Assembly (NCBI RefSeq): GCF_015207735.1
Contig: NZ_JADEWG010000023.1
Coordinates: forward strand, 1-64,000
Source: [Phormidium] sp. LEGE 05292
Lineage (GTDB): Bacteria; Cyanobacteriota; Cyanobacteriia; Cyanobacteriales; Aerosakkonemataceae
Reading direction: 5' to 3'
Length of the DNA stretch: 64,000 nucleotides
Position numbers and translations under genes: made by a program. Below are positions 1-64,000 of this stretch, one piece after another. Position 1 is the first letter of the stretch. Each line of letters starts with the position of its first letter. Under the pieces are notes generated by a model, which saw only the letters and a list, made by a program, of their open reading frames with translations, was not told where the DNA came from and made no database searches.

Positions 1-32
1 ACTGCTACGCATTTAAATTGAATATTTAGGCT

Positions 33-70
33 GATGGGGAGATGGGGGGATGGGGGGATGGGGAGAGGGA
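33..70. repeat. G-rich low-complexity tract
   Basis: Tandem GATGGGG-type units lie upstream of the TnpB gene. The same kind of tract, or its complement, recurs near 5340, 34540, 35175 and 63040. It is non-coding intergenic repeat typical of cyanobacteria. I see no gene in bases 1-267. Confidence 0.6.
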
Positions 71-267
71 TTGACGGTTTTTGCCTAACACCAAAAATAT
101 ACAATTTAGATGCGATGCAAGCTTAATCGTCTTGTCTTGAGATGCGGCATACTGTCTGAAACGATTATGCTGCATCTCTCGAGAGGCCAATTGACAATCT
201 TTCACTTTTTATGGGTATTTATTGGCTATCCCTTATGCTATAAGGATATCAGGTTTGAGAGTTAGTA

Positions 268-1497
268 ATGTACGCCATAAAAAGAGAGTTAAAACTAAAT
301 AACAAAGAAACCTCTTTAATGCGTGGCATGGCTGGCTTTCGCAGATTTGTCTACAACTTTGGGCTGGATATGCTAGTCACCAGTTGGAGTTTTGAAGGTG
401 TTAATAAGAGTGACTCCAAAAGGATTGATTCCATTAAGCAAGTCTTCACCCAAGTAATCATGAAAACGCCTGAATATGCCTGGACAAAGCAATACCCATC
501 CACCGTATATCAGTCAGCTTTCATCGACTTGAAAAAAGCTGTTAAAAGATGGCGACAAGGATTGAGCGGTTTCCCTAAGAAGAAAACCAAAAAGAAAGGT
601 GATTCGTTTACGGTTTACAAAACGTCAGGTATTTACCCAGAAAAAGGTAAAAAAGCAATCCCTTTTACTAATCGGGTAGTCATCAAACCAGGTAAAAGAA
701 TTCAGCTTCCTGGGCTAAAGGAATTCAGGCTTAAGGAAAAGATAGGCTTTATTTGTAGTTCGCAAACTTTTACTGTTAGTAGAACTGCGGATAAATGGTT
801 TGTTTCTTTCGCTTTGGATGCTGATAAAGTTCCTCCGATTTATCACCCAATTGAACGAGTTGGAGTTGATTTGGGAGTAAAAACTTTGGCAACTGTTAGT
901 AACGGAACTTGTTACGCCATGCCAGAAGCTAATAAAAGAGCGAAAACCAAGCTAAAGCTACTGCAATGGCGCAATCGTAACAAAGTTTTAGGTAGTAAGA
1001 AACTAGGAGTTAAGGCATCTAAAAACGCTTGGGATTATTATGTCAAACTGGCAAGGCATCATGCCAGGATTAGCAATATTCGCCGCGATACAACTCAGAA
1101 AATGACAACTGATTTAAGTCGTCGCGCTTATTGCATTCGGATTGAGGATTTAAATGTTTCGGGGATGATGGCGAATCGGAAACTGGCGGCAGCGATTAGC
1201 GATAATTGCTTTTATGAAGTGCGTCGTCAATTGGTTTATAAGCAAAGCCACTATGGAACTAAGGTGGAGTTAGTTGACCGATGGTTTCCTTCATCCAAGA
1301 CCTGCTCAATTTGTGGTCACATTCAGGAAATGAAGCTATCAGATAGAGTGTTTGATTGCCAAAAATGTGACAATGTGATGGACAGGGACTTAAATGCCTC
1401 AATCAACTTGGAAAATGCCCCTGAAGAAAAAGTAAGGTCGGCTCGACCTGAACTTATTAACGCTTGTGGACAAGTTGGTGCCGACACCCTTGGTTGA
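268..1497 (+). CDS. tnpB: TnpB (OrfB) of an IS200/IS605-type element, stand-alone
   Basis: TnpB is an RNA-guided RuvC-type nuclease of IS200/IS605 elements, the relative of Cas12. At 409 residues the protein has the usual full length. The RuvC triad is visible as D201 (GVDLGVKT), E293 (RIEDLN) and D374 (DRDLNAS). A zinc ribbon lies between the last two (C346, C349, C364, C367). An N-terminal lysine/arginine-rich helical region fits the OrfB_IS605 family. No tnpA transposase is next to it, so the element cannot move by itself unless a TnpA acts in trans. The guide (omega) RNA of this family normally overlaps the 3' end of tnpB and the right end, here about 1400-1530, but I could not delimit it. 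The reading frame appears intact. Confidence 0.93.
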   Translation: MYAIKRELKLNNKETSLMRGMAGFRRFVYNFGLDMLVTSWSFEGVNKSDSKRIDSIKQVFTQVIMKTPEYAWTKQYPSTVYQSAFIDLKKAVKRWRQGLSGFPKKKTKKKGDSFTVYKTSGIYPEKGKKAIPFTNRVVIKPGKRIQLPGLKEFRLKEKIGFICSSQTFTVSRTADKWFVSFALDADKVPPIYHPIERVGVDLGVKTLATVSNGTCYAMPEANKRAKTKLKLLQWRNRNKVLGSKKLGVKASKNAWDYYVKLARHHARISNIRRDTTQKMTTDLSRRAYCIRIEDLNVSGMMANRKLAAAISDNCFYEVRRQLVYKQSHYGTKVELVDRWFPSSKTCSICGHIQEMKLSDRVFDCQKCDNVMDRDLNASINLENAPEEKVRSARPELINACGQVGADTLG

Positions 1498-1535
1498 AGC
1501 AGGAAGGAAACACCATGTCAAATTAACAAGTTTAG

Positions 1536-2162
1536 TTAGATTTGGGTAAGTTTTTCGGAGCAGAACACAGTTTTATCTACAAAGACACCAGCGGTTTCTC
1601 CCAGCGTTTCGCCTACCTGTTCTGCACCTTTTTTTTGAAATGCTTCTGTAAATTCTTCAGTGGAGTTGGTTTCTTCCTCCTGAGAATGTAATAGCTGGTG
1701 GGAGAGATGACTAGACTGCTGTGTAGCAATCACTTGCCCCACCAATCCGCCTGCTTCAGCACCAATAACTACACCCACTGGGCCAGCAACCGCACCGATC
1801 GCACCTCCAATCACCTCGCCTACAGCCCCACCTGCCATTCCTCCAGTCATTCCCGCCCCCAAATCGACCAATTTGCTAGGATTCTCAGATATTTGATTAA
1901 CTTGATCTACTGCTTGATCCGTCACTTTCTTTAGTTGTTCCGCAGCTTGGTTTACCAGCTGATTCGGATCGCTAACTACCGCATTCACACTATCCACAGC
2001 TTGTTTACTAATATCTTGGACGGTGTTAGATGCTTGGTTAGCTAAATCATTCACCTGCTTTACTGTTTGATCAACTGTATGCTGTAAGTCATGAAATAGC
2101 TCATCTAACGGATTGTGAGATTCGTCTTTGTGAGACTCTGAATGGTGAGATTTGTGAGACAT
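1536..2162 (-). CDS. Glycine-zipper protein with long amphipathic helices
   Basis: This is a 208-residue protein of unknown function. Residues 1-25 are rich in His and Ser. Residues 25-100 contain repeated Asn/Gln/Val-rich heptad-like stretches (such as DQAVDQVNQ) that look like long amphipathic or coiled-coil helices. Residues 104-145 form a glycine-zipper segment (GGxxGGAxGxxxGGxxG), the kind that packs into or on membranes. It lies at the edge of the HMA/P-type ATPase cluster and on the same strand as the HMA-domain gene at 2374-3558, with a decayed HMA fragment between them. A membrane-associated accessory role is an inference from context only. Confidence 0.7.
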   Translation of the reverse strand: MSHKSHHSESHKDESHNPLDELFHDLQHTVDQTVKQVNDLANQASNTVQDISKQAVDSVNAVVSDPNQLVNQAAEQLKKVTDQAVDQVNQISENPSKLVDLGAGMTGGMAGGAVGEVIGGAIGAVAGPVGVVIGAEAGGLVGQVIATQQSSHLSHQLLHSQEEETNSTEEFTEAFQKKGAEQVGETLGETAGVFVDKTVFCSEKLTQI

Positions 2163-2338
2163 AAAATTAAGTTTTGAGTTTTGAGTAGTTTGTAGGGGCG
2201 GGGAATTTTTAGCCGAATGCGTCCGTTTGTTTTGTGAGCAATGGTAATTGAAGAAGAGAGAATTTTTTCTTTCTCCGGTTTCGGATTTAGCAGAGATTCA
2301 ATTAGTCGATCGCACACCCAATTCAACTCATAAAACAT
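2163..2338 (-). pseudogene. Truncated HMA-like protein remnant
   Basis: Read on the minus strand from an ATG at 2338, this encodes about 38 residues followed by a recognisable HMA-like start (IAHKTNGRIRLKIPR). That matches the HKIPGRIRLEIP motif of the neighbouring gene at 2374-3558 and the related motifs in the ATPases downstream. Homology stops at about 2200, where a GTAGGGGCGGGG repeat end begins; the frame then runs into the next gene's start region and ends at 2105. The rest of the domain (beta strands around VRINPxASSIVIKY) is missing. I read it as a fossil of one more HMA gene cut by a repeat. A very short functional peptide cannot be excluded. Confidence 0.45.
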
Positions 2339-2361
2339 TTGTATTCACTGAGTTGCATCAG

Positions 2362-2428
2362 GAGGCAGAGCCTCTATTTTTCGTTCCCAGGTTGAACCTG
2401 GGAACGAGATGTGGGAGGTTCTACCTCC
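2362..2428. repeat. 67-bp triple-hairpin dispersed repeat, copy A
   Basis: Three consecutive palindromes are visible: GAGGC/GCCTC, a near-perfect 12-bp arm pair centred on GTTGAAC (CGTTCCCAGGTT with its complement), and GGAGGT/ACCTCC. A second copy of the same 67-bp length lies at 39465-39531 and differs at only a few positions. In both places the repeat overlaps the 3' end of a minus-strand gene and supplies its last codons. Confidence 0.8.
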
Positions 2429-3558
2429 ATTGGTGCAAGATCTGAGTTCACGCAGGCAATTTTTTGATTGTCTAGTAACCAACGCAACTGAAATTCCCGC
2501 TTTGCTGCTGTGCTGATTTCGGAAATCATGCTGCGATCTGCCCACAAACCGAGGAAAATGCTCAAAACTGGAACAATACCCCCAGCAGTTTCCTCTGTTA
2601 GCGCGGTAAGTGCCTGTTCGATCGTCGAATCAATCAGCAAATCATCTGCATCTTCTTCGATCGAATTTTCCAAAGTTTCTTTTTCCAGCTTCTTTTCATC
2701 TAGTGCTAGACGCAAGTTTCCGATATTTTTCCTCGCTTCCTGTCGTTCTTGCTGCGTTTGAGCAATGCCGACATTGAATACTCCCCAAGCAAAGGCTTTT
2801 TCTTGCACATTTTCCGGGGCGTAACCGTAGCACAATCCTATCCGGTGGATGGTTCGCAGGGCTAATACAATCGCTAACCCATCATTCAGTATTTCCCCGA
2901 AAATTTCCGCAACTTCAGTGATGCCTCCCTCTGCTGTGACTTGCTTCAAGGAACGTTTTGCAACTTCCGCTGCTAGTCGATCGCACTTTTCCAAATCGCC
3001 ATAACGCAATTGATGATAATCTTCAACCAATGCCTGCGGTTTGAGTTCCTGCCAATCTTGCTGCCAGTTCGCCATCGCTCTCTCACAAGCTGCACCAATT
3101 TTGGTAAATATCGGATCGGGAATTATCCAACTTATTAATCCCTTGGTTGCACTTAAAACATAACCGAGCAATTCCGTCAACCAAAATGGTTTATCATCCA
3201 ACCAGTCTAGAATCTCTTTGAACTGGTTAGTTTCGTATTCAGTTAATTGAATTACTTCATAAATAGGAACTTGATTTAGTTGCAACGTGACAGGATAATT
3301 GCTGGCAGCTTTGATTGCTGTGGAGATTTGACAATTTAAATCTGTTTCGGAAATGGTTTGGCGATCGTACTTGATGACAATGGAACTGGCGATCGGATTA
3401 ATTCTAACTCCTGTCACACCCTTCGTAGACTCCAGCAATTTCTCTAAAACCGACCTGTAAATATCATCGCTTTTCAGCATGGGAATCTCCAGGCGGATAC
3501 GTCCAGGGATTTTGTGAATTACTTTAAATTCTACATTTGCAATAGCCTTTTTATTCAT
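2374..3558 (-). CDS. HMA-like domain protein with large helical C-terminal region
   Basis: This 394-residue protein starts with a cysteine-free heavy-metal-associated-like domain (HMA_2 type; residues about 8-90: HKIPGRIRLEIP ... VRINPIASSIVIKYD). A hydrophobic stretch follows at about 125-150 (LTELLGYVLSATKGLISWIIPDP), and then a long helical region with charged coiled-coil segments (LALDEKKLEKETLENS). A second hydrophobic stretch near 325-345 contains GGIVPVLSIFLGL. The last 19 or so residues (PMEVEPPTSRS...) are read from the dispersed repeat at 2362-2428, so the native C-terminus has been replaced. The same HMA type heads three other genes in this cluster (5408, 7773, 9526). Without the CxxC pair ordinary copper/zinc binding is unlikely; the domain may be a docking or assembly module. 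Function unknown. Confidence 0.8.
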   Translation of the reverse strand: MNKKAIANVEFKVIHKIPGRIRLEIPMLKSDDIYRSVLEKLLESTKGVTGVRINPIASSIVIKYDRQTISETDLNCQISTAIKAASNYPVTLQLNQVPIYEVIQLTEYETNQFKEILDWLDDKPFWLTELLGYVLSATKGLISWIIPDPIFTKIGAACERAMANWQQDWQELKPQALVEDYHQLRYGDLEKCDRLAAEVAKRSLKQVTAEGGITEVAEIFGEILNDGLAIVLALRTIHRIGLCYGYAPENVQEKAFAWGVFNVGIAQTQQERQEARKNIGNLRLALDEKKLEKETLENSIEEDADDLLIDSTIEQALTALTEETAGGIVPVLSIFLGLWADRSMISEISTAAKREFQLRWLLDNQKIACVNSDLAPMEVEPPTSRSQVQPGNEK

Positions 3559-3927
3559 AAAGTTGATTCTTAGTTACGCATAAATTTCTAGGCAAATCAT
3601 CTATTAAATTTAATCAACTATTTCTAAGTTAGAATTTTAAAAAAATCTCAAGGTATAAGAACTGTCTTATTTTTACTATTCTTGACGTTGCTATTAGTCA
3701 CGCTATCAAAATTTTAGCAATTTTGCAATAGAAAAATAACTAAAATTTTTTGAATTTTTCCAGATATATTGGCTGCTCGTACACAAAATAATCAGTAAAG
3801 TCAGTCTCTCCACTACAACAGAGAGTCGATAAATTTAATTTCATTCAATTTTGCACGTATTTGTCACTTTTGTTTGATAAAGTTCGTTCAGCTTTATTTG
3901 ATATTTCTGATTTGGGAGGTTTTCAGA
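3559..3927. other. AT-rich divergent intergenic region
   Basis: About 370 bases separate the minus-strand HMA gene from the plus-strand DUF5132-like genes and must hold both promoters. It is strongly AT-rich. A small inverted repeat (CTCTC/GAGAG around 3805-3825) is the only structure I noticed. The ATG at 3874, which would extend the next gene by 18 residues, lies in this region and lacks a ribosome-binding site. Confidence 0.4.
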
Positions 3928-4251
3928 ATGGAATGGGAAGCACTCCTGTTGGGGTTAGAACCTTTAACAGCGGCGGCGATCGGTATTGGTGTAGCGGTAG
4001 CTGCGCCTGTGGTAGCGGCGATCGATTCAGCAACAGGTAGCAAGTTATCAGAAAGCGCCCGTTCCATTGCTAAAGAAGGAATGGTTTTAGCTTTCCAAGC
4101 TTTTGATAATGCTCAATCTGCGGTTGCAGAAGCCCAAGAATCTGTGCAAGATTTAATGGCAGAAGCAAAGAATGACCTGAAAAAAGCCAGACAAAAGGCA
4201 GATGAAAATGGTGGCTCTGAAGCTCCTCGTCAAGAGATCGAAATTAGTTAA
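3928..4251 (+). CDS. DUF5132-like small membrane protein, paralogue 1
   Basis: This 107-residue protein has one N-terminal hydrophobic segment (residues about 7-32, LLGLEPLTAAAIGIGVAVAAPVV). An Ala/Glu-rich amphipathic helix follows (AVAEAQESVQDLMAEAKND) and then a charged tail. The start at 3928 is preferred over 3874 because GGGAGG sits 8 bases upstream. It is clearly paralogous to the gene at 4465-4851: both share LxGxEPxTAxAxGIGxxxxAP and FAEAxESxQDxxAEAK patterns. It resembles the DUF5132 family. Placement just before a P-type ATPase recalls mycobacterial PacL proteins, which have the same design (one membrane helix plus an Ala/Glu motif) and act as scaffolds for P1B ATPases; that parallel is an inference, not homology I can show. 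Confidence 0.8.
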   Translation: MEWEALLLGLEPLTAAAIGIGVAVAAPVVAAIDSATGSKLSESARSIAKEGMVLAFQAFDNAQSAVAEAQESVQDLMAEAKNDLKKARQKADENGGSEAPRQEIEIS

Positions 4252-4376
4252 GTAATATCGTTTACATAAATGGTTAATACAAATATATAGGGAGGGGAGG
4301 GACGAAAAGATAGTAATACTATCTGAATAAGTTAGAAATCAAAACCCATCTATCCTAAACATTTGTAGCAAACGTT

Positions 4377-4400
4377 TAAGTAATCGATTAAGTAATCGAT
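4377..4400. promoter_or_regulatory. Tandem 12-bp direct repeat upstream of paralogue 2
   Basis: Two perfect, adjoining copies of TAAGTAATCGAT lie 65 bases before the start of the second DUF5132-like gene. Each contains the palindrome ATCGAT. The position suits a regulator site, but nothing in the sequence identifies the regulator, and a chance tandem in AT-rich DNA is possible. Confidence 0.3.
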
Positions 4401-4464
4401 AAATAAGTGTATTTGAGTTCAGTAAACTGCCTATTGTTGTAAAAAATTAAGGTGAAGATAAATC

Positions 4465-4851
4465 ATGGAAGCGATCGAATCACTACTCTTTGGAATTGAA
4501 CCAATAACTGCTATAGCCGTAGGGATCGGAGCGATTTTGCTCGCACCTATTATCGGAACCGTGAGTTCGATGGTAAACAAGCAAGATGAAGAAAGTGCTG
4601 CGGAATCTACAGAAAATCCCGTAACACAAACAGTCAGTTCTGCTGGCGAAACAGCGCGAGATTTTGCTAAAGATGCAATGGTCTGGGGGATGGATGTTGT
4701 AGAAAGTATTCAAACAACATTTGCAGAAGCCAGTGAATCTTTTCAGGATTTTGTAGCAGAAGCAAAGGCAGATTATGAAATAAAAAAATCAGAACGTCAA
4801 GCAGCTGATACCACAACTCAACCCCGGACAATAGAGGTTGAGGGTAACTAA
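4465..4851 (+). CDS. DUF5132-like small membrane protein, paralogue 2
   Basis: This 128-residue protein has a membrane helix at about 8-36 (GIEPITAIAVGIGAILLAPII). A polar linker absent from paralogue 1 follows, then the shared helix FAEASESFQDFVAEAKAD and a charged C-terminus. AGGTGA lies upstream of the ATG. The same architecture as the gene at 3928, with only moderate identity, suggests an old duplication with both copies kept. It is 63 bases upstream of the small membrane protein at 4915 and is presumably co-transcribed with the ATPase genes. A scaffold or chaperone role for the ATPase is inferred from context. Confidence 0.8.
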   Translation: MEAIESLLFGIEPITAIAVGIGAILLAPIIGTVSSMVNKQDEESAAESTENPVTQTVSSAGETARDFAKDAMVWGMDVVESIQTTFAEASESFQDFVAEAKADYEIKKSERQAADTTTQPRTIEVEGN

Positions 4852-4914
4852 ATTTTAGGAACTGATAAGGAGGATAGGTAGCAGCTATCTATTAGTCATT
4901 GGGCGATAAAAAAA

Positions 4915-5241
4915 ATGTCCAGACACCCACAACGTTCACATTCATATCTGGTGCTATTGAACAGGATGATTGAGCCTCAAAATCGATTGATTCTGTCTAG
5001 TATTATTACTTTTCTAACTTATTGGCTGTTACCCTTACCCTTTGTTTACAAAGATATTCGACTGATTACAACTTATGTTGTGGGTGTTGCGATCGATCTA
5101 GGGCTAATTATCCTAATGATGGTGATTTCAACAGCAGAAGCAACCATGAGGCGGTCAGCCCAGCAAGAACCGAGTAATAAAGCACTTTTGGGTTTTATTG
5201 TACTGTTATATATGTTTCTAGCATCATTGGTTTGGTCGTGA
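4915..5241 (+). CDS. Small three-helix membrane protein, possibly DUF1345-related
   Basis: This 108-residue protein has three predicted membrane segments (about 25-45, 48-71 and 87-106). Between segments 2 and 3 a cytosolic-looking patch AEATMRRSAQQEP resembles the arginine-rich loop of DUF1345 membrane proteins. The family is roughly twice as long, so this would be only an N-terminal half. It sits between the DUF5132-like genes and the P-type ATPase on the same strand and is probably part of that operon. A repeat-filled gap of about 165 bases separates it from the ATPase start. Function unknown. Confidence 0.65.
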   Translation: MSRHPQRSHSYLVLLNRMIEPQNRLILSSIITFLTYWLLPLPFVYKDIRLITTYVVGVAIDLGLIILMMVISTAEATMRRSAQQEPSNKALLGFIVLLYMFLASLVWS

Positions 5242-5271
5242 ATTTAGTCTCAAATTTAGTTTAAAAGAGGG

Positions 5272-5392
5272 GACTGGGGAGGCTTCCGTGAGCGTCAGTC
5301 GAACGGTAGGGAGAGTTGAAGAGGTAGTGAAATATTTTCCCCATCCCCCCATCTCCCCACTTCTTCGACTCCCCAATCCCCAATACCTTTGC
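5272..5392. repeat. G/C-run low-complexity repeat before the ATPase gene
   Basis: This is a GGGGACTGGGG-type tract followed by CCCCATCCCCCCATCTCCCC runs, of the dispersed low-complexity type. It happens to stay open in the ATPase frame and would add 40 residues from an upstream GTG, but the composition shows this is not coding. Confidence 0.6.
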
Positions 5393-5407
5393 GTTTTAGG
5401 AGAAAAC

Positions 5408-7810
5408 ATGACTATTGCCCGAAGTGATGTGAAGTTAAATGGAAATCCTTTTAATTCAATAGTTTCTAATGGAGCTAAAAAAACTGTAATTAATGACAAG
5501 CCAATCTGCCAAGTAGAGACAGTTCATTATAAAGTAGTTCATTGGACTGCGGGGAGGTTTCGCCTCCGTATTCCTCGGCTTTCTTACGATGACGAGTATG
5601 TAAATCAACTGGAATATGTTTTGCGAAAATTGAACTTTGTGACGGATTTACAGATTAATGCGATCGCTAGTTCTTTAGTAGTTAACTACAACGCAGAAGA
5701 TACTTCTATTCCCTTAATCAAAATTGAAGAAAGATTATTTAGAGCGATTCAAGTTGCCGCAACTACAGAAGTTCCAGCAAACTACACCAGCGAAGAACCA
5801 AAAGCAGAAAAATCAGAAAGCAGTAACGAAATCGACTTTGTTGAACGCTTAGGATTGCCAGTTGCAGGGTTAGTTCTCAGTGTAGCTGCATTGCTGGGCG
5901 CACCGATTCCTAGTTTTGTGATTGGTGCGGTGGTGATTGCTAGTGCAATGCCTGTATTTCATCGAGCGATCGAAGCGATTCGAGAAGAAAAGCAACTAAC
6001 TATTGATTTTCTTGATGGATTAGCGATCGCACTACACACCGCACAAGGGCATTACTTCGCACCTGCGTTTATGGTAGGTTTAGTCGAAGGCGGAGAAACG
6101 ATTCGTGACTTGACTGCCAGAGGCACCGAACGAGCATCGTTAAACTTGTTAGATTGTTTGGGGAAAACTGCGATCGTCGTCCGCGATGGACAAGAAATAG
6201 AAATCGAGGTTAAAGACATTGTAGAAGGCGATTATGTCATCGTATTCCCTGGCGATCAGATTCCCGTAGATGGGATTGTTATTCAAGGAACTGGATCGGT
6301 AGATCAAAGTAAACTAACCGGAGAATCTGTTCCCGTCACCAAGCGAGAAGGCGATGAAGTCTTTGCTTCTACCTTAGTGTCAGATGGACAACTACGAATT
6401 TTAACCGAACGCACTGGAAACAATACTCGTGCGGGAGTGATTGTTAATTTGATGCAAGCTGCTCCTGTGCATGATACCCGGATTGAAAACTATGCGGCAA
6501 TGGTAGCTAATCAGGCTGTGATTCCTACCCTGTTGATCGGTACGAGTGTAGGTTTATTGAGTGGTGATTTGAATCGAGCGATCGCACTTTTAACCTTAGA
6601 CTTAGGTACAGGAATTCGCGTTTCCGTACCGACCTCGATTTTATCAGCTTTGACTTATGCAGCCCGGAATGGCGTGTTGATTCGCAGCGGTCGCGCGATC
6701 GAAATTTTAGCTCGCATTGATACAGTAGTATTTGATAAAACCGGGACTTTGACTGTCGGACACGCGGGAGTTAATGACGTTGCGGTAATGGACGATGGTT
6801 TTACCTCCGATGAACTTTTGGTATTAGCGGCGACAGCAGAACAACGCTTAACTCACCCGATCGCAGAAGCGATCGTTCACTGTGCCAACCATCGGGGATT
6901 AACGCTCAAAACCTGCGAAGAATGGGAATACAAAGTCGGTTTAGGTGTAGCAGCCAAGATTGATGGCATCGAAATTCGCGTCGGTAGTCCGCGATTCATG
7001 AAAACAGAGAATGTTGATTTGACCGAATTTGAGCGCCGTTATCCCAACGCTCTCACCAGTGGACAATCCTTAGTTTATGTGGCTGGTGATGGTAAACTTT
7101 TGGGAGTAGTCATGTATAGTGACCCTCCTCGTGAAGAAAGCAAAGATGTGATTCGCGAGTTGAAGAGTCTCGGTGTTAGTCCTTATATGCTTACGGGTGA
7201 TGTGAGTCGGGTAGCAAAAGCGATCGCAGGTAATCTCGGCATCAATCCCAACAATGTTTATGCCGAAGCTTTCCCGGAACGGAAAGTCGAAGTAGTCAAA
7301 GAAATTCACGATCGCGGCAAGACTGTAGCCTTCTGCGGTGATGGGATTAACGATTCAGCTGCGCTTGCTTATGCCGATGTGTCGATTTCATTTGCTGGAG
7401 CAACAGATATCGCCAGAGAAACCGCTGATGTAGTGCTGATGGAAAACGATCTGCGGGGATTGATTATGGCGATCGAAGTCGCTCGACATACGATGGAGAT
7501 TATTTGGCAAAATACTGCGATCGTTGCTGTTCCCAATATTGGCGCACTCCTATCCGGTATTTTCTTCGCCTTAGATCCAATTTTGGCAGTTGTTATTAAC
7601 AACGGAACCGCAATTTTAGCCGAGTTGAACGGTTTGCGACCATTACTAGGTCCCGGTGATGTAACTCCGTTAGGACATCGTTTAAGTGCTGCGGAAATCG
7701 AAGAAGAAGCGGAACGCTTGCACAGTCATCATCATGTTGTGGAAATCACTGAATCAGTAAACAATCAAACAAATGGTAATGGACAAAAACCTGCCGTTGT
7801 TTATTCATAG
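5408..7810 (+). CDS. P1B-like P-type ATPase without CPx motif
   Basis: Likely an ATP-driven cation exporter of 800 residues. The start at 5408 has AGGAG 6 bases upstream. Domains in order: cysteine-free HMA-like domain (about 38-102), two leading hydrophobic segments, the M1/M2 region (FLDGLAIALHTAQGHYFAPA), actuator domain with TGES (304-307), M3/M4, phosphorylation loop with DKTGT (D443), an HP pair (H483-P484) in the nucleotide domain, GDGIND (644-649), and two C-terminal helices. All catalytic motifs are intact. The membrane motif that is CPC, SPC or similar in P1B pumps reads D398-L-G-T-G-I-R, with no cysteine, so the usual soft-metal ligands are absent. The C-terminus carries HSHHH (772-776). 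It overlaps the pseudo-ATPase gene by 38 bases. Substrate not predictable. Confidence 0.9.
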   Translation: MTIARSDVKLNGNPFNSIVSNGAKKTVINDKPICQVETVHYKVVHWTAGRFRLRIPRLSYDDEYVNQLEYVLRKLNFVTDLQINAIASSLVVNYNAEDTSIPLIKIEERLFRAIQVAATTEVPANYTSEEPKAEKSESSNEIDFVERLGLPVAGLVLSVAALLGAPIPSFVIGAVVIASAMPVFHRAIEAIREEKQLTIDFLDGLAIALHTAQGHYFAPAFMVGLVEGGETIRDLTARGTERASLNLLDCLGKTAIVVRDGQEIEIEVKDIVEGDYVIVFPGDQIPVDGIVIQGTGSVDQSKLTGESVPVTKREGDEVFASTLVSDGQLRILTERTGNNTRAGVIVNLMQAAPVHDTRIENYAAMVANQAVIPTLLIGTSVGLLSGDLNRAIALLTLDLGTGIRVSVPTSILSALTYAARNGVLIRSGRAIEILARIDTVVFDKTGTLTVGHAGVNDVAVMDDGFTSDELLVLAATAEQRLTHPIAEAIVHCANHRGLTLKTCEEWEYKVGLGVAAKIDGIEIRVGSPRFMKTENVDLTEFERRYPNALTSGQSLVYVAGDGKLLGVVMYSDPPREESKDVIRELKSLGVSPYMLTGDVSRVAKAIAGNLGINPNNVYAEAFPERKVEVVKEIHDRGKTVAFCGDGINDSAALAYADVSISFAGATDIARETADVVLMENDLRGLIMAIEVARHTMEIIWQNTAIVAVPNIGALLSGIFFALDPILAVVINNGTAILAELNGLRPLLGPGDVTPLGHRLSAAEIEEEAERLHSHHHVVEITESVNNQTNGNGQKPAVVYS

Positions 7811-9347
7811 TATTCCAGGGCGTTGTCGTCTTCGCGTTGATAAAATTGGTAGCGATCGCAAATTCACAGATAGGCTTAAGCAACTGGTTGAATCTTGGGA
7901 AATGACGATCGCAGTTCGCATCAATCAAGCTGCGCGATCGCTCATTGTCACTTACAAGGAAGATGCGATCGCTATTGAAGCTGCCCAAAATTATCTTAAT
8001 ACTTGCATCCAATCAGCAGCTAATTTAACTACAACTAATGTCTCAGATTCAGGTATTGATTCAGAAGATTTGATCCCACTGGTTAATCAATGGCGAGATT
8101 TAACTTTGCCTGTACTTAGTCTCAGTTTGGCATTATTGGCGGTTCCTTTAGAACTGCCTGTGGTGTTGGTGGGAGGTGCGATCGCAGCAGCAGCAATGCC
8201 TTGGTTTAATCGTGCCACAGATAGTTTACTCAAGGATCGCCAACCTAATATTGACTTGCTAGATTCTCTCTGGATGGGATTACATACGGTACAGGGTAAT
8301 TTTGTTGCTCCCGCTTTGAAAACCTGTTTAGTAGAATCTCGGCGCAGTTGGCGCAAAACAAATGCCCAAAACTGGGAAAATCAGGTAATTTTAGCAGCGG
8401 AAGTAAGCGATAATTTGCCAAGATTAATTGCTCACCAGATCCAAACGGCTCCGGTACATGATACCCAACTGGGGGCTGCTCAAGCTCATTTTTTGCGAGA
8501 GGCAATAGTACCAACGATTTTGATGGGAGGAGCGATTTTTGCGGCTACGGGGAATTTGAGTGCAGCGATCGCACCATTTCAATTAGACTTCGGTAGTGGG
8601 ATTCCCATTTCTATTTCGACAACTTTACTATCAGCTTTGGTGCTTGCAGTTCAGCAGGGAGCTTACATTCGCAGTGGTGGAGTTCTGGAAAAGCTAGCAC
8701 AGGTAGATACTATTGTGTTAGATACGGGGCTACGAGACAATACAATTTGCACTTCTACCAGAGAAGCGATCGCAGTCTTACAAAACCAAGGAATCAGTGT
8801 TTATTTACTCCATAATCCTGATATTTACCCTGAAACAATAGCTATGAGAGCGAAATGGTTGGGTATTCCTATCAGCCACATCATCTCAGTAAATCATATT
8901 AAAACCCTACAATCTTCAGGGAAGCGCGTAGCAACGATCGGCGAATATTCTAAGTCAATCTCTGCCAATGCTGATATTTCTGTATTAATGACACAACCAA
9001 ATTGGACAATAGAAGAAATAGTGAAAACCCCAGCTGATGTAGTGCTTTTAGATCGGGATTGGTGGGGGTTGGTGAATGCGATCGAAATTGCCAAAAAAGC
9101 TTATGAGCGAGTCTATCAAAATACGGCGATCGTTTTTTTTCCCAATTTAATAGTCACTTGTGGCGGTGTATTTTTTGGATTAAATCCCATAGTTAACGTG
9201 ATTGTAAATAATGGGTCTGCTTTGGTGGCAGAATTTATTAATAATCAGCATCCTTTATTTGAAGGGAAAAGTGTAACAACAACTTGCGTTAGATTCCGAG
9301 TTGGCGATCGACACTACACATACGCAAGTGCGATCGAGTCATTATAG
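7773..9347 (+). CDS. Catalytically dead P-type ATPase paralogue
   Basis: This 524-residue protein begins inside the preceding ATPase gene (38-base overlap; a second ATG is at 7779), so translation is probably coupled. It keeps the HMA-like N-terminus (HSIPGRCRLRV), the membrane helices and the distinctive DFGSGIPIS turn matching DLGTGIRVS of the full pump. It also keeps the IRSGGVLEKLAQVDTI stretch before the phosphorylation site and the C-terminal helix pair (NPIVNVIVNNGSALVAE). It lacks the whole actuator domain including TGES. DKTGT is replaced by DTGLRD, the nucleotide domain is nearly gone, and GDGIND has become GEYSKS. It cannot hydrolyse ATP by the P-type mechanism, yet the frame is open throughout, so it is more likely a maintained non-catalytic partner subunit than a recent pseudogene. 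Confidence 0.85.
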   Translation: MVMDKNLPLFIHSIPGRCRLRVDKIGSDRKFTDRLKQLVESWEMTIAVRINQAARSLIVTYKEDAIAIEAAQNYLNTCIQSAANLTTTNVSDSGIDSEDLIPLVNQWRDLTLPVLSLSLALLAVPLELPVVLVGGAIAAAAMPWFNRATDSLLKDRQPNIDLLDSLWMGLHTVQGNFVAPALKTCLVESRRSWRKTNAQNWENQVILAAEVSDNLPRLIAHQIQTAPVHDTQLGAAQAHFLREAIVPTILMGGAIFAATGNLSAAIAPFQLDFGSGIPISISTTLLSALVLAVQQGAYIRSGGVLEKLAQVDTIVLDTGLRDNTICTSTREAIAVLQNQGISVYLLHNPDIYPETIAMRAKWLGIPISHIISVNHIKTLQSSGKRVATIGEYSKSISANADISVLMTQPNWTIEEIVKTPADVVLLDRDWWGLVNAIEIAKKAYERVYQNTAIVFFPNLIVTCGGVFFGLNPIVNVIVNNGSALVAEFINNQHPLFEGKSVTTTCVRFRVGDRHYTYASAIESL

Positions 9348-9525
9348 TTCTTCTGAAAATCAGGAAGCTTCTCTGCGATAGCAACTTTGGCTCTTTCAGG
9401 TTAATTTTTCAAAATCTATAGTCAATATTTAGGAAAAGCTGGTTCAAAAGAACATATTGATGCGGTAATCTAGGTTTAATTATTAAAAGTACCAACCGTT
9501 CATTAAAAGTGTAGGATAAACAACG

Positions 9526-10089
9526 ATGACATCTGCATTTGCGACCCCAGAAGAATTTAGTAGTCTAGCTCTAGCCAACGGTGCATTTGGAATTAGAGAG
9601 TATTTAAAAAGTGGTTATGAAATAGTGCATCAAATCCAGGGAAGAATTCGCATTCGGATTTCCCGATTAGCTTACGATCGAGATTATGGCGATCGCTTAA
9701 CTCAGATGCTAAAAGTCATTGCTGGTGTGACTGAAGTTAATATCAACCAGATGGCAAAATCTCTGACAATGTACTATCAGGAAAACACAAATGCCGCACG
9801 GATGGTTCGATCGCTAATTGTTTCCGCACCCAAAGTAGTAGAGGTAGTAGTTCCAACAATAGTTAATCAAGAAACATTTAATTTCCAAATTTTTGATGAT
9901 TCGACTCAGTTACATCATAAAATTAAGCCCCTATTCCACAGATTGTCAATCATTCTCTTAGAGCTTATGGGGACAATTTTTTTCTTAGTAGGTATCATTG
10001 GTTTGCTGTTGCCCATTTTACCAGGTACTCCTTTTTTTATCTTGGGTTCCCTCTGTTTTATAGTAGCTTCAGAATTATCCTTAATTTGA
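9526..10089 (+). CDS. HMA-like domain fused to DUF454-type membrane segment
   Basis: This is a 187-residue protein. Residues about 28-95 form the same cysteine-free HMA-like domain (HQIQGRIRIRISR ... VNINQMAKSLTMYY). After a linker, residues about 140-187 are hydrophobic with the DUF454 (YbaN-like) signature LLLPILPGTPFFILGSLCF. The chain ends soon after this signature, whereas DUF454 proteins continue, so the C-terminus may be shortened. It is the last gene of the plus-strand cluster, 178 bases after the pseudo-ATPase and before a hairpin. The shared HMA type suggests it docks with the same complex. Confidence 0.75.
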   Translation: MTSAFATPEEFSSLALANGAFGIREYLKSGYEIVHQIQGRIRIRISRLAYDRDYGDRLTQMLKVIAGVTEVNINQMAKSLTMYYQENTNAARMVRSLIVSAPKVVEVVVPTIVNQETFNFQIFDDSTQLHHKIKPLFHRLSIILLELMGTIFFLVGIIGLLLPILPGTPFFILGSLCFIVASELSLI

Positions 10090-10091
10090 TT

Positions 10092-10119
10092 GTTCACAAC
10101 AGACTGATTTGTTGTGAAC
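10092..10119 (+). terminator. Hairpin after the HMA/ATPase cluster
   Basis: A perfect 10-bp inverted repeat GTTCACAACA/TGTTGTGAAC with an 8-base loop starts 3 bases after the stop codon. It lacks a strong T-run, and the CACAAC core also belongs to the dispersed hairpin family at 43501, so it may be a repeat serving as a terminator. Confidence 0.45.
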
Positions 10120-10150
10120 GCTTTAGTGGTTTACAAGAAGTCTCTCTAAT

Positions 10151-10273
10151 CGGGAGCATCCCAATTTTGCAAATATATACGTAGGGGCGAAGCATTCCGG
10201 CAGATAAGTTATTACTTAAAACCAGAGATTTACTACCAGAATGCTTCGCCCTTACAAAATCGGGATGCTCCCC
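10151..10273. repeat. MITE-like 123-bp inverted-repeat element
   Basis: The ends are long imperfect inverted repeats. GGGAGCATCCC with AATTTTG is mirrored at the right end, and GTAGGGGCGAAGCATTC is mirrored by GAATGCTTCGCCCTTAC. About 45 unpaired bases lie in the middle. The inner end GTAGGGGCG is shared with the elements at 35093-35160 and 53444-53510. It sits between the convergent ends of the HMA cluster and the MFS gene. Confidence 0.7.
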
Positions 10274-10275
10274 TT

Positions 10276-11544
10276 CTAATCTTCATGGATAGAGTCCAAG
10301 TACCACATTTTTTGCCAAATCAAAGCTACTGCCACGACTACAAGTACTGTGCCAATACCTCCACTAACTACGGAAAATATTGGCCCAAAAAAGGCAGCAA
10401 CTAAACCAGATTCAAAACCGCCCAATTCGTTAGACATACTGATAAAAACACTATTCACAGCTGATACTCTACCGCGCAATTCATTAGGAGTACGAATCTG
10501 TACCAAAGTATGCCGAATTACCACGCTGATGCTATCAAGAGCACCAGTCAAAAATAACATTAATAATGATAGCCACAACGAACGAGAAAGACCGAAAATA
10601 ATTGTTGCTATGCCGAAACCTACAACCGACAAAAGTAATACTTTTCCCGTGTGATGAAAGGGAGGTAAATAAGCCAAAACTACTGTCATCATTAAAGCCC
10701 CGATCGCAGGGGCTGCTTGTAACCAACCTAATTCTACTGGGCCTGCGTGTAAAATATCTTTGGCATAGATTGGTAATAAAAAGACTGCTCCTCCAAACAA
10801 TACAGCAAATAAATCTAAGGTAATTGCTGCTAAAATTAGTTGATTTTTCCAAATAAATTTTACTCCTCCAGACAAAGCTTTAAGTGACAAAGGTTCTTTG
10901 GATAATGTCTTTTTCTGTTTAGGAATTAAGGCTACTGCAACTAAACACAAAAAAGCTAAAATTCCTGCCAGTATATAGACATTTGTAGCTCCTCCTTTAA
11001 GGGCAATTATAATTCCTCCTAAAGATGGCCCTGCAACTGAGGCAAATTGGAATGTACTACTATTCCAAGTGGCGGCATTTGTAAAAGCACTTTTGGGAAT
11101 TAATTGCCAAACAAAAGCATCGGTTGCTGGTTTACTAAATGCTCTAGCAATACCTATTAATAATAAGCAGCTATAAATGAGAAAAATTGAACCTTTGGTG
11201 ATGGAAAGAATGGCTAAACCGAAGGAGCAAAAGGAGAGGAGCCAAATTGTTAAAAGCATGGTAAATTTGCGATCGAACCGATCGGCTAAATCTCCAGCAA
11301 TTAAAGTTAAAGCCATGATGGGAATAACTTGTATCAACCCAACCCCACCCAAAACCATCGCTGAACCAGTGCGATCGTACAGTTCCCAACCCACAGCCAC
11401 ACTTTGCATTTGATAACCCAAATACAGCAATAAACGACCGATAGTAAATAATCGATAATTGCGAAATCTGAGAGCAGCAAAAGGGTCATGCCGATCTGTA
11501 ATTAAAACATTTTCAGTTACTTGTTTTTTTGTTGTCCACCACAT
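10276..11544 (-). CDS. MFS exporter (EntS-like)
   Basis: This 422-residue protein with about 12 membrane segments is a major facilitator of the MFS_3/EntS type. Typical signs are the N-terminal DPFAALRFRNYRLF entry, the loop 2-3 motif GDLADRFDRK, and the ELRGRVSAVN patch between helices 10 and 11. It is predicted to export a small molecule across the inner membrane; the substrate is unknown. It starts 17 bases after the marR stop, so the two form an operon and the regulator probably controls this exporter. Confidence 0.88.
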   Translation of the reverse strand: MWWTTKKQVTENVLITDRHDPFAALRFRNYRLFTIGRLLLYLGYQMQSVAVGWELYDRTGSAMVLGGVGLIQVIPIMALTLIAGDLADRFDRKFTMLLTIWLLSFCSFGLAILSITKGSIFLIYSCLLLIGIARAFSKPATDAFVWQLIPKSAFTNAATWNSSTFQFASVAGPSLGGIIIALKGGATNVYILAGILAFLCLVAVALIPKQKKTLSKEPLSLKALSGGVKFIWKNQLILAAITLDLFAVLFGGAVFLLPIYAKDILHAGPVELGWLQAAPAIGALMMTVVLAYLPPFHHTGKVLLLSVVGFGIATIIFGLSRSLWLSLLMLFLTGALDSISVVIRHTLVQIRTPNELRGRVSAVNSVFISMSNELGGFESGLVAAFFGPIFSVVSGGIGTVLVVVAVALIWQKMWYLDSIHED

Positions 11545-11561
11545 TTTTGAAAACCATTACT

Positions 11562-12041
11562 TCATTCTTCAGGAGGCTCTAAGGATTTATCTTCTAACAC
11601 ATCTTTGAGCAGAGTTAATCCTTCTTCAATTAGAAGAATTTGCTCTTCTGTCAAACTATTAAGTAAGTCGGAAATGCGCGATCGAGTTTGCGATCGACAT
11701 TCCTCTAAATGAACCTTTCCCGCTTCCGTCAGATTCAGAACTACTCGTCGTCGTTCCTTTGGATCGTCACAACGATGCACAAAATCCCGTTGTACTAACC
11801 GTTCTGTATTTGCTGAAGCAGTCGCACGGGTGACTCCCAAATGTTCTGCTAAATCAGAAAGCGATGCACCAGGATTACGATCCAAAAATGCCAGCGTCCG
11901 AAATTGCGGTACAGACATAGTTGTAGAATTGCGAGAACGAATATCTGCACGGATAAATCGCATTGCTAGCGGGATTGTTTCCATAACTCTAGCGGCACAC
12001 TTTTCTGACGTAATTTTTCGATTATGTTGCTTTTTCCCCAT
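11562..12041 (-). CDS. MarR-family transcriptional regulator
   Basis: This 159-residue winged-helix regulator carries the MarR core (LSDLAEHLGVTRATASANTERLVQRDFVHR) and the wing sequence DPKERRRVVLNLTEAG. The N- and C-terminal helices form the dimer interface. It is first in an operon with the MFS exporter. Such proteins usually repress a divergent or downstream exporter and are released by a ligand. Two inverted repeats nearby are candidate sites: ACTCT/AGAGT at 12099-12112 in its own promoter, and the 9-bp-arm palindrome at 13978-13998 before the ABC exporter genes. Confidence 0.9.
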   Translation of the reverse strand: MGKKQHNRKITSEKCAARVMETIPLAMRFIRADIRSRNSTTMSVPQFRTLAFLDRNPGASLSDLAEHLGVTRATASANTERLVQRDFVHRCDDPKERRRVVLNLTEAGKVHLEECRSQTRSRISDLLNSLTEEQILLIEEGLTLLKDVLEDKSLEPPEE

Positions 12042-12098
12042 TTAATTTTTAACCTCACGCTCATCGCTAATGTTAAGAAAATATAGAGCAGCAATTTT

Positions 12099-12112
12099 AC
12101 TCTAAAAAGAGT
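12099..12112. promoter_or_regulatory. Small inverted repeat upstream of marR
   Basis: A perfect 5-bp inverted repeat, ACTCT and AGAGT with a 4-base A spacer, lies 58 bases upstream of the marR start. It could be an operator for autoregulation, but it is short enough to be chance. Confidence 0.25.
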
Positions 12113-12194
12113 TACTACCTTATCTCTACTTTTGCTTAATCAGCGACCAGCTTTTCCAGGGATGGAGGATGACAGGCAAGATGCCTATCCTACG

Positions 12195-12252
12195 GGATTG
12201 GGGACTGGGTACTTTCCTCATCCCTAGTACCCAGTACCCAGTCCCCTATCCC
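12195..12252. repeat. Palindromic GGGGACTGGGTACT repeat
   Basis: GGGGACTGGGTACT is followed after 13 bases by its complement (AGTACCCAG repeated, then TCCCC). It is a dispersed low-complexity repeat that ends 6 bases before the ABC permease stop codon. Just upstream, 12168-12191 holds a GACAGGCAAGATGCCTATC-type repeat related to the one at 52524. Confidence 0.6.
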
Positions 12253-12258
12253 CAAAAC

Positions 12259-13113
12259 CTAAGTAGCTATGCTTGGGTAAAGTCTTCCGCAGATAAATGT
12301 TAGAACTACTACTACTGCCAGCAAAATCAGACAATCTGTACCAAATCCATAAATACTACGACCATTCGCCAGCATTGTTCCCCGCAAAGCATCCACCATA
12401 TAAGTTAAAGGATTAAGGTGCGCGATCGATCGCAACCATATCGGCATCAGAACAATGGGATAAATCGCATTGCTAGCAAAAAATAAGGGCATAGTTAACA
12501 ATTGTCCAATACCCGTAAAGCGTTCGCGTGACTTTACCAGACAGCCAATAATTAAGGAAAAAGTGCAAAAACAAGCTGCCCCTAAAAACACAACCAGTAC
12601 AACACCCAAAAAAGCTAAGGGATTGAGATTGAGGTGTACACCAATCAGCAACGACAATAGGTAAATTACAATCACTTGGCAAAAGCCTCTAACTCCGGCT
12701 GACAAGGCTTTACCAAGCACCATTGCTGCACGGGGAGTCGGACTAGCGAGGAATTTATGGACTGTTCCCAAGTCTCGTTCCCAAATAATGGACATTCCAC
12801 CACTAAAAATGGCTACAAATAAAACGCTTTGTGCCAAAATTCCCGCAGCCATAAAATCCAAATAAGGTAAACCATTACTGGGTATGGCTCGAATTTTGGC
12901 GAAAACTTGTCCGAAAATTACTAACCAAAGCACAGGTTGAGCCGCACGTACAAATAAATCGCTAGGATCGTGAAGTAGTTTGCGGACTTCTAATTCTGTA
13001 AGGACGATCGTTTTTCTAATTAATTCTGAGATTGCACTCAGCCAATTATTGGCACGCTTATGTTTTGGTTTAACCCAACCGTTTAGCAGTGCGCCTGATT
13101 CTTGAGGTTTCAC
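12259..13113 (-). CDS. ABC-2 type exporter permease (DrrB-like)
   Basis: This 284-residue membrane protein has about six helices of the ABC-2 family (drug or polysaccharide exporters, DrrB/NodJ type). It includes the conserved ERDLGTVHKFLASPTPR loop and a C-terminal helix pair with NPLTYMVDALRG. Its start overlaps the ATPase gene by 44 bases, so the two are translationally coupled and form one exporter. The substrate is unknown. Genes of this type often follow a MarR regulator, as here. Confidence 0.88.
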   Translation of the reverse strand: MKPQESGALLNGWVKPKHKRANNWLSAISELIRKTIVLTELEVRKLLHDPSDLFVRAAQPVLWLVIFGQVFAKIRAIPSNGLPYLDFMAAGILAQSVLFVAIFSGGMSIIWERDLGTVHKFLASPTPRAAMVLGKALSAGVRGFCQVIVIYLLSLLIGVHLNLNPLAFLGVVLVVFLGAACFCTFSLIIGCLVKSRERFTGIGQLLTMPLFFASNAIYPIVLMPIWLRSIAHLNPLTYMVDALRGTMLANGRSIYGFGTDCLILLAVVVVLTFICGRLYPSIAT

Positions 13114-13957
13114 GATAATTCGCTCCCGATGCTAATAAATCCCCGGTGTAGTGAATAAAAACATCATCTAAAGTCGCATCTTCTTGGTTAAGGGATGCTT
13201 TCAATTCTGTGGGTGTACCTGTGACAATTACTTGACCTTGGTGCATAATTGCAATGCGATCGCACAAACTATCCGCTTCCTCCATAAAATGAGTAGTTAA
13301 AAAGACAGTTGTGCCAAAGTTCGATCGCAATCTTTCCACTAATTCCCAAACATTACTCCGGGCTAAAGGATCAAGTCCGACGGTTGGTTCATCTAAAAAC
13401 AATACTAATGGTTGATGTAGAATGGCTTGGGCAATTTCTAACTTGCGAATCATCCCTCCAGAATATTGCTGAACTAATCTATGAGCAGCATCTTGCAAAC
13501 CCATAAAGTTCAGCAATTCCCGAATGTAGTTTTCTCGTTTTTTTCGGGGAATATCGTATAACTTGGCAAAAATCAGCAGATTTTCGTACCCTGTTAAACT
13601 GCCATCGGCGGAAAGTGCTTGGGGAACATAGCCAATTGCCCTTCTCACTGTGGCAGCTTGGCGGGTGAGATCCAATCCGGCAATAGTTGCACTTCCGGCG
13701 CTAGGAGGCAGCAAGGTGGTCAGCATTTTAATGGCTGTACTTTTACCCGCCCCATTAGGCCCTAGTAAACCAAATACTTCCCCTGCTTGCACAGTTAAGT
13801 TTAAGTCATTAACTGCGATATGCCTAACGGCACGCTGCGCGAACGCTTTACCAAAGCGTCGCGTTAAGGCATGAGTTTCTAAGATCGCAGAGGCGTTAGT
13901 GGGCGGAAGTTGCGATTCTCCTGTGGAACTTCCTACGTTTTGAGTAAGTCTGGTCAC
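13070..13957 (-). CDS. ABC exporter ATP-binding protein (DrrA-like) with repeat-coded insert
   Basis: This 295-residue ATPase subunit pairs with the permease at 12259. It shows Walker A (GPNGAGKST), signature (YSGGM), Walker B (LFLDEPTVGLDP) and the switch histidine (TTHFME). In this family the first strand (LTRRFG) normally runs almost directly into the AVNDLNL strand. Here about 10 extra residues (KAFAQRAVRH) separate them and are encoded by a palindromic repeat at 13822-13870 that keeps the frame. The insert precedes Walker A in a surface loop, so activity may be retained. An alternative reading, that the loop is native, is less likely because the DNA is a clear inverted repeat. Confidence 0.88.
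   Translation of the reverse strand: MTRLTQNVGSSTGESQLPPTNASAILETHALTRRFGKAFAQRAVRHIAVNDLNLTVQAGEVFGLLGPNGAGKSTAIKMLTTLLPPSAGSATIAGLDLTRQAATVRRAIGYVPQALSADGSLTGYENLLIFAKLYDIPRKKRENYIRELLNFMGLQDAAHRLVQQYSGGMIRKLEIAQAILHQPLVLFLDEPTVGLDPLARSNVWELVERLRSNFGTTVFLTTHFMEEADSLCDRIAIMHQGQVIVTGTPTELKASLNQEDATLDDVFIHYTGDLLASGANYRETSRIRRTAKRLG
13822..13870. repeat. 49-bp palindromic repeat inside the ABC ATPase gene
   Basis: An imperfect inverted repeat has outer arms GCCTAACG / CGTTAAGGC and an inner pair AACGCTTT / AAAGCGT. Its GGCACGCTGCGCGAACG core looks like small dispersed repeats known from cyanobacterial genomes. It lies fully within the coding sequence and in frame. Confidence 0.65.
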
Positions 13958-13977
13958 GAATTGATTGACCTCTCAGG

Positions 13978-13998
13978 ATAGTTAGAACATCTAACTAT
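13978..13998. promoter_or_regulatory. Perfect palindrome upstream of the ABC exporter genes
   Basis: Two 9-bp arms, ATAGTTAGA and TCTAACTAT, are separated by ACA and lie 20 bases upstream of the ABC ATPase start. Size and symmetry match MarR-type or TetR-type operators. The MarR protein encoded about 2 kb downstream on the same strand is the obvious candidate. I did not find a second copy before marR itself. Confidence 0.5.
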
Positions 13999-14075
13999 TA
14001 GTTTTACATAAATTTGGTGAAAAGTTTTGTTTTTTGATTTTTTTTGAACTGCATTAGGCGCTTTAACGCTAGATA

Positions 14076-14141
14076 AGAGCAATCCAAGAAGGAGAAGAAA
14101 CCGGAACTGTTAGTCGAGAAGCTATTTTCCAGATTCTTTAG
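14076..14141 (+). pseudogene. 3' fragment of the antitoxin-like gene
   Basis: Twenty-one codons and a stop match the last codons of the intact gene at 20700-20903 almost residue for residue (RAIQEGEETxTVSREAIFxIL). No start and no upstream part exist; an in-frame TAG lies just before. Its end overlaps the 3' end of the HAD gene on the other strand. It belongs to the left copy of the direct repeat that flanks the defence island. Confidence 0.7.
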
Positions 14142-14202
14142 CCAAGGGAGATCGATCGTACTGTCGCAGCAGATCGGCGGGATCGTCGTAAATAGCGATC
14201 GC
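14076..14202. repeat. Left direct repeat of the defence island
   Basis: Bases 14076-14202 align with 20838-20964 in the same orientation. The first 85 or so bases are close to 85-90 percent identical by eye; the rest is weaker but ends in the same TAAATxGCGATCGC. Each copy contains the end of the antitoxin-like gene on the plus strand and the end of the HAD gene on the minus strand. Confidence 0.7.
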
Positions 14203-14796
14203 ACCAGATAATTCCTCATCACTAAAACCACCAGAACGAAAAGCAATAACTCCTACACCCGCTTTTCCAGCAGATTCAACATCGTAGGGTGTATCAGCTA
14301 ACATTACCGCTTTATCAGGCTCTAAATCAGCTTTTTGCAAAGCAACTTCCACAATATCCGGTGCAGGTTTTGAGTTTTCCGCATCGTTAGAAGTTGTCTG
14401 TTCTGGAATTAAATCATCTACACGAGCAATTTTTAACAAAATATCCATTTCTTGCGAAGTAGCTGAACTGGCAATAATTAAATGTAACCCCTGATCTTTC
14501 ATTTTTTGCACCAATTCTCGTGAACCGTTAGTAGCAACTAACTCAGAAGAAAATTTATTAAGAATCAATTCCTTGCGGCGATCGGAAAGTTTTTTGCAAA
14601 TTTCCTCCTTACCATTGAGTTCTGATACCAACTTGGGAATTAATTGATCGCTACCCATACCAATTAAAGGGCGCACATCTGCAAATTTTATTTCATATCC
14701 ATAGTCAGCAAATGCCTCTACCCAAGCTTGTGCGTGAGCATCATTGCTTAAAACCAGAGTTCCATCTACATCTAAAAGTACACCCTCTAACGGCAT
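14122..14796 (-). CDS. HAD-family phosphatase (phosphoglycolate phosphatase/beta-PGM type)
   Basis: This 224-residue HAD hydrolase has motif I DVDGTL with Asp nucleophile, motif II in IIASSAT, motif III lysine in NSKPAPD, and motif IV in MLADTPYDVE. A helical cap lies between motifs I and II. It probably removes phosphate from a small metabolite. The start at 14796 is chosen because GGAGAG precedes it; an upstream ATG at 14853 would add 19 residues without a ribosome-binding site. Its last codons (DRSPLAKE) lie in the left direct repeat, and a tail fragment of the same gene survives in the right repeat near 20905-20964. Confidence 0.85.
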   Translation of the reverse strand: MPLEGVLLDVDGTLVLSNDAHAQAWVEAFADYGYEIKFADVRPLIGMGSDQLIPKLVSELNGKEEICKKLSDRRKELILNKFSSELVATNGSRELVQKMKDQGLHLIIASSATSQEMDILLKIARVDDLIPEQTTSNDAENSKPAPDIVEVALQKADLEPDKAVMLADTPYDVESAGKAGVGVIAFRSGGFSDEELSGAIAIYDDPADLLRQYDRSPLAKESGK

Positions 14797-15076
14797 GATT
14801 CTCTCCTTCAAGTTAATTGCTTGATTATTGACATAGAGAACGTCAGAGTTCATCTGTCTTTAAGAAGAGGAGAAAATAGCGGATAGCTAGAAAGCCTATT
14901 CTATGAGTTCTTGTGTGGAAATGATTTACAATTTACATTATACCCAAGTAAAAAGAACCGTTATGGAAAGAATGAGAAAAGAACGATCGCACCAATCACA
15001 AAAGATAGAGCTATTAAAAATATATGCGACTAAAAAATTATCTTCCATTCAACTCTAAACTACTGTTACGCCAACA

Positions 15077-15586
15077 ATGATGAACTCTTTACGATTCCTA
15101 TCTTTTACGCTTATCCTGTGCGGTTGTCTGCAAAATTTAGCGATCGCTTCTGCACCAAATTTATCGGCCCACTTCAGCAAAGCTAATCAAATTAACGCTC
15201 AAATTGAACCTGCAACTGATGAAGCATTTTACAATGGAACCGTGCAGCAACTCGAACAAAGCACTAAAGGCTGCAAAAAAACCCAAAGAACGATCGGTAA
15301 TATGACTTACCAAATTTGTACCATTAACGGTCAACCAGTGCAAGCTTCAGAAGCACTGACTCAAGAGGGAGATGGTTTAGGATATTGGTTTAAGAATAAA
15401 CAAGTTAGAGCAATTCGCTTTTTTCATAATGGCGATCTGGCGATTTTCAACGATGGGAAATTAGCAGCTTTGTTTTATGATGGTGATAAAATGAAAACTG
15501 ATTTTACCGCATCGGAAAGGAAAGAATTAGAAGCGACTGCTAGAACTGGCTATCGCCGGATTTTTCAGGTGTTTAAAATTCAGTAA
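15077..15586 (+). CDS. Secreted or periplasmic hypothetical protein
   Basis: This 169-residue protein has a typical signal sequence (residues 1-25, hydrophobic core FLSFTLILCGCLQNLAIASA). It could be cleaved after ASA; LILC-G might instead be read as a lipobox. The mature part is hydrophilic with a Cys pair (KGCKKTQ and YQICTINGQP) and a repeated phenylalanine-rich strand pattern (RAIRFFHNGDLAIFNDGKLAALFYDGD). No family recognised. It sits between the HAD gene and the TacA/TacT module, inside the direct-repeat-bounded island. Confidence 0.7.
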   Translation: MMNSLRFLSFTLILCGCLQNLAIASAPNLSAHFSKANQINAQIEPATDEAFYNGTVQQLEQSTKGCKKTQRTIGNMTYQICTINGQPVQASEALTQEGDGLGYWFKNKQVRAIRFFHNGDLAIFNDGKLAALFYDGDKMKTDFTASERKELEATARTGYRRIFQVFKIQ

Positions 15587-15710
15587 TCGGGGAGAGTGCG
15601 ATCGCTCAATAGTTAACTTTAAACTATTGAGCAGCTTTTTGGATGGAGGAAAGCAGTTAGTAGTTCCATTATATGTTTGAATTTTAGTAGATGCGATCGC
15701 TTAAAACAAA

Positions 15711-16229
15711 TTAAATATTCAAAACCTGACAAAGTTCTTCAACAGATTTCATCGGTAAATAAAGTTTCATTGGTTCTTGTTTGAACGATTGAAAACCATA
15801 TTTTTGATAGAAATTTGCGACTCTCTCATTTAAGGCTTCTGCTATTATTGCTAAAGATGCGACTTGTGCAGTTGCTAAGAGTGCTTTTTTGAGGGCATCT
15901 ATGAGAATTAGCTCACCTAAATGTTTACTTTGTTGAGTGCGATCGACCGCCAAACGACCGAGCAAAGTAGCAGGAAGCAACGGATAACGAGGTAAATTTT
16001 TAGCAAAAGATTCGCTCAGTTCTGTTAATGCGATCGTGTATGAAGAAAGAGTGTAATAAGCAATAACATCTATATTCGGAGAATCAACTAAAACAAATAC
16101 CATTGCCACTCTCTTTTTAAGATCCTGAGAAGCTTGTTTACGGATGTAATTATCAAGGCTTTCTTCTCCACAAGAGAAACTTGAGCGATTATGTTTGTGG
16201 CTATCAAGTAGTTTGATCGTTAATGCCAT
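15711..16229 (-). CDS. tacT: GNAT acetyltransferase toxin (TacT-like)
   Basis: This 172-residue GNAT-fold protein is of the type II toxin group that acetylates aminoacyl-tRNA and blocks translation. Family marks are the N-terminal SFSCGEESLDNYIRKQA, the strand VIAYYTLSSY, the acetyl-CoA loop region LGRLAVDRTQQSKHLGELL, and NFYQKYGF near the end. It overlaps the DUF1778 antitoxin gene by 26 bases, with the antitoxin first, the standard order of tacAT-type modules. Expression is probably controlled through the palindrome at 16543-16561. Confidence 0.9.
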   Translation of the reverse strand: MALTIKLLDSHKHNRSSFSCGEESLDNYIRKQASQDLKKRVAMVFVLVDSPNIDVIAYYTLSSYTIALTELSESFAKNLPRYPLLPATLLGRLAVDRTQQSKHLGELILIDALKKALLATAQVASLAIIAEALNERVANFYQKYGFQSFKQEPMKLYLPMKSVEELCQVLNI

Positions 16230-16512
16230 TTTCCATCACTTGTTTGTAACGCAAAGCCGCTGTTTTCAATGCTTCATTAGGCGACGGAGGATTGAGCAAA
16301 GCATTTACAAAAGCTTCGCTATTTTCCAAGTTAAGCTTGAGAGTTTGGTGCTGTTCAATCACTTTAGAAGCTGCTGCTTGAACGCTGGCGATGACAAAAT
16401 CTGTCAAGGTAAGTCCTTCTAAATCAGCGGCTTTTTGCCAAATAGCTTTAATTTCTGGACTGACACGCGCTTCTAATCTGGCTGATGCTTGCGATCGGCT
16501 AGCTTTTGGCAT
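16204..16512 (-). CDS. tacA: DUF1778 antitoxin (TacA-like)
   Basis: This 102-residue antitoxin has an N-terminal ribbon-helix-helix (SARLEARVSPEIKAIWQKAADLEGLTLTDFVIASV) for DNA binding. Its C-terminal segment (ENSEAFVNALLNPPSPNEAL) in this family wraps and inhibits the GNAT toxin. It is upstream of and overlapping tacT. The perfect inverted repeat 31-49 bases before its start is the likely operator for the antitoxin/toxin complex. Confidence 0.9.
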   Translation of the reverse strand: MPKASRSQASARLEARVSPEIKAIWQKAADLEGLTLTDFVIASVQAAASKVIEQHQTLKLNLENSEAFVNALLNPPSPNEALKTAALRYKQVMENGINDQTT

Positions 16513-16542
16513 AGCGAAATAAGGGTTCTAGTTTTCTTTATT

Positions 16543-16561
16543 ATACGGCAAAATGCCGTAT
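16543..16561. promoter_or_regulatory. Probable TacA/TacT operator
   Basis: A perfect inverted repeat of 7-bp arms, ATACGGC and GCCGTAT, has a 5-base spacer AAAAT. It lies immediately upstream of tacA between that gene and the divergent higBA pair. Ribbon-helix-helix antitoxins bind such palindromes, so this is a good candidate for autorepression. Confidence 0.6.
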
Positions 16562-16627
16562 TTGATTGGGATGGGGGAAGGGCGATCGCTTGACCCAAAG
16601 TAACATATAAGTTACTATAATTTTATT

Positions 16628-16996
16628 ATGGAAGTTCAAGAATATCTTAGAGAAGATGGCTCAAGCCCTTATCAAGAATGGTTTGATAGTTTGGATGCCC
16701 AAGCTGCAGCGAAAGTGACAGTTGCTAAGTCTCGTCTTGAATTAGGCAATACATCAAACGTCAAATGGTTTGAGGGAATAGGTGAATACAAGATCGATTG
16801 GGGGCCGGGATATCGTATTTACCTGACTCAGGAAGGTGAGGAACTGATAATTTTGTTTGGTGGAGGGACAAAAAAAGATCAGCAGTCGGATATCGATCGA
16901 GCTAAGGAATTGTACCAAGAGTACAAAATGCGAAAGAAAGAAGCTAACGAAGAGCAAAATAAAGAGACTAAGAAAAAGAAGAAAAAAAAGAGGTAA
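16628..16996 (+). CDS. higB: HigB/RelE-type toxin (Gp49-like killer protein) with lysine tail
   Basis: This 122-residue mRNA interferase-like toxin of the addiction-module killer family shows [11 protein letters not shown] at the start, the core [13 protein letters not shown], and [21 protein letters not shown] near the end. The family usually ends near residue 100. This copy has an extra tail of about 22 residues made mainly of Lys and Glu (ending in seven lysines and an Arg), encoded by an A-rich run. The toxin gene comes first and the antitoxin follows after 5 bases, as usual for higBA. It is divergent from tacAT. Confidence 0.88.
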
Positions 16997-17001
16997 TTAT
17001 T

Positions 17002-17325
17002 ATGTCATTAACTAGAAACTTCAAAGAAACCGTTAACGCAAGAATTCAGCGAGATTCAGAATTTGCAACAGCCTTGCTTGATGAAGCGATTTACCTTTTT
17101 CTCAATGGTGAACCAGAAACAGCAAGACTTATACTAAGAGAGCTTGTAAATGCAACTGTAGGTTTTGAAGAAATGGCGGTTAAAACTTCTATACCGAGCA
17201 AAAGTCTTCACCGGATGTTATCTGCAAAAGGTAATCCTACAATGGACAATCTAACTACTATATTTGATGTTCTCCGTAAAACGTTAAATGTAGATATTAA
17301 GGTTGAAACAGTTGCTAGAGTATAA
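17002..17325 (+). CDS. higA: HigA-type helix-turn-helix antitoxin
   Basis: This 107-residue protein is of the putative-antitoxin family that accompanies the killer toxin upstream. It has a helix-turn-helix region (GFEEMAVKTSIPSKSLHRMLSAKGNPTMDNL). AAGAGG at the end of the toxin gene serves as ribosome-binding site, so translation is coupled. It should neutralise the toxin at 16628 and probably autoregulate the operon. Confidence 0.88.
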   Translation: MSLTRNFKETVNARIQRDSEFATALLDEAIYLFLNGEPETARLILRELVNATVGFEEMAVKTSIPSKSLHRMLSAKGNPTMDNLTTIFDVLRKTLNVDIKVETVARV

Positions 17326-17449
17326 AAATCTTGTTGGCAAGTAATCCATCAATTTTACTGTTTCAACATAAAATCAAGCATAACAAAAAATTTTTGGATT
17401 TTCTGCCTAAAAAACTCTAACATAAATATGCGTTTAAGGATGTGAAAAA

Positions 17450-18625
17450 ATGTCACTTGCACCAGTTGAAGAAAAAATGTGGGAAAAATCTCCTTCAAAA
17501 AGTCGTACTAAAATGTCTGAGTTTGACATTAACAATAAGTATGAATCAGGAGAGAAGAGAATACTTACCGAAATCAACCGTGAAAAACTTCCGAGTTTTG
17601 TCGAAGCATTATTAAAAAATCCTAAGTACATGAATTTGCGACCAGATTATCAGAGAAGGTGGCGTTGGGATACTAAGATGCAGTCACGATTGATCGAGTC
17701 ATTTCTGATTAACATTCCCGTTCCACCTATTATTCTTTATGAGATTGATTATAATTCTTATGAGGTAATGGATGGTCAACAGAGAATCACCGCTATTCGG
17801 GATTTTTACACAAATCAATTTGCGTTGACTGGACTTGAACTTTGGCCAGAACTAAATCGACTTAAATACGAAAATCTGCCTGAAAAAATTAAAGCTGGTC
17901 TTGATCGTCGTTCTATCTCATCTATCGTAATTATTAGAGAATCAAACTTCGATCCAGACGAGGCGTTATTTTTAAAACAGAAGACTTTCGAGCGTCTTAA
18001 TACTGGTGGAGTCGATTTGAGTCAGCAAGAAGTACGACACTGCTTGTATTATGGAAAATTTGATTCTTTATTAATAGAATTAGCACGTAATCCCATATTT
18101 GCTCAGGCATGGGGAATTCCTACCGATGATAAGAATCCAGAATTATCAACGAATACTCTTTATAAAAAAATGGAAGATGCCGAGTTAGTTCTCCGTTTTT
18201 TTGCTTTGCGGAATGTAAACCATTTCCGTAATGGTATGGAAGGATTTCTTGATTTGTATATGAGGAAAAGCTTGAAATTTTCTGAAAAAGACATCAAATT
18301 TTTGAAAGAGCTTTTTTTACAAACAATCAATCTAGCTCACCGAATTTATGAAGAAAATTTGTTCAAACCCTTTGTACCGGAGTCTGGAACTTGGCAGAAA
18401 AAGTCTTATAAAGCTTACTATGATGCTGTTATGGTTGGGTTTAGCAAACATTTGCATGAAGCAGAAATATTGATCGCTCGAAAATCGAGAGTAATTGAAG
18501 AGACAAAGAAACTCTTTGAGAAAGAGGAATCGCGTCTTTTAACAGGTGAGGGTAGAACTAAGGCTGATATCCAAGATCGAATTAGGATATTTGACGAAAT
18601 GCTCTCGCAAGTTATTGGGGAGTAG
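17450..18625 (+). CDS. DUF262 (GmrS/ParB-like) protein
   Basis: This 391-residue protein is of the DUF262 family. The diagnostic motifs are the first-strand region NLRPDYQRRWRWD and the nucleotide-binding motif YEVMDGQQRITAI, both in the N-terminal half. KTFERLNTGGVDLSQQEVRH follows. DUF262 is the ParB-like NTPase domain also found in GmrSD-type modification-dependent restriction enzymes, where it acts as an NTP-fuelled switch. Here there is no fused HNH nuclease. Instead the next gene, 6 bases downstream, encodes a HEPN nuclease. The C-terminal 150 residues are helical. A two-gene defence or toxin module is the best reading. Confidence 0.87.
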   Translation: MSLAPVEEKMWEKSPSKSRTKMSEFDINNKYESGEKRILTEINREKLPSFVEALLKNPKYMNLRPDYQRRWRWDTKMQSRLIESFLINIPVPPIILYEIDYNSYEVMDGQQRITAIRDFYTNQFALTGLELWPELNRLKYENLPEKIKAGLDRRSISSIVIIRESNFDPDEALFLKQKTFERLNTGGVDLSQQEVRHCLYYGKFDSLLIELARNPIFAQAWGIPTDDKNPELSTNTLYKKMEDAELVLRFFALRNVNHFRNGMEGFLDLYMRKSLKFSEKDIKFLKELFLQTINLAHRIYEENLFKPFVPESGTWQKKSYKAYYDAVMVGFSKHLHEAEILIARKSRVIEETKKLFEKEESRLLTGEGRTKADIQDRIRIFDEMLSQVIGE

Positions 18626-18631
18626 CTTGCA

Positions 18632-19759
18632 ATGTTTGATGAGCTTCTCCAAACAGTGAATGTGAATATCTCCACAGTACAAAAAATTATTCAAACTAAC
18701 GATAAGCTTAGAGGAATTTTATTTGCAGAGAAAAGCGCAACACAAGAGAAATCAGAGGAAAATACCGAACTTACTCAATTAATAGAAAATCTTCCTAGCG
18801 AACGAGAGTGGCTAGTCTACGATCACTGTGCTGTAGTAACGCGATTGTATGCGATTTATGAGCGATTTGTTGAAGATTTAATCACGGATTGGCTTAAACT
18901 TCTACCCAGCATTGTTCCTATTTATTTACATTTGGAAGAAAGGATTAGAGTGACACACCAAATAGGTGTTGGACGATTATTAGTCGATCTAAAAAAAGAA
19001 AGATTTCAAAGCCTTTCTATTAAAGAGGTTATTCAAGGTTTATTGAGCGGTGAGACAGGTAAACAAGAATATAATCTAATACCTGATGCTTTTCTATTTC
19101 ATGAGCAGAATTTACGTAAAGACGTACTAGAGAAATTGTTTGCTGATGCTGGTATTCCTAATGCCTGGGTTTGGGTACAGAAACATAGAGGGATTAAGCA
19201 ATTTGTCGAAGAGATTCGTGGCAGTCAGAATACTGCTGAAGGTGAACTAAAAGATTTTATAACTTATCGAAATGATGCAGCACACGGAGCTATTGTAGAT
19301 AATATTCTAAGTACTAAAGAACTGCTAGACTTAAGCTACTTTATAGAGGCTTTGTGCCAAGCTTTAGCAGAGTTAGTAACTTTTCAAGTGATTTCGTGGG
19401 AAAATTCAATAGTTAAAGCTAAAGAAATTGGTCAAATTACAGAGTGGTATAACAAGCCTAAAGCAGGAGTTGCGAGAGTCAAGGAAATCACTTTGTCTGT
19501 TGCAGAAAATCTTTTTCTAGTTAGCGAGGCATCCTCATACTGTCAGTTGGCTAAGATTGAGAGTATTATGATTGACGATATTTCCCATGAAGAGGTTACT
19601 ATTAGCAGCGAACAGGAAGTGGGGTTGAAGTTTGATATTGATGCGAAAAAAGGATTTAAACTTTATGTAATTTTAGTGAGTGATAACCAAGTAGTAATTT
19701 CTGCCTTTCTCTTCTTAGTACAAAGTAGGTTATACCGACTTGCATCACTACTTATATAG
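18632..19759 (+). CDS. HEPN nuclease of the MAE_28990/MAE_18760 type
   Basis: This 375-residue protein is of the HEPN-like nuclease family named after Microcystis proteins. The catalytic HEPN signature RxxxxH is present as R213-N-D-A-A-H218 (FITYRNDAAHGA), the site of metal-independent RNA cleavage in HEPN toxins. The N-terminal half is helical. The part after residue 270 looks beta-rich (ITLSVAENLFLV ... LKFDIDAKKGFKLYVILV) and may sense or bind a partner. GGGGAG overlaps the end of the DUF262 gene, giving tight coupling. Most likely it is an RNase effector controlled by the DUF262 protein. Confidence 0.85.
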   Translation: MFDELLQTVNVNISTVQKIIQTNDKLRGILFAEKSATQEKSEENTELTQLIENLPSEREWLVYDHCAVVTRLYAIYERFVEDLITDWLKLLPSIVPIYLHLEERIRVTHQIGVGRLLVDLKKERFQSLSIKEVIQGLLSGETGKQEYNLIPDAFLFHEQNLRKDVLEKLFADAGIPNAWVWVQKHRGIKQFVEEIRGSQNTAEGELKDFITYRNDAAHGAIVDNILSTKELLDLSYFIEALCQALAELVTFQVISWENSIVKAKEIGQITEWYNKPKAGVARVKEITLSVAENLFLVSEASSYCQLAKIESIMIDDISHEEVTISSEQEVGLKFDIDAKKGFKLYVILVSDNQVVISAFLFLVQSRLYRLASLLI

Positions 19760-19849
19760 GACTACTATATAGTTGAATGAATAAGCGATCGCTCTTTTTA
19801 TTACAGGTTGCGATCGCCTGACATAAAGTAATAAAATAGAGCTTGGTTT

Positions 19850-20662
19850 ATGACAATTATAGAGGCTATTAAAATTGTATTGCAAGAAAGTAAGGAACCT
19901 TTAAATTATAAGCAAATATATAAAAAAATAATAGAAAAAAATTTATACGATGTTAAAGCACAGAATCCAGAAGGAGTTGTTAATTCTCAAATAAGGAGGC
20001 ACTGTTTAGGGCTTAATTTTCCTTCTGCAAACCCCGTTAAGCATTTTCGGGTAGTTGACGAAAATAAATATTTAATAAATGATGGTATTTCTGGCTCTAA
20101 AAAAATCACTAAAAAGGAGGTTGAGCTAAAACAAGAGGAGCTATTGCCAGAAGAAAAGGTAGATATTGCTTACAAGCTGCACATTTCTTTGGTAAAGCAA
20201 CAGTTATTAGATATTATACTAAAAGCAGATGATGCTTTCTTTGTAAGGCTAGTAATTGATTTATTGCTTAGAATGGGTTATGGATACGATCAAACAAACA
20301 GTGGTGAGTATACTGATGGGCCTTATGATGAAGGAATTGATGCCGTAATAAAGCAAGATGAATTAGGTCTTGAGTTAATTAAAGTTCAGGCTAAAAAGTA
20401 TGCTCTAGAACGAAAAGTTGATGTGAAAGAAGTTAGAGCTTTTGCTGGCGCACTAAATAAAATGAAAAAAGGAGTTTTCATTACAACTTCTGATTTTACT
20501 AAACCTGCTCGTGATTTTGCCCAAGATCATGAAAAGACTATTAGTTTAATCAATGGAGATCTCCTTGGTGAATTAATGATTTCTCATTTAGTAGGAGTTG
20601 CTGACATAAAAACTTATAGACTTGTAAAAATTGATTTGAGTTACTTCTCTGAAATAACCTAA
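19850..20662 (+). CDS. HARE-HTH plus Mrr-type restriction endonuclease
   Basis: This is a 270-residue protein. Residues 1-75 form a HARE (winged helix, HB1/ASXL/restriction-endonuclease) domain: IEAIKIVLQESKEPLNYKQIYKKI. Residues about 120-240 form an Mrr catalytic domain with the PD-(D/E)XK variant active site G162-I-D164 ... Q180-A-K182, followed by FAGALNKMKKGVFITTSDFT, characteristic of Mrr. HARE-Mrr proteins are predicted modification-dependent restriction enzymes. It follows the DUF262-HEPN pair by 90 bases on the same strand and completes the defence block. Confidence 0.9.
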   Translation: MTIIEAIKIVLQESKEPLNYKQIYKKIIEKNLYDVKAQNPEGVVNSQIRRHCLGLNFPSANPVKHFRVVDENKYLINDGISGSKKITKKEVELKQEELLPEEKVDIAYKLHISLVKQQLLDIILKADDAFFVRLVIDLLLRMGYGYDQTNSGEYTDGPYDEGIDAVIKQDELGLELIKVQAKKYALERKVDVKEVRAFAGALNKMKKGVFITTSDFTKPARDFAQDHEKTISLINGDLLGELMISHLVGVADIKTYRLVKIDLSYFSEIT

Positions 20663-20699
20663 ACTACTGACTGAACAAAGAAAGCTCAATAAATAAGGA

Positions 20700-20903
20700 G
20701 TGAAAATTACTGAAATCACCCTTAATTCAGACCAATTCAAGGAACTACTGAAAGCTTCAATTATTGAACTATTTCAAGAGAATCGAGAAGAGTTTTCTAA
20801 ACTGCTATCAGAAATTATCGAAGATATTGCTATGGAAAGAGCAATACAAGAAGGAGAAGAAACCGAAACTGTTAGCAGAGAAGCTATTTTCAAAATTCTT
20901 TAG
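20700..20903 (+). CDS. Small antitoxin-like protein
   Basis: This is a 67-residue helical acidic protein with KELLKASIIELFQ, LLSEIIEDIAMERAIQEGE and SREAIFKIL. It resembles a widespread cyanobacterial family of short antitoxin-like proteins that usually precede a RelE-type toxin. No toxin follows here. The start is the GTG at 20700, overlapping a GGAG; an ATG start is absent, so the N-terminus is uncertain. The last 22 codons lie in the right direct repeat and are duplicated at 14076-14141. Confidence 0.6.
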   Translation: MKITEITLNSDQFKELLKASIIELFQENREEFSKLLSEIIEDIAMERAIQEGEETETVSREAIFKIL

Positions 20904-20964
20904 CCAAAGGAGATCGATCGCACTATCCCCCCCAATTAACTGGAACGTTGTAAATTGCGATCGC
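20838..20964. repeat. Right direct repeat of the defence island
   Basis: This is the partner of 14076-14202. It carries the end of the intact antitoxin-like gene and, on the minus strand, a degraded tail of the HAD gene: AIYN, then divergence, then SPLAKE-like codons with an in-frame stop. HIP1 GCGATCGC marks its right end, as in the left copy. Confidence 0.7.
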
Positions 20965-21000
20965 TCGATCGCTTAAACTGAATCTGTTACCAAAAATTAG

Positions 21001-21276
21001 TTATTTAGAAGGTTGATCTACCTGAGTCGGAACATCAAACAGATTAAAGCGATTGAGAAAACTAATAGTACCTACAGCTAAAATTACTCCCAAACTAACA
21101 CCAACAACAATCAGAATTAAGGTGAAACGTTTCAAACTCTGTTTTGCTGCTTTTACCTCTTTACTCTGGGTAGTCGTTAGTTCTACTTCTTGATTAATCG
21201 GCTGTTGATGCTTATTTATATCAACCAAGCCGTTAGAGTCATCATATTCGGAATTATTAAATGGATGCTGGTTCAT
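21001..21276 (-). CDS. Single-helix membrane protein, unknown
   Basis: This 91-residue protein has a polar, Gln/Asn-rich N-terminal half and one membrane helix (about residues 52-75, LILIVVGVSLGVILAVGTISFL) near the C-terminus. I take the ATG at 21276; an in-frame GTG at 21330 would add 18 residues. Neither has a good ribosome-binding site. It is divergent from the gene at 21463. No function recognised. Confidence 0.6.
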   Translation of the reverse strand: MNQHPFNNSEYDDSNGLVDINKHQQPINQEVELTTTQSKEVKAAKQSLKRFTLILIVVGVSLGVILAVGTISFLNRFNLFDVPTQVDQPSK

Positions 21277-21462
21277 AGTTTTGTTTTTTTTGCGATCGCT
21301 AATTACCTGCAAATATTCTTCCCTAGTCACATTTATCCAAGTATCCGTTAGCAGTTGCGTTGGTAGCTACTCATAAACAGTACCATTAATATGCAACCAT
21401 CATATTTTAAACAAATCCCTCAACCTACGGCACAATATAGGGAAGTCAACAATGGAATATTT

Positions 21463-22041
21463 ATGGCTAAGAAAGGTAAAAAGCACAATCTCCAATGGAT
21501 CAAAGAAACTCTAGAGTTAAAAGAAGACCACAACTGGAAATCAACCCCAGGAACTCGCATCTTTGTTGCTGGAAGAGGGGCAGTACGCTTCGATGTGCCC
21601 CAAGATTGGCATTTTGAACCAGATACCAAGTCATTTCGGTTTTTAGACAAAAAACCACCAAATGATGATTGTCGCTTAGAAGCTTCTTATAACTTACTTC
21701 CCCAAGGCGATTGGTCAGAATTCCCCTTAGTTCCCCTATTAAAGCAGATTGTTCGCGATGATGAACGGAATCCGATCGCACAAGGAGAAATCATCCAATT
21801 CAAACGCCAAACCGCCCGTGTCGTGTGGACAGAAATTAAATTTATTGACCCCAACGAAAACCGCGAAGCATTTTCTCGAATTTGCATTGGTTTAGGTTCT
21901 GGCGTGCAATGTTTAATTACCTTTGATTTTTGGGCCGATCAAGCAGAAACGCTAATTCCAGTATGGGATACAGTGATGAATTCTTTAGTTCTCGGTTTGT
22001 ATATCCGCGATCCTCGCACAGGATTTGCCTTACCTGATTAA
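21463..22041 (+). CDS. Conserved cyanobacterial hypothetical protein
   Basis: A soluble protein of 192 residues from the start MAKKGKKHNL; the open frame extends to an ATG at 21391, which would add 24 unremarkable residues. It contains a beta-rich core (GRGAVRFDVPQDWHFEP ... ARVVWTEIKFIDP ... VQCLITFDFWADQAE) followed by VWDTVMNSLVLGLYIRDP. This looks like a PsbP/Mog1-like or DUF1795-like small-molecule or stress fold, but I cannot assign it. It has no signal peptide or membrane segment. Confidence 0.75.
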   Translation: MAKKGKKHNLQWIKETLELKEDHNWKSTPGTRIFVAGRGAVRFDVPQDWHFEPDTKSFRFLDKKPPNDDCRLEASYNLLPQGDWSEFPLVPLLKQIVRDDERNPIAQGEIIQFKRQTARVVWTEIKFIDPNENREAFSRICIGLGSGVQCLITFDFWADQAETLIPVWDTVMNSLVLGLYIRDPRTGFALPD

Positions 22042-22175
22042 CTCAGTGTAAACCCTTAGTAAAAGCTAGGTTAATTTGGTTTTTTTCCTTATTTCCTTGC
22101 TTGACAAAATTTAATGTATTTGCTATGTAAAATGTGCTATCAAATAAATAGAGGCGTATTTAACCTGGAGGCGTT

Positions 22176-22418
22176 ATGTTTCTCAAACAGAAGCAAACCG
22201 GGGATTTGATAGAAGTGTTGGTACTTGCAGATCTTTATAACCCTTGTAAAACCGAGATTCTTGGTCAATCTCACTCTGGGGAAGAAATGCAAGACCCGGA
22301 AATATTCCCGAAATCAGAATTGATTTTTCCTTCCGGCGAACCTTTACCTGTTTGCTGGATAGACTCTCACTATAATGAAATTCCTCCGCGACCTGTTGCG
22401 CTCATGGCAACCCCATAA
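22176..22418 (+). CDS. Conserved cyanobacterial small protein
   Basis: This 80-residue protein has a strong GGAGG ribosome-binding site (CCTGGAGGCGTT before ATG). It contains SGDLIEVL-type and ELIFPSGEPLPVCWxDxHY patterns that I recognise from a conserved cyanobacterial family often labelled acetyltransferase, without visible catalytic evidence. Biochemical role unknown. Several repeats follow. Confidence 0.75.
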   Translation: MFLKQKQTGDLIEVLVLADLYNPCKTEILGQSHSGEEMQDPEIFPKSELIFPSGEPLPVCWIDSHYNEIPPRPVALMATP

Positions 22419-22420
22419 TT

Positions 22421-22555
22421 GTAGGGTGCGTTAACGCAGTGTAACGCACCAAAATTGTTAGTTGAGTGTATGTTACATCTACATTTAATGCACTCTACAA
22501 TTTAAACAAAATATGAGTTGATGGTGTGTTACGGCTACGCCTAACGCACCCTACA
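22421..22555. repeat. GTAGGGTGCGTTA inverted-repeat element
   Basis: The outer arms GTAGGGTGCGTTA and TAACGCACCCTAC enclose further TGTAACGCACC and GTGTGTTACG copies. The family recurs at 33442-33460 and 52477-52510. It fills the gap between the genes at 22418 and 22667, together with a CGCAGATxxACGCAGAT repeat at 22617-22642. Confidence 0.7.
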
Positions 22556-22666
22556 ATTTTGGTTAAAGTTGGAAATTAAATGATTATGCAAGCTGAAGAT
22601 AAAAAATATTTTAACCGCAGATTCACGCAGATAAACGCAGATGAAAATTGGCTTTAGCAAGAGTTA

Positions 22667-23020
22667 TTACGAATCGGTTATTTTACCTTTGGCAATTAGG
22701 TAAATAGATCCAGGAAGCCAAAATAAAAGTGCTGTTCCTAATTGAAAAAAGTTTTGGGTACGGAAAGCATCATATAAATAATATATTGTAGAAATTAGAC
22801 CGATCGCACCAATTATCCGCAGTGTATATGGGTGACTTTTGGGGAAAAAACAGAAGATGGCAATAACGATGCACACTCCCACCAGCAAAGCTGTACCCCC
22901 ATAGAACAATGATAGATTTTCAGGTGGTCTGGTGGCTAATATCTCTCGAATTTGCAACAGGAGAGAAATAGCTGCAATTACGGAGAGGAATCCTAAAATA
23001 TTATAGAAAGTTCTGTTCAT
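22667..23020 (-). CDS. Four-helix membrane protein, unknown
   Basis: This 117-residue hydrophobic protein has about four membrane segments (roughly 5-24, 40-62, 69-88 and 93-112). No catalytic or binding motif is visible. It is monocistronic and divergent from ilvA. Function unknown. Confidence 0.7.
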   Translation of the reverse strand: MNRTFYNILGFLSVIAAISLLLQIREILATRPPENLSLFYGGTALLVGVCIVIAIFCFFPKSHPYTLRIIGAIGLISTIYYLYDAFRTQNFFQLGTALLFWLPGSIYLIAKGKITDS

Positions 23021-23154
23021 CGTTTTTTGCTGTTTAGATATGTTTATATTAATTCTGGATTAGTGACGAGCTCTTTTGGCATGAAAATACGATCGCAAAG
23101 GGGACACAAGTAGCTTAAAATAAAATTTTATCCGCCATTTGCCAACCCCTCGCT

Positions 23155-24666
23155 ATGTTTTGTGACTACCTGCAACTTATCCTCACCGCCCGTGTTTACG
23201 ATGTAGCTCAAGAAACTCCTTTAGAATACGCATCTAATCTTTCTAAAAGGCTAAATAATAAAATCCTGTTAAAACGGGAAGATATGCAATCTGTCTTCTC
23301 TTTTAAATTGCGGGGTGCTTATAACAAAATGGCACAACTACCGCCTGATATTTTAGCGCAAGGCGTAATAGCGGCATCTGCGGGAAATCATGCCCAAGGA
23401 GTTGCCCTTGGTGCTAGTAAATTGGGAACAAAAGCAATTATTGTGATGCCTGTAACTACTCCGCAAGTAAAAGTTGATGCGGTGAAAGCTAGAGGCGGAG
23501 AAGTTGTTTTGTATGGCGATACTTTTGATGAAGCTTGTGGTTATGCGCGGCAATTGGAAGTAGAAAAAGGGTTAACTTTTATTCATCCTTTTGATGACCC
23601 TCATGTGATTGCTGGACAAGGTACGATCGGCATGGAAATTCTGCGACAATATCAGAAACCAATCCATGCTATTTTTGTGGCAATTGGTGGCGGTGGTTTA
23701 ATTTCCGGTATTGGTGCTTATGTAAAACGCATTCGTCCAGATATTAAAATTATCGGTGTAGAACCTGTGGATGCTGATGCTATGTATCAGTCTTTAAAAG
23801 CAGGCAAAAGGGTAAAGTTACCGCAGGTTGGTTTATTTGCTGATGGTGTAGCAGTGCGAGAAGTGGGAGAGGAAACTTTTCGCCTGTGTCAGGAATATTT
23901 GGATGATATTATTTTGGTGAATACTGATGATACTTGTGCGGCAATTAAAGATGTTTTTGAGGATACGCGATCGATCTTAGAACCAGCTGGCGCATTAGCG
24001 ATCGCAGGTGCTAAAGCTTACGTCGAAAGAGAGCAAATTGCAGGACAAACTTTAGTTGCCGTCGCTTGTGGTGCTAACATGAATTTCGATCGTCTACGTT
24101 TTGTCGCAGAAAGAGCAGAATTAGGCGAACATCGAGAAGCGATTTTTGCCGTCACAATTCCCGAAACACCAGGTAGTCTCCGCAAATTTTGCGAATGTAT
24201 GGGAAGACGCGGTTTAACCGAATTTAACTATCGCATTGCTGATGAAAAAATTGCCCATATTTTTGTCGGAGTGCAAGTAGAAAATCGCGCCGATGCTGCC
24301 AAAATGGTCGAAACTTTTGAATCGCATGGATTGAAAACAATTGATTTAACAGACGATGAATTTACCAAATTACATTTACGTCACATGGTTGGCGGACGTT
24401 CTCCACTTGCACACAATGAATTATTGTACCGTTTTGAATTTCCTGAACGTCCCGGCGCATTAATGAAATTTGTTAATTCCATGAGTCCGAATTGGAATAT
24501 CAGCGTATTTCATTACCGCAACAATGGCTCAGATTACGGCAGAATTGTTGTCGGAATTCAAGTACCACCTGATGAGATGAAAGAGTGGCAAGCATTCCTT
24601 GATACCTTGGGTTATCGCTATTGGGATGAAAGTCAAAATCCGGCTTATAAGTTATTTTTGGGGTAG
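23155..24666 (+). CDS. ilvA: Threonine ammonia-lyase, biosynthetic
   Basis: It converts threonine to 2-oxobutanoate and ammonia, the first step of isoleucine synthesis, in the cytosol. The 503-residue length matches the biosynthetic form. The PLP lysine is K51 in SFKLRGAYN, and the phosphate-binding loop is the glycine-rich IGGGGLISG. Two ACT-like regulatory repeats follow at about 325-405 and 415-500 (AIFAVTIPETPGSLRKFC and YRFEFPERPGALMKF), the site of isoleucine and valine feedback control in this family. Confidence 0.95.
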   Translation: MFCDYLQLILTARVYDVAQETPLEYASNLSKRLNNKILLKREDMQSVFSFKLRGAYNKMAQLPPDILAQGVIAASAGNHAQGVALGASKLGTKAIIVMPVTTPQVKVDAVKARGGEVVLYGDTFDEACGYARQLEVEKGLTFIHPFDDPHVIAGQGTIGMEILRQYQKPIHAIFVAIGGGGLISGIGAYVKRIRPDIKIIGVEPVDADAMYQSLKAGKRVKLPQVGLFADGVAVREVGEETFRLCQEYLDDIILVNTDDTCAAIKDVFEDTRSILEPAGALAIAGAKAYVEREQIAGQTLVAVACGANMNFDRLRFVAERAELGEHREAIFAVTIPETPGSLRKFCECMGRRGLTEFNYRIADEKIAHIFVGVQVENRADAAKMVETFESHGLKTIDLTDDEFTKLHLRHMVGGRSPLAHNELLYRFEFPERPGALMKFVNSMSPNWNISVFHYRNNGSDYGRIVVGIQVPPDEMKEWQAFLDTLGYRYWDESQNPAYKLFLG

Positions 24667-24723
24667 GGTTTACTGTTAAGCTTCATATTGGCAATAATAT
24701 GCCAGAACAAGGATATTTAAGAT

Positions 24724-24946
24724 ATGATTTCATCTTTGAAACCCGTTGAGTGGGTTGGAAGTTCCCTGGAAGATGTGAGGGAGTTCCATAGCTCAATGCG
24801 GTGAAAAGCATCCTTCAGCTAAACCACTCAAAGGATTTAAAGGTGCTGGAGTTCTTGAAGTTGTGGAAGACTTCGATGGAGACACTTATCGAGCAGTTTA
24901 CACGGTGAAACTCGTAGCGTTTACAAGCTCAAACGCGGGTTATTAG
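24724..24946 (+). pseudogene. Decayed Gp49-like/RelE toxin gene
   Basis: The first 24 codons read MISSLKPVEWVGSSLEDVREF, typical of the phage-derived Gp49-like (DUF891) toxin start. A deletion and frame change follow (stop TGA at about 24802). The next frame resumes with GEKHPSAKPLKGFKGAGV and VEDFDGDTYRAVYTVKL, the family core. The last third is replaced by unrelated codons ending at 24946. The toxin is clearly broken. No matching antitoxin follows. Confidence 0.8.
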
Positions 24947-24995
24947 TACTTAATCAAACTAATTAAAAGGTAATAAAAAAAACTTAATAATCTGA

Positions 24996-25214
24996 TTAAG
25001 CAGCGTTGTAAACTGTTGGTTCTGGAAGTGGTTCGCCAGTGGCTTCGTAAGCCAAAATTAATGACTCCAAGGCTTCAGTGCCATTGGCAAAAGCTTCCTC
25101 ATAAGTATCACCATGAGTCCGCCAACGCTGTCCGGGAAAATCAGGAAATCCCACTAAAAAGCAGTTGTCTTCATCAGACCATTGAATGAGAATTTGATAC
25201 TTAACTTTCATCAT
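24996..25214 (-). CDS. hicB: HicB-type antitoxin, no HicA partner
   Basis: This 72-residue protein with the HicB partial RNase-H-like fold pattern (YQILIQWSDEDNCFLVGFPDFPG, then THGDTYEEAFANGTEALE) lacks the extra DNA-binding domain of longer HicB proteins. No hicA toxin is found on either side, so it is an orphan. Its ATG overlaps the stop of the upstream hydrophobic ORF (25211-25474) by 4 bases (ATGA), which suggests co-translation. Confidence 0.82.
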   Translation of the reverse strand: MMKVKYQILIQWSDEDNCFLVGFPDFPGQRWRTHGDTYEEAFANGTEALESLILAYEATGEPLPEPTVYNAA

Positions 25215-25474
25215 TTTTTTTGTGTAATATATGTTACGAATACCAAAATTTTCACTATTATACCTATGATATTTCCTACAGAACCCAAGCCAATACTTGC
25301 AAAAAATATTGCAACAAAGAATCCAGAAATTCCACTGAAAAGTAAGAGCATTGGTAATCCAAACACGAAAAAATTAGTTACTAAAAGAAACTTGAAATCA
25401 GTGTTAGAACGACAACGAAAACTAAAGATTATTTTTAATAAAAACACCACAGTTAATGATAAGCAAAATAACAT
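25211..25474 (-). CDS. Possible small membrane protein upstream of hicB
   Basis: This 87-residue ORF is very hydrophobic with two or three membrane segments (around FKFLLVTNFFVFGLPMLLLF and IGLGSVGNIIGIIVKILVFV). The 4-base overlap with hicB and the sensible membrane profile argue that it is real. No family is recognised, and an overlapping plus-strand frame is also open, so confidence is modest. A membrane-active toxin cannot be excluded. Confidence 0.4.
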   Translation of the reverse strand: MLFCLSLTVVFLLKIIFSFRCRSNTDFKFLLVTNFFVFGLPMLLLFSGISGFFVAIFFASIGLGSVGNIIGIIVKILVFVTYITQKK

Positions 25475-25682
25475 GATTGGCTATATCAATATTTGTTCAG
25501 ATAAAGCAAATGCAACTCTTGATAACAGTCAATCAGAGCAAGCTAAATGTCGCCAGGAAAGCAAGAATCAAGCTAATAAGGAAACAATTGATAAATTACG
25601 GCAATTTGGCTTAAGTGACGAACAAATTGCAAGAGCGTTAAATTTATCATTAGAGGTGGTTAAGCAAGTGAATGATGAATAA
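25473..25682 (+). CDS. Short ORF, possible nuclease-family C-terminal remnant
   Basis: From the ATG at 25473 the frame encodes 69 residues ending in a helical GLSDEQIARALNLSLEVVKQV. This looks like the C-terminal tail of Rpn-type or other PD-(D/E)XK transposase-derived proteins. The open frame continues upstream to 25182 but there reads through the complement of the membrane ORF. It may be a remnant rather than a gene. Confidence 0.3.
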   Translation: MIGYINICSDKANATLDNSQSEQAKCRQESKNQANKETIDKLRQFGLSDEQIARALNLSLEVVKQVNDE

Positions 25683-26152
25683 ATCTGTTAAGCTAAATAT
25701 TTTTTACTTCTTGGGATAAATTTTCAGGATAACTTTTATCCTGGTGAACTTGCAACGGATGATTTAATGGAATAAAGTACCTGCACCAAGGTGCAAAATG
25801 CAACTTGGTAACAGGACAAAAGCAAATTGACACTTCAAACGCTACCTATATAAACTCGCCGAAAAATGCTCCAACAAGCAAAGGTTATGCGTAGTTATGC
25901 TTACCACTTAAGAAGTATACGAATTGATAACAGACAAAGCATAGAAAAAAGATTGTCTTTATCAAGTTTTTATATTAGAAAGAGAACTATGTTAATTATG
26001 TGAAGTTATGATAGTAATCTCACCAAAAAATCCCGAAACAGAGTGTGTTAGTTTATACATATATCCCTGTCCTCAAAAGATCTAGAACTTTGGGTTCTAA
26101 ATAATGAGAAAATACTAAAATCGCTGATCGTAAAATTGTCTATTAAGGTATC
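25683..26152. other. 470-bp intergenic region with strong hairpins
   Basis: No gene seen. Two notable stem-loops are present: 25725-25743 (8-bp perfect stem CAGGATAA, loop CTT) and 25785-25811 (11-bp stem starting ACCAAG with one mismatch, loop AAA). The second overlaps the perfect palindrome TGCACCAAGGTGCA. The remainder is AT-rich and presumably holds the psb28 promoter. Confidence 0.4.
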
Positions 26153-26494
26153 ATGGCTCAAATTCAGTTTTCTAAAGGCATCAATGAAGAAGTTATTCCC
26201 GATGTACGGATTACCCGATCGCGGGATGGAAGTAATGGCACAGCTACATTCTATTTCCAAAAACCGAAAGCACTCAGCAGTAACAGTACAGACGAAATTA
26301 CTGGAATGTATTTAGTTGATGAAGAAGGGGAATTAGTAACCAGGGAAGTAAAAGCTAAGTTTATCAACGGTCAACCTGAAGCATTAGAAGCACTTTACAT
26401 TATTAAATCTGCTGAACAGTGGGAGCGATTTATTCGGTTTATGAATCGGTATGCCGAAGAACATGGTTTAGGTTTGAACAAATCAGAAGAATGA
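26153..26494 (+). CDS. psb28: Photosystem II assembly protein Psb28
   Basis: This 113-residue soluble thylakoid-surface factor binds photosystem II assembly intermediates near cytochrome b559 and affects chlorophyll-protein supply. The sequence matches the family over its full length: the [28 protein letters not shown] start, [11 protein letters not shown] in the middle and [18 protein letters not shown] at the end. It is followed by a terminator hairpin. Confidence 0.97.
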
Positions 26495-26509
26495 AATAAA
26501 TAAACTGGA

Positions 26510-26544
26510 GGATGAGGTTAATTTTACTACTTCATCCTTCTTTT
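26510..26544 (+). terminator. Terminator after psb28
   Basis: GGATGAGG pairs with CTTCATCC across a 12-base loop, with one imperfect pair, and is followed by TTCTTTT. It begins 15 bases after the psb28 stop. An ATG inside the stem (26512) is therefore unlikely to be the moaB start. Confidence 0.5.
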
Positions 26545-26550
26545 ACTTCA

Positions 26551-27078
26551 ATGAAATTTATGAGCAACTTGCCACATCCCGACAAATCTAAACTCATAGT
26601 TAATTGTGCAGTAATTACAGTTAGTGATACTCGTACAGAAGAAACCGATCGCAGCGGAAATTTAATAAAAAATTTATTACTAGATGCTGGTCATATAGTA
26701 GGAGCTTACGCTATTGTCAAAGATGAACCAGTGCAAATTCAACAGCAAATGCAGATTTTGAGTAAACGATCGAATTTGCAAGCTTTGATTTTCAATGGTG
26801 GTACAGGGATTGCGCCAAGGGATACAACTTATGACGCGATCGAAAAGTTACTCGAAAAAACTTTGCCTGGTTTTGGTGAGTTGTTTCGCTTTTTGAGTTA
26901 TCAGGAAATTGGCTCGAGAGCGATCGCATCTAGAGCAGTAGCGGGGATTTACCAAAGCAAATTAATCTTTTCTCTTCCTGGTTCTAGTAATGCCGTAAAA
27001 CTCGCAATGGAAAAATTGATTTTGCCGGAACTGGTGCATTTAGTAACTCAACTTAACCCTAACCTCACCAAAAATTGA
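26551..27078 (+). CDS. moaB: MoaB/Mog-type molybdenum cofactor protein
   Basis: This protein of about 175 residues has the MoaB/Mog fold (CAVITVSDTRTEETDRSG, FNGGTGIAPRDTTYDA, GSRAIASRAVAGIY, FSLPGSSNAVKLAME). It is expected to adenylate molybdopterin or act in the related cofactor step in the cytosol. I place the start at 26551 (alternative 26560) because the earlier ATG at 26512 lies within the psb28 terminator. The next gene follows after 24 bases. Confidence 0.9.
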   Translation: MKFMSNLPHPDKSKLIVNCAVITVSDTRTEETDRSGNLIKNLLLDAGHIVGAYAIVKDEPVQIQQQMQILSKRSNLQALIFNGGTGIAPRDTTYDAIEKLLEKTLPGFGELFRFLSYQEIGSRAIASRAVAGIYQSKLIFSLPGSSNAVKLAMEKLILPELVHLVTQLNPNLTKN

Positions 27079-27102
27079 CGGATATTAGTCAAAATAGTAG
27101 CA

Positions 27103-27801
27103 ATGAAACCGGAAAGAAAGCAAAAAAATAAATTTAGGTTTTGGTTGCGTTGTTTCGGTAAGCGATCGCTACTCATCGGTTTATTTGTATTATGCTTAGT
27201 CTTAGGAATTTTATTACTATATAACAGCGCCATTTTATATGCAGCCTCCCAAAAACCAGTCGGCGCTATTTTAGTATTAGGCGGAAGTATAACTAGGGAA
27301 ATTCACGTTGCCCAATTAGCGAAACAATCACCCGAAATCCCAATTTTAATCTCTCACGGTTCCTTAGCTCCTTGTATTTTACTAATATTTCAAAGAGCCG
27401 CTGCTCCCATTGATAATGTTTGGCTAGAAAACTGTGCCAATTCCACTTTTGGGAACTTCTATTATAATTTACCAATTCTCAAACAATGGCAAGTAAACAA
27501 AGTTAAACTAGTTACTTCAGCCACCCATTTACCGAGAGCAATTTGGTTAGCGCAAATTATGTTAGGTTCTCACGGAATTTGGGTAGAATTAGAAATAGCA
27601 ACAGAAACTCATGGCGTGCCCGCTAATCGCGAATCATTTTTTGTAACTACAATAGATGTAACTCGCGGGTTAATTTGGGCGATTGTGAGCCAATTTCATG
27701 AACCAAAGTGTACTAATTTAATCCCTCTTTCTCAAGTGGATTTAAATATTTGGAAGATGAAAGGCTTTAAATGCGAAAGACAAGCTAATCTAGGTTATTA
27801 A
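27103..27801 (+). CDS. YdcF/SanA-like (DUF218) membrane-anchored protein
   Basis: This 232-residue protein has one N-terminal membrane helix (about 20-48). A DUF218 domain follows: GAILVLGGSITREIHVAQLA, then ISHGSLAP, then VTSATHLPRAIWLAQIMLG with the conserved SxxHxxRA pattern. Family members are linked to envelope biogenesis (ElyC, SanA), with the domain on the outer face of the inner membrane. Position in a moaB-ydcF-glycosyltransferase run suggests an envelope role. Confidence 0.85.
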   Translation: MKPERKQKNKFRFWLRCFGKRSLLIGLFVLCLVLGILLLYNSAILYAASQKPVGAILVLGGSITREIHVAQLAKQSPEIPILISHGSLAPCILLIFQRAAAPIDNVWLENCANSTFGNFYYNLPILKQWQVNKVKLVTSATHLPRAIWLAQIMLGSHGIWVELEIATETHGVPANRESFFVTTIDVTRGLIWAIVSQFHEPKCTNLIPLSQVDLNIWKMKGFKCERQANLGY

Positions 27802-27816
27802 TTAGGAATAAATGAT

Positions 27817-28761
27817 ATGAAAGAAAAGCCAATTCTGACAATTGTAACTCCGACAACTGGAAAATATTCTGATTATTGGTTAGAACAGTTATTAAAAATT
27901 AAAGGAAATGTTGAATTTGTCTTAGTTTATTACCCTAGCGTTCCGATTCGTCCCTTAGATGACCCAAGAGTTAAAATTTTAACCAGTCCCTACAAAGGGG
28001 AAATGATGCAAAGATTTGTTGGGTTACTTAATGCTACTGGTGAATATGTTTTAGCTTTGGATGATGACGATTTTGTACATCCTGATGTAGTGCATTTGAC
28101 GAGTCAGTATTTTGAGAGATTTCCCGACAGCTGCATTTTAAGATTAAAAAAAGAAAACATTGATTTTAAAGACCAAGAACGAATTAAACAAGATTGGGAA
28201 GAAATTCCTGATGTTCGACAATTAGAGATTTGTAAGAAAACCCCAGAAAATCCTTTTCCTTATCAGCAAGGTAATTACAAAGGTTTGTTGGAAGTTCCGG
28301 TTATTCCTTTAGACAAGAAGCTAGATTTACAATTTGCATTGTTGCCTTTTACAGGTAGAAAAGATAATTTAGGCTATCATTTTGAAAATTTCAATAATGT
28401 AGTTTGGCAAAATAAATTAGTGCAACAAGCACTTGTAGACCTTTCCCAAACTACAAAAGTATTGGGTGCAATTACCTGGATACCTTCGTCAGGTTTCGAT
28501 CGGTTATTAGGGGTTTTTGTCCAGGCTAAATACTTCCAAAAAGATGCCATTATTGGACATTGGATGCCTAAACCAGAACAAATTCGTTATATTGATAAAC
28601 CTCCAGAATTGAAACCCCCAAGATTTCATGTAATTTCTGATGCTTTGTTAGTTAAAAGATACCCGCAATATGGATATCTATGGAATCTGTTTTTAGAAAA
28701 ATTGTATGGTGTACCTAGAACTATAGGTAAATTCGTAAAATGGAAATTGTTAAAAAAATAA
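27817..28761 (+). CDS. Family 2-like glycosyltransferase
   Basis: A 314-residue GT-A fold enzyme. The start TIVTPTTGKYSDYWLEQLL is the nucleotide-sugar strand, and ALDDDDFVHPDVV supplies the metal-binding acidic cluster. The C-terminal half is less typical and ends in a basic tail (KFVKWKLLKK) that may touch the membrane. Donor and acceptor are unknown. The next gene also looks like a glycosyltransferase. Confidence 0.82.
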   Translation: MKEKPILTIVTPTTGKYSDYWLEQLLKIKGNVEFVLVYYPSVPIRPLDDPRVKILTSPYKGEMMQRFVGLLNATGEYVLALDDDDFVHPDVVHLTSQYFERFPDSCILRLKKENIDFKDQERIKQDWEEIPDVRQLEICKKTPENPFPYQQGNYKGLLEVPVIPLDKKLDLQFALLPFTGRKDNLGYHFENFNNVVWQNKLVQQALVDLSQTTKVLGAITWIPSSGFDRLLGVFVQAKYFQKDAIIGHWMPKPEQIRYIDKPPELKPPRFHVISDALLVKRYPQYGYLWNLFLEKLYGVPRTIGKFVKWKLLKK

Positions 28762-28854
28762 AGTGATTTCGCGTAGATTAATGCAGTAAATTTGGGAAAT
28801 TTTCTAAAAATAGACAGTAAGTTATGATGAAAGTAGTTGCGTAATCCAATCAAT

Positions 28855-29943
28855 ATGGCAAACAACTTACCGCCTATTTATTTTTACCTACCTAACTGGG
28901 AAAATTTGGCTGACACTATCCCTAAAGATCCAGATATTTACTTACCTGGAATGTATCAAGATGGTGTTTATTGTTGGATTTTGCAAACATATCTTCGACT
29001 AAAAGCGGATAATTTTCCCTGCGAACTAGTGGGAGCTATACCTACGGAAGGGATTGTTTTAGCGCATCGTTCATCTTTGGTGGATAATTTTAGACCAGGA
29101 GCAAAAATTCTTTTAGTTTGTATGTTAGCGGATAAAGCTCCTCATCCTAACGCCCAGATTCATATTGTGTTAAATCGTCAGGAAGGTATATTTAAAAATT
29201 CAGAAAAAATATGGCAGAGTGCGTATATGCCTCATTGGAGGCAGCCTGGATTAATTCCTCGCAATGCTTCCAGGGGTGATAAATTTGAAAATGTGGCCTA
29301 TTTTGGTCATGAAAGAAACTTAGCACCAGAGTTAAAAACAGCAACTTGGAATAAGCAACTGCATGAATTAGGATTAAATTTTCAGATAGTTAATCGCGAT
29401 CGCTGGCATGATTTTAGCAATGTAGATGTAGTATTGGCTGTGCGGAGTTTTGATAATCAAGATTATGCCAATAAACCAGCTACTAAACTTTATAACGTAT
29501 GGCACGCTGGAGTGCCAGCAATTTTAGGTCGTGAAACAGCATATCAGGCTGAACGGAAAAGCGATTTAGATTATATTGAAGTAAGTTCGCTCAATGAAGT
29601 TTTGGTGGCGCTTAAGCGACTACGAGATGAGCAAAATTTCCGTAATGCGATGGTGGAAAATGGGCGAATACGTGCCGAAGAAACTAAACCAGAAAACGTA
29701 GTTAAACAATGGCGTAATTTCATCATTGAAGAAGCTGTTCCTGCTTATGAAAGTTGGTGCAATACTCCTAGATGGAAACAGAAAACACTTTTTCAACAGC
29801 AATTTTTGTCTTTGAAAATGCGGAATGCTCGAATAAATTTGCAAACTCAAATGAATTCCTTTTTCTCATTACTCCGAACTAGTAATAAATTGATAGCTAC
29901 CATTATTATTTATTTCAGTAGTATTAGTTCGATAAACTACTGA
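28855..29943 (+). CDS. Glycosyltransferase-like protein (GT-B type)
   Basis: A protein of about 362 residues whose C-terminal half shows a GT-B-like pattern: VVLAVRSFDNQDYANKPATKLYNVWHAGVPAIL, then a Glu-rich helix, and KPENVVKQW. I use ATG 28855; the open frame extends 18 bases to a TTG. The last 75 bases overlap the convergent recJ gene, and its final residues look like read-through into antisense of recJ. The annotated C-terminus may therefore be an extended one. Substrate unknown. Confidence 0.75.
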   Translation: MANNLPPIYFYLPNWENLADTIPKDPDIYLPGMYQDGVYCWILQTYLRLKADNFPCELVGAIPTEGIVLAHRSSLVDNFRPGAKILLVCMLADKAPHPNAQIHIVLNRQEGIFKNSEKIWQSAYMPHWRQPGLIPRNASRGDKFENVAYFGHERNLAPELKTATWNKQLHELGLNFQIVNRDRWHDFSNVDVVLAVRSFDNQDYANKPATKLYNVWHAGVPAILGRETAYQAERKSDLDYIEVSSLNEVLVALKRLRDEQNFRNAMVENGRIRAEETKPENVVKQWRNFIIEEAVPAYESWCNTPRWKQKTLFQQQFLSLKMRNARINLQTQMNSFFSLLRTSNKLIATIIIYFSSISSINY

Positions 29944-32283
29944 TTGAATAGTTGCTAGAGGAACTTCGTAAAAATACTGGCGGCGAAATTGTTCTTCTTG
30001 GACAGCTGCTAAAAACTGAGCGATCGCTTCAGTAGCTTTACTATCCAAATTTGATGAAGGCAATTTCTGGTTATTAGTAATTTGAAATTTTCCATTCCAA
30101 TTTGTTACTTGAAAACCCAAATTAGCTAATGTTTCTAATCCCACATATAAGCAAGTATCACTAATTCCTAATTTTTGTTGTAATTGATCTGGTGTGGCAC
30201 TTTTTCCAGTACGGCTAAGATATTTCGCAATTCCTACTAACTCTTCCCAAATTTGACTAGGTGATATTTGTTTAGGAGGTGGATAAGCAATCGCTAACTT
30301 TCTGTTACTTTGCAAAGCTTGGCGAAACCATAATTGTAAATCATCCCAATTACTAGGACATTCTTTCACAATGAATGGTTGATAATTAGAATTTGCCGAG
30401 GGAGAAACTTTTGCATCTCGCCAATCTAAAATTCCCTCTAATTGATATTGATTAATGTTATTAAATAAATCAACATTCTCTGCACAGGAACGCACAGCAA
30501 TTAATCGCACTTCATAACGTTTTTGGTAGGTGTTAAAATCTAGTTCGACGATCGCATCACAACGCCCTTGAGGAATTTCATCTTTATAATGTCCCCACCA
30601 AATCCCAGGAAACCCAACTTTAGTTGATTTATCTTTAATTATATAATTAGTTTTAATGTATGTAACTTTATTACCAATTGCATCTTTTATATTGTAATTT
30701 TCCAAATTGTCAAACCAGCAATTTTTAATCATTAATTGAGGCACAGGGTTGCCCATACCACAAGGTTCTAAAACTTTCATTTCCCGAAACAAATCTTGAC
30801 TTAAATCTGCTACGTTTACTACTAAATCTGCTGTGATTACTCGATTTAACTTATTCGGGTCGGCTCCAATTTGTTGTCGTAATTGATGATTAATTGCTTC
30901 CGTAAATAGGGGAATATTTTCAATTGGAAGACTCAAACCTGCTGCAAAAGGATGTCCACCAAATCGATGCAATAAATGTGCTTGATCTTTAACTAATTGA
31001 TAAAGGTCAATTTGATTAACAGAACGCGCCGATCCTCTGGCAAAATTAATATTTTCTGATGCTTCTTCTGCTGTTTCTACACTTAATAAAATAGTTGGGC
31101 GGCCTGTTTCTTGGGCGACTTGTCCTGCAACTAAACCTAAAACTCCCACAGGCCAACCTACTTCTGTTAAGACGATTATACTAGTGGTTGATAGGTCTAA
31201 TTGCGCTAATTTTTGCCATACTTGTTTTTCTACATCTTTCTGTAATGCTTTGCGGCGAGAGTTAGCTAATTCGGTTTCAGAAGCTAATTTTTCGACCTGT
31301 TTTAAGTCTCGACTAGTGAGCAATTCTACACAAAAAGTAGCGTCTCCTTGAATGCGGCTAACGGCGTTAATTCTTGGGCCAATACCAAAGGAAATATCAG
31401 TTGGTCGATCGCCACTTTTCTTGCAAAGTTCCAGTAACCTACCTATCCCTGGATGTCGCCTTAATTTAGGTGGTTTTTGTAAATCTGTTTGCAGTTTTTC
31501 AATGCCTAATTTGGCTAAATATCGACAATCACCTCTCAATTGTACTAAATCAGCAATTAATCCGATCGCCACTAAATCTAATAAATCTTCTAATGGTTCT
31601 TGAGGAACATTTGGCAGAGTTTGATAAAGTGCTTCTACTACTTTATAAGCAACAGCAACACCCGAAAGATTAAATAATTGATGATCTGGGAATAAATTGC
31701 GGGGGTTAATAATTGCAACTACTGGCGGTCTTTCTGGCAATAGTGTATGATGATCGGTGACAATTACATCAATTCCTAACTGTTGGGCAAATTCAATTTC
31801 GATTAAATTAGTACTACCAGTATCACAAGTAATTATTAATTTAATTCCCTGTTTAGCCAGTTGTTCAATTCCCTGACAATTCAAACCATGAGACTCAGTA
31901 AAGCGATTCGGCACATAATAGATTAGTTGGGTATTTTGCGGAAAAAACTGCCCTAAACCTTCCCATAAAACAGTAGTGGAAGTGATACCATCAGCATCAA
32001 AATCTCCCCAAATTGCAACAATTTCTTGCTCATCTCTTGCTTTGTGCAATCTTTCCATTGCCCAAGACATTTCCTGACCAAAATCAAAGGGACTCGCAGG
32101 TTTGTAAAGGTCAGTATTTAAATATTCTGCTAATTGTTCAGGATTACGGATTCCCCTTTGCCATAACAATTGAGCAGCATAATTACCAGATAATTCTGGA
32201 ACTTGTTGTTTAACTGCATTAATTAACCATTCTGGCGGTTGAACTGTTGGCTGAATTTGCCATTGAGGTTGCTGCTGAGGCAT
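29869..32283 (-). CDS. recJ: Single-stranded-DNA exonuclease RecJ
   Basis: This 804-residue 5'-3' ssDNA exonuclease acts in recombination and mismatch and base-excision repair. DHH-superfamily motifs are present: IWGDFDADGITST, TCDTGSTN, VTDHHTL, and the DHHA1 part with RFGGHPFAAGLSL. An OB-like domain follows (TADLVVNVADLSQ ... EPCGMGNPVPQL). The last 200 residues form the extra cyanobacterial C-terminal region with a helical winged-helix-like segment. It overlaps the glycosyltransferase gene at its 3' end. Confidence 0.95.
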   Translation of the reverse strand: MPQQQPQWQIQPTVQPPEWLINAVKQQVPELSGNYAAQLLWQRGIRNPEQLAEYLNTDLYKPASPFDFGQEMSWAMERLHKARDEQEIVAIWGDFDADGITSTTVLWEGLGQFFPQNTQLIYYVPNRFTESHGLNCQGIEQLAKQGIKLIITCDTGSTNLIEIEFAQQLGIDVIVTDHHTLLPERPPVVAIINPRNLFPDHQLFNLSGVAVAYKVVEALYQTLPNVPQEPLEDLLDLVAIGLIADLVQLRGDCRYLAKLGIEKLQTDLQKPPKLRRHPGIGRLLELCKKSGDRPTDISFGIGPRINAVSRIQGDATFCVELLTSRDLKQVEKLASETELANSRRKALQKDVEKQVWQKLAQLDLSTTSIIVLTEVGWPVGVLGLVAGQVAQETGRPTILLSVETAEEASENINFARGSARSVNQIDLYQLVKDQAHLLHRFGGHPFAAGLSLPIENIPLFTEAINHQLRQQIGADPNKLNRVITADLVVNVADLSQDLFREMKVLEPCGMGNPVPQLMIKNCWFDNLENYNIKDAIGNKVTYIKTNYIIKDKSTKVGFPGIWWGHYKDEIPQGRCDAIVELDFNTYQKRYEVRLIAVRSCAENVDLFNNINQYQLEGILDWRDAKVSPSANSNYQPFIVKECPSNWDDLQLWFRQALQSNRKLAIAYPPPKQISPSQIWEELVGIAKYLSRTGKSATPDQLQQKLGISDTCLYVGLETLANLGFQVTNWNGKFQITNNQKLPSSNLDSKATEAIAQFLAAVQEEQFRRQYFYEVPLATIQSVVYRTNTTEINNNGSYQFITSSE

Positions 32284-32313
32284 TTTTATTTCCTTAAATT
32301 ACTGTTTCCACTA

Positions 32314-32967
32314 TTAAGAAATAGGCGAAATATCGGGATTGTCTTCAAGTGGCAATGGGGCATCACTTGCCATTACTTTAGTAGCCGCTTCACTCACAAC
32401 TTCCGAGGTTTTGGTAGATGGACGACGGCGCGATCGCTTATATGCAGCCCTCTCTGCTTTTTCCCGTTCATAAGCAATTAGTCTGCCATAATACTCATGT
32501 TTACTCAAGTTCATCGACAAGAAAATGTGCTGACGGGTATTACCGAAACCTTTGCGAGTAAAAAATTTCACTGCTGGCGTATTAGCTGGATCGGTATCCA
32601 CTAACATAAAACGCACCCCATCTTCAATCATCCGTTCCACCAGTTTATCAACTAATTTGTCACCAACACCTCGACGTTGAAAATTAGGATTAACTCCCAG
32701 CCAAATAATGTAACCGTAAGTCCAAGTTGCTTTGTTAATAATTGTACCTAAAACAAAGCCTGCTAATTGTTCGTCTATTTCCGCAACTAAACAATATTCT
32801 GGATCGGTATTGTACAGTCCGATGACCTCCCATTCATCCCAAGTGCGATATAAATAGGGATACAAATCACTGGTGAAAATGTCTTCACCCAAATGATACA
32901 CGGGAGCAATATCATCTATTTCCATGTTGCGGATATAGATCGCGTTATAGTTTTCTGCTTGACTCAT
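32314..32967 (-). CDS. GNAT-family N-acetyltransferase
   Basis: This 217-residue protein has a RimI-like GNAT domain in residues 8-165: NMEIDDIAPVYHLGEDIF, LAGFVLGT, and the acetyl-CoA loop NPNFQRRGVGDKLVDKLV with the R/Q-x-x-G-x-G/A signature, then PAVKFFTRKGF. The C-terminal 45 residues are basic then acidic (RAAYKRSRRRPS) and probably disordered. It lies just upstream of recJ on the same strand and may be co-transcribed. Substrate unknown. Confidence 0.88.
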   Translation of the reverse strand: MSQAENYNAIYIRNMEIDDIAPVYHLGEDIFTSDLYPYLYRTWDEWEVIGLYNTDPEYCLVAEIDEQLAGFVLGTIINKATWTYGYIIWLGVNPNFQRRGVGDKLVDKLVERMIEDGVRFMLVDTDPANTPAVKFFTRKGFGNTRQHIFLSMNLSKHEYYGRLIAYEREKAERAAYKRSRRRPSTKTSEVVSEAATKVMASDAPLPLEDNPDISPIS

Positions 32968-33054
32968 AAATCAATGATTAACTTTTCTATTACTTAGCCT
33001 AAATCTATAATAGATTTAATTGGCTATACTACTATCATATACTGCTGCTGAATT

Positions 33055-33309
33055 ATGAATAGCCTAACTTCATTATTAGATAATGCCACAATTTCACAAT
33101 GGCAACCCGCTACAGACCTAACTAGCACCACTAAACCAGAAGATTATCAAGCAATCGCACCTGTAGAACTTTGGGTTTACTGTCAAAATCAATTATTTAT
33201 TTATCATTTTGATTCCCAACAATATCTAGAGTCTCAAATTAGTCACTGGTTCCCTAATTACGATCTCAAAACTTTAATTCCACAATACATCGATCAAAGG
33301 ATATTGTAG
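33055..33309 (+). CDS. Small conserved hypothetical protein
   Basis: This 84-residue soluble protein has a Trp/Tyr-rich C-terminal part (ELWVYCQNQLFIYHFDSQQYLESQISHWFPNYD). No motif that tells function. It is monocistronic and diverges from the GNAT gene. The following 180 bases hold repeats only. Confidence 0.6.
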   Translation: MNSLTSLLDNATISQWQPATDLTSTTKPEDYQAIAPVELWVYCQNQLFIYHFDSQQYLESQISHWFPNYDLKTLIPQYIDQRIL

Positions 33310-33441
33310 CAACTATCGATTAGTGTTTTTTGGGGCGATCGCTTTTGGCAAAAAAAGAGCGATCGTACCTAATCCCCCAATCAACTAATAGAAAAAAACT
33401 ATACTATCTATCTAATCCAATTTGCGTTAAATTTAGCGGAT

Positions 33442-33460
33442 GGTGCGTTAATAACGCACC
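33442..33460. repeat. GGTGCGTTA palindromic repeat
   Basis: A perfect 9-bp inverted repeat with a single-base spacer, followed by CTACAAT, belongs to the same GTAGGGTGCGTTA family as 22421-22555. It lies 30 bases before the HAD gene start. Confidence 0.65.
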
Positions 33461-33490
33461 CTACAATAAAGTTCAACCGACAACTAAATC

Positions 33491-34351
33491 ATGAATAGAG
33501 AAATTAACCAGCGATTAACAGCAGAAAACACTGAAATTAAACTATTAGTTCTCGACATTGATGGGACGATCGCAGGAGAATCTAACCAAATTAGCCAAGC
33601 TGTCAAACAAGCCATAAAAGCAGTCCAAGCTAAAGGCATAAAAGTAGCGATCGCAACAGGCAGAATGTACTGTTCCGCTTTACGTTTTCATCAAGATATA
33701 AATTCCGATCTGCCACTCATGGCTTACCAAGGAGCACTAATCAAAGATCCGGCAACAGAAAAAGTTTTACAACATTTGCCAGTATCTAAAGATATGGCAT
33801 TGCGGTTATTAGATTACTTTGAAAAACCAGAACTGCGATCGCTCCTTTCCGTTCATTTTTATATCAACGATCAACTTTACGTGCGAGAAATCACCCCTGA
33901 AACCCAAATTTATGCCGGACGTTCCAACATTCAACCAATAGCAGTCGGTGACTTACGAAAAGTTTTAGATACCGAAAATGAACCGACAAAAATATTAGCA
34001 TTGAGTGACGATACCGACGCGATCGAACATCTTTTAGGCACACTCAGGCAACAATACACCCCAGCAGAACTGTACCTCACCACATCTGTAGCTACCTTTT
34101 TTGAAGCTACTAATCCTTGGGTAAACAAAGGAGCAGCTGTGCGTTATTTAGCTGAAGAAATCTTAGGATTGTCCGCCAGCAACGTCATGACTATAGGCGA
34201 TAACTTTAATGATGTAGAAATGCTCGAATATGCAGGTATTGGCGTAGCGATGGGTGGTGGCCCTGTGGGAGTCCAAGCTATCGCACATTGGGTAGCCCCT
34301 AGTGTAGAAGAAGATGGGGTAGCCGCTGCGATCGAGAAATTCATCCTCTAA
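33491..34351 (+). CDS. Cof-type HAD-IIB phosphatase
   Basis: This 286-residue HAD hydrolase is of the Cof/YbiV class that dephosphorylates sugar phosphates or flavin-related compounds. Motif I is LDIDGTI, the region after it IKVAIATGRMY (motif II), a type IIB cap (residues about 85-190), the lysine in NPWVNKGAAVR, and motif IV IGDNFNDVEMLEYAG. The chain is complete. A candidate small RNA follows immediately. Confidence 0.92.
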   Translation: MNREINQRLTAENTEIKLLVLDIDGTIAGESNQISQAVKQAIKAVQAKGIKVAIATGRMYCSALRFHQDINSDLPLMAYQGALIKDPATEKVLQHLPVSKDMALRLLDYFEKPELRSLLSVHFYINDQLYVREITPETQIYAGRSNIQPIAVGDLRKVLDTENEPTKILALSDDTDAIEHLLGTLRQQYTPAELYLTTSVATFFEATNPWVNKGAAVRYLAEEILGLSASNVMTIGDNFNDVEMLEYAGIGVAMGGGPVGVQAIAHWVAPSVEEDGVAAAIEKFIL

Positions 34352-34371
34352 AAAAACCCCTTAAATCAGAA

Positions 34372-34457
34372 AGAGAACCGACGACTGGCCGTGTTTCGTC
34401 TCGGTTCTCTTGCTGGTTCGCTCCTCACACATCTGTAAATATACAGGAGGTTTTTTA
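34372..34457 (+). ncRNA. yfr1: Candidate Yfr1-type small RNA
   Basis: Two hairpins flank a short single-stranded stretch. Hairpin 1 (34372-34410) has the 10-bp perfect stem AGAGAACCGA/TCGGTTCTCT. Then comes CTCCTCACAC (34421-34430), which matches the unpaired core of cyanobacterial Yfr1 (ACUCCUCACAC) except for its first base. Hairpin 2 is CTGTA-AATA-TACAG (34433-34446), followed by GAGG and six T, a Rho-independent terminator. Yfr1 regulates outer-membrane porin mRNAs by base pairing. The order hairpin, CUCCUCACAC, terminator is the Yfr1 layout. I could not see the promoter, which would have to lie in the end of the HAD gene. If not a separate RNA, this is the HAD gene terminator. Confidence 0.5.
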
Positions 34458-34514
34458 ATTTGTCACCCCTTTTAAGAAAATTTTCATACTTTAGGCATAG
34501 AAAGGCATAAAACT

Positions 34515-34632
34515 CTTGGGGGAAGGCAGAGGGGCAAGGGGAGATGGGGAGATGGGGGGAAATAATTTAATCACATCTAAAACTCCCCCTACCTCCCTAC
34601 CTCCCTACCTCTTCTTCCCAGTCCCCAGTCCC
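34515..34632. repeat. Low-complexity G-run / C-run repeats
   Basis: GGCAGAGGGGCAAGGGGAGATGGGG tracts are followed by CTACCTCC repeats and CAGTCCCCAGTCCC. This is intergenic, low-complexity and dispersed, with no gene between the candidate small RNA and the DALR fragment. Confidence 0.6.
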
Positions 34633-34635
34633 TGG

Positions 34636-35181
34636 CTACAATTCCAGAGGTGCTGAAATACCCAAATATTCTTCTAAAAGTAGTTGCAGCATTGTTTGGG
34701 TAGCCATAAGTAAACCGAGTCTTGCTTGGGCTAGTTCTGGAGTTTCTGTCTTTACCTCCCCCCAGAGGCGGCATTGGCGATAAAACTTTTCCCAGGAGAG
34801 GCTGATTCCTTGGGCTAGTTTTTCCCAATTGGGATTTTTTGATGATGCGGGACAGTACATCGCATCTAAGGCAGAAAATAGTTGAGAAATTAAGCTGCGT
34901 TCTGCGGGATGGGTTAATCGCAATTGTCCCATTTCATTTAACCAGGGAATAGCATCAGGTGCGATCGCTCCCCATTTCCCATCAGCTTGAGCCAAACGCA
35001 GCAGCGAACAACAACGCGCATGAGCATATTGCACAGAGAATAGGGACTGGGAACTGGGGATTGGGGACTGGGGACTAGGAAAGTTTTGAGTTGTAGGGGC
35101 GGGTTTAGTAGACAATTTTTTGCTCATAGCAGAAGAATTAACAACAAAACCCGCCCTTACAGATTTTTCTTGTCCCCCCAT
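34636..35181 (-). CDS. Truncated DALR anticodon-binding-domain protein
   Basis: From about residue 49 (LFSVQYAHARCCSLLRLA) to the end (LLEEYLGISAPLEL) this matches the C-terminal half of the stand-alone DALR protein of cyanobacteria, related to the anticodon-binding domain of arginyl-tRNA synthetase. Those proteins are roughly 250 residues with a conserved N-terminal half. Here that half is missing, and the first 48 residues are read from dispersed repeats (GTAGGGGCGGG element and GGGGACTGGGG tract). An internal ATG at 35127 is an alternative start. The upstream gene begins only 36 bases away, so the lost half is not nearby. Probably a 5'-truncated, perhaps non-functional gene. Confidence 0.65.
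   Translation of the reverse strand: MGGQEKSVRAGFVVNSSAMSKKLSTKPAPTTQNFPSPQSPIPSSQSLFSVQYAHARCCSLLRLAQADGKWGAIAPDAIPWLNEMGQLRLTHPAERSLISQLFSALDAMYCPASSKNPNWEKLAQGISLSWEKFYRQCRLWGEVKTETPELAQARLGLLMATQTMLQLLLEEYLGISAPLEL
35093..35160. repeat. GTAGGGGCGGGTTT inverted-repeat element
   Basis: The ends GTAGGGGCGGGTTT and AAACCCGCCCTTAC are inverted and enclose about 40 bases. It is the same family as 53444-53510 and related to 10151-10273. It lies at the point where homology of the DALR protein breaks off. Confidence 0.75.
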
Positions 35182-35217
35182 CCCCCCATCCCCCCATCTC
35201 CTTGTCCTAGTAGCCTG

Positions 35218-36042
35218 TCACGCCTCACTAGTTAGGGCAACAGGGGTTTGATTAGCTGAAATTTCTTGATTTTCTCCTGTTTTTCCGGTTTCTCCTGTTT
35301 CCTGCTGATTATCTACTACTTGTATTTGCCCCATTTGTCTGATTTGTTCTGCAATCCAGGTTTCAAACATTTCGTCTAGTAAACGACGACGCATCGCATC
35401 GTCGAGTTGGGCAGGGATATTCTTTTCTAATCTAATAATTACAAACCATTCTGCCAAAGCTCTAGGGGGCCAAAGTTGACCGGGTTGGCTGACGGCTAGT
35501 AATTGACCGATGAGGGGATGGGGTTGCTTAATAGAAACAGGTCCCAGCAAGCCTCCGGTTTTAGCTTCAGGCCCTTGGGAGTATTTTTCTGCTAATTCCG
35601 CAAAGGATTGTTCGCCTTCTTGAATGCGGAAATAAATTTCGTTGGCTAAACCCAAATCTTTTGTCCGAATCAGGGAGTAAACTACTTGGTCGAGAAAGGG
35701 TTTGCGCGTGAGAAAATAATTTTCTACCTTGTTTGCCCAGTTAGCTTGCTTGTATTTTTCCACTTGCAGAGGACGCACTGATAATTCTTTTAAATGTTCA
35801 GCTGTTATTCCTTGGTTTTGCAGCCAAGCCGCTTTAGCTTCTGGGCTATTAAGTTGATACTGAGCTTCAATTTGGGCAACGGCTGAGAGCATTTCTTCCT
35901 CAGTATATGGGATGTCTGCGATCGCTTGGTCGATAATCAACCCCCGTAAAAATTGGGGCATTAGCTGGTAACGAGTCATCATTTCCAGCATTTCTGTAGG
36001 TTGAATTTTTTGCTCGCCCGCTTGAAATACTACTGTCATCAC
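35218..36042 (-). CDS. Parvulin-type peptidyl-prolyl isomerase
   Basis: This 274-residue protein has an N-terminal SurA-like helical region (about 15-125). A parvulin (PpiC) domain follows at about 140-225: EIYFRIQEGEQSFAELAEKYSQGPEAKTGGLLGPVS, ending in WFVIIRLEKNIPA. The first residues are not a clear signal peptide. Family members assist folding of exported proteins or accompany type I secretion. The C-terminus is a Glu/Thr/Gly-rich tail. It lies 7 bases from the methyltransferase gene and is probably co-transcribed with it. Confidence 0.85.
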   Translation of the reverse strand: MMTVVFQAGEQKIQPTEMLEMMTRYQLMPQFLRGLIIDQAIADIPYTEEEMLSAVAQIEAQYQLNSPEAKAAWLQNQGITAEHLKELSVRPLQVEKYKQANWANKVENYFLTRKPFLDQVVYSLIRTKDLGLANEIYFRIQEGEQSFAELAEKYSQGPEAKTGGLLGPVSIKQPHPLIGQLLAVSQPGQLWPPRALAEWFVIIRLEKNIPAQLDDAMRRRLLDEMFETWIAEQIRQMGQIQVVDNQQETGETGKTGENQEISANQTPVALTSEA

Positions 36043-36049
36043 TTCTGAG

Positions 36050-36631
36050 TTATGATTTTTTCTTTGGCTTTTGGTGCATCCACAATGATTCTGTTATTAA
36101 AGTACCCTCTAAACCCACAGTTTTAACAGCCCGCATTACTCCCGGCCATCCTACTTCATAATCATCACAGAGCAGAAATCCGCCCGGTTTGATTTTGGGA
36201 TACCAGTTTAGCAAATCAGCTTTTACAGAATCATAGTCATGGGCAGCATCCACGAAAACTAAGTCTAGGGATTCTGGATCAAACTTAGCAGCTGCTTCTG
36301 TTGTAGTCATTGATAAGGTATAAATTTTATCTTTTACTCCAAATTGCTCTATATTCTTGGTAAATGCTGCCAGTAAATTACTTACATCAAAATTAGATTG
36401 TTTATGTTCTTCCGATCCCTGAAAATGATCGACGCAGTATAATATACTATCCGCTGGTAATACAGAGGCGATCGCTACGCTACTGCGACCTTTATACGAT
36501 CCTAACTCGACTACCTTCGACCCGGTAGGTAACTGTTTAACAATTTTTTGCAAAGCCAAAGCTTGAGCTAGGCTAAACCAGCCTTCAATGCCCTCCCATT
36601 CTAGAATTCCCGTAAAGTCGTATAGACTCAT
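36050..36631 (-). CDS. Class I SAM-dependent methyltransferase (Methyltransf_24/CmcI-like)
   Basis: This 193-residue protein has a Rossmann-type SAM site (VVELGSYKGRSSVAIAS), the acidic strand LYCVDHFQG, and the catalytic-region LDLVFVDAAHDYDSVKADLLNWYPKIKPGGFLLCDDY. This is typical of the family that works on sugars, phenolics or cephalosporin. It is upstream of and 7 bases from the PPIase gene and divergent from the large glycosyltransferase at 36764. Confidence 0.87.
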   Translation of the reverse strand: MSLYDFTGILEWEGIEGWFSLAQALALQKIVKQLPTGSKVVELGSYKGRSSVAIASVLPADSILYCVDHFQGSEEHKQSNFDVSNLLAAFTKNIEQFGVKDKIYTLSMTTTEAAAKFDPESLDLVFVDAAHDYDSVKADLLNWYPKIKPGGFLLCDDYEVGWPGVMRAVKTVGLEGTLITESLWMHQKPKKKS

Positions 36632-36763
36632 CTGCTAATTACTATTTGCTAAATTTTCTAAACAACATCTTCATATTTTCGAGCATCAATTGCCAAAATT
36701 CGCTGAAAATTCTTTACAATTTATGAGCAATTACCCAGGTTATAGGCGACCTTAACAAACTTC

Positions 36764-39424
36764 ATGCGGATTCTGTTTACAATTGCTCACTTTTTCCAAC
36801 CCAGCGAACATAGTCAGTATGGTTCACAGGGTAAAAATCCCCAACCTCGGATACAAGCACTTACCGCCTGTATCAGTTCTTTACACAAATTATTTGGTAA
36901 ATCCCAGGCTAGCATTGATATTGCTCAAAGTTCAGCGAAACCAGCAAATCAGTCCGTAACACACAATATAGATATTGTTATTTGTACTACTAAAAATCAA
37001 CACCTCCTTGACCAACTTTCCCTACCTTCGGACTTATATAAACACTATCGCACCAATGCCGAATCGATGTTACTCGGTTTTGAGTGTCAAGCATTACTCC
37101 GTGATTGTCTTGGCAGTTACGATTATTTTTGTTTTTTAGAAGACGACTTAATTCTGCACGACCCTTGGTTATTTGTCAAACTTAATTGGTTTAACAAACA
37201 AGCTGGGGATCAAGCTTTACTTCAACCAAATCGTTACGAACTTTCTCCCCCAGGAAACAGCAAAAAAATTTACATAGATGGTAATTTGTCACCATTGATA
37301 ACTGCGGAATTTCAAAATGTCGAAGAACAACCGGAACTGCTGGGGCAAATTCTAGGACAAACAGTGATTTTTCAGCGTGCTACGAACCCGCATTCTGGCT
37401 GTTATTTCCTCAATGTTGCCCAAATGAGTACTTGGGTACAGCAACCGCATTTTCTCGATCGTAATAGTAGTTTTTTTAGCCCTTTAGAAAGTGCAGCTAC
37501 GCTAGGAATCATGCGAACTTTTCGCATTTATAAACCTACTCCTCAAAATGCCAACTTTTTGGAAATTGAACATTACGGTAATGCTTGGAGTCAGAAACTT
37601 TTAGGAGTTCCTGCCGAGGAGCAAGGAAACAGGGGAACACAGGAGCAAGGAAGCAGAGGAACACAGGAGCAAGTTAAAGTTTCTCAGCCATCGAGTTTAG
37701 CTATTGAGCCAGCAATTGTTAGTTCTGCTTCTATACCTGATTATTACAATCGAGCTAACCCTGATTTACTCCGACTTTTGCCAGCTGATGCCAAAGTAGT
37801 TATAGAAGTTGGTTGTGGGGCAGGAGCTTTAGGAGAACAGTATAAAAGAATTAATCCTCATTGTAAATATATTGGCATTGAATTAAATGAAACTGCGGCG
37901 AAAATTGCGGCGACAAGATTAGATCGTGTAGTAATAGGAAGTGTAGAAAACTTAAATATAGCGGATGAAATTGGCGAAGGTATAGCAGATTGTTTGGTGT
38001 ATGGAGATGTGTTAGAACATCTGGTTAATCCTTGGGCGGTGCTTGGCGATCGTCTAAAATGGTTGAAAGCAGATGGTCAAGTTTTAGCTTGTATTCCTAA
38101 TGTGCAACATTGGAGTTTAATTCTGCGATTATTGCGGGGAAATTGGGAATACGAAGAGGAAGGATTGTTAGATAAAACTCACTTACGCTTTTTTGCTTTA
38201 GATACAATTAAGCAATTATTTGCATCTGTAGGATTACATATTTATGATGTGCAACCTAGAGGACAACAAGGAGAGACTTTTCATAAATTCCAACAAATAA
38301 TGGCTCCAGTTATTAATAGTTTAGGTTTGTTGGCAAGTGATTTTGCTCAGAGAACCGCAGCTTTACAATATGTAGTACGAGCAACTAAAACTCCGATTGC
38401 ATCTAAACCGTTGCTAATACAAACTATTTTAATGGCTCCGTTGGCGTGCGATCGCGTCCGAATTTTAGAACCAGACCAACTAAGTGCTACAATTCCCGGA
38501 GTACGAACCTTAGCTACAGTGAAAACAGCTAATTTGAGCGTTGGTACACCGGAAGAAGAGAAAGTATTTATTTGGCAAAGGGCATTTTTACGAAAGCCAA
38601 ATGAGATTCCGCAACTGCAAGAATTACTGCGCCGAGGTTATTTAATTGTCGCAGAAATTGACGACGATCCGTTACGTTGGCCCGCTCATGAAGAAAATCA
38701 ATTTTTCAGTTATAGTGCTTGCCATTGTGTACAAACTTCTACCGAACCTTTGGCAGAGTTTTTGCGGGGAATAAATCCGAATGTAGCGGTTTTTCAGAAT
38801 CAATTAGCTTATCTTCCGCCAGCCAGAAACTATGAATTAGATACGCCAGTTACCTTGTTTTTTGGTGCTTTGAATCGAGAAGAAGATTGGGCAGAAATTA
38901 TGCCTGTGATTAATCGGGTGTTGGCCCAATTTGGCGATCGTATTCGCGTACAAGTAATCTACGATCAAAAGTTCTTCAATGCTTTATCAATACCTCACAA
39001 ACAATTTGAATCTTTCTGTCCTTACGAAAGATATCAGGAACTTCTCCATACCTGTGACCTTGCCATTTTACCCTTGAATCCCACCAGATTTAACAGCATG
39101 AAATCCGACCTCAAATTTATTGAATGTGCTGGACATGGAGTAACAGTTTTAGCCAGTCCAACAGTTTACGAACGCTCAATTATTGAAGGGGAAACCGGAT
39201 TAATTTATCATTCAGTAACCGAGTTTGAAGATAAATTGAAAAAGTTAATTTCTGAAACAAAATGGCGGCAAAAACTTGCCCAAAATGCTTATGAATGGGT
39301 GAAAAACAATCGCCTACTTTCCCAACATTACCGTCAACGCCGAGATTGGTATTTAAAAATGCGAGAAGATTTACCCAGGTTAAATGCTGAGTTAAAAAGT
39401 AGAGTGCCGGAATTGTTTGTTTAA
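36764..39424 (+). CDS. Three-module glycosyltransferase-methyltransferase-glycosyltransferase
   Basis: This is an 886-residue protein. Residues 1-280: GT-A-like module with an acidic metal site ([12 protein letters not shown], about 122-133). Residues 285-304: low-complexity linker of EEQGNRGTQ-type repeats, encoded by a DNA tandem repeat at 37617-37675. Residues about 320-540: SAM methyltransferase ([14 protein letters not shown] near 346; [12 protein letters not shown]). Residues about 555-880: GT-B-like module ([44 protein letters not shown]). Such multimodular proteins decorate surface polysaccharides or glycopeptides. Single substrates cannot be predicted. A divergent methyltransferase gene is next to it. 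Confidence 0.85.
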
Positions 39425-39464
39425 TTCTCTTTTGTCGGGTGCGTATACTGAAATCTTACGCCTA

Positions 39465-39531
39465 GAGGCAGAGCCTCTGTTTTTCGTTTCCAGGTTCAAC
39501 CAGGGAACGAGTTCTGGGAGGTTATACCTCC
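39465..39531. repeat. 67-bp triple-hairpin dispersed repeat, copy B
   Basis: Same structure as 2362-2428 (GAGGC/GCCTC, the CGTTTCCAGG/CCAGGGAACG pair and GGAGGT/ACCTCC), with a few substitutions. It again overlaps the end of a minus-strand gene. Confidence 0.8.
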
Positions 39532-40362
39532 CCTACGGCATTCAACCCACTTCTTCCAGGCAATATTTGATGCTTCTCTGACAACTGAACTCAAATCACA
39601 TTGATACAAGGCTGAACACGATAGAAAATTAATTTCTAGAACGTAAGCCAAATTATTAGAGCAACAGAGATCTAAAACCCAAATTGGGTCAGGCTGCCAT
39701 TGTTGTTGTGCCACTGCTTCGGCTACTCTTTGGACAACTTCAGGCATTCCAGATTGATAGTAAGGTTTCCCAAACTGCCGATATTGAGAAGCACATAAGA
39801 TTTGTCCTTGGGCAATAATTACTCGCCACTCTGCTTCGATCGGTTTTTCTGGTGCAACAATTACCAATATGTTTGGATCTTCGAGATAGTGGCGCTTCAT
39901 AAAACTATCTAAGTCAGTCAATTCTTCAAGAGAATAAAGCCCACCTGCAAAAGGTTTAAGCGGACTGTTGGGACGGATAAACAAACGTTTGCTCTCCTCA
40001 AGGCTAAGGAGTAATTTAGGGTTGTCAAAGGCGGAGGAAGACAACTCCGACAGGGGCAGAATATAACCGTCGGCATTCAACAGCCAAGGTTTAAGATGAG
40101 GATAATAGGCTGTGCAACAGTAATTTTCAATAGTCCCGATAATTCCTGGTATCCAAGACAAATTGCGGCTTAGAATCTGTTGAGCAATATGGAGCGATCC
40201 ATAGAAGATGATGCACTCTGTTTTGGGAAAGAAGTGTTGATAGTCTGTGATGCCTCTGGTGTAGTCAACGATCTTAACATTGTGTCCTTGCTTCTCGATC
40301 TCATTTGCAAGTGGAGTCATAGAACAGCCAAATACACCGTCCTCTAGAATCCAGTTAATCAT
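39496..40362 (-). CDS. ATP-grasp-domain protein
   Basis: A protein of about 288 residues. The N-terminal third resembles a pre-ATP-grasp domain (SMTPLANEIEKQGHNVKIVD). The middle contains FIRPNSPLKPFAGG and ILVIVAPEKPIEAEWRVIIAQGQI, and the end WVLDLCCSNNLAYVLEINFLSC, the acidic/Asn metal site of ATP-grasp ligases. It is expected to join a carboxylate to an amine or thiol using ATP. I start at ATG 40362, preceded by GGGGGT; the open frame extends 18 bases. The last 13 or so residues (RRGGITSQNSFPG) come from the repeat at 39465-39531, so the C-terminus is altered. Confidence 0.78.
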   Translation of the reverse strand: MINWILEDGVFGCSMTPLANEIEKQGHNVKIVDYTRGITDYQHFFPKTECIIFYGSLHIAQQILSRNLSWIPGIIGTIENYCCTAYYPHLKPWLLNADGYILPLSELSSSAFDNPKLLLSLEESKRLFIRPNSPLKPFAGGLYSLEELTDLDSFMKRHYLEDPNILVIVAPEKPIEAEWRVIIAQGQILCASQYRQFGKPYYQSGMPEVVQRVAEAVAQQQWQPDPIWVLDLCCSNNLAYVLEINFLSCSALYQCDLSSVVREASNIAWKKWVECRRGGITSQNSFPG

Positions 40363-40442
40363 CCAGCTACCCCCGCCCAAGTGGTATTGTTAAACTTCAC
40401 TTAATTTGTACTTAAGTCTATTTAAATATAGGCTTAAATTAT

Positions 40443-40494
40443 CATTGGTCATTGTTCATTAAGCATTTAATTTCCAACTAATGACCAATGACCA
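40443..40494. repeat. ATTGGTCATT inverted repeat
   Basis: ATTGGTCATTGTTCATT is mirrored by TAATGACCAATGACC, and is followed by an ACTGAAGTCCTTACAACA unit related to the hairpin family at 43501. It is intergenic, between the ATP-grasp gene and the P450 gene. Confidence 0.55.
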
Positions 40495-40525
40495 AAAGGA
40501 CTGAAGTCCTTACAACAGACGAGGA

Positions 40526-41899
40526 TTACTTAGTTACTACCATTTTTACACCTCCCACAGGTGCCATTGTGATGCCGCGACGTGCAGGTACTACGGGACG
40601 ATTTTCGGCAAGTTTTAGTTGAGTGCGCCGCAATATTGTTGCTAAAACTAATTTCATTTCAAACATGGCAAATGCCATTCCGATACAGCGCCGATTTCCG
40701 CCACCAAAGGGGAAAAATTCATAAGGGGAAAATTGCCGTTCTAGAAAACGTTCTGGTTTAAATTGTTTGGATTGCGGATATAAGTCTTCTCGATGATGTA
40801 CTAAATAAATACAGGGTGCGAGTATAGTTCCTGGCTGAAATTCATAGTCCATAATCTTGATTGGTGCTTGGACAATTCGAGGAAAAGTAAATAAAACTAC
40901 TGGATAAATTCGCAGGGTTTCACAACAAACAGCGTTGAGGTAAGGTAGTTTGGTAATTGCCATTAAGTCGAGATTTTCGCCAAGGGAATTTAACTCATTG
41001 AGTAATTTTTCTTTGACTTCTGGAAGATGATGAATCCAGTATAATGCCCAAGCTAAGGCTGTAGCTGTGGTTTCATGTCCGGCAAACAAAAGCGTCATTA
41101 ATTCATCTCTTAATTCGGCTTCTGTCATTGGTTGTCCGGCTTCATCTCTGGCGGATAACATTAATGTGAGAATGTCTTCGCCTGAGAAGTCGTTAGCAGT
41201 TTTTCTTTCTCTAATTTCAGCATTAAGTAATTCGTTAATTTGCTGTTTTTGGCGGATAAATTTACCCCAAGGACTCCATGCACCTAAGTCTTTTTGCAGT
41301 AATGGTAATAGGATAAAAGTAGACTTTAAAGGTGAGCCAATTGTATCTATAAGTGTCCCCATTAGTTCGCGGAGTTGGTAATAACGTTCTCCTTCATCTA
41401 AACCAAAGATGCTGCGTAAAATTACCCTTAAGGAGATTTGTTGCATTGCCTCACGCGCCGAGAAAATTTGCCCGATTTCCCATTGATTAATTACTTGTTC
41501 GGTAAGTTCGCAAATAGTGTTACCATAGGCTTTCATTCTTTCGCCATGAAATGAGGGAAGCAAAAGTTTTCTTTGCTGTTGATGATAATTGCCATCATGC
41601 AAGGTGAGAGAATAATCGCCTAGTAAAGGGCGGATAATTTCGTTCCCTTGAGCAGAATTAAAAGTTTTGGAGTCGGCTGTAAAGATTTCTTGAATTGCTT
41701 GGGGATTACTAATAACTACTTGAGTGGGAAATCCGGCAAATTTTGATGTATAAAAATCTCCGTATTCTTGGGCATATTTTTCTAGGTATTTAAATGGTTG
41801 GAAAATGGCACGGATTGTTTGAATAAATCGGGAAACTTTGGGGCCATCAGGTAGATTTTTAATGGGTTGAGCTTGCCTATTTTCTGATATTGTTACCAT
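40526..41899 (-). CDS. Cytochrome P450 (CYP110-like)
   Basis: This 457-residue haem monooxygenase has the I-helix AGHETTATALAW, K-helix ETLR (CCETLRIYPV), the PERF region (FKPERFLE), and the haem loop FPFGGGNRRCIG with the axial cysteine. No membrane anchor is seen. CYP110-class enzymes of cyanobacteria hydroxylate fatty acids, alkanes or terpenes. Proximity to hopanoid genes (SHC begins 5 kb on) is suggestive but not tight. Confidence 0.93.
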   Translation of the reverse strand: MVTISENRQAQPIKNLPDGPKVSRFIQTIRAIFQPFKYLEKYAQEYGDFYTSKFAGFPTQVVISNPQAIQEIFTADSKTFNSAQGNEIIRPLLGDYSLTLHDGNYHQQQRKLLLPSFHGERMKAYGNTICELTEQVINQWEIGQIFSAREAMQQISLRVILRSIFGLDEGERYYQLRELMGTLIDTIGSPLKSTFILLPLLQKDLGAWSPWGKFIRQKQQINELLNAEIRERKTANDFSGEDILTLMLSARDEAGQPMTEAELRDELMTLLFAGHETTATALAWALYWIHHLPEVKEKLLNELNSLGENLDLMAITKLPYLNAVCCETLRIYPVVLFTFPRIVQAPIKIMDYEFQPGTILAPCIYLVHHREDLYPQSKQFKPERFLERQFSPYEFFPFGGGNRRCIGMAFAMFEMKLVLATILRRTQLKLAENRPVVPARRGITMAPVGGVKMVVTK

Positions 41900-42037
41900 T
41901 TGGACTTCTCCTGTGGGAATTGGCGATCGCTAAAATTTTAACCAAATTAATTTACTATTGCTCTCACATCATAACTATAATGTAAAATTACCAGCATAAG
42001 CCATTAAATTTAACCATCTGTCCTACTAACACAACTC

Positions 42038-43498
42038 ATGCAAAACTTCCCAGAAAACATTAACGGAATTCCTAACATTTCCGGTTGGGAAAGCGAACTC
42101 TTTTCCGTGACGCAACAAAATCAACCAATCTTCCTAGCCAAAACCAATATTAAATTATCCCAAGTACAAGCTGTATTTGCCATAGCCCTACACCTACACC
42201 AACCCACAATTCCTGCTGGACAAAATGGCGAATTAATTAGCAATTTACAGTATATGTTTGAACATCCCAACGAAGGAGATAATCACAACGCTGCACCCTT
42301 CGCTAATTGTTACAAACGCATGGCAGATTTCATTCCCGAATTAGTTAGTAATGGCTGCAATCCTCGCGTCATGTTAGATTATTCTGGCAATCTTTTATGG
42401 GGATTGCGACAAATATGGGGAGGAGATATATTAGAAAATCTGAAACGAATTGCGATCGATCCTAATTATCAACCTTATGTAGAATGGTTAGGTACAATGT
42501 GGAGTCATTCAGTTGTTCCTTCCACTCCCATTCCAGATATTAAATTACATATTCAAGCTTGGCAACATCATTTTGCCGCAATATTTGGTTGGGAAGCTTT
42601 AGCCAGAGTCAAGGGTTTTTCCCCGCCAGAAATGCACTTACCAAATCATCCTGATACTTTGTTTCAATTTGTCAAAGCTTTAAAAGAATGCGGCTATCGT
42701 TGGTTATTAGTACAAGAACATTCCGTCGAAACTCTTGATGGTAAACCTTTACAAAATCGCCATTTACCCCATCGTTTAGTTGCCCGAAATTCCCAAGGGG
42801 AAGAAATTAGCATTACCGCTTTAATTAAAACTCAAGGTTCCGATACTAAATTAGTCGGACAAATGCAGCCTTATTACGAAGCAAAAACTTTATCTCGACA
42901 AAAGTTAGGTGGTGTGGAAATTCCACCAATAGTTAGTCAAATTGGGGATGGAGAAAATGGCGGAGTGATGATGAATGAATTTCCTAGTGCTTTCTTCCGC
43001 GCTTGTTATGAAATCAAGGATAATGGCGGAGGAACATCGGGAATTGTGGCGATGAATGGCACAGAATATTTAGAATTAATCGAAGAAGCAGGTTGTCATT
43101 CTGATAGTTATCCCACTTGTCAACCCATTAGTCAACATTTGATTTGGCAGAAAGTTTCGCCAGAAAATTGTACTCCAGATGCAGTAGCTAAGGCAATTCA
43201 GGAATTGAAAGAAACCAATCATAACTTTCATGTGGATGGTGCATCTTGGACAAATCATATTAGCTGGGTGAAAGGGTACGAAAATGTTTTGTCTCCGATG
43301 AATCAGTTGAGTGCTTTGTTTCATCAAAAAGTTGATTCGTTGCCAGCAAGGGTAACTCAAGAAGCTGATTATCGGGAAGCTTTAATGTATAATTTGTTGT
43401 TGCAAACTAGTTGTTTTCGGTATTGGGGACAAGGAATGTGGACTGATTTTGCCAAGGAAATTTATCGTCGTGGGGAAGTAGCCGTAAATAAGTTGTAA
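42038..43498 (+). CDS. Glycoside hydrolase family 57-type protein
   Basis: This 486-residue protein has the GH57 (beta/alpha)7 start AIALHLHQPTIPAG and the sequence FSPPEMHLPNHPDTL. A conserved LDYSGNLLWGL strand and WSHSVVPSTPIPD follow. The family contains alpha-amylases, branching enzymes and alpha-1,6-type enzymes acting on alpha-glucans in the cytosol. I do not see a clear enough pattern to choose the activity. The gene ends 2 bases before the tandem hairpin array. Confidence 0.85.
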   Translation: MQNFPENINGIPNISGWESELFSVTQQNQPIFLAKTNIKLSQVQAVFAIALHLHQPTIPAGQNGELISNLQYMFEHPNEGDNHNAAPFANCYKRMADFIPELVSNGCNPRVMLDYSGNLLWGLRQIWGGDILENLKRIAIDPNYQPYVEWLGTMWSHSVVPSTPIPDIKLHIQAWQHHFAAIFGWEALARVKGFSPPEMHLPNHPDTLFQFVKALKECGYRWLLVQEHSVETLDGKPLQNRHLPHRLVARNSQGEEISITALIKTQGSDTKLVGQMQPYYEAKTLSRQKLGGVEIPPIVSQIGDGENGGVMMNEFPSAFFRACYEIKDNGGGTSGIVAMNGTEYLELIEEAGCHSDSYPTCQPISQHLIWQKVSPENCTPDAVAKAIQELKETNHNFHVDGASWTNHISWVKGYENVLSPMNQLSALFHQKVDSLPARVTQEADYREALMYNLLLQTSCFRYWGQGMWTDFAKEIYRRGEVAVNKL

Positions 43499-43500
43499 TA

Positions 43501-44036
43501 CAGGTTCGTTGTGAGCACTTCAGTGCGATTAGTTAGGAAAGAGAACGACTGAAGTCGTCACAACGAACAGGTCTGTTGTGAGCACTTTAGTGCGATTAGT
43601 TAGGAAAGAGAACGACTGAAGTCGTCACAACGAACAGGTCTGTTGTGAGCACTTTAGTGCGATTAGTTAGGAAAGAGAACGACTGAAGTCGTCACAACGA
43701 ACAGGTCTGTTGTGAGCACTTCAGTGCGATTAGTTAGGAAAGAGAACGACTGAAGTCGTCACAACGAACAGGTCTGTTGTGAGCACTTTAGTGCGATTAG
43801 TTAGGAAAGAGAACGACTGAAGTCGTCACAACGAACAGGTCTGTTGTGAGCACTTTAGTGCGATTAGTTAGGAAAGAGAACGACTGAAGTCGTCACAACG
43901 AACAGGTCTGTTGTGAGCACTTTAGTGCGATTAGTTAGGAAAAAAACGACTGAAGTCGTCACAACGAACAGGTCTGTTGTGAGCACTTTAGTGCGATTAG
44001 TTAGGAAAGAGAACGACTGAAGTCGTCACAACAAAC
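43501..44036. repeat. Eight-copy tandem array of a 67-bp hairpin unit
   Basis: Units begin at 43501, 43568, 43635, 43702, 43769, 43836, 43903 and 43969; unit 7 is 66 bp. Each unit is an imperfect 20-bp inverted repeat (TTCGTTGTGA... / ...TCACAACGAA). It holds two mini-palindromes, GCACT-tt-AGTGC (TC loop in units 1 and 4) and CGACT-GA-AGTCG, separated by GATTAGTTAGGAAAGAGAA. Variation between units is only a few bases. Single relatives of the unit lie at 58343-58408, 10092-10119 and 40490-40517. Confidence 0.9.
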
Positions 44037-44139
44037 TAATACTAACTTAATGTTTTATGGAATTCATTGGGATTTGTATATGGTTTTTTGATGGGGAATG
44101 TGGGATAATTTAATAGTTGCATCCAGATTATTGTATTTT

Positions 44140-44661
44140 ATGATTGAAAGCCAAGTAGAAAATCGATCGCCTCTAAAGCGTTTAATTATCAGCTTGTTAT
44201 CTCTGTTAATTGCGACTATTCTTTTGTTAGGAATGAATATAGTTTCTCCCGGAGGAATGACAATGTTTGCAGGGAAAAGACCTACTAATCTTGGTGTCAA
44301 CGATGGTAAATTAGCAGCTTGTCCCAGTTCACCTAATTGTGTTAGTAGCCAAAGCACAGATACGCTGCACAAAATTGAGCCATTAACCTATAATACCTCT
44401 GCTGCGGAAGCAATGGCGGATTTAAAAAAGGTAATTGAATCACAAGAAAGAACTAAGATTATTTCCCAATCTCCTAACTACATCTACGCCGAATTTAAAA
44501 CCAAGTTAATGGGATTTGTGGATGATGTAGAATTTTATCTGGATGAAGCAGTAAAAGTAATTCATGTGCGTTCTGCCTCCAGGTTAGGAGAATCGGATTT
44601 AGGCGTGAATCGGAACCGAATTGAAACTATTAGAGCCGCATTTGATACATTGAAAGGTTAA
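44140..44661 (+). CDS. DUF1499 protein, membrane-anchored
   Basis: A protein of about 173 residues from ATG 44140 (MIESQVEN...). One N-terminal membrane helix (LIISLLSLLIATILLLGM) is followed by a DUF1499 domain: LAACPSSPNCVSSQ, YAEFKTKLMGFVDDVEFYLDE, and VRSASRLGESDLGVNRNRIE. These are typical marks. It is probably tethered with the domain outside the cytoplasm. Function of the family is unknown. The frame is open to 44098, but the upstream codons have no support. Confidence 0.88.
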   Translation: MIESQVENRSPLKRLIISLLSLLIATILLLGMNIVSPGGMTMFAGKRPTNLGVNDGKLAACPSSPNCVSSQSTDTLHKIEPLTYNTSAAEAMADLKKVIESQERTKIISQSPNYIYAEFKTKLMGFVDDVEFYLDEAVKVIHVRSASRLGESDLGVNRNRIETIRAAFDTLKG

Positions 44662-44732
44662 TAATAGTACAGTGGTATTTTCCCGCTTAGATGGAATGGA
44701 GATTTGCGATCGCAAAAAAGTAAGGTCAAATA

Positions 44733-46244
44733 ATGGCAACAGAAACCCATAATAAAAAAGTAGTTGTTATTGGTGCAGGTTGGGCAGGATTAGGCGCAAC
44801 ATATCACTTAGCAAAACAAGGATATGATGTCACATTATTAGAAGCAGGCGCATATCCTGGCGGTTTAGTTGCAGGTTGGAAAACTCCAGGGGGACGTTCT
44901 GTAGAAGCCGGAATACATGGCTTTTGGTATCCTTATAAAAACATCTTTTCTCTAATCAACGAACTAGAAATAAATCCCTTTACAGATTGGACTCGTTCTT
45001 CCCAATATTCCCCCGCCGGATTAGAAGTAGAATCCCCCATTTTTCAACAAGAACCATTACTTCCCACACCTTTAGGAACATTTATTTACACTCAATTTAA
45101 ACGCCTACCATTAATTGATAGACTTTCCGCCTTACCTTTACTTTATACCTTAGTAGACTTTGACAATTCCGATGCAGCTTGGCGACGCTACGACACAGTA
45201 ACCGCCAGAGAACTTTTCAAACAATTTGGAGTTTCTGCCAGACTGTACAAAGACTCCTTTGAACCAATGTTATTAGTCGGATTATTCGCCCCAGGCGAAC
45301 AATGTTCCGCCGCCGCAGCTTTAGGAATGTTGTACTATTTCATCTTGGCGCATCAACCCAACTTTGATGTAGTTTGGTGTCGAGGAACAGTCGGAGAAAA
45401 AATCTTTCGTCCTTGGGTAGAACAAATCGAAAAAGTTGGCGGAAAAGTCTTAACTCAACGCCGAGTCAGTGATTTAATAGTTGATAGCAACAATCGTGCC
45501 ACAGCAGTTGTTTGTGGTGAAGAAGTATTTGATGCAGATGCGGTAATTTTTGCCGTTGGAATTAGCGGAATGCAGAAAATTCTCAGCGGAAGTCCGACAT
45601 TACAAACCCGTCCAGAATTCTGCAATCTTAACAACTTATCAGCAGTTGATGTTTTAGCAACCCGCCTTTGGTTTGACAGAAAAATTGATATTCCCTTACC
45701 TTCAAACGCCTGCTTTGGATTTGACAATACTACAGGTTGGACATTTTTCGATTTAAACGCTTTACATGATGAATACCGCGACGAACCAGGAACGGTTATC
45801 GAAGCCGACTTTTACCACGCCAATCAGTTTTTACCCTTAAGTAACGAAGAAATTGTCCCCATTGTGCAGCGATATTTAGCCACTTGTGTTCCAGGATTTC
45901 GAGAAGCAAAAGTAATTGATAGCAGCGTGATTCGTTTACCCAAAGCAGTTACCCACTTCTTCCCAGGTAGCTATCAATATATGTTGCCAGCAAAGACGAG
46001 TTTCGCTAATGTATTTATGAGTGGTGATTGGATTGTTAACCGTCACGGTTCATGGTCACAGGAAAAAGCTTATGTCACTGGTTTGGAAGCTGCAAATTTA
46101 GTAATTGAACAGTTTAAATTAGGAAGTAAAGCTGAAATTCTCCCAGTTGAACCCGATGAACCGCACATTCAAGCAGCAAGAACAGTTAACCAGTGGACGA
46201 GAGATTTAACTAAAACTCTCCTACCAAACTTTTGGCTACCCTAA
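44733..46244 (+). CDS. FAD-dependent oxidoreductase, carotenoid-desaturase-like
   Basis: This 503-residue flavoprotein has the N-terminal dinucleotide-binding motif VVVIGAGWAGLGATYHLAKQGYDVTLLEA and the PGG loop of phytoene/zeta-carotene desaturases and HpnE-type squalene enzymes. The C-terminal FAD motif reads FMSGDWIVNRHGSWSQEKAYVTGLEAAN. Substrate may be a carotenoid or another isoprenoid. HpnE-like action on hydroxysqualene is conceivable given the nearby hopanoid genes, but the squalene synthase at 63144 is of the single-gene type, which would not need HpnE. Confidence 0.85.
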   Translation: MATETHNKKVVVIGAGWAGLGATYHLAKQGYDVTLLEAGAYPGGLVAGWKTPGGRSVEAGIHGFWYPYKNIFSLINELEINPFTDWTRSSQYSPAGLEVESPIFQQEPLLPTPLGTFIYTQFKRLPLIDRLSALPLLYTLVDFDNSDAAWRRYDTVTARELFKQFGVSARLYKDSFEPMLLVGLFAPGEQCSAAAALGMLYYFILAHQPNFDVVWCRGTVGEKIFRPWVEQIEKVGGKVLTQRRVSDLIVDSNNRATAVVCGEEVFDADAVIFAVGISGMQKILSGSPTLQTRPEFCNLNNLSAVDVLATRLWFDRKIDIPLPSNACFGFDNTTGWTFFDLNALHDEYRDEPGTVIEADFYHANQFLPLSNEEIVPIVQRYLATCVPGFREAKVIDSSVIRLPKAVTHFFPGSYQYMLPAKTSFANVFMSGDWIVNRHGSWSQEKAYVTGLEAANLVIEQFKLGSKAEILPVEPDEPHIQAARTVNQWTRDLTKTLLPNFWLP

Positions 46245-46284
46245 ACCATCTGCGTTCATCTGCATTCTATTTTCTTAAAAATCC

Positions 46285-46318
46285 TTCTGCCCTCTGCCTT
46301 CTGCCTTCTGCCTTCTTA
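46285..46318. repeat. CTGCCTT low-complexity tract
   Basis: CTGCCCTCTGCCTTCTGCCTT-type repeats lie between genes and recur at 53526-53545 and 63100-63133. A CTGCGTTCATCTGC relative of the CGCAGAT repeat is just upstream. Confidence 0.6.
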
Positions 46319-46326
46319 TTAAATCT

Positions 46327-46752
46327 ATGAATCAGCAAAACCCAACGAACTTAACAGTAGAACAATCCCAAAAAATCCTTAAAGAATATAGTTGTATAGA
46401 TATCAAGCCTGTAGAATCAGATTCAGAAAAAGCATTGCTGCGTCAAGCTTTGCAACTAATTGCTGATTTGGCGGATTACTTGAACTTTGGCATCTGCGCT
46501 GAGACGACAGAACAAGGATTTTTAGCTTTACAAAAATACTTAAATGGTCTGGGTTACGATGTTTCTTTAGATACTCAGAAAAGTCAGGAAATTCCTGGTT
46601 CAGTGTACATAAAATTTAACACCAATAAACAGAGTTTTTACTTAGATTCTTACACCGGAAATTATCGCGGAGTGCTTGTATCATGCCAGTCTTCGGCGCG
46701 AGAAGACATCAGTGGAACTTACGGACATCTACCGTTAGATTTATTTGATTAG
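46327..46752 (+). CDS. DUF1824 protein
   Basis: This 141-residue cyanobacterial protein matches DUF1824 throughout: SQKILKEYSCIDIKPVESDSEKALLRQAL, then LADYLNFGICAETTEQGFLALQKYLNGLGYDV and a beta-rich end YIKFNTNKQSFYLDSYTGNYRGVLVSCQ. It is soluble. Function is not known. Confidence 0.92.
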   Translation: MNQQNPTNLTVEQSQKILKEYSCIDIKPVESDSEKALLRQALQLIADLADYLNFGICAETTEQGFLALQKYLNGLGYDVSLDTQKSQEIPGSVYIKFNTNKQSFYLDSYTGNYRGVLVSCQSSAREDISGTYGHLPLDLFD

Positions 46753-46898
46753 TGGGTATAATTCAATCATCTAGGTAATGTGATCAATATCACGACCAAA
46801 TTGGAGTTCAATCACTCTAACTCGACTTTCTCTAAAGCATATTATTTATATCTTGGGTTGTGGGAGTAAACTAGCCACCCAAGGCGAGGTGAGCTATC

Positions 46899-47078
46899 AT
46901 GCAAACAAAACTGATTAAATTCTTAACAGACGAATTGGCGATTCCTTCTTCCTCTATTGAACTTGCTTTACGGCACAATGAAGGAACTCCTGGTTTCTTA
47001 CACATGATTCTTTGGCAGTATGGACTTGTCACATTGCCACAGTTAGATCAAATTTTTGATTGGTTAGAAACAGCATAG
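46899..47078 (+). CDS. DUF2949 small protein
   Basis: Fifty-nine residues starting MQTKLIKFLTDELAIP and ending LDQIFDWLETA, with LHMILWQYGLVTLPQ in between; these are the marks of the cyanobacterial DUF2949 family. GGCGAGGTGAG precedes the ATG as ribosome-binding site. Function unknown. It is convergent with shc, with a hairpin between. Confidence 0.85.
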   Translation: MQTKLIKFLTDELAIPSSSIELALRHNEGTPGFLHMILWQYGLVTLPQLDQIFDWLETA

Positions 47079-47110
47079 TAATCACAATTAAGTATGTTTA
47101 AGCCCAAAGA

Positions 47111-47178
47111 CAGCAGAGAAGCCAAGGAAACGATTTATTCACCGAAAATCGTCAACTCCTTAAGCCCCTCTGCTGCTG
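47111..47178. terminator. Nested hairpin between convergent DUF2949 and shc genes
   Basis: The outer pair is CAGCAGAG (47111) with CTCTGCTG (47168). The inner pairs are AGGA/TCCT and ACGATTT/AAATCGT around an 8-base loop. It sits between two convergent genes, so a bidirectional terminator is the simplest role. T-runs are weak. Confidence 0.4.
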
Positions 47179-47183
47179 ATGTT

Positions 47184-49100
47184 TTAAAGGCTTAACGCAT
47201 GATATCGACCCAAGGCTGTGAGTGGAAAGTGTTGTTGATAGAGGTGGTACTTAATATAGAAGTGGCAAGGAAAGCCAGTACCAGTGAAATAATCCTCGTC
47301 CCAAGTGCCATCTGATTTTTGAGTTGCCAAAAGATAGTTTACTCCCCTATCAATTGCCTCTTTTGCAAAATTTCCCGTCGCCTCGCCTGCTGCGATTAAT
47401 CCGATTAAAGCCCAAGCTGTTTGAGATGCGGTACTATCCCCTTTTCCTTTTAAGCTGGGGTCATTGTAGCTAAAGCAAGTTTCGCCCCATCCACCATCGG
47501 CATTTTGACAATTGACTAACCAAGCTGCACCTTTTTCGATATTACTGCGATGGGTTTTTGGCGCAACTAAAGATAATGCTGCTAATACGCCGCTGGTGCC
47601 ATAAATGTAATTTACTCCCCAACGACCAAACCAACAACCCTCGGCTTCTTGTTCTTTTTTGAGATATTCTAAGGCGCGATTCATGTTGTAATCGTCGAGG
47701 GAAATTTGGCAATTTCCTAACATTTCTAACACTCTAGCGGTGACATCAGCTGTGTTGGGGTCAATCATGGCTTTTAAGTCACCGTAGGGAATCGCATTTA
47801 ACCAATCGGCATTATTATTTAGGTCAAAAGCTGCCCATCCTCCATCTTGACATTGCATGGAAGCAATCCAATCTACGGCGCGATTGATGGCAGCTTGTTT
47901 CAATTTTTCGTTGGGTAGTTTGACCTGATTTAATGCCATGACTATCACGGCTGAATCATCTACGTCTGGATAGAAATTATTGACAAATTCAAACGCCCAA
48001 GCACCAGGTTTTCCCTGTTTATTTTTAACAGCCCAATCACCATACTCAAGGATTTGTTTTTGGATTAACCATTCTCCGGCGCGAACTAATGCGGGGTGAT
48101 TGGGTGCAATTCCTGAATCTACTAAACTTCGCATTACTAATCCTGTATCCCAAACTGGAGAAATGCAAGCTTGGACTCGATAGGTGTTTTCGGTTTCAAT
48201 GGAAAAGTTATCTAATGCTTGCAATCCTCGTTCTACATAAGGGTCGGCTACATCGTAATCCAAAGCCCGTAATGCTAGAAGGGAATTTAACATTGCGGGA
48301 ATAATTCCGCCCCAATCTCCGGTTTCTTCCTGGCGTTCTAATACCCATTTTTCGGCGGCTTTAATTCCTTCTTCCCGGAAAGGAACTAGGTTGAATTTTT
48401 CGGCTAGTTTGAAGGCGTTATCGAGGTGAAGAAATATATCACTCCAATCGTTGTTTTTGGGTAATTCAAATTTGGCATTACCCACTCCTTCGGCGTAAAG
48501 TTCGTCTAATGTAATGGCGGGATTGGTGATGAAAACTGGTTTGCGATCGAACACAATCAATAAAGGTACTGTGCTACCCCTCGCCCAACTGGACATTTCG
48601 TAAATATTGACGGGGAAAAACTCAGGTAAAAACATTACCCAAGGTGGTATGGAAGGAATACCTCGCCAGTCGTAGCAACCAATTAATGCTAAGTGAAGTT
48701 TGGTAAAAATTCTGGCTTTACTAATACCACCTTTGGCTAAAATGAATTCTCGTGCTTTGCTCATGGCGGAGTCAGTTTCCGAGACTCCGAGTAATTTCAG
48801 CGCCATGTAAGCTTCAATTGTGGTGCTTAGTTCGCCGCCGTCGCCGTAAAATAATTCCCAGCCTCCGTGCTCGCGCTGTTCTTTTCGCAAGTAAGCTTCG
48901 GCTTTGTGTAGTGGTCTACTGCTGTCTGTTCCCCAAATTTTATGCAGTAGTACTGCTTCTGAGGTAATCGTCACGTTAGATTGTAATTCCGCCCACCAGT
49001 ATCCGTCGGGATATTGAATGGAAAGTAAGTAATCCTGAGAAGCTTTAATAGCGGCTTCTAAACTCTTGCGGGACACTGTTGTTTTGTCTTGCGTTTGCAT
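47184..49100 (-). CDS. shc: Squalene-hopene cyclase
   Basis: It converts squalene to hopene/hopanol in one polycyclisation, at the membrane. The 638-residue length is usual. The catalytic DxDD is present as D379-V-D381-D382 (FYPDVDDSAV), and several QW repeats are seen (QCQDGGWAAF, QNADGGWGE, QKSDGTWDE). It is the core of the hopanoid region; hpnB, hpnG, hpnA, hpnH and squalene synthase lie within the next 15 kb. Confidence 0.97.
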   Translation of the reverse strand: MQTQDKTTVSRKSLEAAIKASQDYLLSIQYPDGYWWAELQSNVTITSEAVLLHKIWGTDSSRPLHKAEAYLRKEQREHGGWELFYGDGGELSTTIEAYMALKLLGVSETDSAMSKAREFILAKGGISKARIFTKLHLALIGCYDWRGIPSIPPWVMFLPEFFPVNIYEMSSWARGSTVPLLIVFDRKPVFITNPAITLDELYAEGVGNAKFELPKNNDWSDIFLHLDNAFKLAEKFNLVPFREEGIKAAEKWVLERQEETGDWGGIIPAMLNSLLALRALDYDVADPYVERGLQALDNFSIETENTYRVQACISPVWDTGLVMRSLVDSGIAPNHPALVRAGEWLIQKQILEYGDWAVKNKQGKPGAWAFEFVNNFYPDVDDSAVIVMALNQVKLPNEKLKQAAINRAVDWIASMQCQDGGWAAFDLNNNADWLNAIPYGDLKAMIDPNTADVTARVLEMLGNCQISLDDYNMNRALEYLKKEQEAEGCWFGRWGVNYIYGTSGVLAALSLVAPKTHRSNIEKGAAWLVNCQNADGGWGETCFSYNDPSLKGKGDSTASQTAWALIGLIAAGEATGNFAKEAIDRGVNYLLATQKSDGTWDEDYFTGTGFPCHFYIKYHLYQQHFPLTALGRYHALSL

Positions 49101-49351
49101 AATTCTCCGTTCACCCTAGATCGCATCTGCCTTGATGCAGCATAAAGGATTATCCTTTATTTGTTGCGTTTTATAACAGAACTAGCCCGCGAATGGCAAC
49201 AGTATTCACGATTAGAGCGGGATTTTTTATATTTTATTGCCACAAATTTGCAAATTCTCTCTACTTGCTTATTTCCTTGGGTTGATGGCTAACAGATGAG
49301 CATTTGTTATTCTAAAAACATGAAAGAAAAAGTTAAAAAGGAGCGTTGATT

Positions 49352-49624
49352 ATGAATATTTTAGCTTGGGTTGTTTTAGGTTTGTTGGCTGGTGCGATCG
49401 CTAAAGCTATTTATCCCGGATATCAAGGCGGTGGCATTTTAGGTACGCTAATTCTTGGTATTGTTGGTGCTTTCGTTGGCGGCACTTTAGCCACTTTATT
49501 GCAAACAGGAAGTCTGCAACTTACGGCTACAACTCTGAGTATTCCTGGAGTTTTTGTTGCAGTTTTAGGTGCTATTATTGCCATTTGGATTTGGAATTAC
49601 TTCAATCGCAAAGCATATCGTTAA
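49352..49624 (+). CDS. GlsB/YeaQ/YmgE-family small membrane protein
   Basis: This 90-residue, three-helix membrane protein of the transglycosylase-associated family carries MNILAWVVLGLLAGAIAK and the glycine-rich GGILGTLILGIVGAFVGG. Such proteins are often stress-induced; their activity is not established. AAGGAG precedes the start at 49352. A good terminator follows. Confidence 0.92.
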   Translation: MNILAWVVLGLLAGAIAKAIYPGYQGGGILGTLILGIVGAFVGGTLATLLQTGSLQLTATTLSIPGVFVAVLGAIIAIWIWNYFNRKAYR

Positions 49625-49654
49625 ATACACATTTCTCCTACTTGAATTATATTA

Positions 49655-49684
49655 AACGCTCCTAGAAATTGAGGAGCGTTTTTG
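49655..49684 (+). terminator. Rho-independent terminator after the GlsB-type gene
   Basis: AACGCTCCT pairs perfectly with AGGAGCGTT across an 8-base loop, followed by a run of T. Confidence 0.85.
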
Positions 49685-49722
49685 TTATTTTTATTTAATA
49701 ATGCTCGATCTAAATTTTCTAA

Positions 49723-49848
49723 CTATAAAATTGTCAAGTAAGTATCTGCTGATTCTGAGGGTAAAACTTTTAAAGTTTGGTTGCCTAAGTCAGGTTCTAA
49801 ACCGAGTGCTTCTAAGGGAATCACTCCGATTAAAGCATCTCTTGACTT
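49723..49848 (-). pseudogene. C-terminal remnant of a retropepsin-like aspartyl protease
   Basis: Forty-one codons and a stop encode GVIPLEALGLEPDLGNQTL and PSESADTYLTIL. This matches the conserved C-terminal end of cyanobacterial clan AA aspartyl protease-like proteins (often paired with small antitoxin-like genes). An in-frame stop lies just upstream, and the catalytic DTG region is missing. It is a dead fragment in the gap before hpnB. Confidence 0.6.
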
Positions 49849-49961
49849 AATTTATCTTAAGTATGACAAGTTTTTCTGGATAACAGCGATAAAATGAAAG
49901 TTCTTAATGATTACAATACAAAATGTTGTATCCTGCTTTTTGATGTTAATCATTTTACCTT

Positions 49962-51146
49962 ATGGCGATCGCTAATTTTCCATTACTCCTATCTTTTCTG
50001 TCTTTAATAATTTGGATAATACTTCTTGTTTTTAGAGGTCAGTTTTGGCGTTGCAATCAACTGCTACCAAATCTTTCACCATCCACTTTATTACAAGATT
50101 ACCCCGCAATTTGTGCTGTCATCCCCGCACGCAATGAAGCCCAGATGATTCTGTTCAGTTTGCGATCGCTTTTTCAACAATCTTATCCCGGTTCTTTCAC
50201 CATTGTCTTAGTTGATGATAATAGCACCGATAATACTGCTATCATTGCCCAAGAACTTGCTAAAGAATTAAATAAAACCGAACAATTACATATTATTTCG
50301 GGTGCAGCTTTACCTGCTGGTTGGAGTGGCAAACTTTGGGCAATGGAACAAGGTATTCGTTACGCCGAAACTCTCAATCCATTAGCTGATTATTTGCTTT
50401 TAACTGATGCGGATATTCAACATCATACTACGAATCTTGACGAATTGATTGCCAAAGCAAAACAGGAGAATTTAGATTTAGTTTCTTTAATGGTTTTGCT
50501 GCGTTGCGAGAGTTTTTGGGAAAAGTTGTTAATTCCGGCTTTTGTGTTTTTCTTTCAAAAACTTTACCCTTTTCCGTTGGTAAACAATCCTAATAAATCT
50601 ATTGCCGCTGCTGCGGGAGGCTGTATTTTAATTAAACGGGAAACTTTAACCAAAATTGGTGGAATTGAAAGAGTTAAACAAGCATTAATTGATGATTGTG
50701 CTTTAGCCGCAGCCGTGAAAAATCCTGGTAAAATTTGGTTAGGTTTAACTCAATCAACACGCAGTTTACGCCCTTATCCATCTTTAGAAAGTATTTGGGA
50801 TATGGTAGCAAGAACGGCATATACTCAATTGAATTATTCGCCGTTTTTATTATTAGGAACTGTCATTGGGATGACTTTAGTTTATTTGGTTCCACCACTA
50901 GCTGTAATTGGTGGGTTGTTGACGGGTGATTTAGCGATCGCACTCACAGGCTTAATAACTTGGTTGCTGATGGCAATAGCTTATTTCCCCACCATCAAAT
51001 TATATAATTGCTCACCAATTTTCGCCTTTTGTTTACCAATAATTGCCTTACTTTACAACTTAATGACCATAGATTCTGCTTGGCGACATTGGCGCGGAAA
51101 AGGTGGCGCTTGGAAAGGTAGAGTTTACCCCACTATTAACAGTTAA
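49962..51146 (+). CDS. hpnB: Hopanoid-associated glycosyltransferase HpnB
   Basis: This 394-residue GT2-family protein has an N-terminal membrane helix, the GT-A core (AVIPARNEAQMILFSLRSL, VDDNSTDNTA, TDADIQH) and the acceptor region with DDCALAAAVK. C-terminal helices follow (FLLLGTVIGMTLVYLVPPLAVIGGLL). Length and layout match HpnB, a conserved but not fully understood member of hopanoid clusters. The gene diverges from shc with the GlsB-type gene between. Its 3' end overlaps the next, convergent gene by 11 bases. Confidence 0.88.
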   Translation: MAIANFPLLLSFLSLIIWIILLVFRGQFWRCNQLLPNLSPSTLLQDYPAICAVIPARNEAQMILFSLRSLFQQSYPGSFTIVLVDDNSTDNTAIIAQELAKELNKTEQLHIISGAALPAGWSGKLWAMEQGIRYAETLNPLADYLLLTDADIQHHTTNLDELIAKAKQENLDLVSLMVLLRCESFWEKLLIPAFVFFFQKLYPFPLVNNPNKSIAAAAGGCILIKRETLTKIGGIERVKQALIDDCALAAAVKNPGKIWLGLTQSTRSLRPYPSLESIWDMVARTAYTQLNYSPFLLLGTVIGMTLVYLVPPLAVIGGLLTGDLAIALTGLITWLLMAIAYFPTIKLYNCSPIFAFCLPIIALLYNLMTIDSAWRHWRGKGGAWKGRVYPTINS

Positions 51147-51765
51147 TTAATTGACTCAGATGTTTAAATATTTTCAAAACGTCATATAATTGATTTCCTT
51201 GATTGCGAATTTCAAATATATTGGAGGTGGCATATCGGGGAGTTTCTCCTTTCACTAACTTAATAAAAATGAAACTTCCCCCATTGGTAATTAAGCCAAA
51301 ACAAGGTTTATCTGGATAAGGATTAGTTAGCATATAACTCAGAATTTGGGCGAGTCCGGCTTCAATGGAAAAAGAAGCTCTTTTTGACTCAATCACCATC
51401 ACCCAAAATTGATTTTTTAAGACTAAAGTATCAATTCTTCCGGTGATGATAACTCCTTCATTTTCTACGGCTAGTTCTACAGATTTTTCCGAAGCAACAT
51501 TGAAAGGGGCTAGATAGAAATCTCCGATGAAAAGAATCGGGTCTAAAATTGCCATTCTAATCCCATCTTCTAGCAAGGGTGGGTAGGTAAGAAGATTGAA
51601 ATATCCCGCCTTTACCTTGTCTAAAAGTTGTCGTTCTAAATCGCTAATTTCTGGTAAATTATCTTGCCATTCCCGAAAAAATTGATCGTCGGTGACTAAT
51701 TGAATGCCAAAATTATCGATGAGGTAACGTAAGGTTATTTCTTTGGCAGGAATTGTTTGTACCAT
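51136..51765 (-). CDS. PD-(D/E)XK-type restriction endonuclease-like protein
   Basis: A protein of about 209 residues. A nuclease-like core is visible: EGVIITGRIDTLVLKNQFWVMVIESKRASFSI, with Asp in GRID and E-x-K in VIESKRA. This fits the HsdR N-terminal or Uma2-like PD-(D/E)XK fold. It resembles cyanobacterial proteins called restriction endonuclease subunit R that stand alone. No methylase is nearby. The start is ATG 51765; a TTG 6 bases earlier is also in frame. Confidence 0.75.
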   Translation of the reverse strand: MVQTIPAKEITLRYLIDNFGIQLVTDDQFFREWQDNLPEISDLERQLLDKVKAGYFNLLTYPPLLEDGIRMAILDPILFIGDFYLAPFNVASEKSVELAVENEGVIITGRIDTLVLKNQFWVMVIESKRASFSIEAGLAQILSYMLTNPYPDKPCFGLITNGGSFIFIKLVKGETPRYATSNIFEIRNQGNQLYDVLKIFKHLSQLINC

Positions 51766-51792
51766 AATCAAGAGAAGGAGGCTATCTAGCTA

Positions 51793-52452
51793 CTATTTTA
51801 ATTTACTTGCTACTTCTTGTAATATTTTTAATCCTTGCAGCGAACCTTTAATTAAGTTAAATGCTGCTATTGGTTGAGTAATCATTTCCCAAGCTAAAGG
51901 CAGAGGTTGTAAATTTCCCTCTTCATTAATTGCTGAGTTAAGGTTAGGAATGTTGTGTTGGGAATCATCACTCACTACTCTTAATATTGCTACTGAAATC
52001 CCTCTTTGACTTAAAACATTTAAAGCGGCGAAACCTTCCATATCAACGACTTCTGCTGAAGAAGTTTCGGCTAAAAGGCGTTTTTCTGAAGCTGAGTAAA
52101 CCACAGAATCACTGGTTAAACTTTTAACTAAAGCAACTTTGGTTTTCAATTGTTGGTAAAGTTGAGAGGTGAAAATACGATCGCACTCCCACACCTCTCC
52201 CCCATACCTACAACTTTCATACAAAACCACATTTCCCACCCCATATTTAGGTGAAAGGCTACCACACAAACCCATGATTAAAACTTTAGATGGGGATAAG
52301 GAAAAATCATTTTCCAAATATTGAGTTAAAGCTTTCACCCCCACAGGAATTGAGAAAACCAAAGGCGCAGAAGTCGCAGCTTTTACACCTCGACAAACAG
52401 CATTGTATTCTGCACCTTTGGGAACTAAAATAATTAATTGGTCATTAGTCAT
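51793..52452 (-). CDS. hpnG: Adenosylhopane nucleosidase HpnG (nucleoside phosphorylase-like)
   Basis: This 219-residue protein of the PNP/UDP/MTA-SAH nucleosidase fold shows ILVPKGAEYNAVCRGV, IMGLCGSLSPKYGVGNVVLY, and the active-site stretch VVDMEGFAALNVLSQRG. Position in the hopanoid region points to HpnG, which removes adenine from adenosylhopane to give ribosylhopane. Sequence alone would also allow a general MTA/SAH nucleosidase. Confidence 0.82.
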   Translation of the reverse strand: MTNDQLIILVPKGAEYNAVCRGVKAATSAPLVFSIPVGVKALTQYLENDFSLSPSKVLIMGLCGSLSPKYGVGNVVLYESCRYGGEVWECDRIFTSQLYQQLKTKVALVKSLTSDSVVYSASEKRLLAETSSAEVVDMEGFAALNVLSQRGISVAILRVVSDDSQHNIPNLNSAINEEGNLQPLPLAWEMITQPIAAFNLIKGSLQGLKILQEVASKLK

Positions 52453-52476
52453 TTGTGATTTATGATTAGTCAGTGG

Positions 52477-52542
52477 ATGGTGCGTTACGTTATCACGCTT
52501 CGCACCCTACAAATGAGGTGTAGGACAGGCATCTTGCCTGTC
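52477..52542. repeat. GGTGCGTTA element and GACAGGC palindrome
   Basis: GGATGGTGCGTTACGTTATCACGCTTCGCACCCTAC is a GTAGGGTGCG-family copy written here only as its ends GGATGGTGCG and CGCACCCTAC. It is followed at 52524-52542 by a perfect palindrome GACAGGC-atctt-GCCTGTC related to 12168-12186. Confidence 0.65.
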
Positions 52543-52548
52543 AGATCG

Positions 52549-53373
52549 TCAAGATGGTAAAAGTTTCAGAGTACCGTAAGCGGTTTTTGTAGCAGATAAA
52601 AGAAACTCAGGACGCAATAATTCTGGTTCAAAAACGCTCATACGTTTGTCATATTCTTGAATGCAAGTAGCGAGAAACTTTTCTAAAGTTAAACTACCTG
52701 TTACAGACTTAGCACCACTGGCGGTAAAACCTTTGCCGCTGCCTTTTTTAGTACCTTTAAAACTGCCTAAACGCCGCTTTAAAGCATTGCTATATTGCCA
52801 CAAAGAAGTCGCACCTCGTAAAATTTTTGCACCCTTACCTTCTTGGAATTGTTTGTAAGCAATCCAATTGACAAAAAAGACAATGTGACGGGCTTCTTCG
52901 TGAATCACTGGATCGAAAATCTCGAAGAATTGCTGAGGGAAAAAGCCGGAATTTCTCGCAATACCAAACAAGCCAAAAGCAAAGTAGGAATCGAAGCATT
53001 CCCCATAACCAAATTTGATAAATTCCTGTTCAATTTTTTCGGGTACAGGTTTTGCTGGACGCTCAGGAGTTTCAATTTGATAATGGTTTACCATGTATTC
53101 AATTAATCTGGCATGGCGGGCTTCTTCTATTCCTTGTAAAGCGATCGCTTCTCGAATTGTCTCATCTTCGATCGTATCTGCAAAAGCTTTCACCATTGTC
53201 CCAGCATTCCGTTCCGTAGATAACGCTTCCTCCCAGAAAGGAATACCCCGCAAACGTTGCAAGTCCTCCTCATCCAGTTTGGGCCAGGGTAACTTTTCTG
53301 GTTCATACTTTAAATGGCTATCCATGAAAGATTGGCAAAATAGCTGTTTATGCGCCTCAGAACCGATTTTCAT
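52549..53373 (-). CDS. Ferritin-like di-iron protein
   Basis: A 274-residue helical protein with two E-x-x-H type metal motifs: an early Glu helix (FADTIEDETIREAIALQGIEEARHARLIEYM) and a second (FDPVIHEEARHIVFFVNWI). This gives the EEARH/EEARH pair of ferritin-like di-iron oxygenases. The C-terminal third has a Gly/Lys/Ser linker (GTKKGSGKGFTASGAK) and then a helix. It lies between hpnG and the RND-hpnA-hpnH run. A role as a hopanoid-modifying oxidase is a reasonable guess from context only. Confidence 0.8.
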   Translation of the reverse strand: MKIGSEAHKQLFCQSFMDSHLKYEPEKLPWPKLDEEDLQRLRGIPFWEEALSTERNAGTMVKAFADTIEDETIREAIALQGIEEARHARLIEYMVNHYQIETPERPAKPVPEKIEQEFIKFGYGECFDSYFAFGLFGIARNSGFFPQQFFEIFDPVIHEEARHIVFFVNWIAYKQFQEGKGAKILRGATSLWQYSNALKRRLGSFKGTKKGSGKGFTASGAKSVTGSLTLEKFLATCIQEYDKRMSVFEPELLRPEFLLSATKTAYGTLKLLPS

Positions 53374-53677
53374 TCCTCACTCCGTTATCATCTCTACTAC
53401 TGCCGCATGGCAAGCATAACTATACAGTTAAACACAGATGACAGTAGGGGCGGGTTTTGCAGATAATTTGTTGGTTACGAGACAAGGAACATGGCTAAAC
53501 CCGCCCCTACCAAACCCTTTTTCCCTTATGCCCTCTGCCTTCTGACACTAGCTTACGTCTTTAGACAGACTTGTTACATTACATGGCAGATTATTACAGA
53601 ATATCAACTGTCACGCAGTTAGCATGGGAAGAAACAGATTGCGAGTAAGCTGTTTTAGTTTGGGCTAAGTTTTTTTT
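53374..53677. other. Repeat-filled divergent intergenic region
   Basis: About 300 bases between the divergent ferritin-like and RND genes. It contains the inverted element 53444-53510 and a CTGCCTTCTG tract near 53535. The last 120 bases carry a stretch with ATTACATGGCAGATTATTAC that may include the RND promoter. No gene seen. Confidence 0.5.
53444..53510. repeat. GTAGGGGCGGGTTT inverted-repeat element
   Basis: The ends GTAGGGGCGGGTTT and AAACCCGCCCCTAC are perfectly inverted around about 39 bases. It is the sister of 35093-35160. Confidence 0.75.
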
Positions 53678-56284
53678 ATGCAAAAGCCAACTCCCAAAGT
53701 CTCCAAGAGAGAAAAGTTTAACATTTCCAGGGTAGCGATCGCTCACCCTCGCTTTACCATCGGTTTTTGGATCGCCGTTGTGGTAGCAGGACTGTTGGCT
53801 TTTAGTTCCCTAAAATACGCGCTTTTCCCGAACATCACTTTTCCGGTGGTAGTCGTGAGTGCTTCCTCATCTCTTCCCCAAGCGACGGAAGTGGAAGCCA
53901 AACTTACCATACCTATTGAACAGTCTGTGGAAAATATTCCCAGGCGAAAAAGCACTAACTCTTCTTCCTATCCCCAACAATCATTAGTTAATTTATCTTT
54001 TAATGTCGGGACAAACTTGGCAGCAGCGGAACAGCAAGTAAAAACTGCACTCCAGAAATTAACTCTTCCGGCTGGGACAAAGCTGAATGTAATTCCGATA
54101 AATTTAAATGAATCTGCTGTTGTTAGCTACGCCATTGATAGTTCGACGAAAAATCTCACGCAGTTGACAGAAATAGCCCAAAAGCAGATTGTTCCAAGTA
54201 TTTCTAAATTACCAGGAGTGGGGAAAGTTAACCTATTAGGTGGAACGACAGGGAACGCAGATAAAAGTACTTCCGCAGTTAGGTTTAATGGAAACGATGC
54301 GCTAGCTTTTCAAGTAGTGAAAACAGGTGATGCTAACGCCTTAGAAGTAACGACAGATGTAGAAAAGCAAGTTGAAGAGTTGCGATCGCAATTACCCGAT
54401 GTCAAAATTATCTTAGCCGCCACGCAAGCAGATTACATCAAAGCTGCCACTCAAGCCACTATCGATGCTTTAATTGAAGCGATCGTTTTATCTGTAATCG
54501 TAATTTACCCCTTTTTGTGGAATTGGCGAGCGACTTTTATTTCCGCCTTAGCGATCCCAATTTCTTTGCTGGGAACTTTCATCGTGATGGCTTTTTTTGG
54601 CTTTAATTTGGAAACCATTACCCTGTTAGCTTTAGCCTTAGTTATTGGTAGTATTATCGATGATGCGATCGTCGATGTGGAAAACATTACTCGCCACGTT
54701 GAAAACGGCGAATCTCCCCGCAACGCTGCTTTAAACGCTACCAGAGAAATAGGTTTAACTGTAACCGCAACCACTTTAACAGCTGTCGCAGTGTTTTTGC
54801 CGATCGCTCTCATGAGAGGTGTAATCGGTCAATTTTTCCAGCCTTTCGGTATTACCGTCTCCGCTGCTATGATTGCTTCCTGGCTAGTCGCCAGAACATT
54901 ATCACCTGTGTTAGCAATCTATTGGATTAAATGCCCAGGTAATAAAGGTACTCGTCGGGAACAAAGAATTTGGTTAAACTTTGCTCAAGGTTATCGTCAA
55001 ATATTGAAATGGTCTTTAGGTCATCGGCGCATTGTGATCGGAATAGCCACTTTAAGTTTAATTGTAGGTGTGGCGTTAATTCCATTTATTCCTAAAGGTT
55101 TTATCCCAAAACTCGATCGCGGCGAATTCAATATTAGTTACACCGCACCTTTATCAGTTTCTTCCTTACTTCCCTCTTGGCTACAAGTTCCCGGAGAACA
55201 AAACGATCCTTTACAAGAATCTTTAGATGTAGCTAAACAACTGGAAGCAGCAGTATTAAAAGCGCCCGAAGTGACAACAGTATACACTACTGTTGGTACT
55301 CGTCCCCAGCAACCAAATCACGGCAATCTTTACGTTAAATTAAACCCAGAACGCCGAATTACTACCGCCGAATTTCAAGATAAAATTCGTCAACAATTAC
55401 CACAATTACCAGGCGTTTCAACAAGCATCGAAGATATTCAATTTATCGATACTGGCGGACAAAAACCCCTACAAATTGGTTTAATTGGCGAAGATTTAGC
55501 AGCTAGCAGTAAAGCAGCGCGGGAAATTAAAGCCGAAATTACCAAAATCCCCGGATTAGAAGATGTATCTTTAATTGGTGCTACTGACGAACAAGGTGCT
55601 ATTTTCCAAATAGAACGCAACGCTCAACAACGAGTAGTTAATATTAGCGCCAACTTAGGTCAAGGAATTACAATTGGCGAAGCTACCGATCGAATCCTAG
55701 CTATTGCTAACCCAATAATTCCCCCTGGTGTTACTTTGAGTTTAGGTGGAGATTCTGCACGTAGCAATGAAATATTTACCAGTTTTGGGACAACCTTAAT
55801 TTTGTCAGCACTTTGTATTTTAGTAATATTGTTGTTGCTGTTTAAGAATTGGAGCGATCCTTTTGTAGTTGGCTTATCTTTACCATTAGCATTGGTGGGT
55901 GCTTTACTGGCACTATTTTTAACTAATAGCGACTTCGGAATGATATCTTTAATTGGGTTTGTGTTTCTCTTAGGAATTAGCAACAAAAACGCTATCTTGC
56001 TAGTAGATTACATCAACCAATTACGAAACGCCAAGATGGAGAGAAATGAAGCAATTTTAACCGCAGGGCCAGTACGTCTTCGACCTATAATGATGACGAC
56101 AGCATCGACAATTTTAGGTATGTTGCCATTAGCATTAAATTTAGGTGCAGGTTCCGAGTTACGTTCACCAATGGCAATTGCGATCGCAGGCGGTTTAGTA
56201 TCATCAACTATACTCAGCCTCATAGTTGTTCCGGTAGTCTACACTTTATTAGATGATTTTCGCTCACGGTTTAAATTAAAATAA
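53678..56284 (+). CDS. RND-family transporter (HAE1-like), short form
   Basis: This 868-residue inner-membrane pump has the RND layout: TM1 (FTIGFWIAVVVAGLLAF), a periplasmic loop (about 55-260), TM2-6 with the conserved IIDDAIVDVENI, TM7, a second loop (about 470-690), and TM8-12 with GISNKNAILLVDYINQ. HAE1 pumps are about 1030 residues, so both periplasmic loops are shortened, which may mean the TolC-docking parts are reduced. No adaptor (MFP) or outer-membrane gene is next to it. Only 3 bases separate it from hpnA, so a role in hopanoid transport, like HpnN in other bacteria, is inferred. HpnN itself is of the MmpL subtype, so this is not a clear orthologue. Confidence 0.87.
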   Translation: MQKPTPKVSKREKFNISRVAIAHPRFTIGFWIAVVVAGLLAFSSLKYALFPNITFPVVVVSASSSLPQATEVEAKLTIPIEQSVENIPRRKSTNSSSYPQQSLVNLSFNVGTNLAAAEQQVKTALQKLTLPAGTKLNVIPINLNESAVVSYAIDSSTKNLTQLTEIAQKQIVPSISKLPGVGKVNLLGGTTGNADKSTSAVRFNGNDALAFQVVKTGDANALEVTTDVEKQVEELRSQLPDVKIILAATQADYIKAATQATIDALIEAIVLSVIVIYPFLWNWRATFISALAIPISLLGTFIVMAFFGFNLETITLLALALVIGSIIDDAIVDVENITRHVENGESPRNAALNATREIGLTVTATTLTAVAVFLPIALMRGVIGQFFQPFGITVSAAMIASWLVARTLSPVLAIYWIKCPGNKGTRREQRIWLNFAQGYRQILKWSLGHRRIVIGIATLSLIVGVALIPFIPKGFIPKLDRGEFNISYTAPLSVSSLLPSWLQVPGEQNDPLQESLDVAKQLEAAVLKAPEVTTVYTTVGTRPQQPNHGNLYVKLNPERRITTAEFQDKIRQQLPQLPGVSTSIEDIQFIDTGGQKPLQIGLIGEDLAASSKAAREIKAEITKIPGLEDVSLIGATDEQGAIFQIERNAQQRVVNISANLGQGITIGEATDRILAIANPIIPPGVTLSLGGDSARSNEIFTSFGTTLILSALCILVILLLLFKNWSDPFVVGLSLPLALVGALLALFLTNSDFGMISLIGFVFLLGISNKNAILLVDYINQLRNAKMERNEAILTAGPVRLRPIMMTTASTILGMLPLALNLGAGSELRSPMAIAIAGGLVSSTILSLIVVPVVYTLLDDFRSRFKLK

Positions 56285-56287
56285 TCA

Positions 56288-57295
56288 ATGACTAAAACAG
56301 CTTTTGTCACAGGCGGAACAGGTTTCATCGGTGCCAATTTGGTAAGATTACTTTTACAAGAAGGGTACAAAGTAAAAGCTTTAGTTCGTTCGACTAGCAA
56401 ATTAGACAACCTGCAAAATTTAGATATCGAAATTGTCAAAGGCGACCTCAACGATCCAAACTTAGCTGATAAAATGCTTGGTTGTGAGGTATTATTTCAT
56501 GTTGCCGCCCTTTACTCCCTTTGGCAATCAGATAAAGAACCTCTTTATCAACAAAATGTGTTAGGAACCAAGAACATTTTAGCCGCCGCCAGAAAAGCAA
56601 AAGTCGATCGCACCGTTTATACTAGTTCCGTCGCCGCAATTGGAGTAAAAGAAGGCGGCATAGCTGATGAAACCTACCAAAGTCCGGTAGACAAGCTAAT
56701 TGGTGAATACAAAAAATCAAAGTTTTGGGCAGAACAAGAAGCACAAAACGCAGTAAAATTAGGACAAGATGTGGTAATTGTTAACCCTAGTAGTCCGATC
56801 GGCCCTTGGGATATAAAACCCACTCCCACAGGCGATATAATTTTAAAATTCCTGCGCCGCCAAATGCCATTTTATATAGATACTGGGTTAAACTTTATTG
56901 ATGTGCATGATGTTGCCCAAGGACATTTGTTAGCATTAGAAAAAGGTCGAACAGGCGATCGCTATATTCTGGGAAACCAAAACCTCACCCTCAAAGAATT
57001 ATTAGATCAACTCTCAACAATTACCGGAATACCTGCACCACAAACCACCATTCCTTCTTTCATACCTTTGACAGTGGCTTGGATTGATGAATGTGTGTTA
57101 GCACCATTAGGTAAACCCCCTTTTGTTCCCCTAGATGGCGTGCGAATGTCCACCCAAAAAATGTATTACGATGCTTCTAAAGCTGTGCGGGAATTAGGTA
57201 TACCCCAAACCCCAATTCCCACAGCATTAAAAAATGCCGTAGACTGGTTTAGCAAAAATTTTGCGTTAGATTTAAAGTATAATTCCGCACGGTGA
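56288..57295 (+). CDS. hpnA: Hopanoid-associated sugar epimerase HpnA
   Basis: This 335-residue extended short-chain dehydrogenase (dihydroflavonol-reductase-like) has the NAD(P) motif [19 protein letters not shown] and the catalytic-region SSVAAIGV. The Y-x-x-x-K of the family is seen as [22 protein letters not shown] is typical for HpnA. It acts in the cytosol on a sugar or hopanoid head-group intermediate. It sits 3 bases after the RND gene and 19 bases before hpnH. Confidence 0.93.
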
Positions 57296-57314
57296 CGAGG
57301 AGATAAACACTAAA

Positions 57315-58331
57315 ATGGCAATTAACTTACTACAAGCTTTTGAAGTCGGCAAATATGTCGTTAGTCAGCGTTTGAAAGGACGCAAACAATATCCCCTAGT
57401 TTTAATGCTAGAACCTTTATTTCGCTGCAACTTAGCTTGTACTGGATGCGGGAAAATTCAGCACCCAACCGAAATTCTCAAGCAAAACCTCACTCCCGAA
57501 CAATGCTTTAAAGCAGTGGAAGAATGCGGCGCACCAGTAGTTTCTATTCCCGGCGGAGAACCACTTTTACACCCACAAATCGATCGAATAGTTAAGGGAT
57601 TAGTCGAACGGAAAAAATTCGTTTACCTTTGTACAAACGGCATTTTACTGGAAAAAAGTTTAGATAAATTTACACCCTCGCCTTACCTAACTTTCAGCGT
57701 TCACTTAGATGGGTTACGAGAATTACATGATAAATGTGTCGATCGCAAAGGCGTATTTGACACCGCAGTAAAAGCCATTCGCGCCGCCAAAGCCAAAGGC
57801 TTCCGAGTCACCACAAACACCACCGTTTTTGAAGGTGCAAACCCTCAAGAAATGCAAGAGTTTTTCGACTTCCTCGAAACTCTCAACATCGACGGAATGA
57901 TGATTTCCCCCGGTTACAGTTACGAATGGGCACCAGATCAAGAACACTTCTTAAGAAGGGAACAAACAAAAGCCTTATTCCGAGAAATATTAGCACCCTA
58001 CACAACCGGGAAAAAGAAATGGAACTTTAACCACAACCCCCTATTTTTAGACTTTCTCACAGGTGAAAAAGACTACGAATGTACACCTTGGGGAAGTCCT
58101 AGTTACAGCGTTTTAGGTTGGCAAAAACCTTGTTACTTGTTAAACGAAGGTCATTACGCCACCTTCCAAGAACTGCTAGACAACACAGACTGGAGTAAAT
58201 ACGGTCACAAAAGCGGTAATCCCAAATGTGCAGATTGCATGGTACATTGCGGCTATGAACCCACAGCAGCAGTTGACGCAATGCAGCCTAGCAACGTAGG
58301 ACGCGCCATTACCAGCGTTCTAGGCATTTAG
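57315..58331 (+). CDS. hpnH: Adenosyl-hopene transferase HpnH (radical SAM)
   Basis: This 338-residue radical SAM enzyme joins the 5'-deoxyadenosyl group to hopene, the first side-chain step. The iron-sulfur motif is C38-N-L-A-C42-T-G-C45. GGEPLLHP is the SAM-binding glycine motif, and the C-terminal Cys set includes [13 protein letters not shown]. Length and sequence are typical. Terminal gene of the RND-hpnA-hpnH operon. Confidence 0.97.
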
Positions 58332-58342
58332 CCAAGTCTGTT

Positions 58343-58408
58343 GTGTTTGTTGTAGCGACTTTAGTCGTACATTTTCCGCATAAAAGGACTAAAGTCCTCA
58401 CAACGAAC
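58343..58408. repeat. Hairpin repeat related to the 67-bp array unit
   Basis: TTGTTGTAGCGACTTTAGTCG is paired with AGGACTAAAGTCCTCACAACGAA. Same outer arms and mini-palindrome plan as the unit at 43501-44036, in single copy between the convergent hpnH and YbhN genes, where it may also act as a terminator. Confidence 0.65.
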
Positions 58409-58414
58409 CATTTC

Positions 58415-59425
58415 CTATTTCAGGGCAATAAATTCCCTGTCTATAATTCGTTCTTCTACTAATGCTAACTGGTAAGTTTCTTTGCTGCGCCGTTCATCTA
58501 AATAAGCTAAACCTGCGCCAATTGCTTCCGCCAAAATAGTGACTAAACGGAACACAGCCACCACACTCAAAACTACTCCCGGTGAAAATGATTTACTTAA
58601 AATCATCATCGCCGCTGCTTCAAATACCCCAACGCCTCCAGGTGCCCCTGGCAATACCAAAGCTGCTAACCAAGCTAAACTAAAACCACTAATCAAAATG
58701 GGAATTTGATTAGGTGCAACTGGATGTAAAGCCGTGAAAGTAAAGATAAAGCCGCTACATCTCAAAGCAACAAAAACTAATTCAGCAATTAACAATTTGG
58801 CTGGATATCTTTCAATGTGGCAATGTTTCAAATCTACGCCAGGGCAATCTTTTTTCTTACCCTTAAATTTTCCCATAATTGCCAATGCTGGGTTTAAAAA
58901 CTTGGGATGAACAATTAACATTACGCCCAACAAGGAAAGAATTTGCCAACCCCAATTGTTAAAATTATGGACATCTTTCATTCCTTCTCTGGCTATCAGA
59001 CAACTGACGATCGCAGTCGTTAAAGCAGCCGCTATCATCAAGAAAGGTTCAATAATGACGCTGAGAGTAGCAATTTCTCCGGGTACGCCCACTTGCTTAA
59101 CGCCCCAAATTCTCCCGCAATAGTGCCAAACGTGCCCAGGTAAATATTTCGCAATATGTGTTTTTAAGTAAAGCTTGACTAACCAAAAGGGTTTCAGTTT
59201 TTGCTTGAACTCCCCTAATGTCCAATGCCAGACTATACCAGACCAGGCAAAAGCCAATAAGCTCAAGGTAACACCTAGCCCCAAAAATATCATTCCTGAA
59301 CCATCTATTCTCATCGCTGCTACTTCTTGCCAGTGACGGCTGAATGCTTTTGCGAAAAAGAATAGCACTCCCCCTAACATTACCCATTGCAAGTAACGTT
59401 TTGCTTTAGACCACACTTGGTTCAT
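58415..59425 (-). CDS. YbhN/LPG-synthase-domain membrane protein 1
   Basis: This 336-residue protein has about eight membrane helices of the UPF0104 (flippase-like domain of lysylphosphatidylglycerol synthase) family. It shows KTHIAKYLPGHVWHYCGR and the late motif VLPGAPGGVGVFEAAAMMI. It lacks the soluble lysyl-transferase part, so it is probably a lipid-translocating or membrane-organising protein. The gene at 60210 is a paralogue. Both lie between hpnH and the HpnP-like gene, so hopanoid or lipid transport is plausible. Confidence 0.88.
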   Translation of the reverse strand: MNQVWSKAKRYLQWVMLGGVLFFFAKAFSRHWQEVAAMRIDGSGMIFLGLGVTLSLLAFAWSGIVWHWTLGEFKQKLKPFWLVKLYLKTHIAKYLPGHVWHYCGRIWGVKQVGVPGEIATLSVIIEPFLMIAAALTTAIVSCLIAREGMKDVHNFNNWGWQILSLLGVMLIVHPKFLNPALAIMGKFKGKKKDCPGVDLKHCHIERYPAKLLIAELVFVALRCSGFIFTFTALHPVAPNQIPILISGFSLAWLAALVLPGAPGGVGVFEAAAMMILSKSFSPGVVLSVVAVFRLVTILAEAIGAGLAYLDERRSKETYQLALVEERIIDREFIALK

Positions 59426-60005
59426 GGTTTTAATCAGTTTGAATTCTACAGAGGTTTGCCAATTTTAACTAACAGACATTACCACAAATCTGAATAAATA
59501 TCTAGATTTACAGTTAATCTTAATTAATTTGTCCTGCGGTTAAACTGTTGCTGTTTCAGTTTAATTTACAGAACTTTAACTATATCTAACTATTAATTCC
59601 CTCAGTTCATCTGTCTTCAGGAATACAACACTAATTGAGTGGGATTTTGTCAAAATAGCTACTTAACTCACACCTTAACTAAGTACTAAGCAGCACTTAA
59701 CAAGCTTTAATCTTCGTTAACAATAGGTAACGAAATGATTAATTAGTTACTTGCTCTACTGTTAACATTAACCTATTCCTGTCTAGAATCAAGAATTTGT
59801 ATAGATTCTTTAGAATATTTGAAGGGCTAGTAATAATCTGTATTTTATGGATTTGTAGCAAAATTGCCAGGAATTGATCTGAAAATTTAGTTAATATTTG
59901 CTAATAACGGTGATTAAAATTACCACCATAAGCATAGAGATCGTCAATTCAAACAGCAATATTGTAAAATTAGGTAAAATTTAAACTATAACTCTGGACT
60001 AACTA
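59426..60005. other. Large AT-rich intergenic region
   Basis: Five hundred and eighty AT-rich bases without a convincing gene. No strong hairpin, repeat family or operator was seen. Confidence 0.5.
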
Positions 60006-60125
60006 ATGAGTTCCCATCCCCTCTTGAAAGTTGACATTTCTCAACTCAGTGTTGCAGAACGCATCCAACTAGCTGAAGATTTATGGGACAGTATCTTTGA
60101 GCAGCAAGAGGAACTGGCGCTCTAG
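60006..60125 (+). pseudogene. Truncated addiction-module antitoxin
   Basis: Thirty-nine codons starting MSSHPLLKVDISQLSVAERI and continuing QLAEDLWDSIFEQQEE match the N-terminal half of the addiction-module component (CHP02574) antitoxins, which are about 70-75 residues. A stop follows after ELAL, and no RelE-type toxin is downstream. It is a decayed TA gene. Confidence 0.65.
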
Positions 60126-60209
60126 TACCCAGTCGATGGCAGTCCCTAAAACCAGGGTTTTCTACCACAAATACGGGAGAGCCAATAACTAGAGCCTTTC
60201 GCTAAAATA

Positions 60210-61223
60210 CTAAGTATTTGCTTTTTTGTATTTACCGCGCTTTTCGTCTAACCAAACCATCGCAACAGCTAAAGTTTCAGCAATAATACTGATCAAACGG
60301 TAAAGTGCTGCTGCACTAAAAACCACAGCAGTGGAAAAAGGTTGGGCTAAAAGCGCGATCGCAGTTGCTTCAAACACTCCTATCCCTCCAGGTGCCCCAG
60401 GTACAACTAAAGAAGTTACCCAAGCAATACTAAAAGCACTCAACAACATGGGTAATTGACTGAGATTATAGCTAGTAAAAGCCAATAAAATCAAACAAAA
60501 ACCTAAACCCCTTAAACTCAAAAACCCCAAAGATCCCACCAAAGGTTTAACCGGGTAACTATCAATTTTCCAACTCAATACATCAAAATTTTCTGAGCCT
60601 TTAGGTGGCTTTTCAAACTTACCCAACATTTGCAAAATTGGATTGAGAACCCAAGGATGTAAGAGCATTAAAACTGCGATCGCGCCCAAAACTTGCCAAC
60701 TACAAATACTGCTTTTATCTAAAATTGAGCCACTAATTTGCCGCCCAATAATAATCATTAAAACCGCAGCTGCCGCTTGTAAAATTGGTTCAATCAACAC
60801 GCTTAAAGTAGCAGTAGAAGTAGGAACACCCGAATCTCTAAGCTTTTTTACCCTCCCATAATAATGCCAAACATTACCAGGTAAATACTTGGCAATATTA
60901 GTCTTTAAATAAACATTAATCATCCATAAACTATTTCTTGGTTGTTTAAACTCTCGCAACATCCAACTCCACACCCAACCTGCCCAAGCCTGAGCTAAAA
61001 TCGTCACCACTAGAGAACTAGTTAAAAACAACCAGCCTGTTTTATCGATCCGAATTGCTGCTACTTGCTGCCAATTTTGTCGCAATACCCCAATTAAAAA
61101 AAACAGAATTGCCCCAAAAATTACCCAGCGAATAAACCGCTTGACATTGCTAAAGAAAAACTGTATTCCGGTAAGAATCACCCAACGAATGTCTGAGCTA
61201 ATTCCAGACGTGATTTTTCTCAT
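60210..61223 (-). CDS. YbhN/LPG-synthase-domain membrane protein 2
   Basis: This 337-residue paralogue of the protein at 58415 has the same helix plan and motifs (KTNIAKYLPGNVWHYYGR; VVPGAPGGIGVFEATAIALL). It starts 35 bases after the HpnP-like gene on the same strand, suggesting one transcript from squalene synthase through the radical SAM gene to this one. The two copies differ enough to have distinct roles. Confidence 0.88.
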   Translation of the reverse strand: MRKITSGISSDIRWVILTGIQFFFSNVKRFIRWVIFGAILFFLIGVLRQNWQQVAAIRIDKTGWLFLTSSLVVTILAQAWAGWVWSWMLREFKQPRNSLWMINVYLKTNIAKYLPGNVWHYYGRVKKLRDSGVPTSTATLSVLIEPILQAAAAVLMIIIGRQISGSILDKSSICSWQVLGAIAVLMLLHPWVLNPILQMLGKFEKPPKGSENFDVLSWKIDSYPVKPLVGSLGFLSLRGLGFCLILLAFTSYNLSQLPMLLSAFSIAWVTSLVVPGAPGGIGVFEATAIALLAQPFSTAVVFSAAALYRLISIIAETLAVAMVWLDEKRGKYKKANT

Positions 61224-61258
61224 TTGTTCCCGATCCTTGGGGATTATTTCCCTCTAAT

Positions 61259-62917
61259 TTATCTAGAACCAACTTTGATTTGTGACATTTCCGCCTTGCG
61301 GATTTTCTGCGAATAGAAAGAAGCAGACTCTTGACCTTTACCACACTCTTGAGCAAAAGTAATTAAATGATGAGCAAGTAACCCAACATGAATTATATTT
61401 TCAATTTTTTTAGCTTTTAAAGCCGGAGCAGCAAACTGCCAGAAAGTCTCCCGGTAATTACCAAATACACCAACGCGCACCAGGATATTTCCCAAAGCGA
61501 ATAAACCTTGTTTAATGTTTTTCCAAGAAGCACGCTGAGGACTATTTGGCACTTTAATTCGATTCGGATAAGTATGTACCATATTGTAAGCAAACCTTTG
61601 ATATAAAAACTCAGGTTCGTAAGCCTTAGTAATGCAGTGTCGCCACATTTCCACCACCTGTTCGTAAGGCATTAAAAATTCTACATTCGATTCCCGTTTT
61701 TCATCAAAAACCAATCTACCTTCTGCTTCTAACCTACGCCACAGAGGAGTTTTCGGCAAAGCGTAAAGCAAATTAATGGTCAAAACCGGAATATTAGAAA
61801 GTCGGATAAATTCTAAAATACGATCGCCAGTCTCAGGAGTATCTGTATCCAATCCTAAAATAATTCCCGATACCACTTCCAAGCCGTAACTATTCAAAAT
61901 CTTCACCGCATCTAAAATCGGCATACTCAAATTTTGCACCTTAGAAATTGAGTGCAAAGCTTCCGGATCGGGCGTTTCAATCCCACAAAAAACCGTAGTA
62001 AAATAAGCCTGCCGCATCATCTCTAAAATCTTCGGGCTTTGGGCTAAATTCAAAGTAGCTTCACAAGCAAATTGCACCGGATAACCATTGCGTTTTTGCC
62101 AATCAATTAAAGCAGGTAACAACTGCATTAACGCCTTGCGATCGCCCACAAAATTATCATCAACAAAATAAATTCCCCCCGGAATTCCCACCTTTAACAT
62201 CGCATCCAATTCTGCCAAAACTTGCTCCGGTGATTTAATCCGAGGATCGCGTCCATAAAGCTCAGGAATATCACAGAATTCACAACGATAAGGACAACCG
62301 CTAGAAAACTGGATATCCCCCATAAAATAATTACGTAAATCGATTAAATGATAAGCCGGAATCGGAAATTCGCTTAAAGGTAAACGTTCCTTAGACTCAA
62401 AGCGTATTTGACTTTTTGGGCGTTCTTTATATCGATCTAAATACTCGATTAAGCGATCGGTCCCATCACCCAATTCCCCAATATTTAAAATATCAAAATC
62501 CGGGTAATATTCTGGACAACCAGAAACCGAAGGGCCACCCAAAACCGTAATTTTACCTGCTTGATGCGCCCGTTCATTTATAGAATTAATTGCTTGGCGC
62601 TGAATGTGCATTCCACTAACAATTACCACATCCGCCCATTGAAAATCAGACTTTTTAATCGGTCGAACATTCTCATCAATAAAACGAACTTCCCACTCTT
62701 GAGGCAAATAAGCAGCCACAATCAAAAGCCCTTGGGGAGGCATCATCGCCTTCACCCGACGACCTGAAAGGGGATAAGCATGATAAAACGTCCCAAATGA
62801 AGGAGCATACTTAGGAAAAGCACAAAGAATCCGGCGATGATTTCGGGGAACGTAGCGCTTTCTCCCAGTAGTCATCTCCGGCACAGGCGAATCAAAAGAT
62901 TTGACCTTAGCAGTCAT
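61259..62917 (-). CDS. hpnP: B12-binding radical SAM protein, HpnP-like (hopanoid C-2 methylase)
   Basis: A 552-residue protein. The N-terminal cobalamin-binding-like domain (about 25-180) has PPQGLLIVAAYLPQEWEVRFIDENV and VTVLGGPSVSGCPEYYPDF. The radical SAM core carries the CxxxCxxC cluster in SSGCPYRCEFCDIP, and GGIYFVDDNFVGDRKAL follows. The family includes HpnP, which uses methylcobalamin and SAM to add the C-2 methyl group to hopanoids. Position among hpn genes supports this, and the sequence fits what I recall of HpnP better than HpnJ. Paralogous B12-radical SAM enzymes of unknown substrate are common in cyanobacteria, so the call is probable, not certain. Confidence 0.72.
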   Translation of the reverse strand: MTAKVKSFDSPVPEMTTGRKRYVPRNHRRILCAFPKYAPSFGTFYHAYPLSGRRVKAMMPPQGLLIVAAYLPQEWEVRFIDENVRPIKKSDFQWADVVIVSGMHIQRQAINSINERAHQAGKITVLGGPSVSGCPEYYPDFDILNIGELGDGTDRLIEYLDRYKERPKSQIRFESKERLPLSEFPIPAYHLIDLRNYFMGDIQFSSGCPYRCEFCDIPELYGRDPRIKSPEQVLAELDAMLKVGIPGGIYFVDDNFVGDRKALMQLLPALIDWQKRNGYPVQFACEATLNLAQSPKILEMMRQAYFTTVFCGIETPDPEALHSISKVQNLSMPILDAVKILNSYGLEVVSGIILGLDTDTPETGDRILEFIRLSNIPVLTINLLYALPKTPLWRRLEAEGRLVFDEKRESNVEFLMPYEQVVEMWRHCITKAYEPEFLYQRFAYNMVHTYPNRIKVPNSPQRASWKNIKQGLFALGNILVRVGVFGNYRETFWQFAAPALKAKKIENIIHVGLLAHHLITFAQECGKGQESASFYSQKIRKAEMSQIKVGSR

Positions 62918-63012
62918 CTAAAATTTTCTCCTCACAAATGATGCTATTTAGAGCTTTAGCTCAACAAAGCTACAAATGGCTTTAGTTTATACCCTTTTTC
63001 GCTTTTTTGCTG

Positions 63013-63133
63013 CCAGAGGCAGAGGGCTCCTGGAGCAGGGGGGCAGGGGGGCAGGGGAGACAATTAAAATTCTTTTTTCTACCCTTTACCCTTTCTTCTC
63101 TTCTGCCTTCTGCCTTCTGCCTTCTGCCTTCTA
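63013..63133. repeat. GGGGCAGG and CTGCCTT low-complexity repeats
   Basis: A GGCAGAGG/GGGGGGCAGGGG tract is followed by TCTGCCTTCTGCCTT repeats between the HpnP-like gene and squalene synthase. The segment 62918-63012 is plain AT-rich DNA. Confidence 0.6.
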
Positions 63134-63143
63134 GGACTAGCTA

Positions 63144-63974
63144 TTACTTTTTCGAGCCAGTCACTTGCTCGATGAGAGCCATAACTGCGCTACGAGTCAG
63201 TTTATTTTCACCATGAGCCAGCACATCTAAAGTTCCATAAGCTAATGCCAAAGGAATTCGGCAAAAGTCCAAAGCAGGGCCATTAGGTAAAGACCGAGTG
63301 TAAGCATCAGCCAGCTTGAGATTACGACGGGCATAAGTGTGTAGATCTTCAACAGTCCAGCCATTGGGAAAATAACTCACCCCACGTTGCAAATCTTCCT
63401 TGTAGTTGCGAAGAATATTGACTGCTTGTAGACCCCGACCAAAACCGATCGCATGAGAGCGGTTAGTTTGAGTCCCATCGTACCAAGCCCACAAATCAGA
63501 AAGCAGCAGACCCACAGCACCAGCCACGCTAAAAGTATAGCGATCGAGATCCGCCTCCGTGCGAATTTCCCAGTTTCGTTCCGCCCAATAAGCCATGCGA
63601 TCGGCCATAGCAGCAGTAGCATCCCAAACACGGGGCGCAATACTTTCTGGTGCCAGCAAAGCCCATTCTTTCACCCGCAGGGACACTTCTGGCAACGCCA
63701 CATCCTGAGAGTGAAACTCCAAAGAAAAATCATCAGGAATCACCCCATCAGCTGCACCCTGTAAACTCAAGCTAATACTGCGTAATAATTTTGCCTTTAC
63801 GGAATTCTCCAATTCTGGATGATCTTCAATCTCATCAATGGCACGCATACATAGATAAGCAGATGCCACAGCAGCTTGTAGTTCTAGCGGTAGACGATTA
63901 ATTGGGATGTAGAAAGTCCGGCTGGTTTCTTTAAGAATCTCCAAAGCATCTCTACGTAAATCCATTCTGTTCAC
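63144..63974 (-). CDS. sqs: Squalene/phytoene synthase family protein, probably squalene synthase
   Basis: A 276-residue all-helical prenyl synthase. The first aspartate-rich motif is DEIED in SAYLCMRAIDEIEDHPEL, and the second region is NILRNYKEDLQRGVSYFP. The SRTFYIPI entry fits. It joins two farnesyl diphosphates; proximity to shc and hpn genes favours squalene over phytoene as product. The chain is complete within the window, starting 26 bases from its end. Confidence 0.85.
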   Translation of the reverse strand: MNRMDLRRDALEILKETSRTFYIPINRLPLELQAAVASAYLCMRAIDEIEDHPELENSVKAKLLRSISLSLQGAADGVIPDDFSLEFHSQDVALPEVSLRVKEWALLAPESIAPRVWDATAAMADRMAYWAERNWEIRTEADLDRYTFSVAGAVGLLLSDLWAWYDGTQTNRSHAIGFGRGLQAVNILRNYKEDLQRGVSYFPNGWTVEDLHTYARRNLKLADAYTRSLPNGPALDFCRIPLALAYGTLDVLAHGENKLTRSAVMALIEQVTGSKK

Positions 63975-64000
63975 TCCTCTGAATATGTATGGAGTTTAAA

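Follow-up and report, generated by a model that had tools for sequence, protein, structure and literature searches.

Which function is served by a gene cluster that encodes a P-type ATPase together with a non-catalytic ATPase twin, two single-helix proteins and further proteins carrying the same N-terminal domain? The locus occupies positions 1,536 to 10,089 of what is referred to here as the window, i.e., the whole 64,000-nt stretch that was analysed of contig NZ_JADEWG010000023.1 from [Phormidium] sp. LEGE 05292 (GCF_015207735.1). In a preliminary description the repeated HMA-like domain was suggested to be an assembly tag that holds a multi-protein complex together, and strand was listed among the shared features. 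The genes from 3928 onwards are indeed all on the plus strand, whereas 1536-2162 and 2374-3558 lie on the minus strand and diverge from the others. The divergent intergenic region (3559-3927) is, judging from the gene layout, likely regulatory; a promoter and terminator scan gave no excess of sites over shuffled sequence, and no Fur-box signal was seen. An IS605-type OrfB gene is present at 268-1497.

The N-terminal domain common to four of the genes is Pfam HMA_2 (PF19991), with E-values of 3.4e-13 (2374-3558), 2.7e-8 (5408-7810), 9.5e-10 (9526-10089) and 5.1e-5 for the twin (7773-9347), the last being under the Pfam cut-off. It had been described as cysteine-free, which is correct in that there is no CxxC metal site, but Cys18 and Cys78 are present in the HMA region of the twin. 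Among the twins the H-x3-G-R-x-R motif is invariant and CxxC is absent. CoBaHMA domains have the HMA fold and conserved basic residues but no metal-binding Cys pair, and the HMA_2 heads of the cluster may be of this type. A fifth copy, the suggested fossil at 2163-2338 on the minus strand, can be traced through an 18-residue match, TIAHKTNGRIRLKIPRPY (16.5 bits, E 3e-4 in an HMM search of 1000 targets), and support is limited to these residues; this remnant is also out of frame with the adjacent gene at 1536-2162.

The gene at 5408-7810 (plus strand, 800 residues) encodes the catalytic ATPase, with TGES, DKTGT, TGD and GDGIND in place and a match to the heavy-metal ATPase profile TIGR01525 (E 1e-150). 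Its fourth transmembrane segment (TM4) reads LDLGTGIRVSVPT and lacks the CPx motif of P1B-ATPases. In TM6, where P1B-6 ATPases such as FezB have an HN-type motif, the window clade carries NNG[ST]A, the sister clade HNG[ST]A and fez-like ATPases HNGTT. We describe the protein as a CPx-less, P1B-6-like ATPase. A PDB sequence search returned only general P-type ATPases and no FezB, and a contig scan with the ATPase gave one close contig (in a mislabelled MAG) and otherwise distant Flavobacteria.

The twin (7773-9347, plus strand, 524 residues) shares 38 bases with the catalytic gene, confirming the overlap noted previously, and has none of TGES, DKTGT, TGD and GDGxND, in agreement with the proposed catalytic/non-catalytic pair. 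The DKTGT phosphorylation site is missing in 13 of 13 twins, the window twin having VLDTG--LR. Nevertheless, the protein is not decaying: it is a maintained pseudo-enzyme under purifying selection and not merely a dead copy. The twins form one old clade in the trees, their dN/dS values are 0.16-0.34 (0.18 between the window twin and that of L036), and the predicted fold matches P1B ATPases, although confidence in the model is low (pLDDT 54) and it is usable for the P-domain-like core only. On the grounds of its conservation and dN/dS we reject the idea that the twin is a fossil. It was detected in 12 of 386 cyanobacterial genomes, representing five families; in one of these (G235) it is split over contigs and there is no window-clade ATPase.

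The remaining plus-strand genes encode small putative helper proteins. Those at 3928-4251 (107 residues; weak Pfam match, family profile and hydropathy) and 4465-4851 (128 residues) are paralogous DUF5132-like proteins, as proposed, with Pfam E-values of 0.018 and 1.9e-4, respectively, both under the cut-off. Both contain a single, strongly hydrophobic stretch and a tail rich in Ala and Glu, and a low-confidence model of the second shows two helices only. Literature searches on DUF5132, alone or DUF5132/HMA2 with FeoA/DUF2202, gave no hits. Three other products required correction of the preliminary description. The small membrane protein (4915-5241, 108 residues) looks like a shortened DUF1345 protein when aligned with the full-length versions of Gloeothece, G085 and G382; 9526-10089 (187 residues) is an HMA_2-DUF454 fusion (DUF454 E 1.4e-7) with relatives in L036 and G097/G237/G357; and 2374-3558 (minus strand, 394 residues) is an HMA_2-EcsC fusion (EcsC E 9.6e-36), with a 33% identical relative located beside an HMA_2 lipid kinase in G097. 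Among 40 genomes tested, HMA_2-EcsC and HMA_2-DUF454 were found only in the genome of the window and in three calcyanin-like g22 genomes.

Surveyed across cyanobacteria, HMA_2 is fused to P1B-type and P2A-type ATPases, dead ATPases, EcsC, DUF454, diacylglycerol kinase, PAP2 phosphatase and glycine-zipper proteins. HMA_2 and DUF5132, with 55 and 56 positive genomes among the 386, occur together in 51 (Fisher p 7e-53, kinship ignored). Moreover, the homologues are not scattered: a DUF5132 gene is present within 5 kb in 43 of 65 homologous ATPase loci and a further HMA_2 gene in 42. The varied fusions, the co-occurrence and the linkage lend support to the assembly-tag idea, and the best reading is that HMA_2 would be a docking domain through which the CPx-less pump, its dead partner and the scaffolds come together on a membrane or on the surface of a granule. 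What the idea had missed is the calcyanin and Feo context.

The calcyanin context begins with the first gene (1536-2162, minus strand, 208 residues), which had been overlooked. It encodes a glycine-zipper protein with a His-rich N-terminus and one full and one cut repeat, as revealed by alignment with L170, L169, L077 and the short forms L201/L202; a Pfam match to Zincin_2 (E 8.6e-7) was discarded as a coiled-coil match. The C-terminal domain of calcyanin (ccyA) consists of three glycine-zipper repeats, and such genes mark the occurrence of calcium-carbonate granules inside the cell. L170, L169 and L182 have three repeats and the window protein does not, yet its glycine-zipper region is homologous to the three-repeat proteins (alignment; profile E 2e-80, with the window row itself in the profile). 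The label "calcyanin" for the glycine-zipper genes of the cluster and its relatives is our own assignment. In the relatives L170, L180 and L185 the glycine-zipper domain is fused to HMA_2; short forms also occur in other genomes, and the genome of the window has a short gene only. Calcyanin, the CoBaHMA domain and intracellular amorphous Ca-carbonate in cyanobacteria are reportedly the subject of work by Benzerara et al. in 2022 and Gaschignard et al. in 2024. The window cluster has in common with that system a glycine-zipper protein and a cysteine-poor basic HMA head in the same genomes; it differs in having the short form, whereas the established marker is a single protein containing three glycine zippers. 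As far as the literature could be read, ATPase, dead twin, DUF5132, DUF454, EcsC and DUF1345 partners have not been described for calcyanin.

A calcyanin-like gene is present in all 12 twin-bearing genomes of the 386 surveyed (p 9e-20 if genomes are independent), and in an 82-row tree every window-clade ATPase comes from a genome having such a gene. Since the dead pump is found only where calcyanin-like genes occur, it may be the missing pump machinery of granule formation. A second lineage, f24 (G330, G342, G372 and G378), has calcyanin-like genes and a sister ATPase (43% identity, support 94), with dead ATPases in three of the four genomes (dN/dS 0.05-0.17). In G330 and G342 the genes for ATPase, DUF5132, DUF454-like, DUF1345 and calcyanin-like proteins form a compact cluster; in Gloeothece PCC 7822 ATPase, DUF1345, DUF5132, twin and short glycine-zipper genes adjoin one another, and in G382 an HMA_2-glycine-zipper gene is positioned between the ATPases and the twin. 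At the level of gene content, this comparison shows the ATPase, twin, DUF5132, DUF454-/EcsC-type HMA_2, DUF1345-type and glycine-zipper genes to be a co-inherited set.

On this basis we propose, with a probability of roughly one half, that the products of the cluster form an ion-pumping membrane assembly in calcyanin-bearing cyanobacteria, most likely for Ca2+. In calcyanin-bearing lineages the assembly would probably serve intracellular Ca-carbonate granules; the unlinked genes of Thermosynechococcus-like genomes count against this reading, as do the single short glycine-zipper gene of the window genome, the split twin of G235 and the iron linkage of sister ATPases described below. In the proposed mechanism the basic HMA_2 heads would attach to anionic lipid or to one another and thereby gather the tagged proteins, while the DUF5132 helices might cluster the pump in the membrane, by analogy with the PacL proteins of mycobacterial metal pumps. 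The dead twin could associate with the live ATPase, either to regulate it or in a structural role. The pump would move a divalent cation, most likely Ca2+ with Fe2+ as the alternative, toward a compartment that serves the glycine-zipper protein as assembly site, and would thus supply an amorphous Ca-carbonate granule or related store. The more specific model, a heteromeric P-type pump with a live and a dead subunit held by HMA_2 (CoBaHMA) heads and DUF5132 helices that loads the granule cation, is put forward tentatively.

A ferrosome is a membrane-bounded iron store made by a gene set, and in Desulfovibrio-type clusters FezC (DUF4405) is a cytochrome gene; Grant et al. are said to have described, in 2022, ferrosome (fez) clusters with FezB. 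FezB is a P1B-6 ATPase (PMC10979944, PMC12016538). A cyanobacterial fez-like system, with a FezB-type Fe2+ pump, DUF5132 as small helical scaffold of an iron store or platform and the further HMA_2 proteins as accessory proteins, was our first idea and became a rival once the calcyanin link appeared; we now regard it as rather unlikely. The window cluster resembles ferrosome clusters in that a P1B-6-like ATPase carrying an HMA_2 head is accompanied by other HMA_2 proteins and by small helical proteins, and its relatives do so in their Feo and ferritin-like neighbours. Specifically, the TM4 pattern D-x-x-[TC]-x-[IL]-[RK] and the TM6 pattern [HN]NG[ST] are shared with fez-like plasmid operons of Vibrio, Azospirillum, Cereibacter and Arcobacter, with which our trees place the cyanobacterial family, and not with Cu and Zn pumps. 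Feo genes lie no more than 10 kb away in 15 of the 65 loci of the family and ferritin-like DUF2202 genes in four, and the Cereibacter and Arcobacter operons also adjoin FeoA and DUF2202. Given that Fe2+ transport genes accompany the sister ATPases of other cyanobacteria in those 15 loci, the ancestral ion may be iron. However, the Feo linkage is absent among the loci of the window's own clade, the feoB of this genome is on another contig, a Fur-box scan of the cluster stayed near chance level, and the calcyanin link is specific to the window clade. The window further differs in lacking the TM4 Cys of fez-type ATPases and a DUF4405 gene among the cluster genes, in having a dead twin and a glycine-zipper protein, and in having DUF5132 instead of YtxH-like or DUF6110 proteins.

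It is less probable still that the cluster serves general metal efflux in the manner of the PacL/CtpC effluxosome of mycobacteria, the ATPase exporting excess divalent metal with the other genes as scaffolds, in which case the calcyanin co-occurrence would reflect shared ancestry or habitat. The logic is the same as for PacL1-CtpC of Mycobacterium tuberculosis (PMC9374683; PMC13043812) and a Rhodococcus plasmid (L084), i.e., a P1B-6-like ATPase gene with an adjacent gene for an Ala/Glu-rich protein of one helix, and P2A-type ATPases are also accompanied by HMA_2 and DUF5132. The window cluster differs in that it lacks a CPC motif, that its DUF5132 proteins carry no metal-binding tail and that it includes a dead twin, which together with the tight calcyanin co-occurrence is left unexplained; DUF5132 gives only a weak profile match to DUF1490 and DUF6110 (HHalign probabilities of 43% and 21%), so homology to PacL is not supported. 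Finally, that the cluster was acquired horizontally and is now a decaying remnant that no longer serves a function in this species, as might be suggested by a same-genus genome lacking ATPase and twin, the short glycine-zipper and shortened DUF1345 genes, the broken HMA remnant and the nearby IS605-type gene, is very improbable given the open frames with conserved motifs for ATPase, twin, EcsC, DUF454 and both DUF5132 proteins, the short glycine-zipper forms elsewhere and the twin dN/dS of 0.18 relative to L036.

Intracellular granules are formed by T. elongatus, Gloeomargarita and Microcystis (PMC12836880); their envelope is 2.5 nm thick and of unknown nature (PMC6087745), the function of calcyanin is unclear, and an ATPase equivalent to that of other granule-forming bacteria has not been found in Cyanobacteriota (PMC11773610). 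The co-inherited live and dead ATPases are concrete candidates for the cation route to the granule. If the heteromeric model proposed here is correct, it would provide a dedicated pump for a process without a known ATPase of its kind, as well as a rare conserved live/dead P-type pair; even taken alone, it is unusual for non-catalytic P-type ATPases to persist as a clade over long times, with further cases in a second lineage. Moreover, that pumps, dead pumps and lipid enzymes carry one and the same putative docking domain points to a general cyanobacterial route to ion-handling membrane patches.

The cluster consists of two divergently oriented gene groups (window annotation). On the minus strand are the genes for a 208-aa glycine-zipper protein (1536-2162; alignment with relatives) and an HMA_2 + EcsC protein (2374-3558; Pfam), while the plus strand carries two DUF5132-like genes (3928-4251 and 4465-4851; Pfam), a shortened DUF1345-like gene (4915-5241), the live P-type ATPase gene (5408-7810), the gene for its dead twin (7773-9347), the start of which overlaps the ATPase gene by 38 bases, and an HMA_2 + DUF454 gene (9526-10089; Pfam). 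An IS605-type OrfB (TnpB-like) gene (268-1497) is located immediately left of the cluster. The common domain that the preliminary description assigned to four genes (2374, 5408, 7773 and 9526) was recovered as Pfam HMA_2 in all four. Its proposed fossil of this domain (2163-2338) also gave a genuine HMA_2 match, albeit a short one of 18 residues. The fossil abuts the upstream end of the glycine-zipper gene in a different reading frame, and since HMA_2 and the same glycine-zipper domain form one fused protein at three related loci (L170, L180 and L185), it is plausibly the broken HMA_2 head of the 208-aa protein.

The 208-aa gene aligns with L170:4799-5773, which encodes HMA_2 and three glycine zippers, and with forms of 349 aa (genus g22) and 202 aa (Gloeothece). 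We take the L170 genome to be that of Thermosynechococcus elongatus BP-1, the HMA_2 plus three-glycine-zipper architecture to be that of calcyanin (ccyA), and its basic HMA head, which is free of cysteine, to be the CoBaHMA domain. Among 386 cyanobacterial genomes the twin profile identified twins in exactly 12, the remaining matches being full-length live ATPases, and strong glycine-zipper matches (E <= 1e-20) appeared in the same 12; the twin scan scored just three candidates in each genome and the glycine-zipper scan five, such that absences are less sure than presences, and the genomes are non-independent samples. Weaker matches with the HMA_2 + glycine-zipper architecture were present in four genomes of lineage f24 (G330, G342, G372 and G378). 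All further weak matches are different glycine-rich proteins. In a test of 40 genomes, the HMA_2-EcsC and HMA_2-DUF454 fusions were confined to the window's genome and three genomes of g22. Because the window's genome has only a short calcyanin-like gene (glycine-zipper profile search) and the cluster was not found in a same-genus genome, this copy may have been acquired horizontally.

Thirteen twins, from 11 genomes, the Gloeothece PCC 7822 plasmid and a mislabelled MAG (one contig), group as a single clade (SH-aLRT 93-98; three data sets), and in the alignment none of them has the catalytic Asp or the TGES loop. The HMA_2 motif, membrane helices and a P-domain-like core are kept, and dN/dS is 0.16-0.34 compared to 0.05-0.10 for live-ATPase pairs; together, this conservation argues that the twin is a maintained pseudo-enzyme. 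The 'Clostridia bacterium' MAG contig L036 (PUMD01000018.1), with 84% (ATPase), 56% (twin) and 49% (HMA_2-DUF454) identity to the window, is very likely a wrongly binned cyanobacterial contig. A second, half-degenerate ATPase group, from calcyanin-like genomes (L044:8961-11276, L048:8533-10707 and L131:6663-8966), retains DKTGT with TM4 and other motifs changed, and its members are the nearest tree neighbours of the twins.

The four f24 genomes carry a sister ATPase to the window's clade. Dead ATPases lacking DKTGT are present in three (the contig ends in the fourth) and are under constraint (dN/dS 0.05-0.17). G330 groups the live ATPase and a dead one with its calcyanin-like gene and with two genes each of the DUF5132, DUF454-like and DUF1345 types, all inside about 10 kb.

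The live ATPase has the TGES, DKTGT, TGD and GDGIND motifs but lacks a CPx motif; its TM4 is LDLGTGIRVSVPT and its TM6 INNGTAILAELNGLRP. The TM4 pattern D-x-x-[TC]-x-[IL]-[RK] gives a gap-free alignment with fez-like ATPases of Vibrio and Azospirillum plasmids (DYSCALK), but not with copper or zinc pumps. In trees the cyanobacterial family groups with fez-like ATPases, apart from the copper-/zinc-type (starred SH-aLRT support, with long-branch caveats). The window's clade, in a tree of 82 rows, is made up entirely of ATPases from calcyanin-like genomes and ATPases on contigs with no known genome. Plasmid fez-like operons are present in Vibrio sp. THAF190c, Azospirillum brasilense, Cereibacter azotoformans and Arcobacter (L079, L080, L081, L082), and Priestia megaterium pBM400 (L085; Bacillota) has a compact version of the HMA_2/ATPase theme, the plasmid operon HMA2-HMA2-ATPase-HMA2.

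At 65 homologous ATPase loci, the flanking 5 kb includes a DUF5132 gene in 43 cases and a further HMA_2 gene in 42; HMA_2 and DUF5132 occur together in 51 of the 386 genomes (55 and 56 positives, respectively). FeoA or FeoB lies within 10 kb at 15/65 loci, compared to ~1% expected given that 27 of 30 genomes checked carry FeoB, in one to three copies (p about 1e-16 in a rough model ignoring relatedness; several families are involved). CPx-less HMA_2 ATPases adjoin FeoA/FeoB at L053, L055, L057, L059, L065, L068-L075 and L139, some with ferritin-like DUF2202 genes, which adjoin the ATPase in four loci. HMA_2 fusions extend to P2A-type (Ca-type) ATPases some 1000 aa long (L162:3679-6639, L163:6489-9494 and L164:6481-9492). 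A DUF5132-like gene adjoins these at L162 and L163, and L162 also has a neighbouring SAM synthetase gene. Lipid enzymes bear the domain too, namely a diacylglycerol kinase (C-terminal) and a PAP2 phosphatase (N-terminal) (L077:15950-17449, L168:158-1675 and L143:16492-17562).

The cluster genes are linked, co-inherited, motif-bearing and constrained. We propose that the HMA_2 heads would dock proteins onto anionic lipid or onto each other, that the DUF5132 helices would gather the docked proteins into clusters, and that the live ATPase would act as a cation pump with the dead twin as partner subunit, while calcyanin-type proteins might line or shape a compartment. Intracellular Ca-carbonate granules, formed by T. 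elongatus, Gloeomargarita and Microcystis (PMC12836880), are bounded by an envelope of ~2.5 nm whose nature is unknown (PMC6087745); calcyanin function is unclear, and an equivalent ATPase has not been reported for cyanobacteria (PMC11773610). The pumped cation may be calcium, favoured by the calcyanin link, or iron, favoured by the Feo-linked sister ATPases. The Feo-adjoining CPx-less HMA_2 ATPases possibly serve many cyanobacteria as a system for the storage or efflux of ferrous iron.
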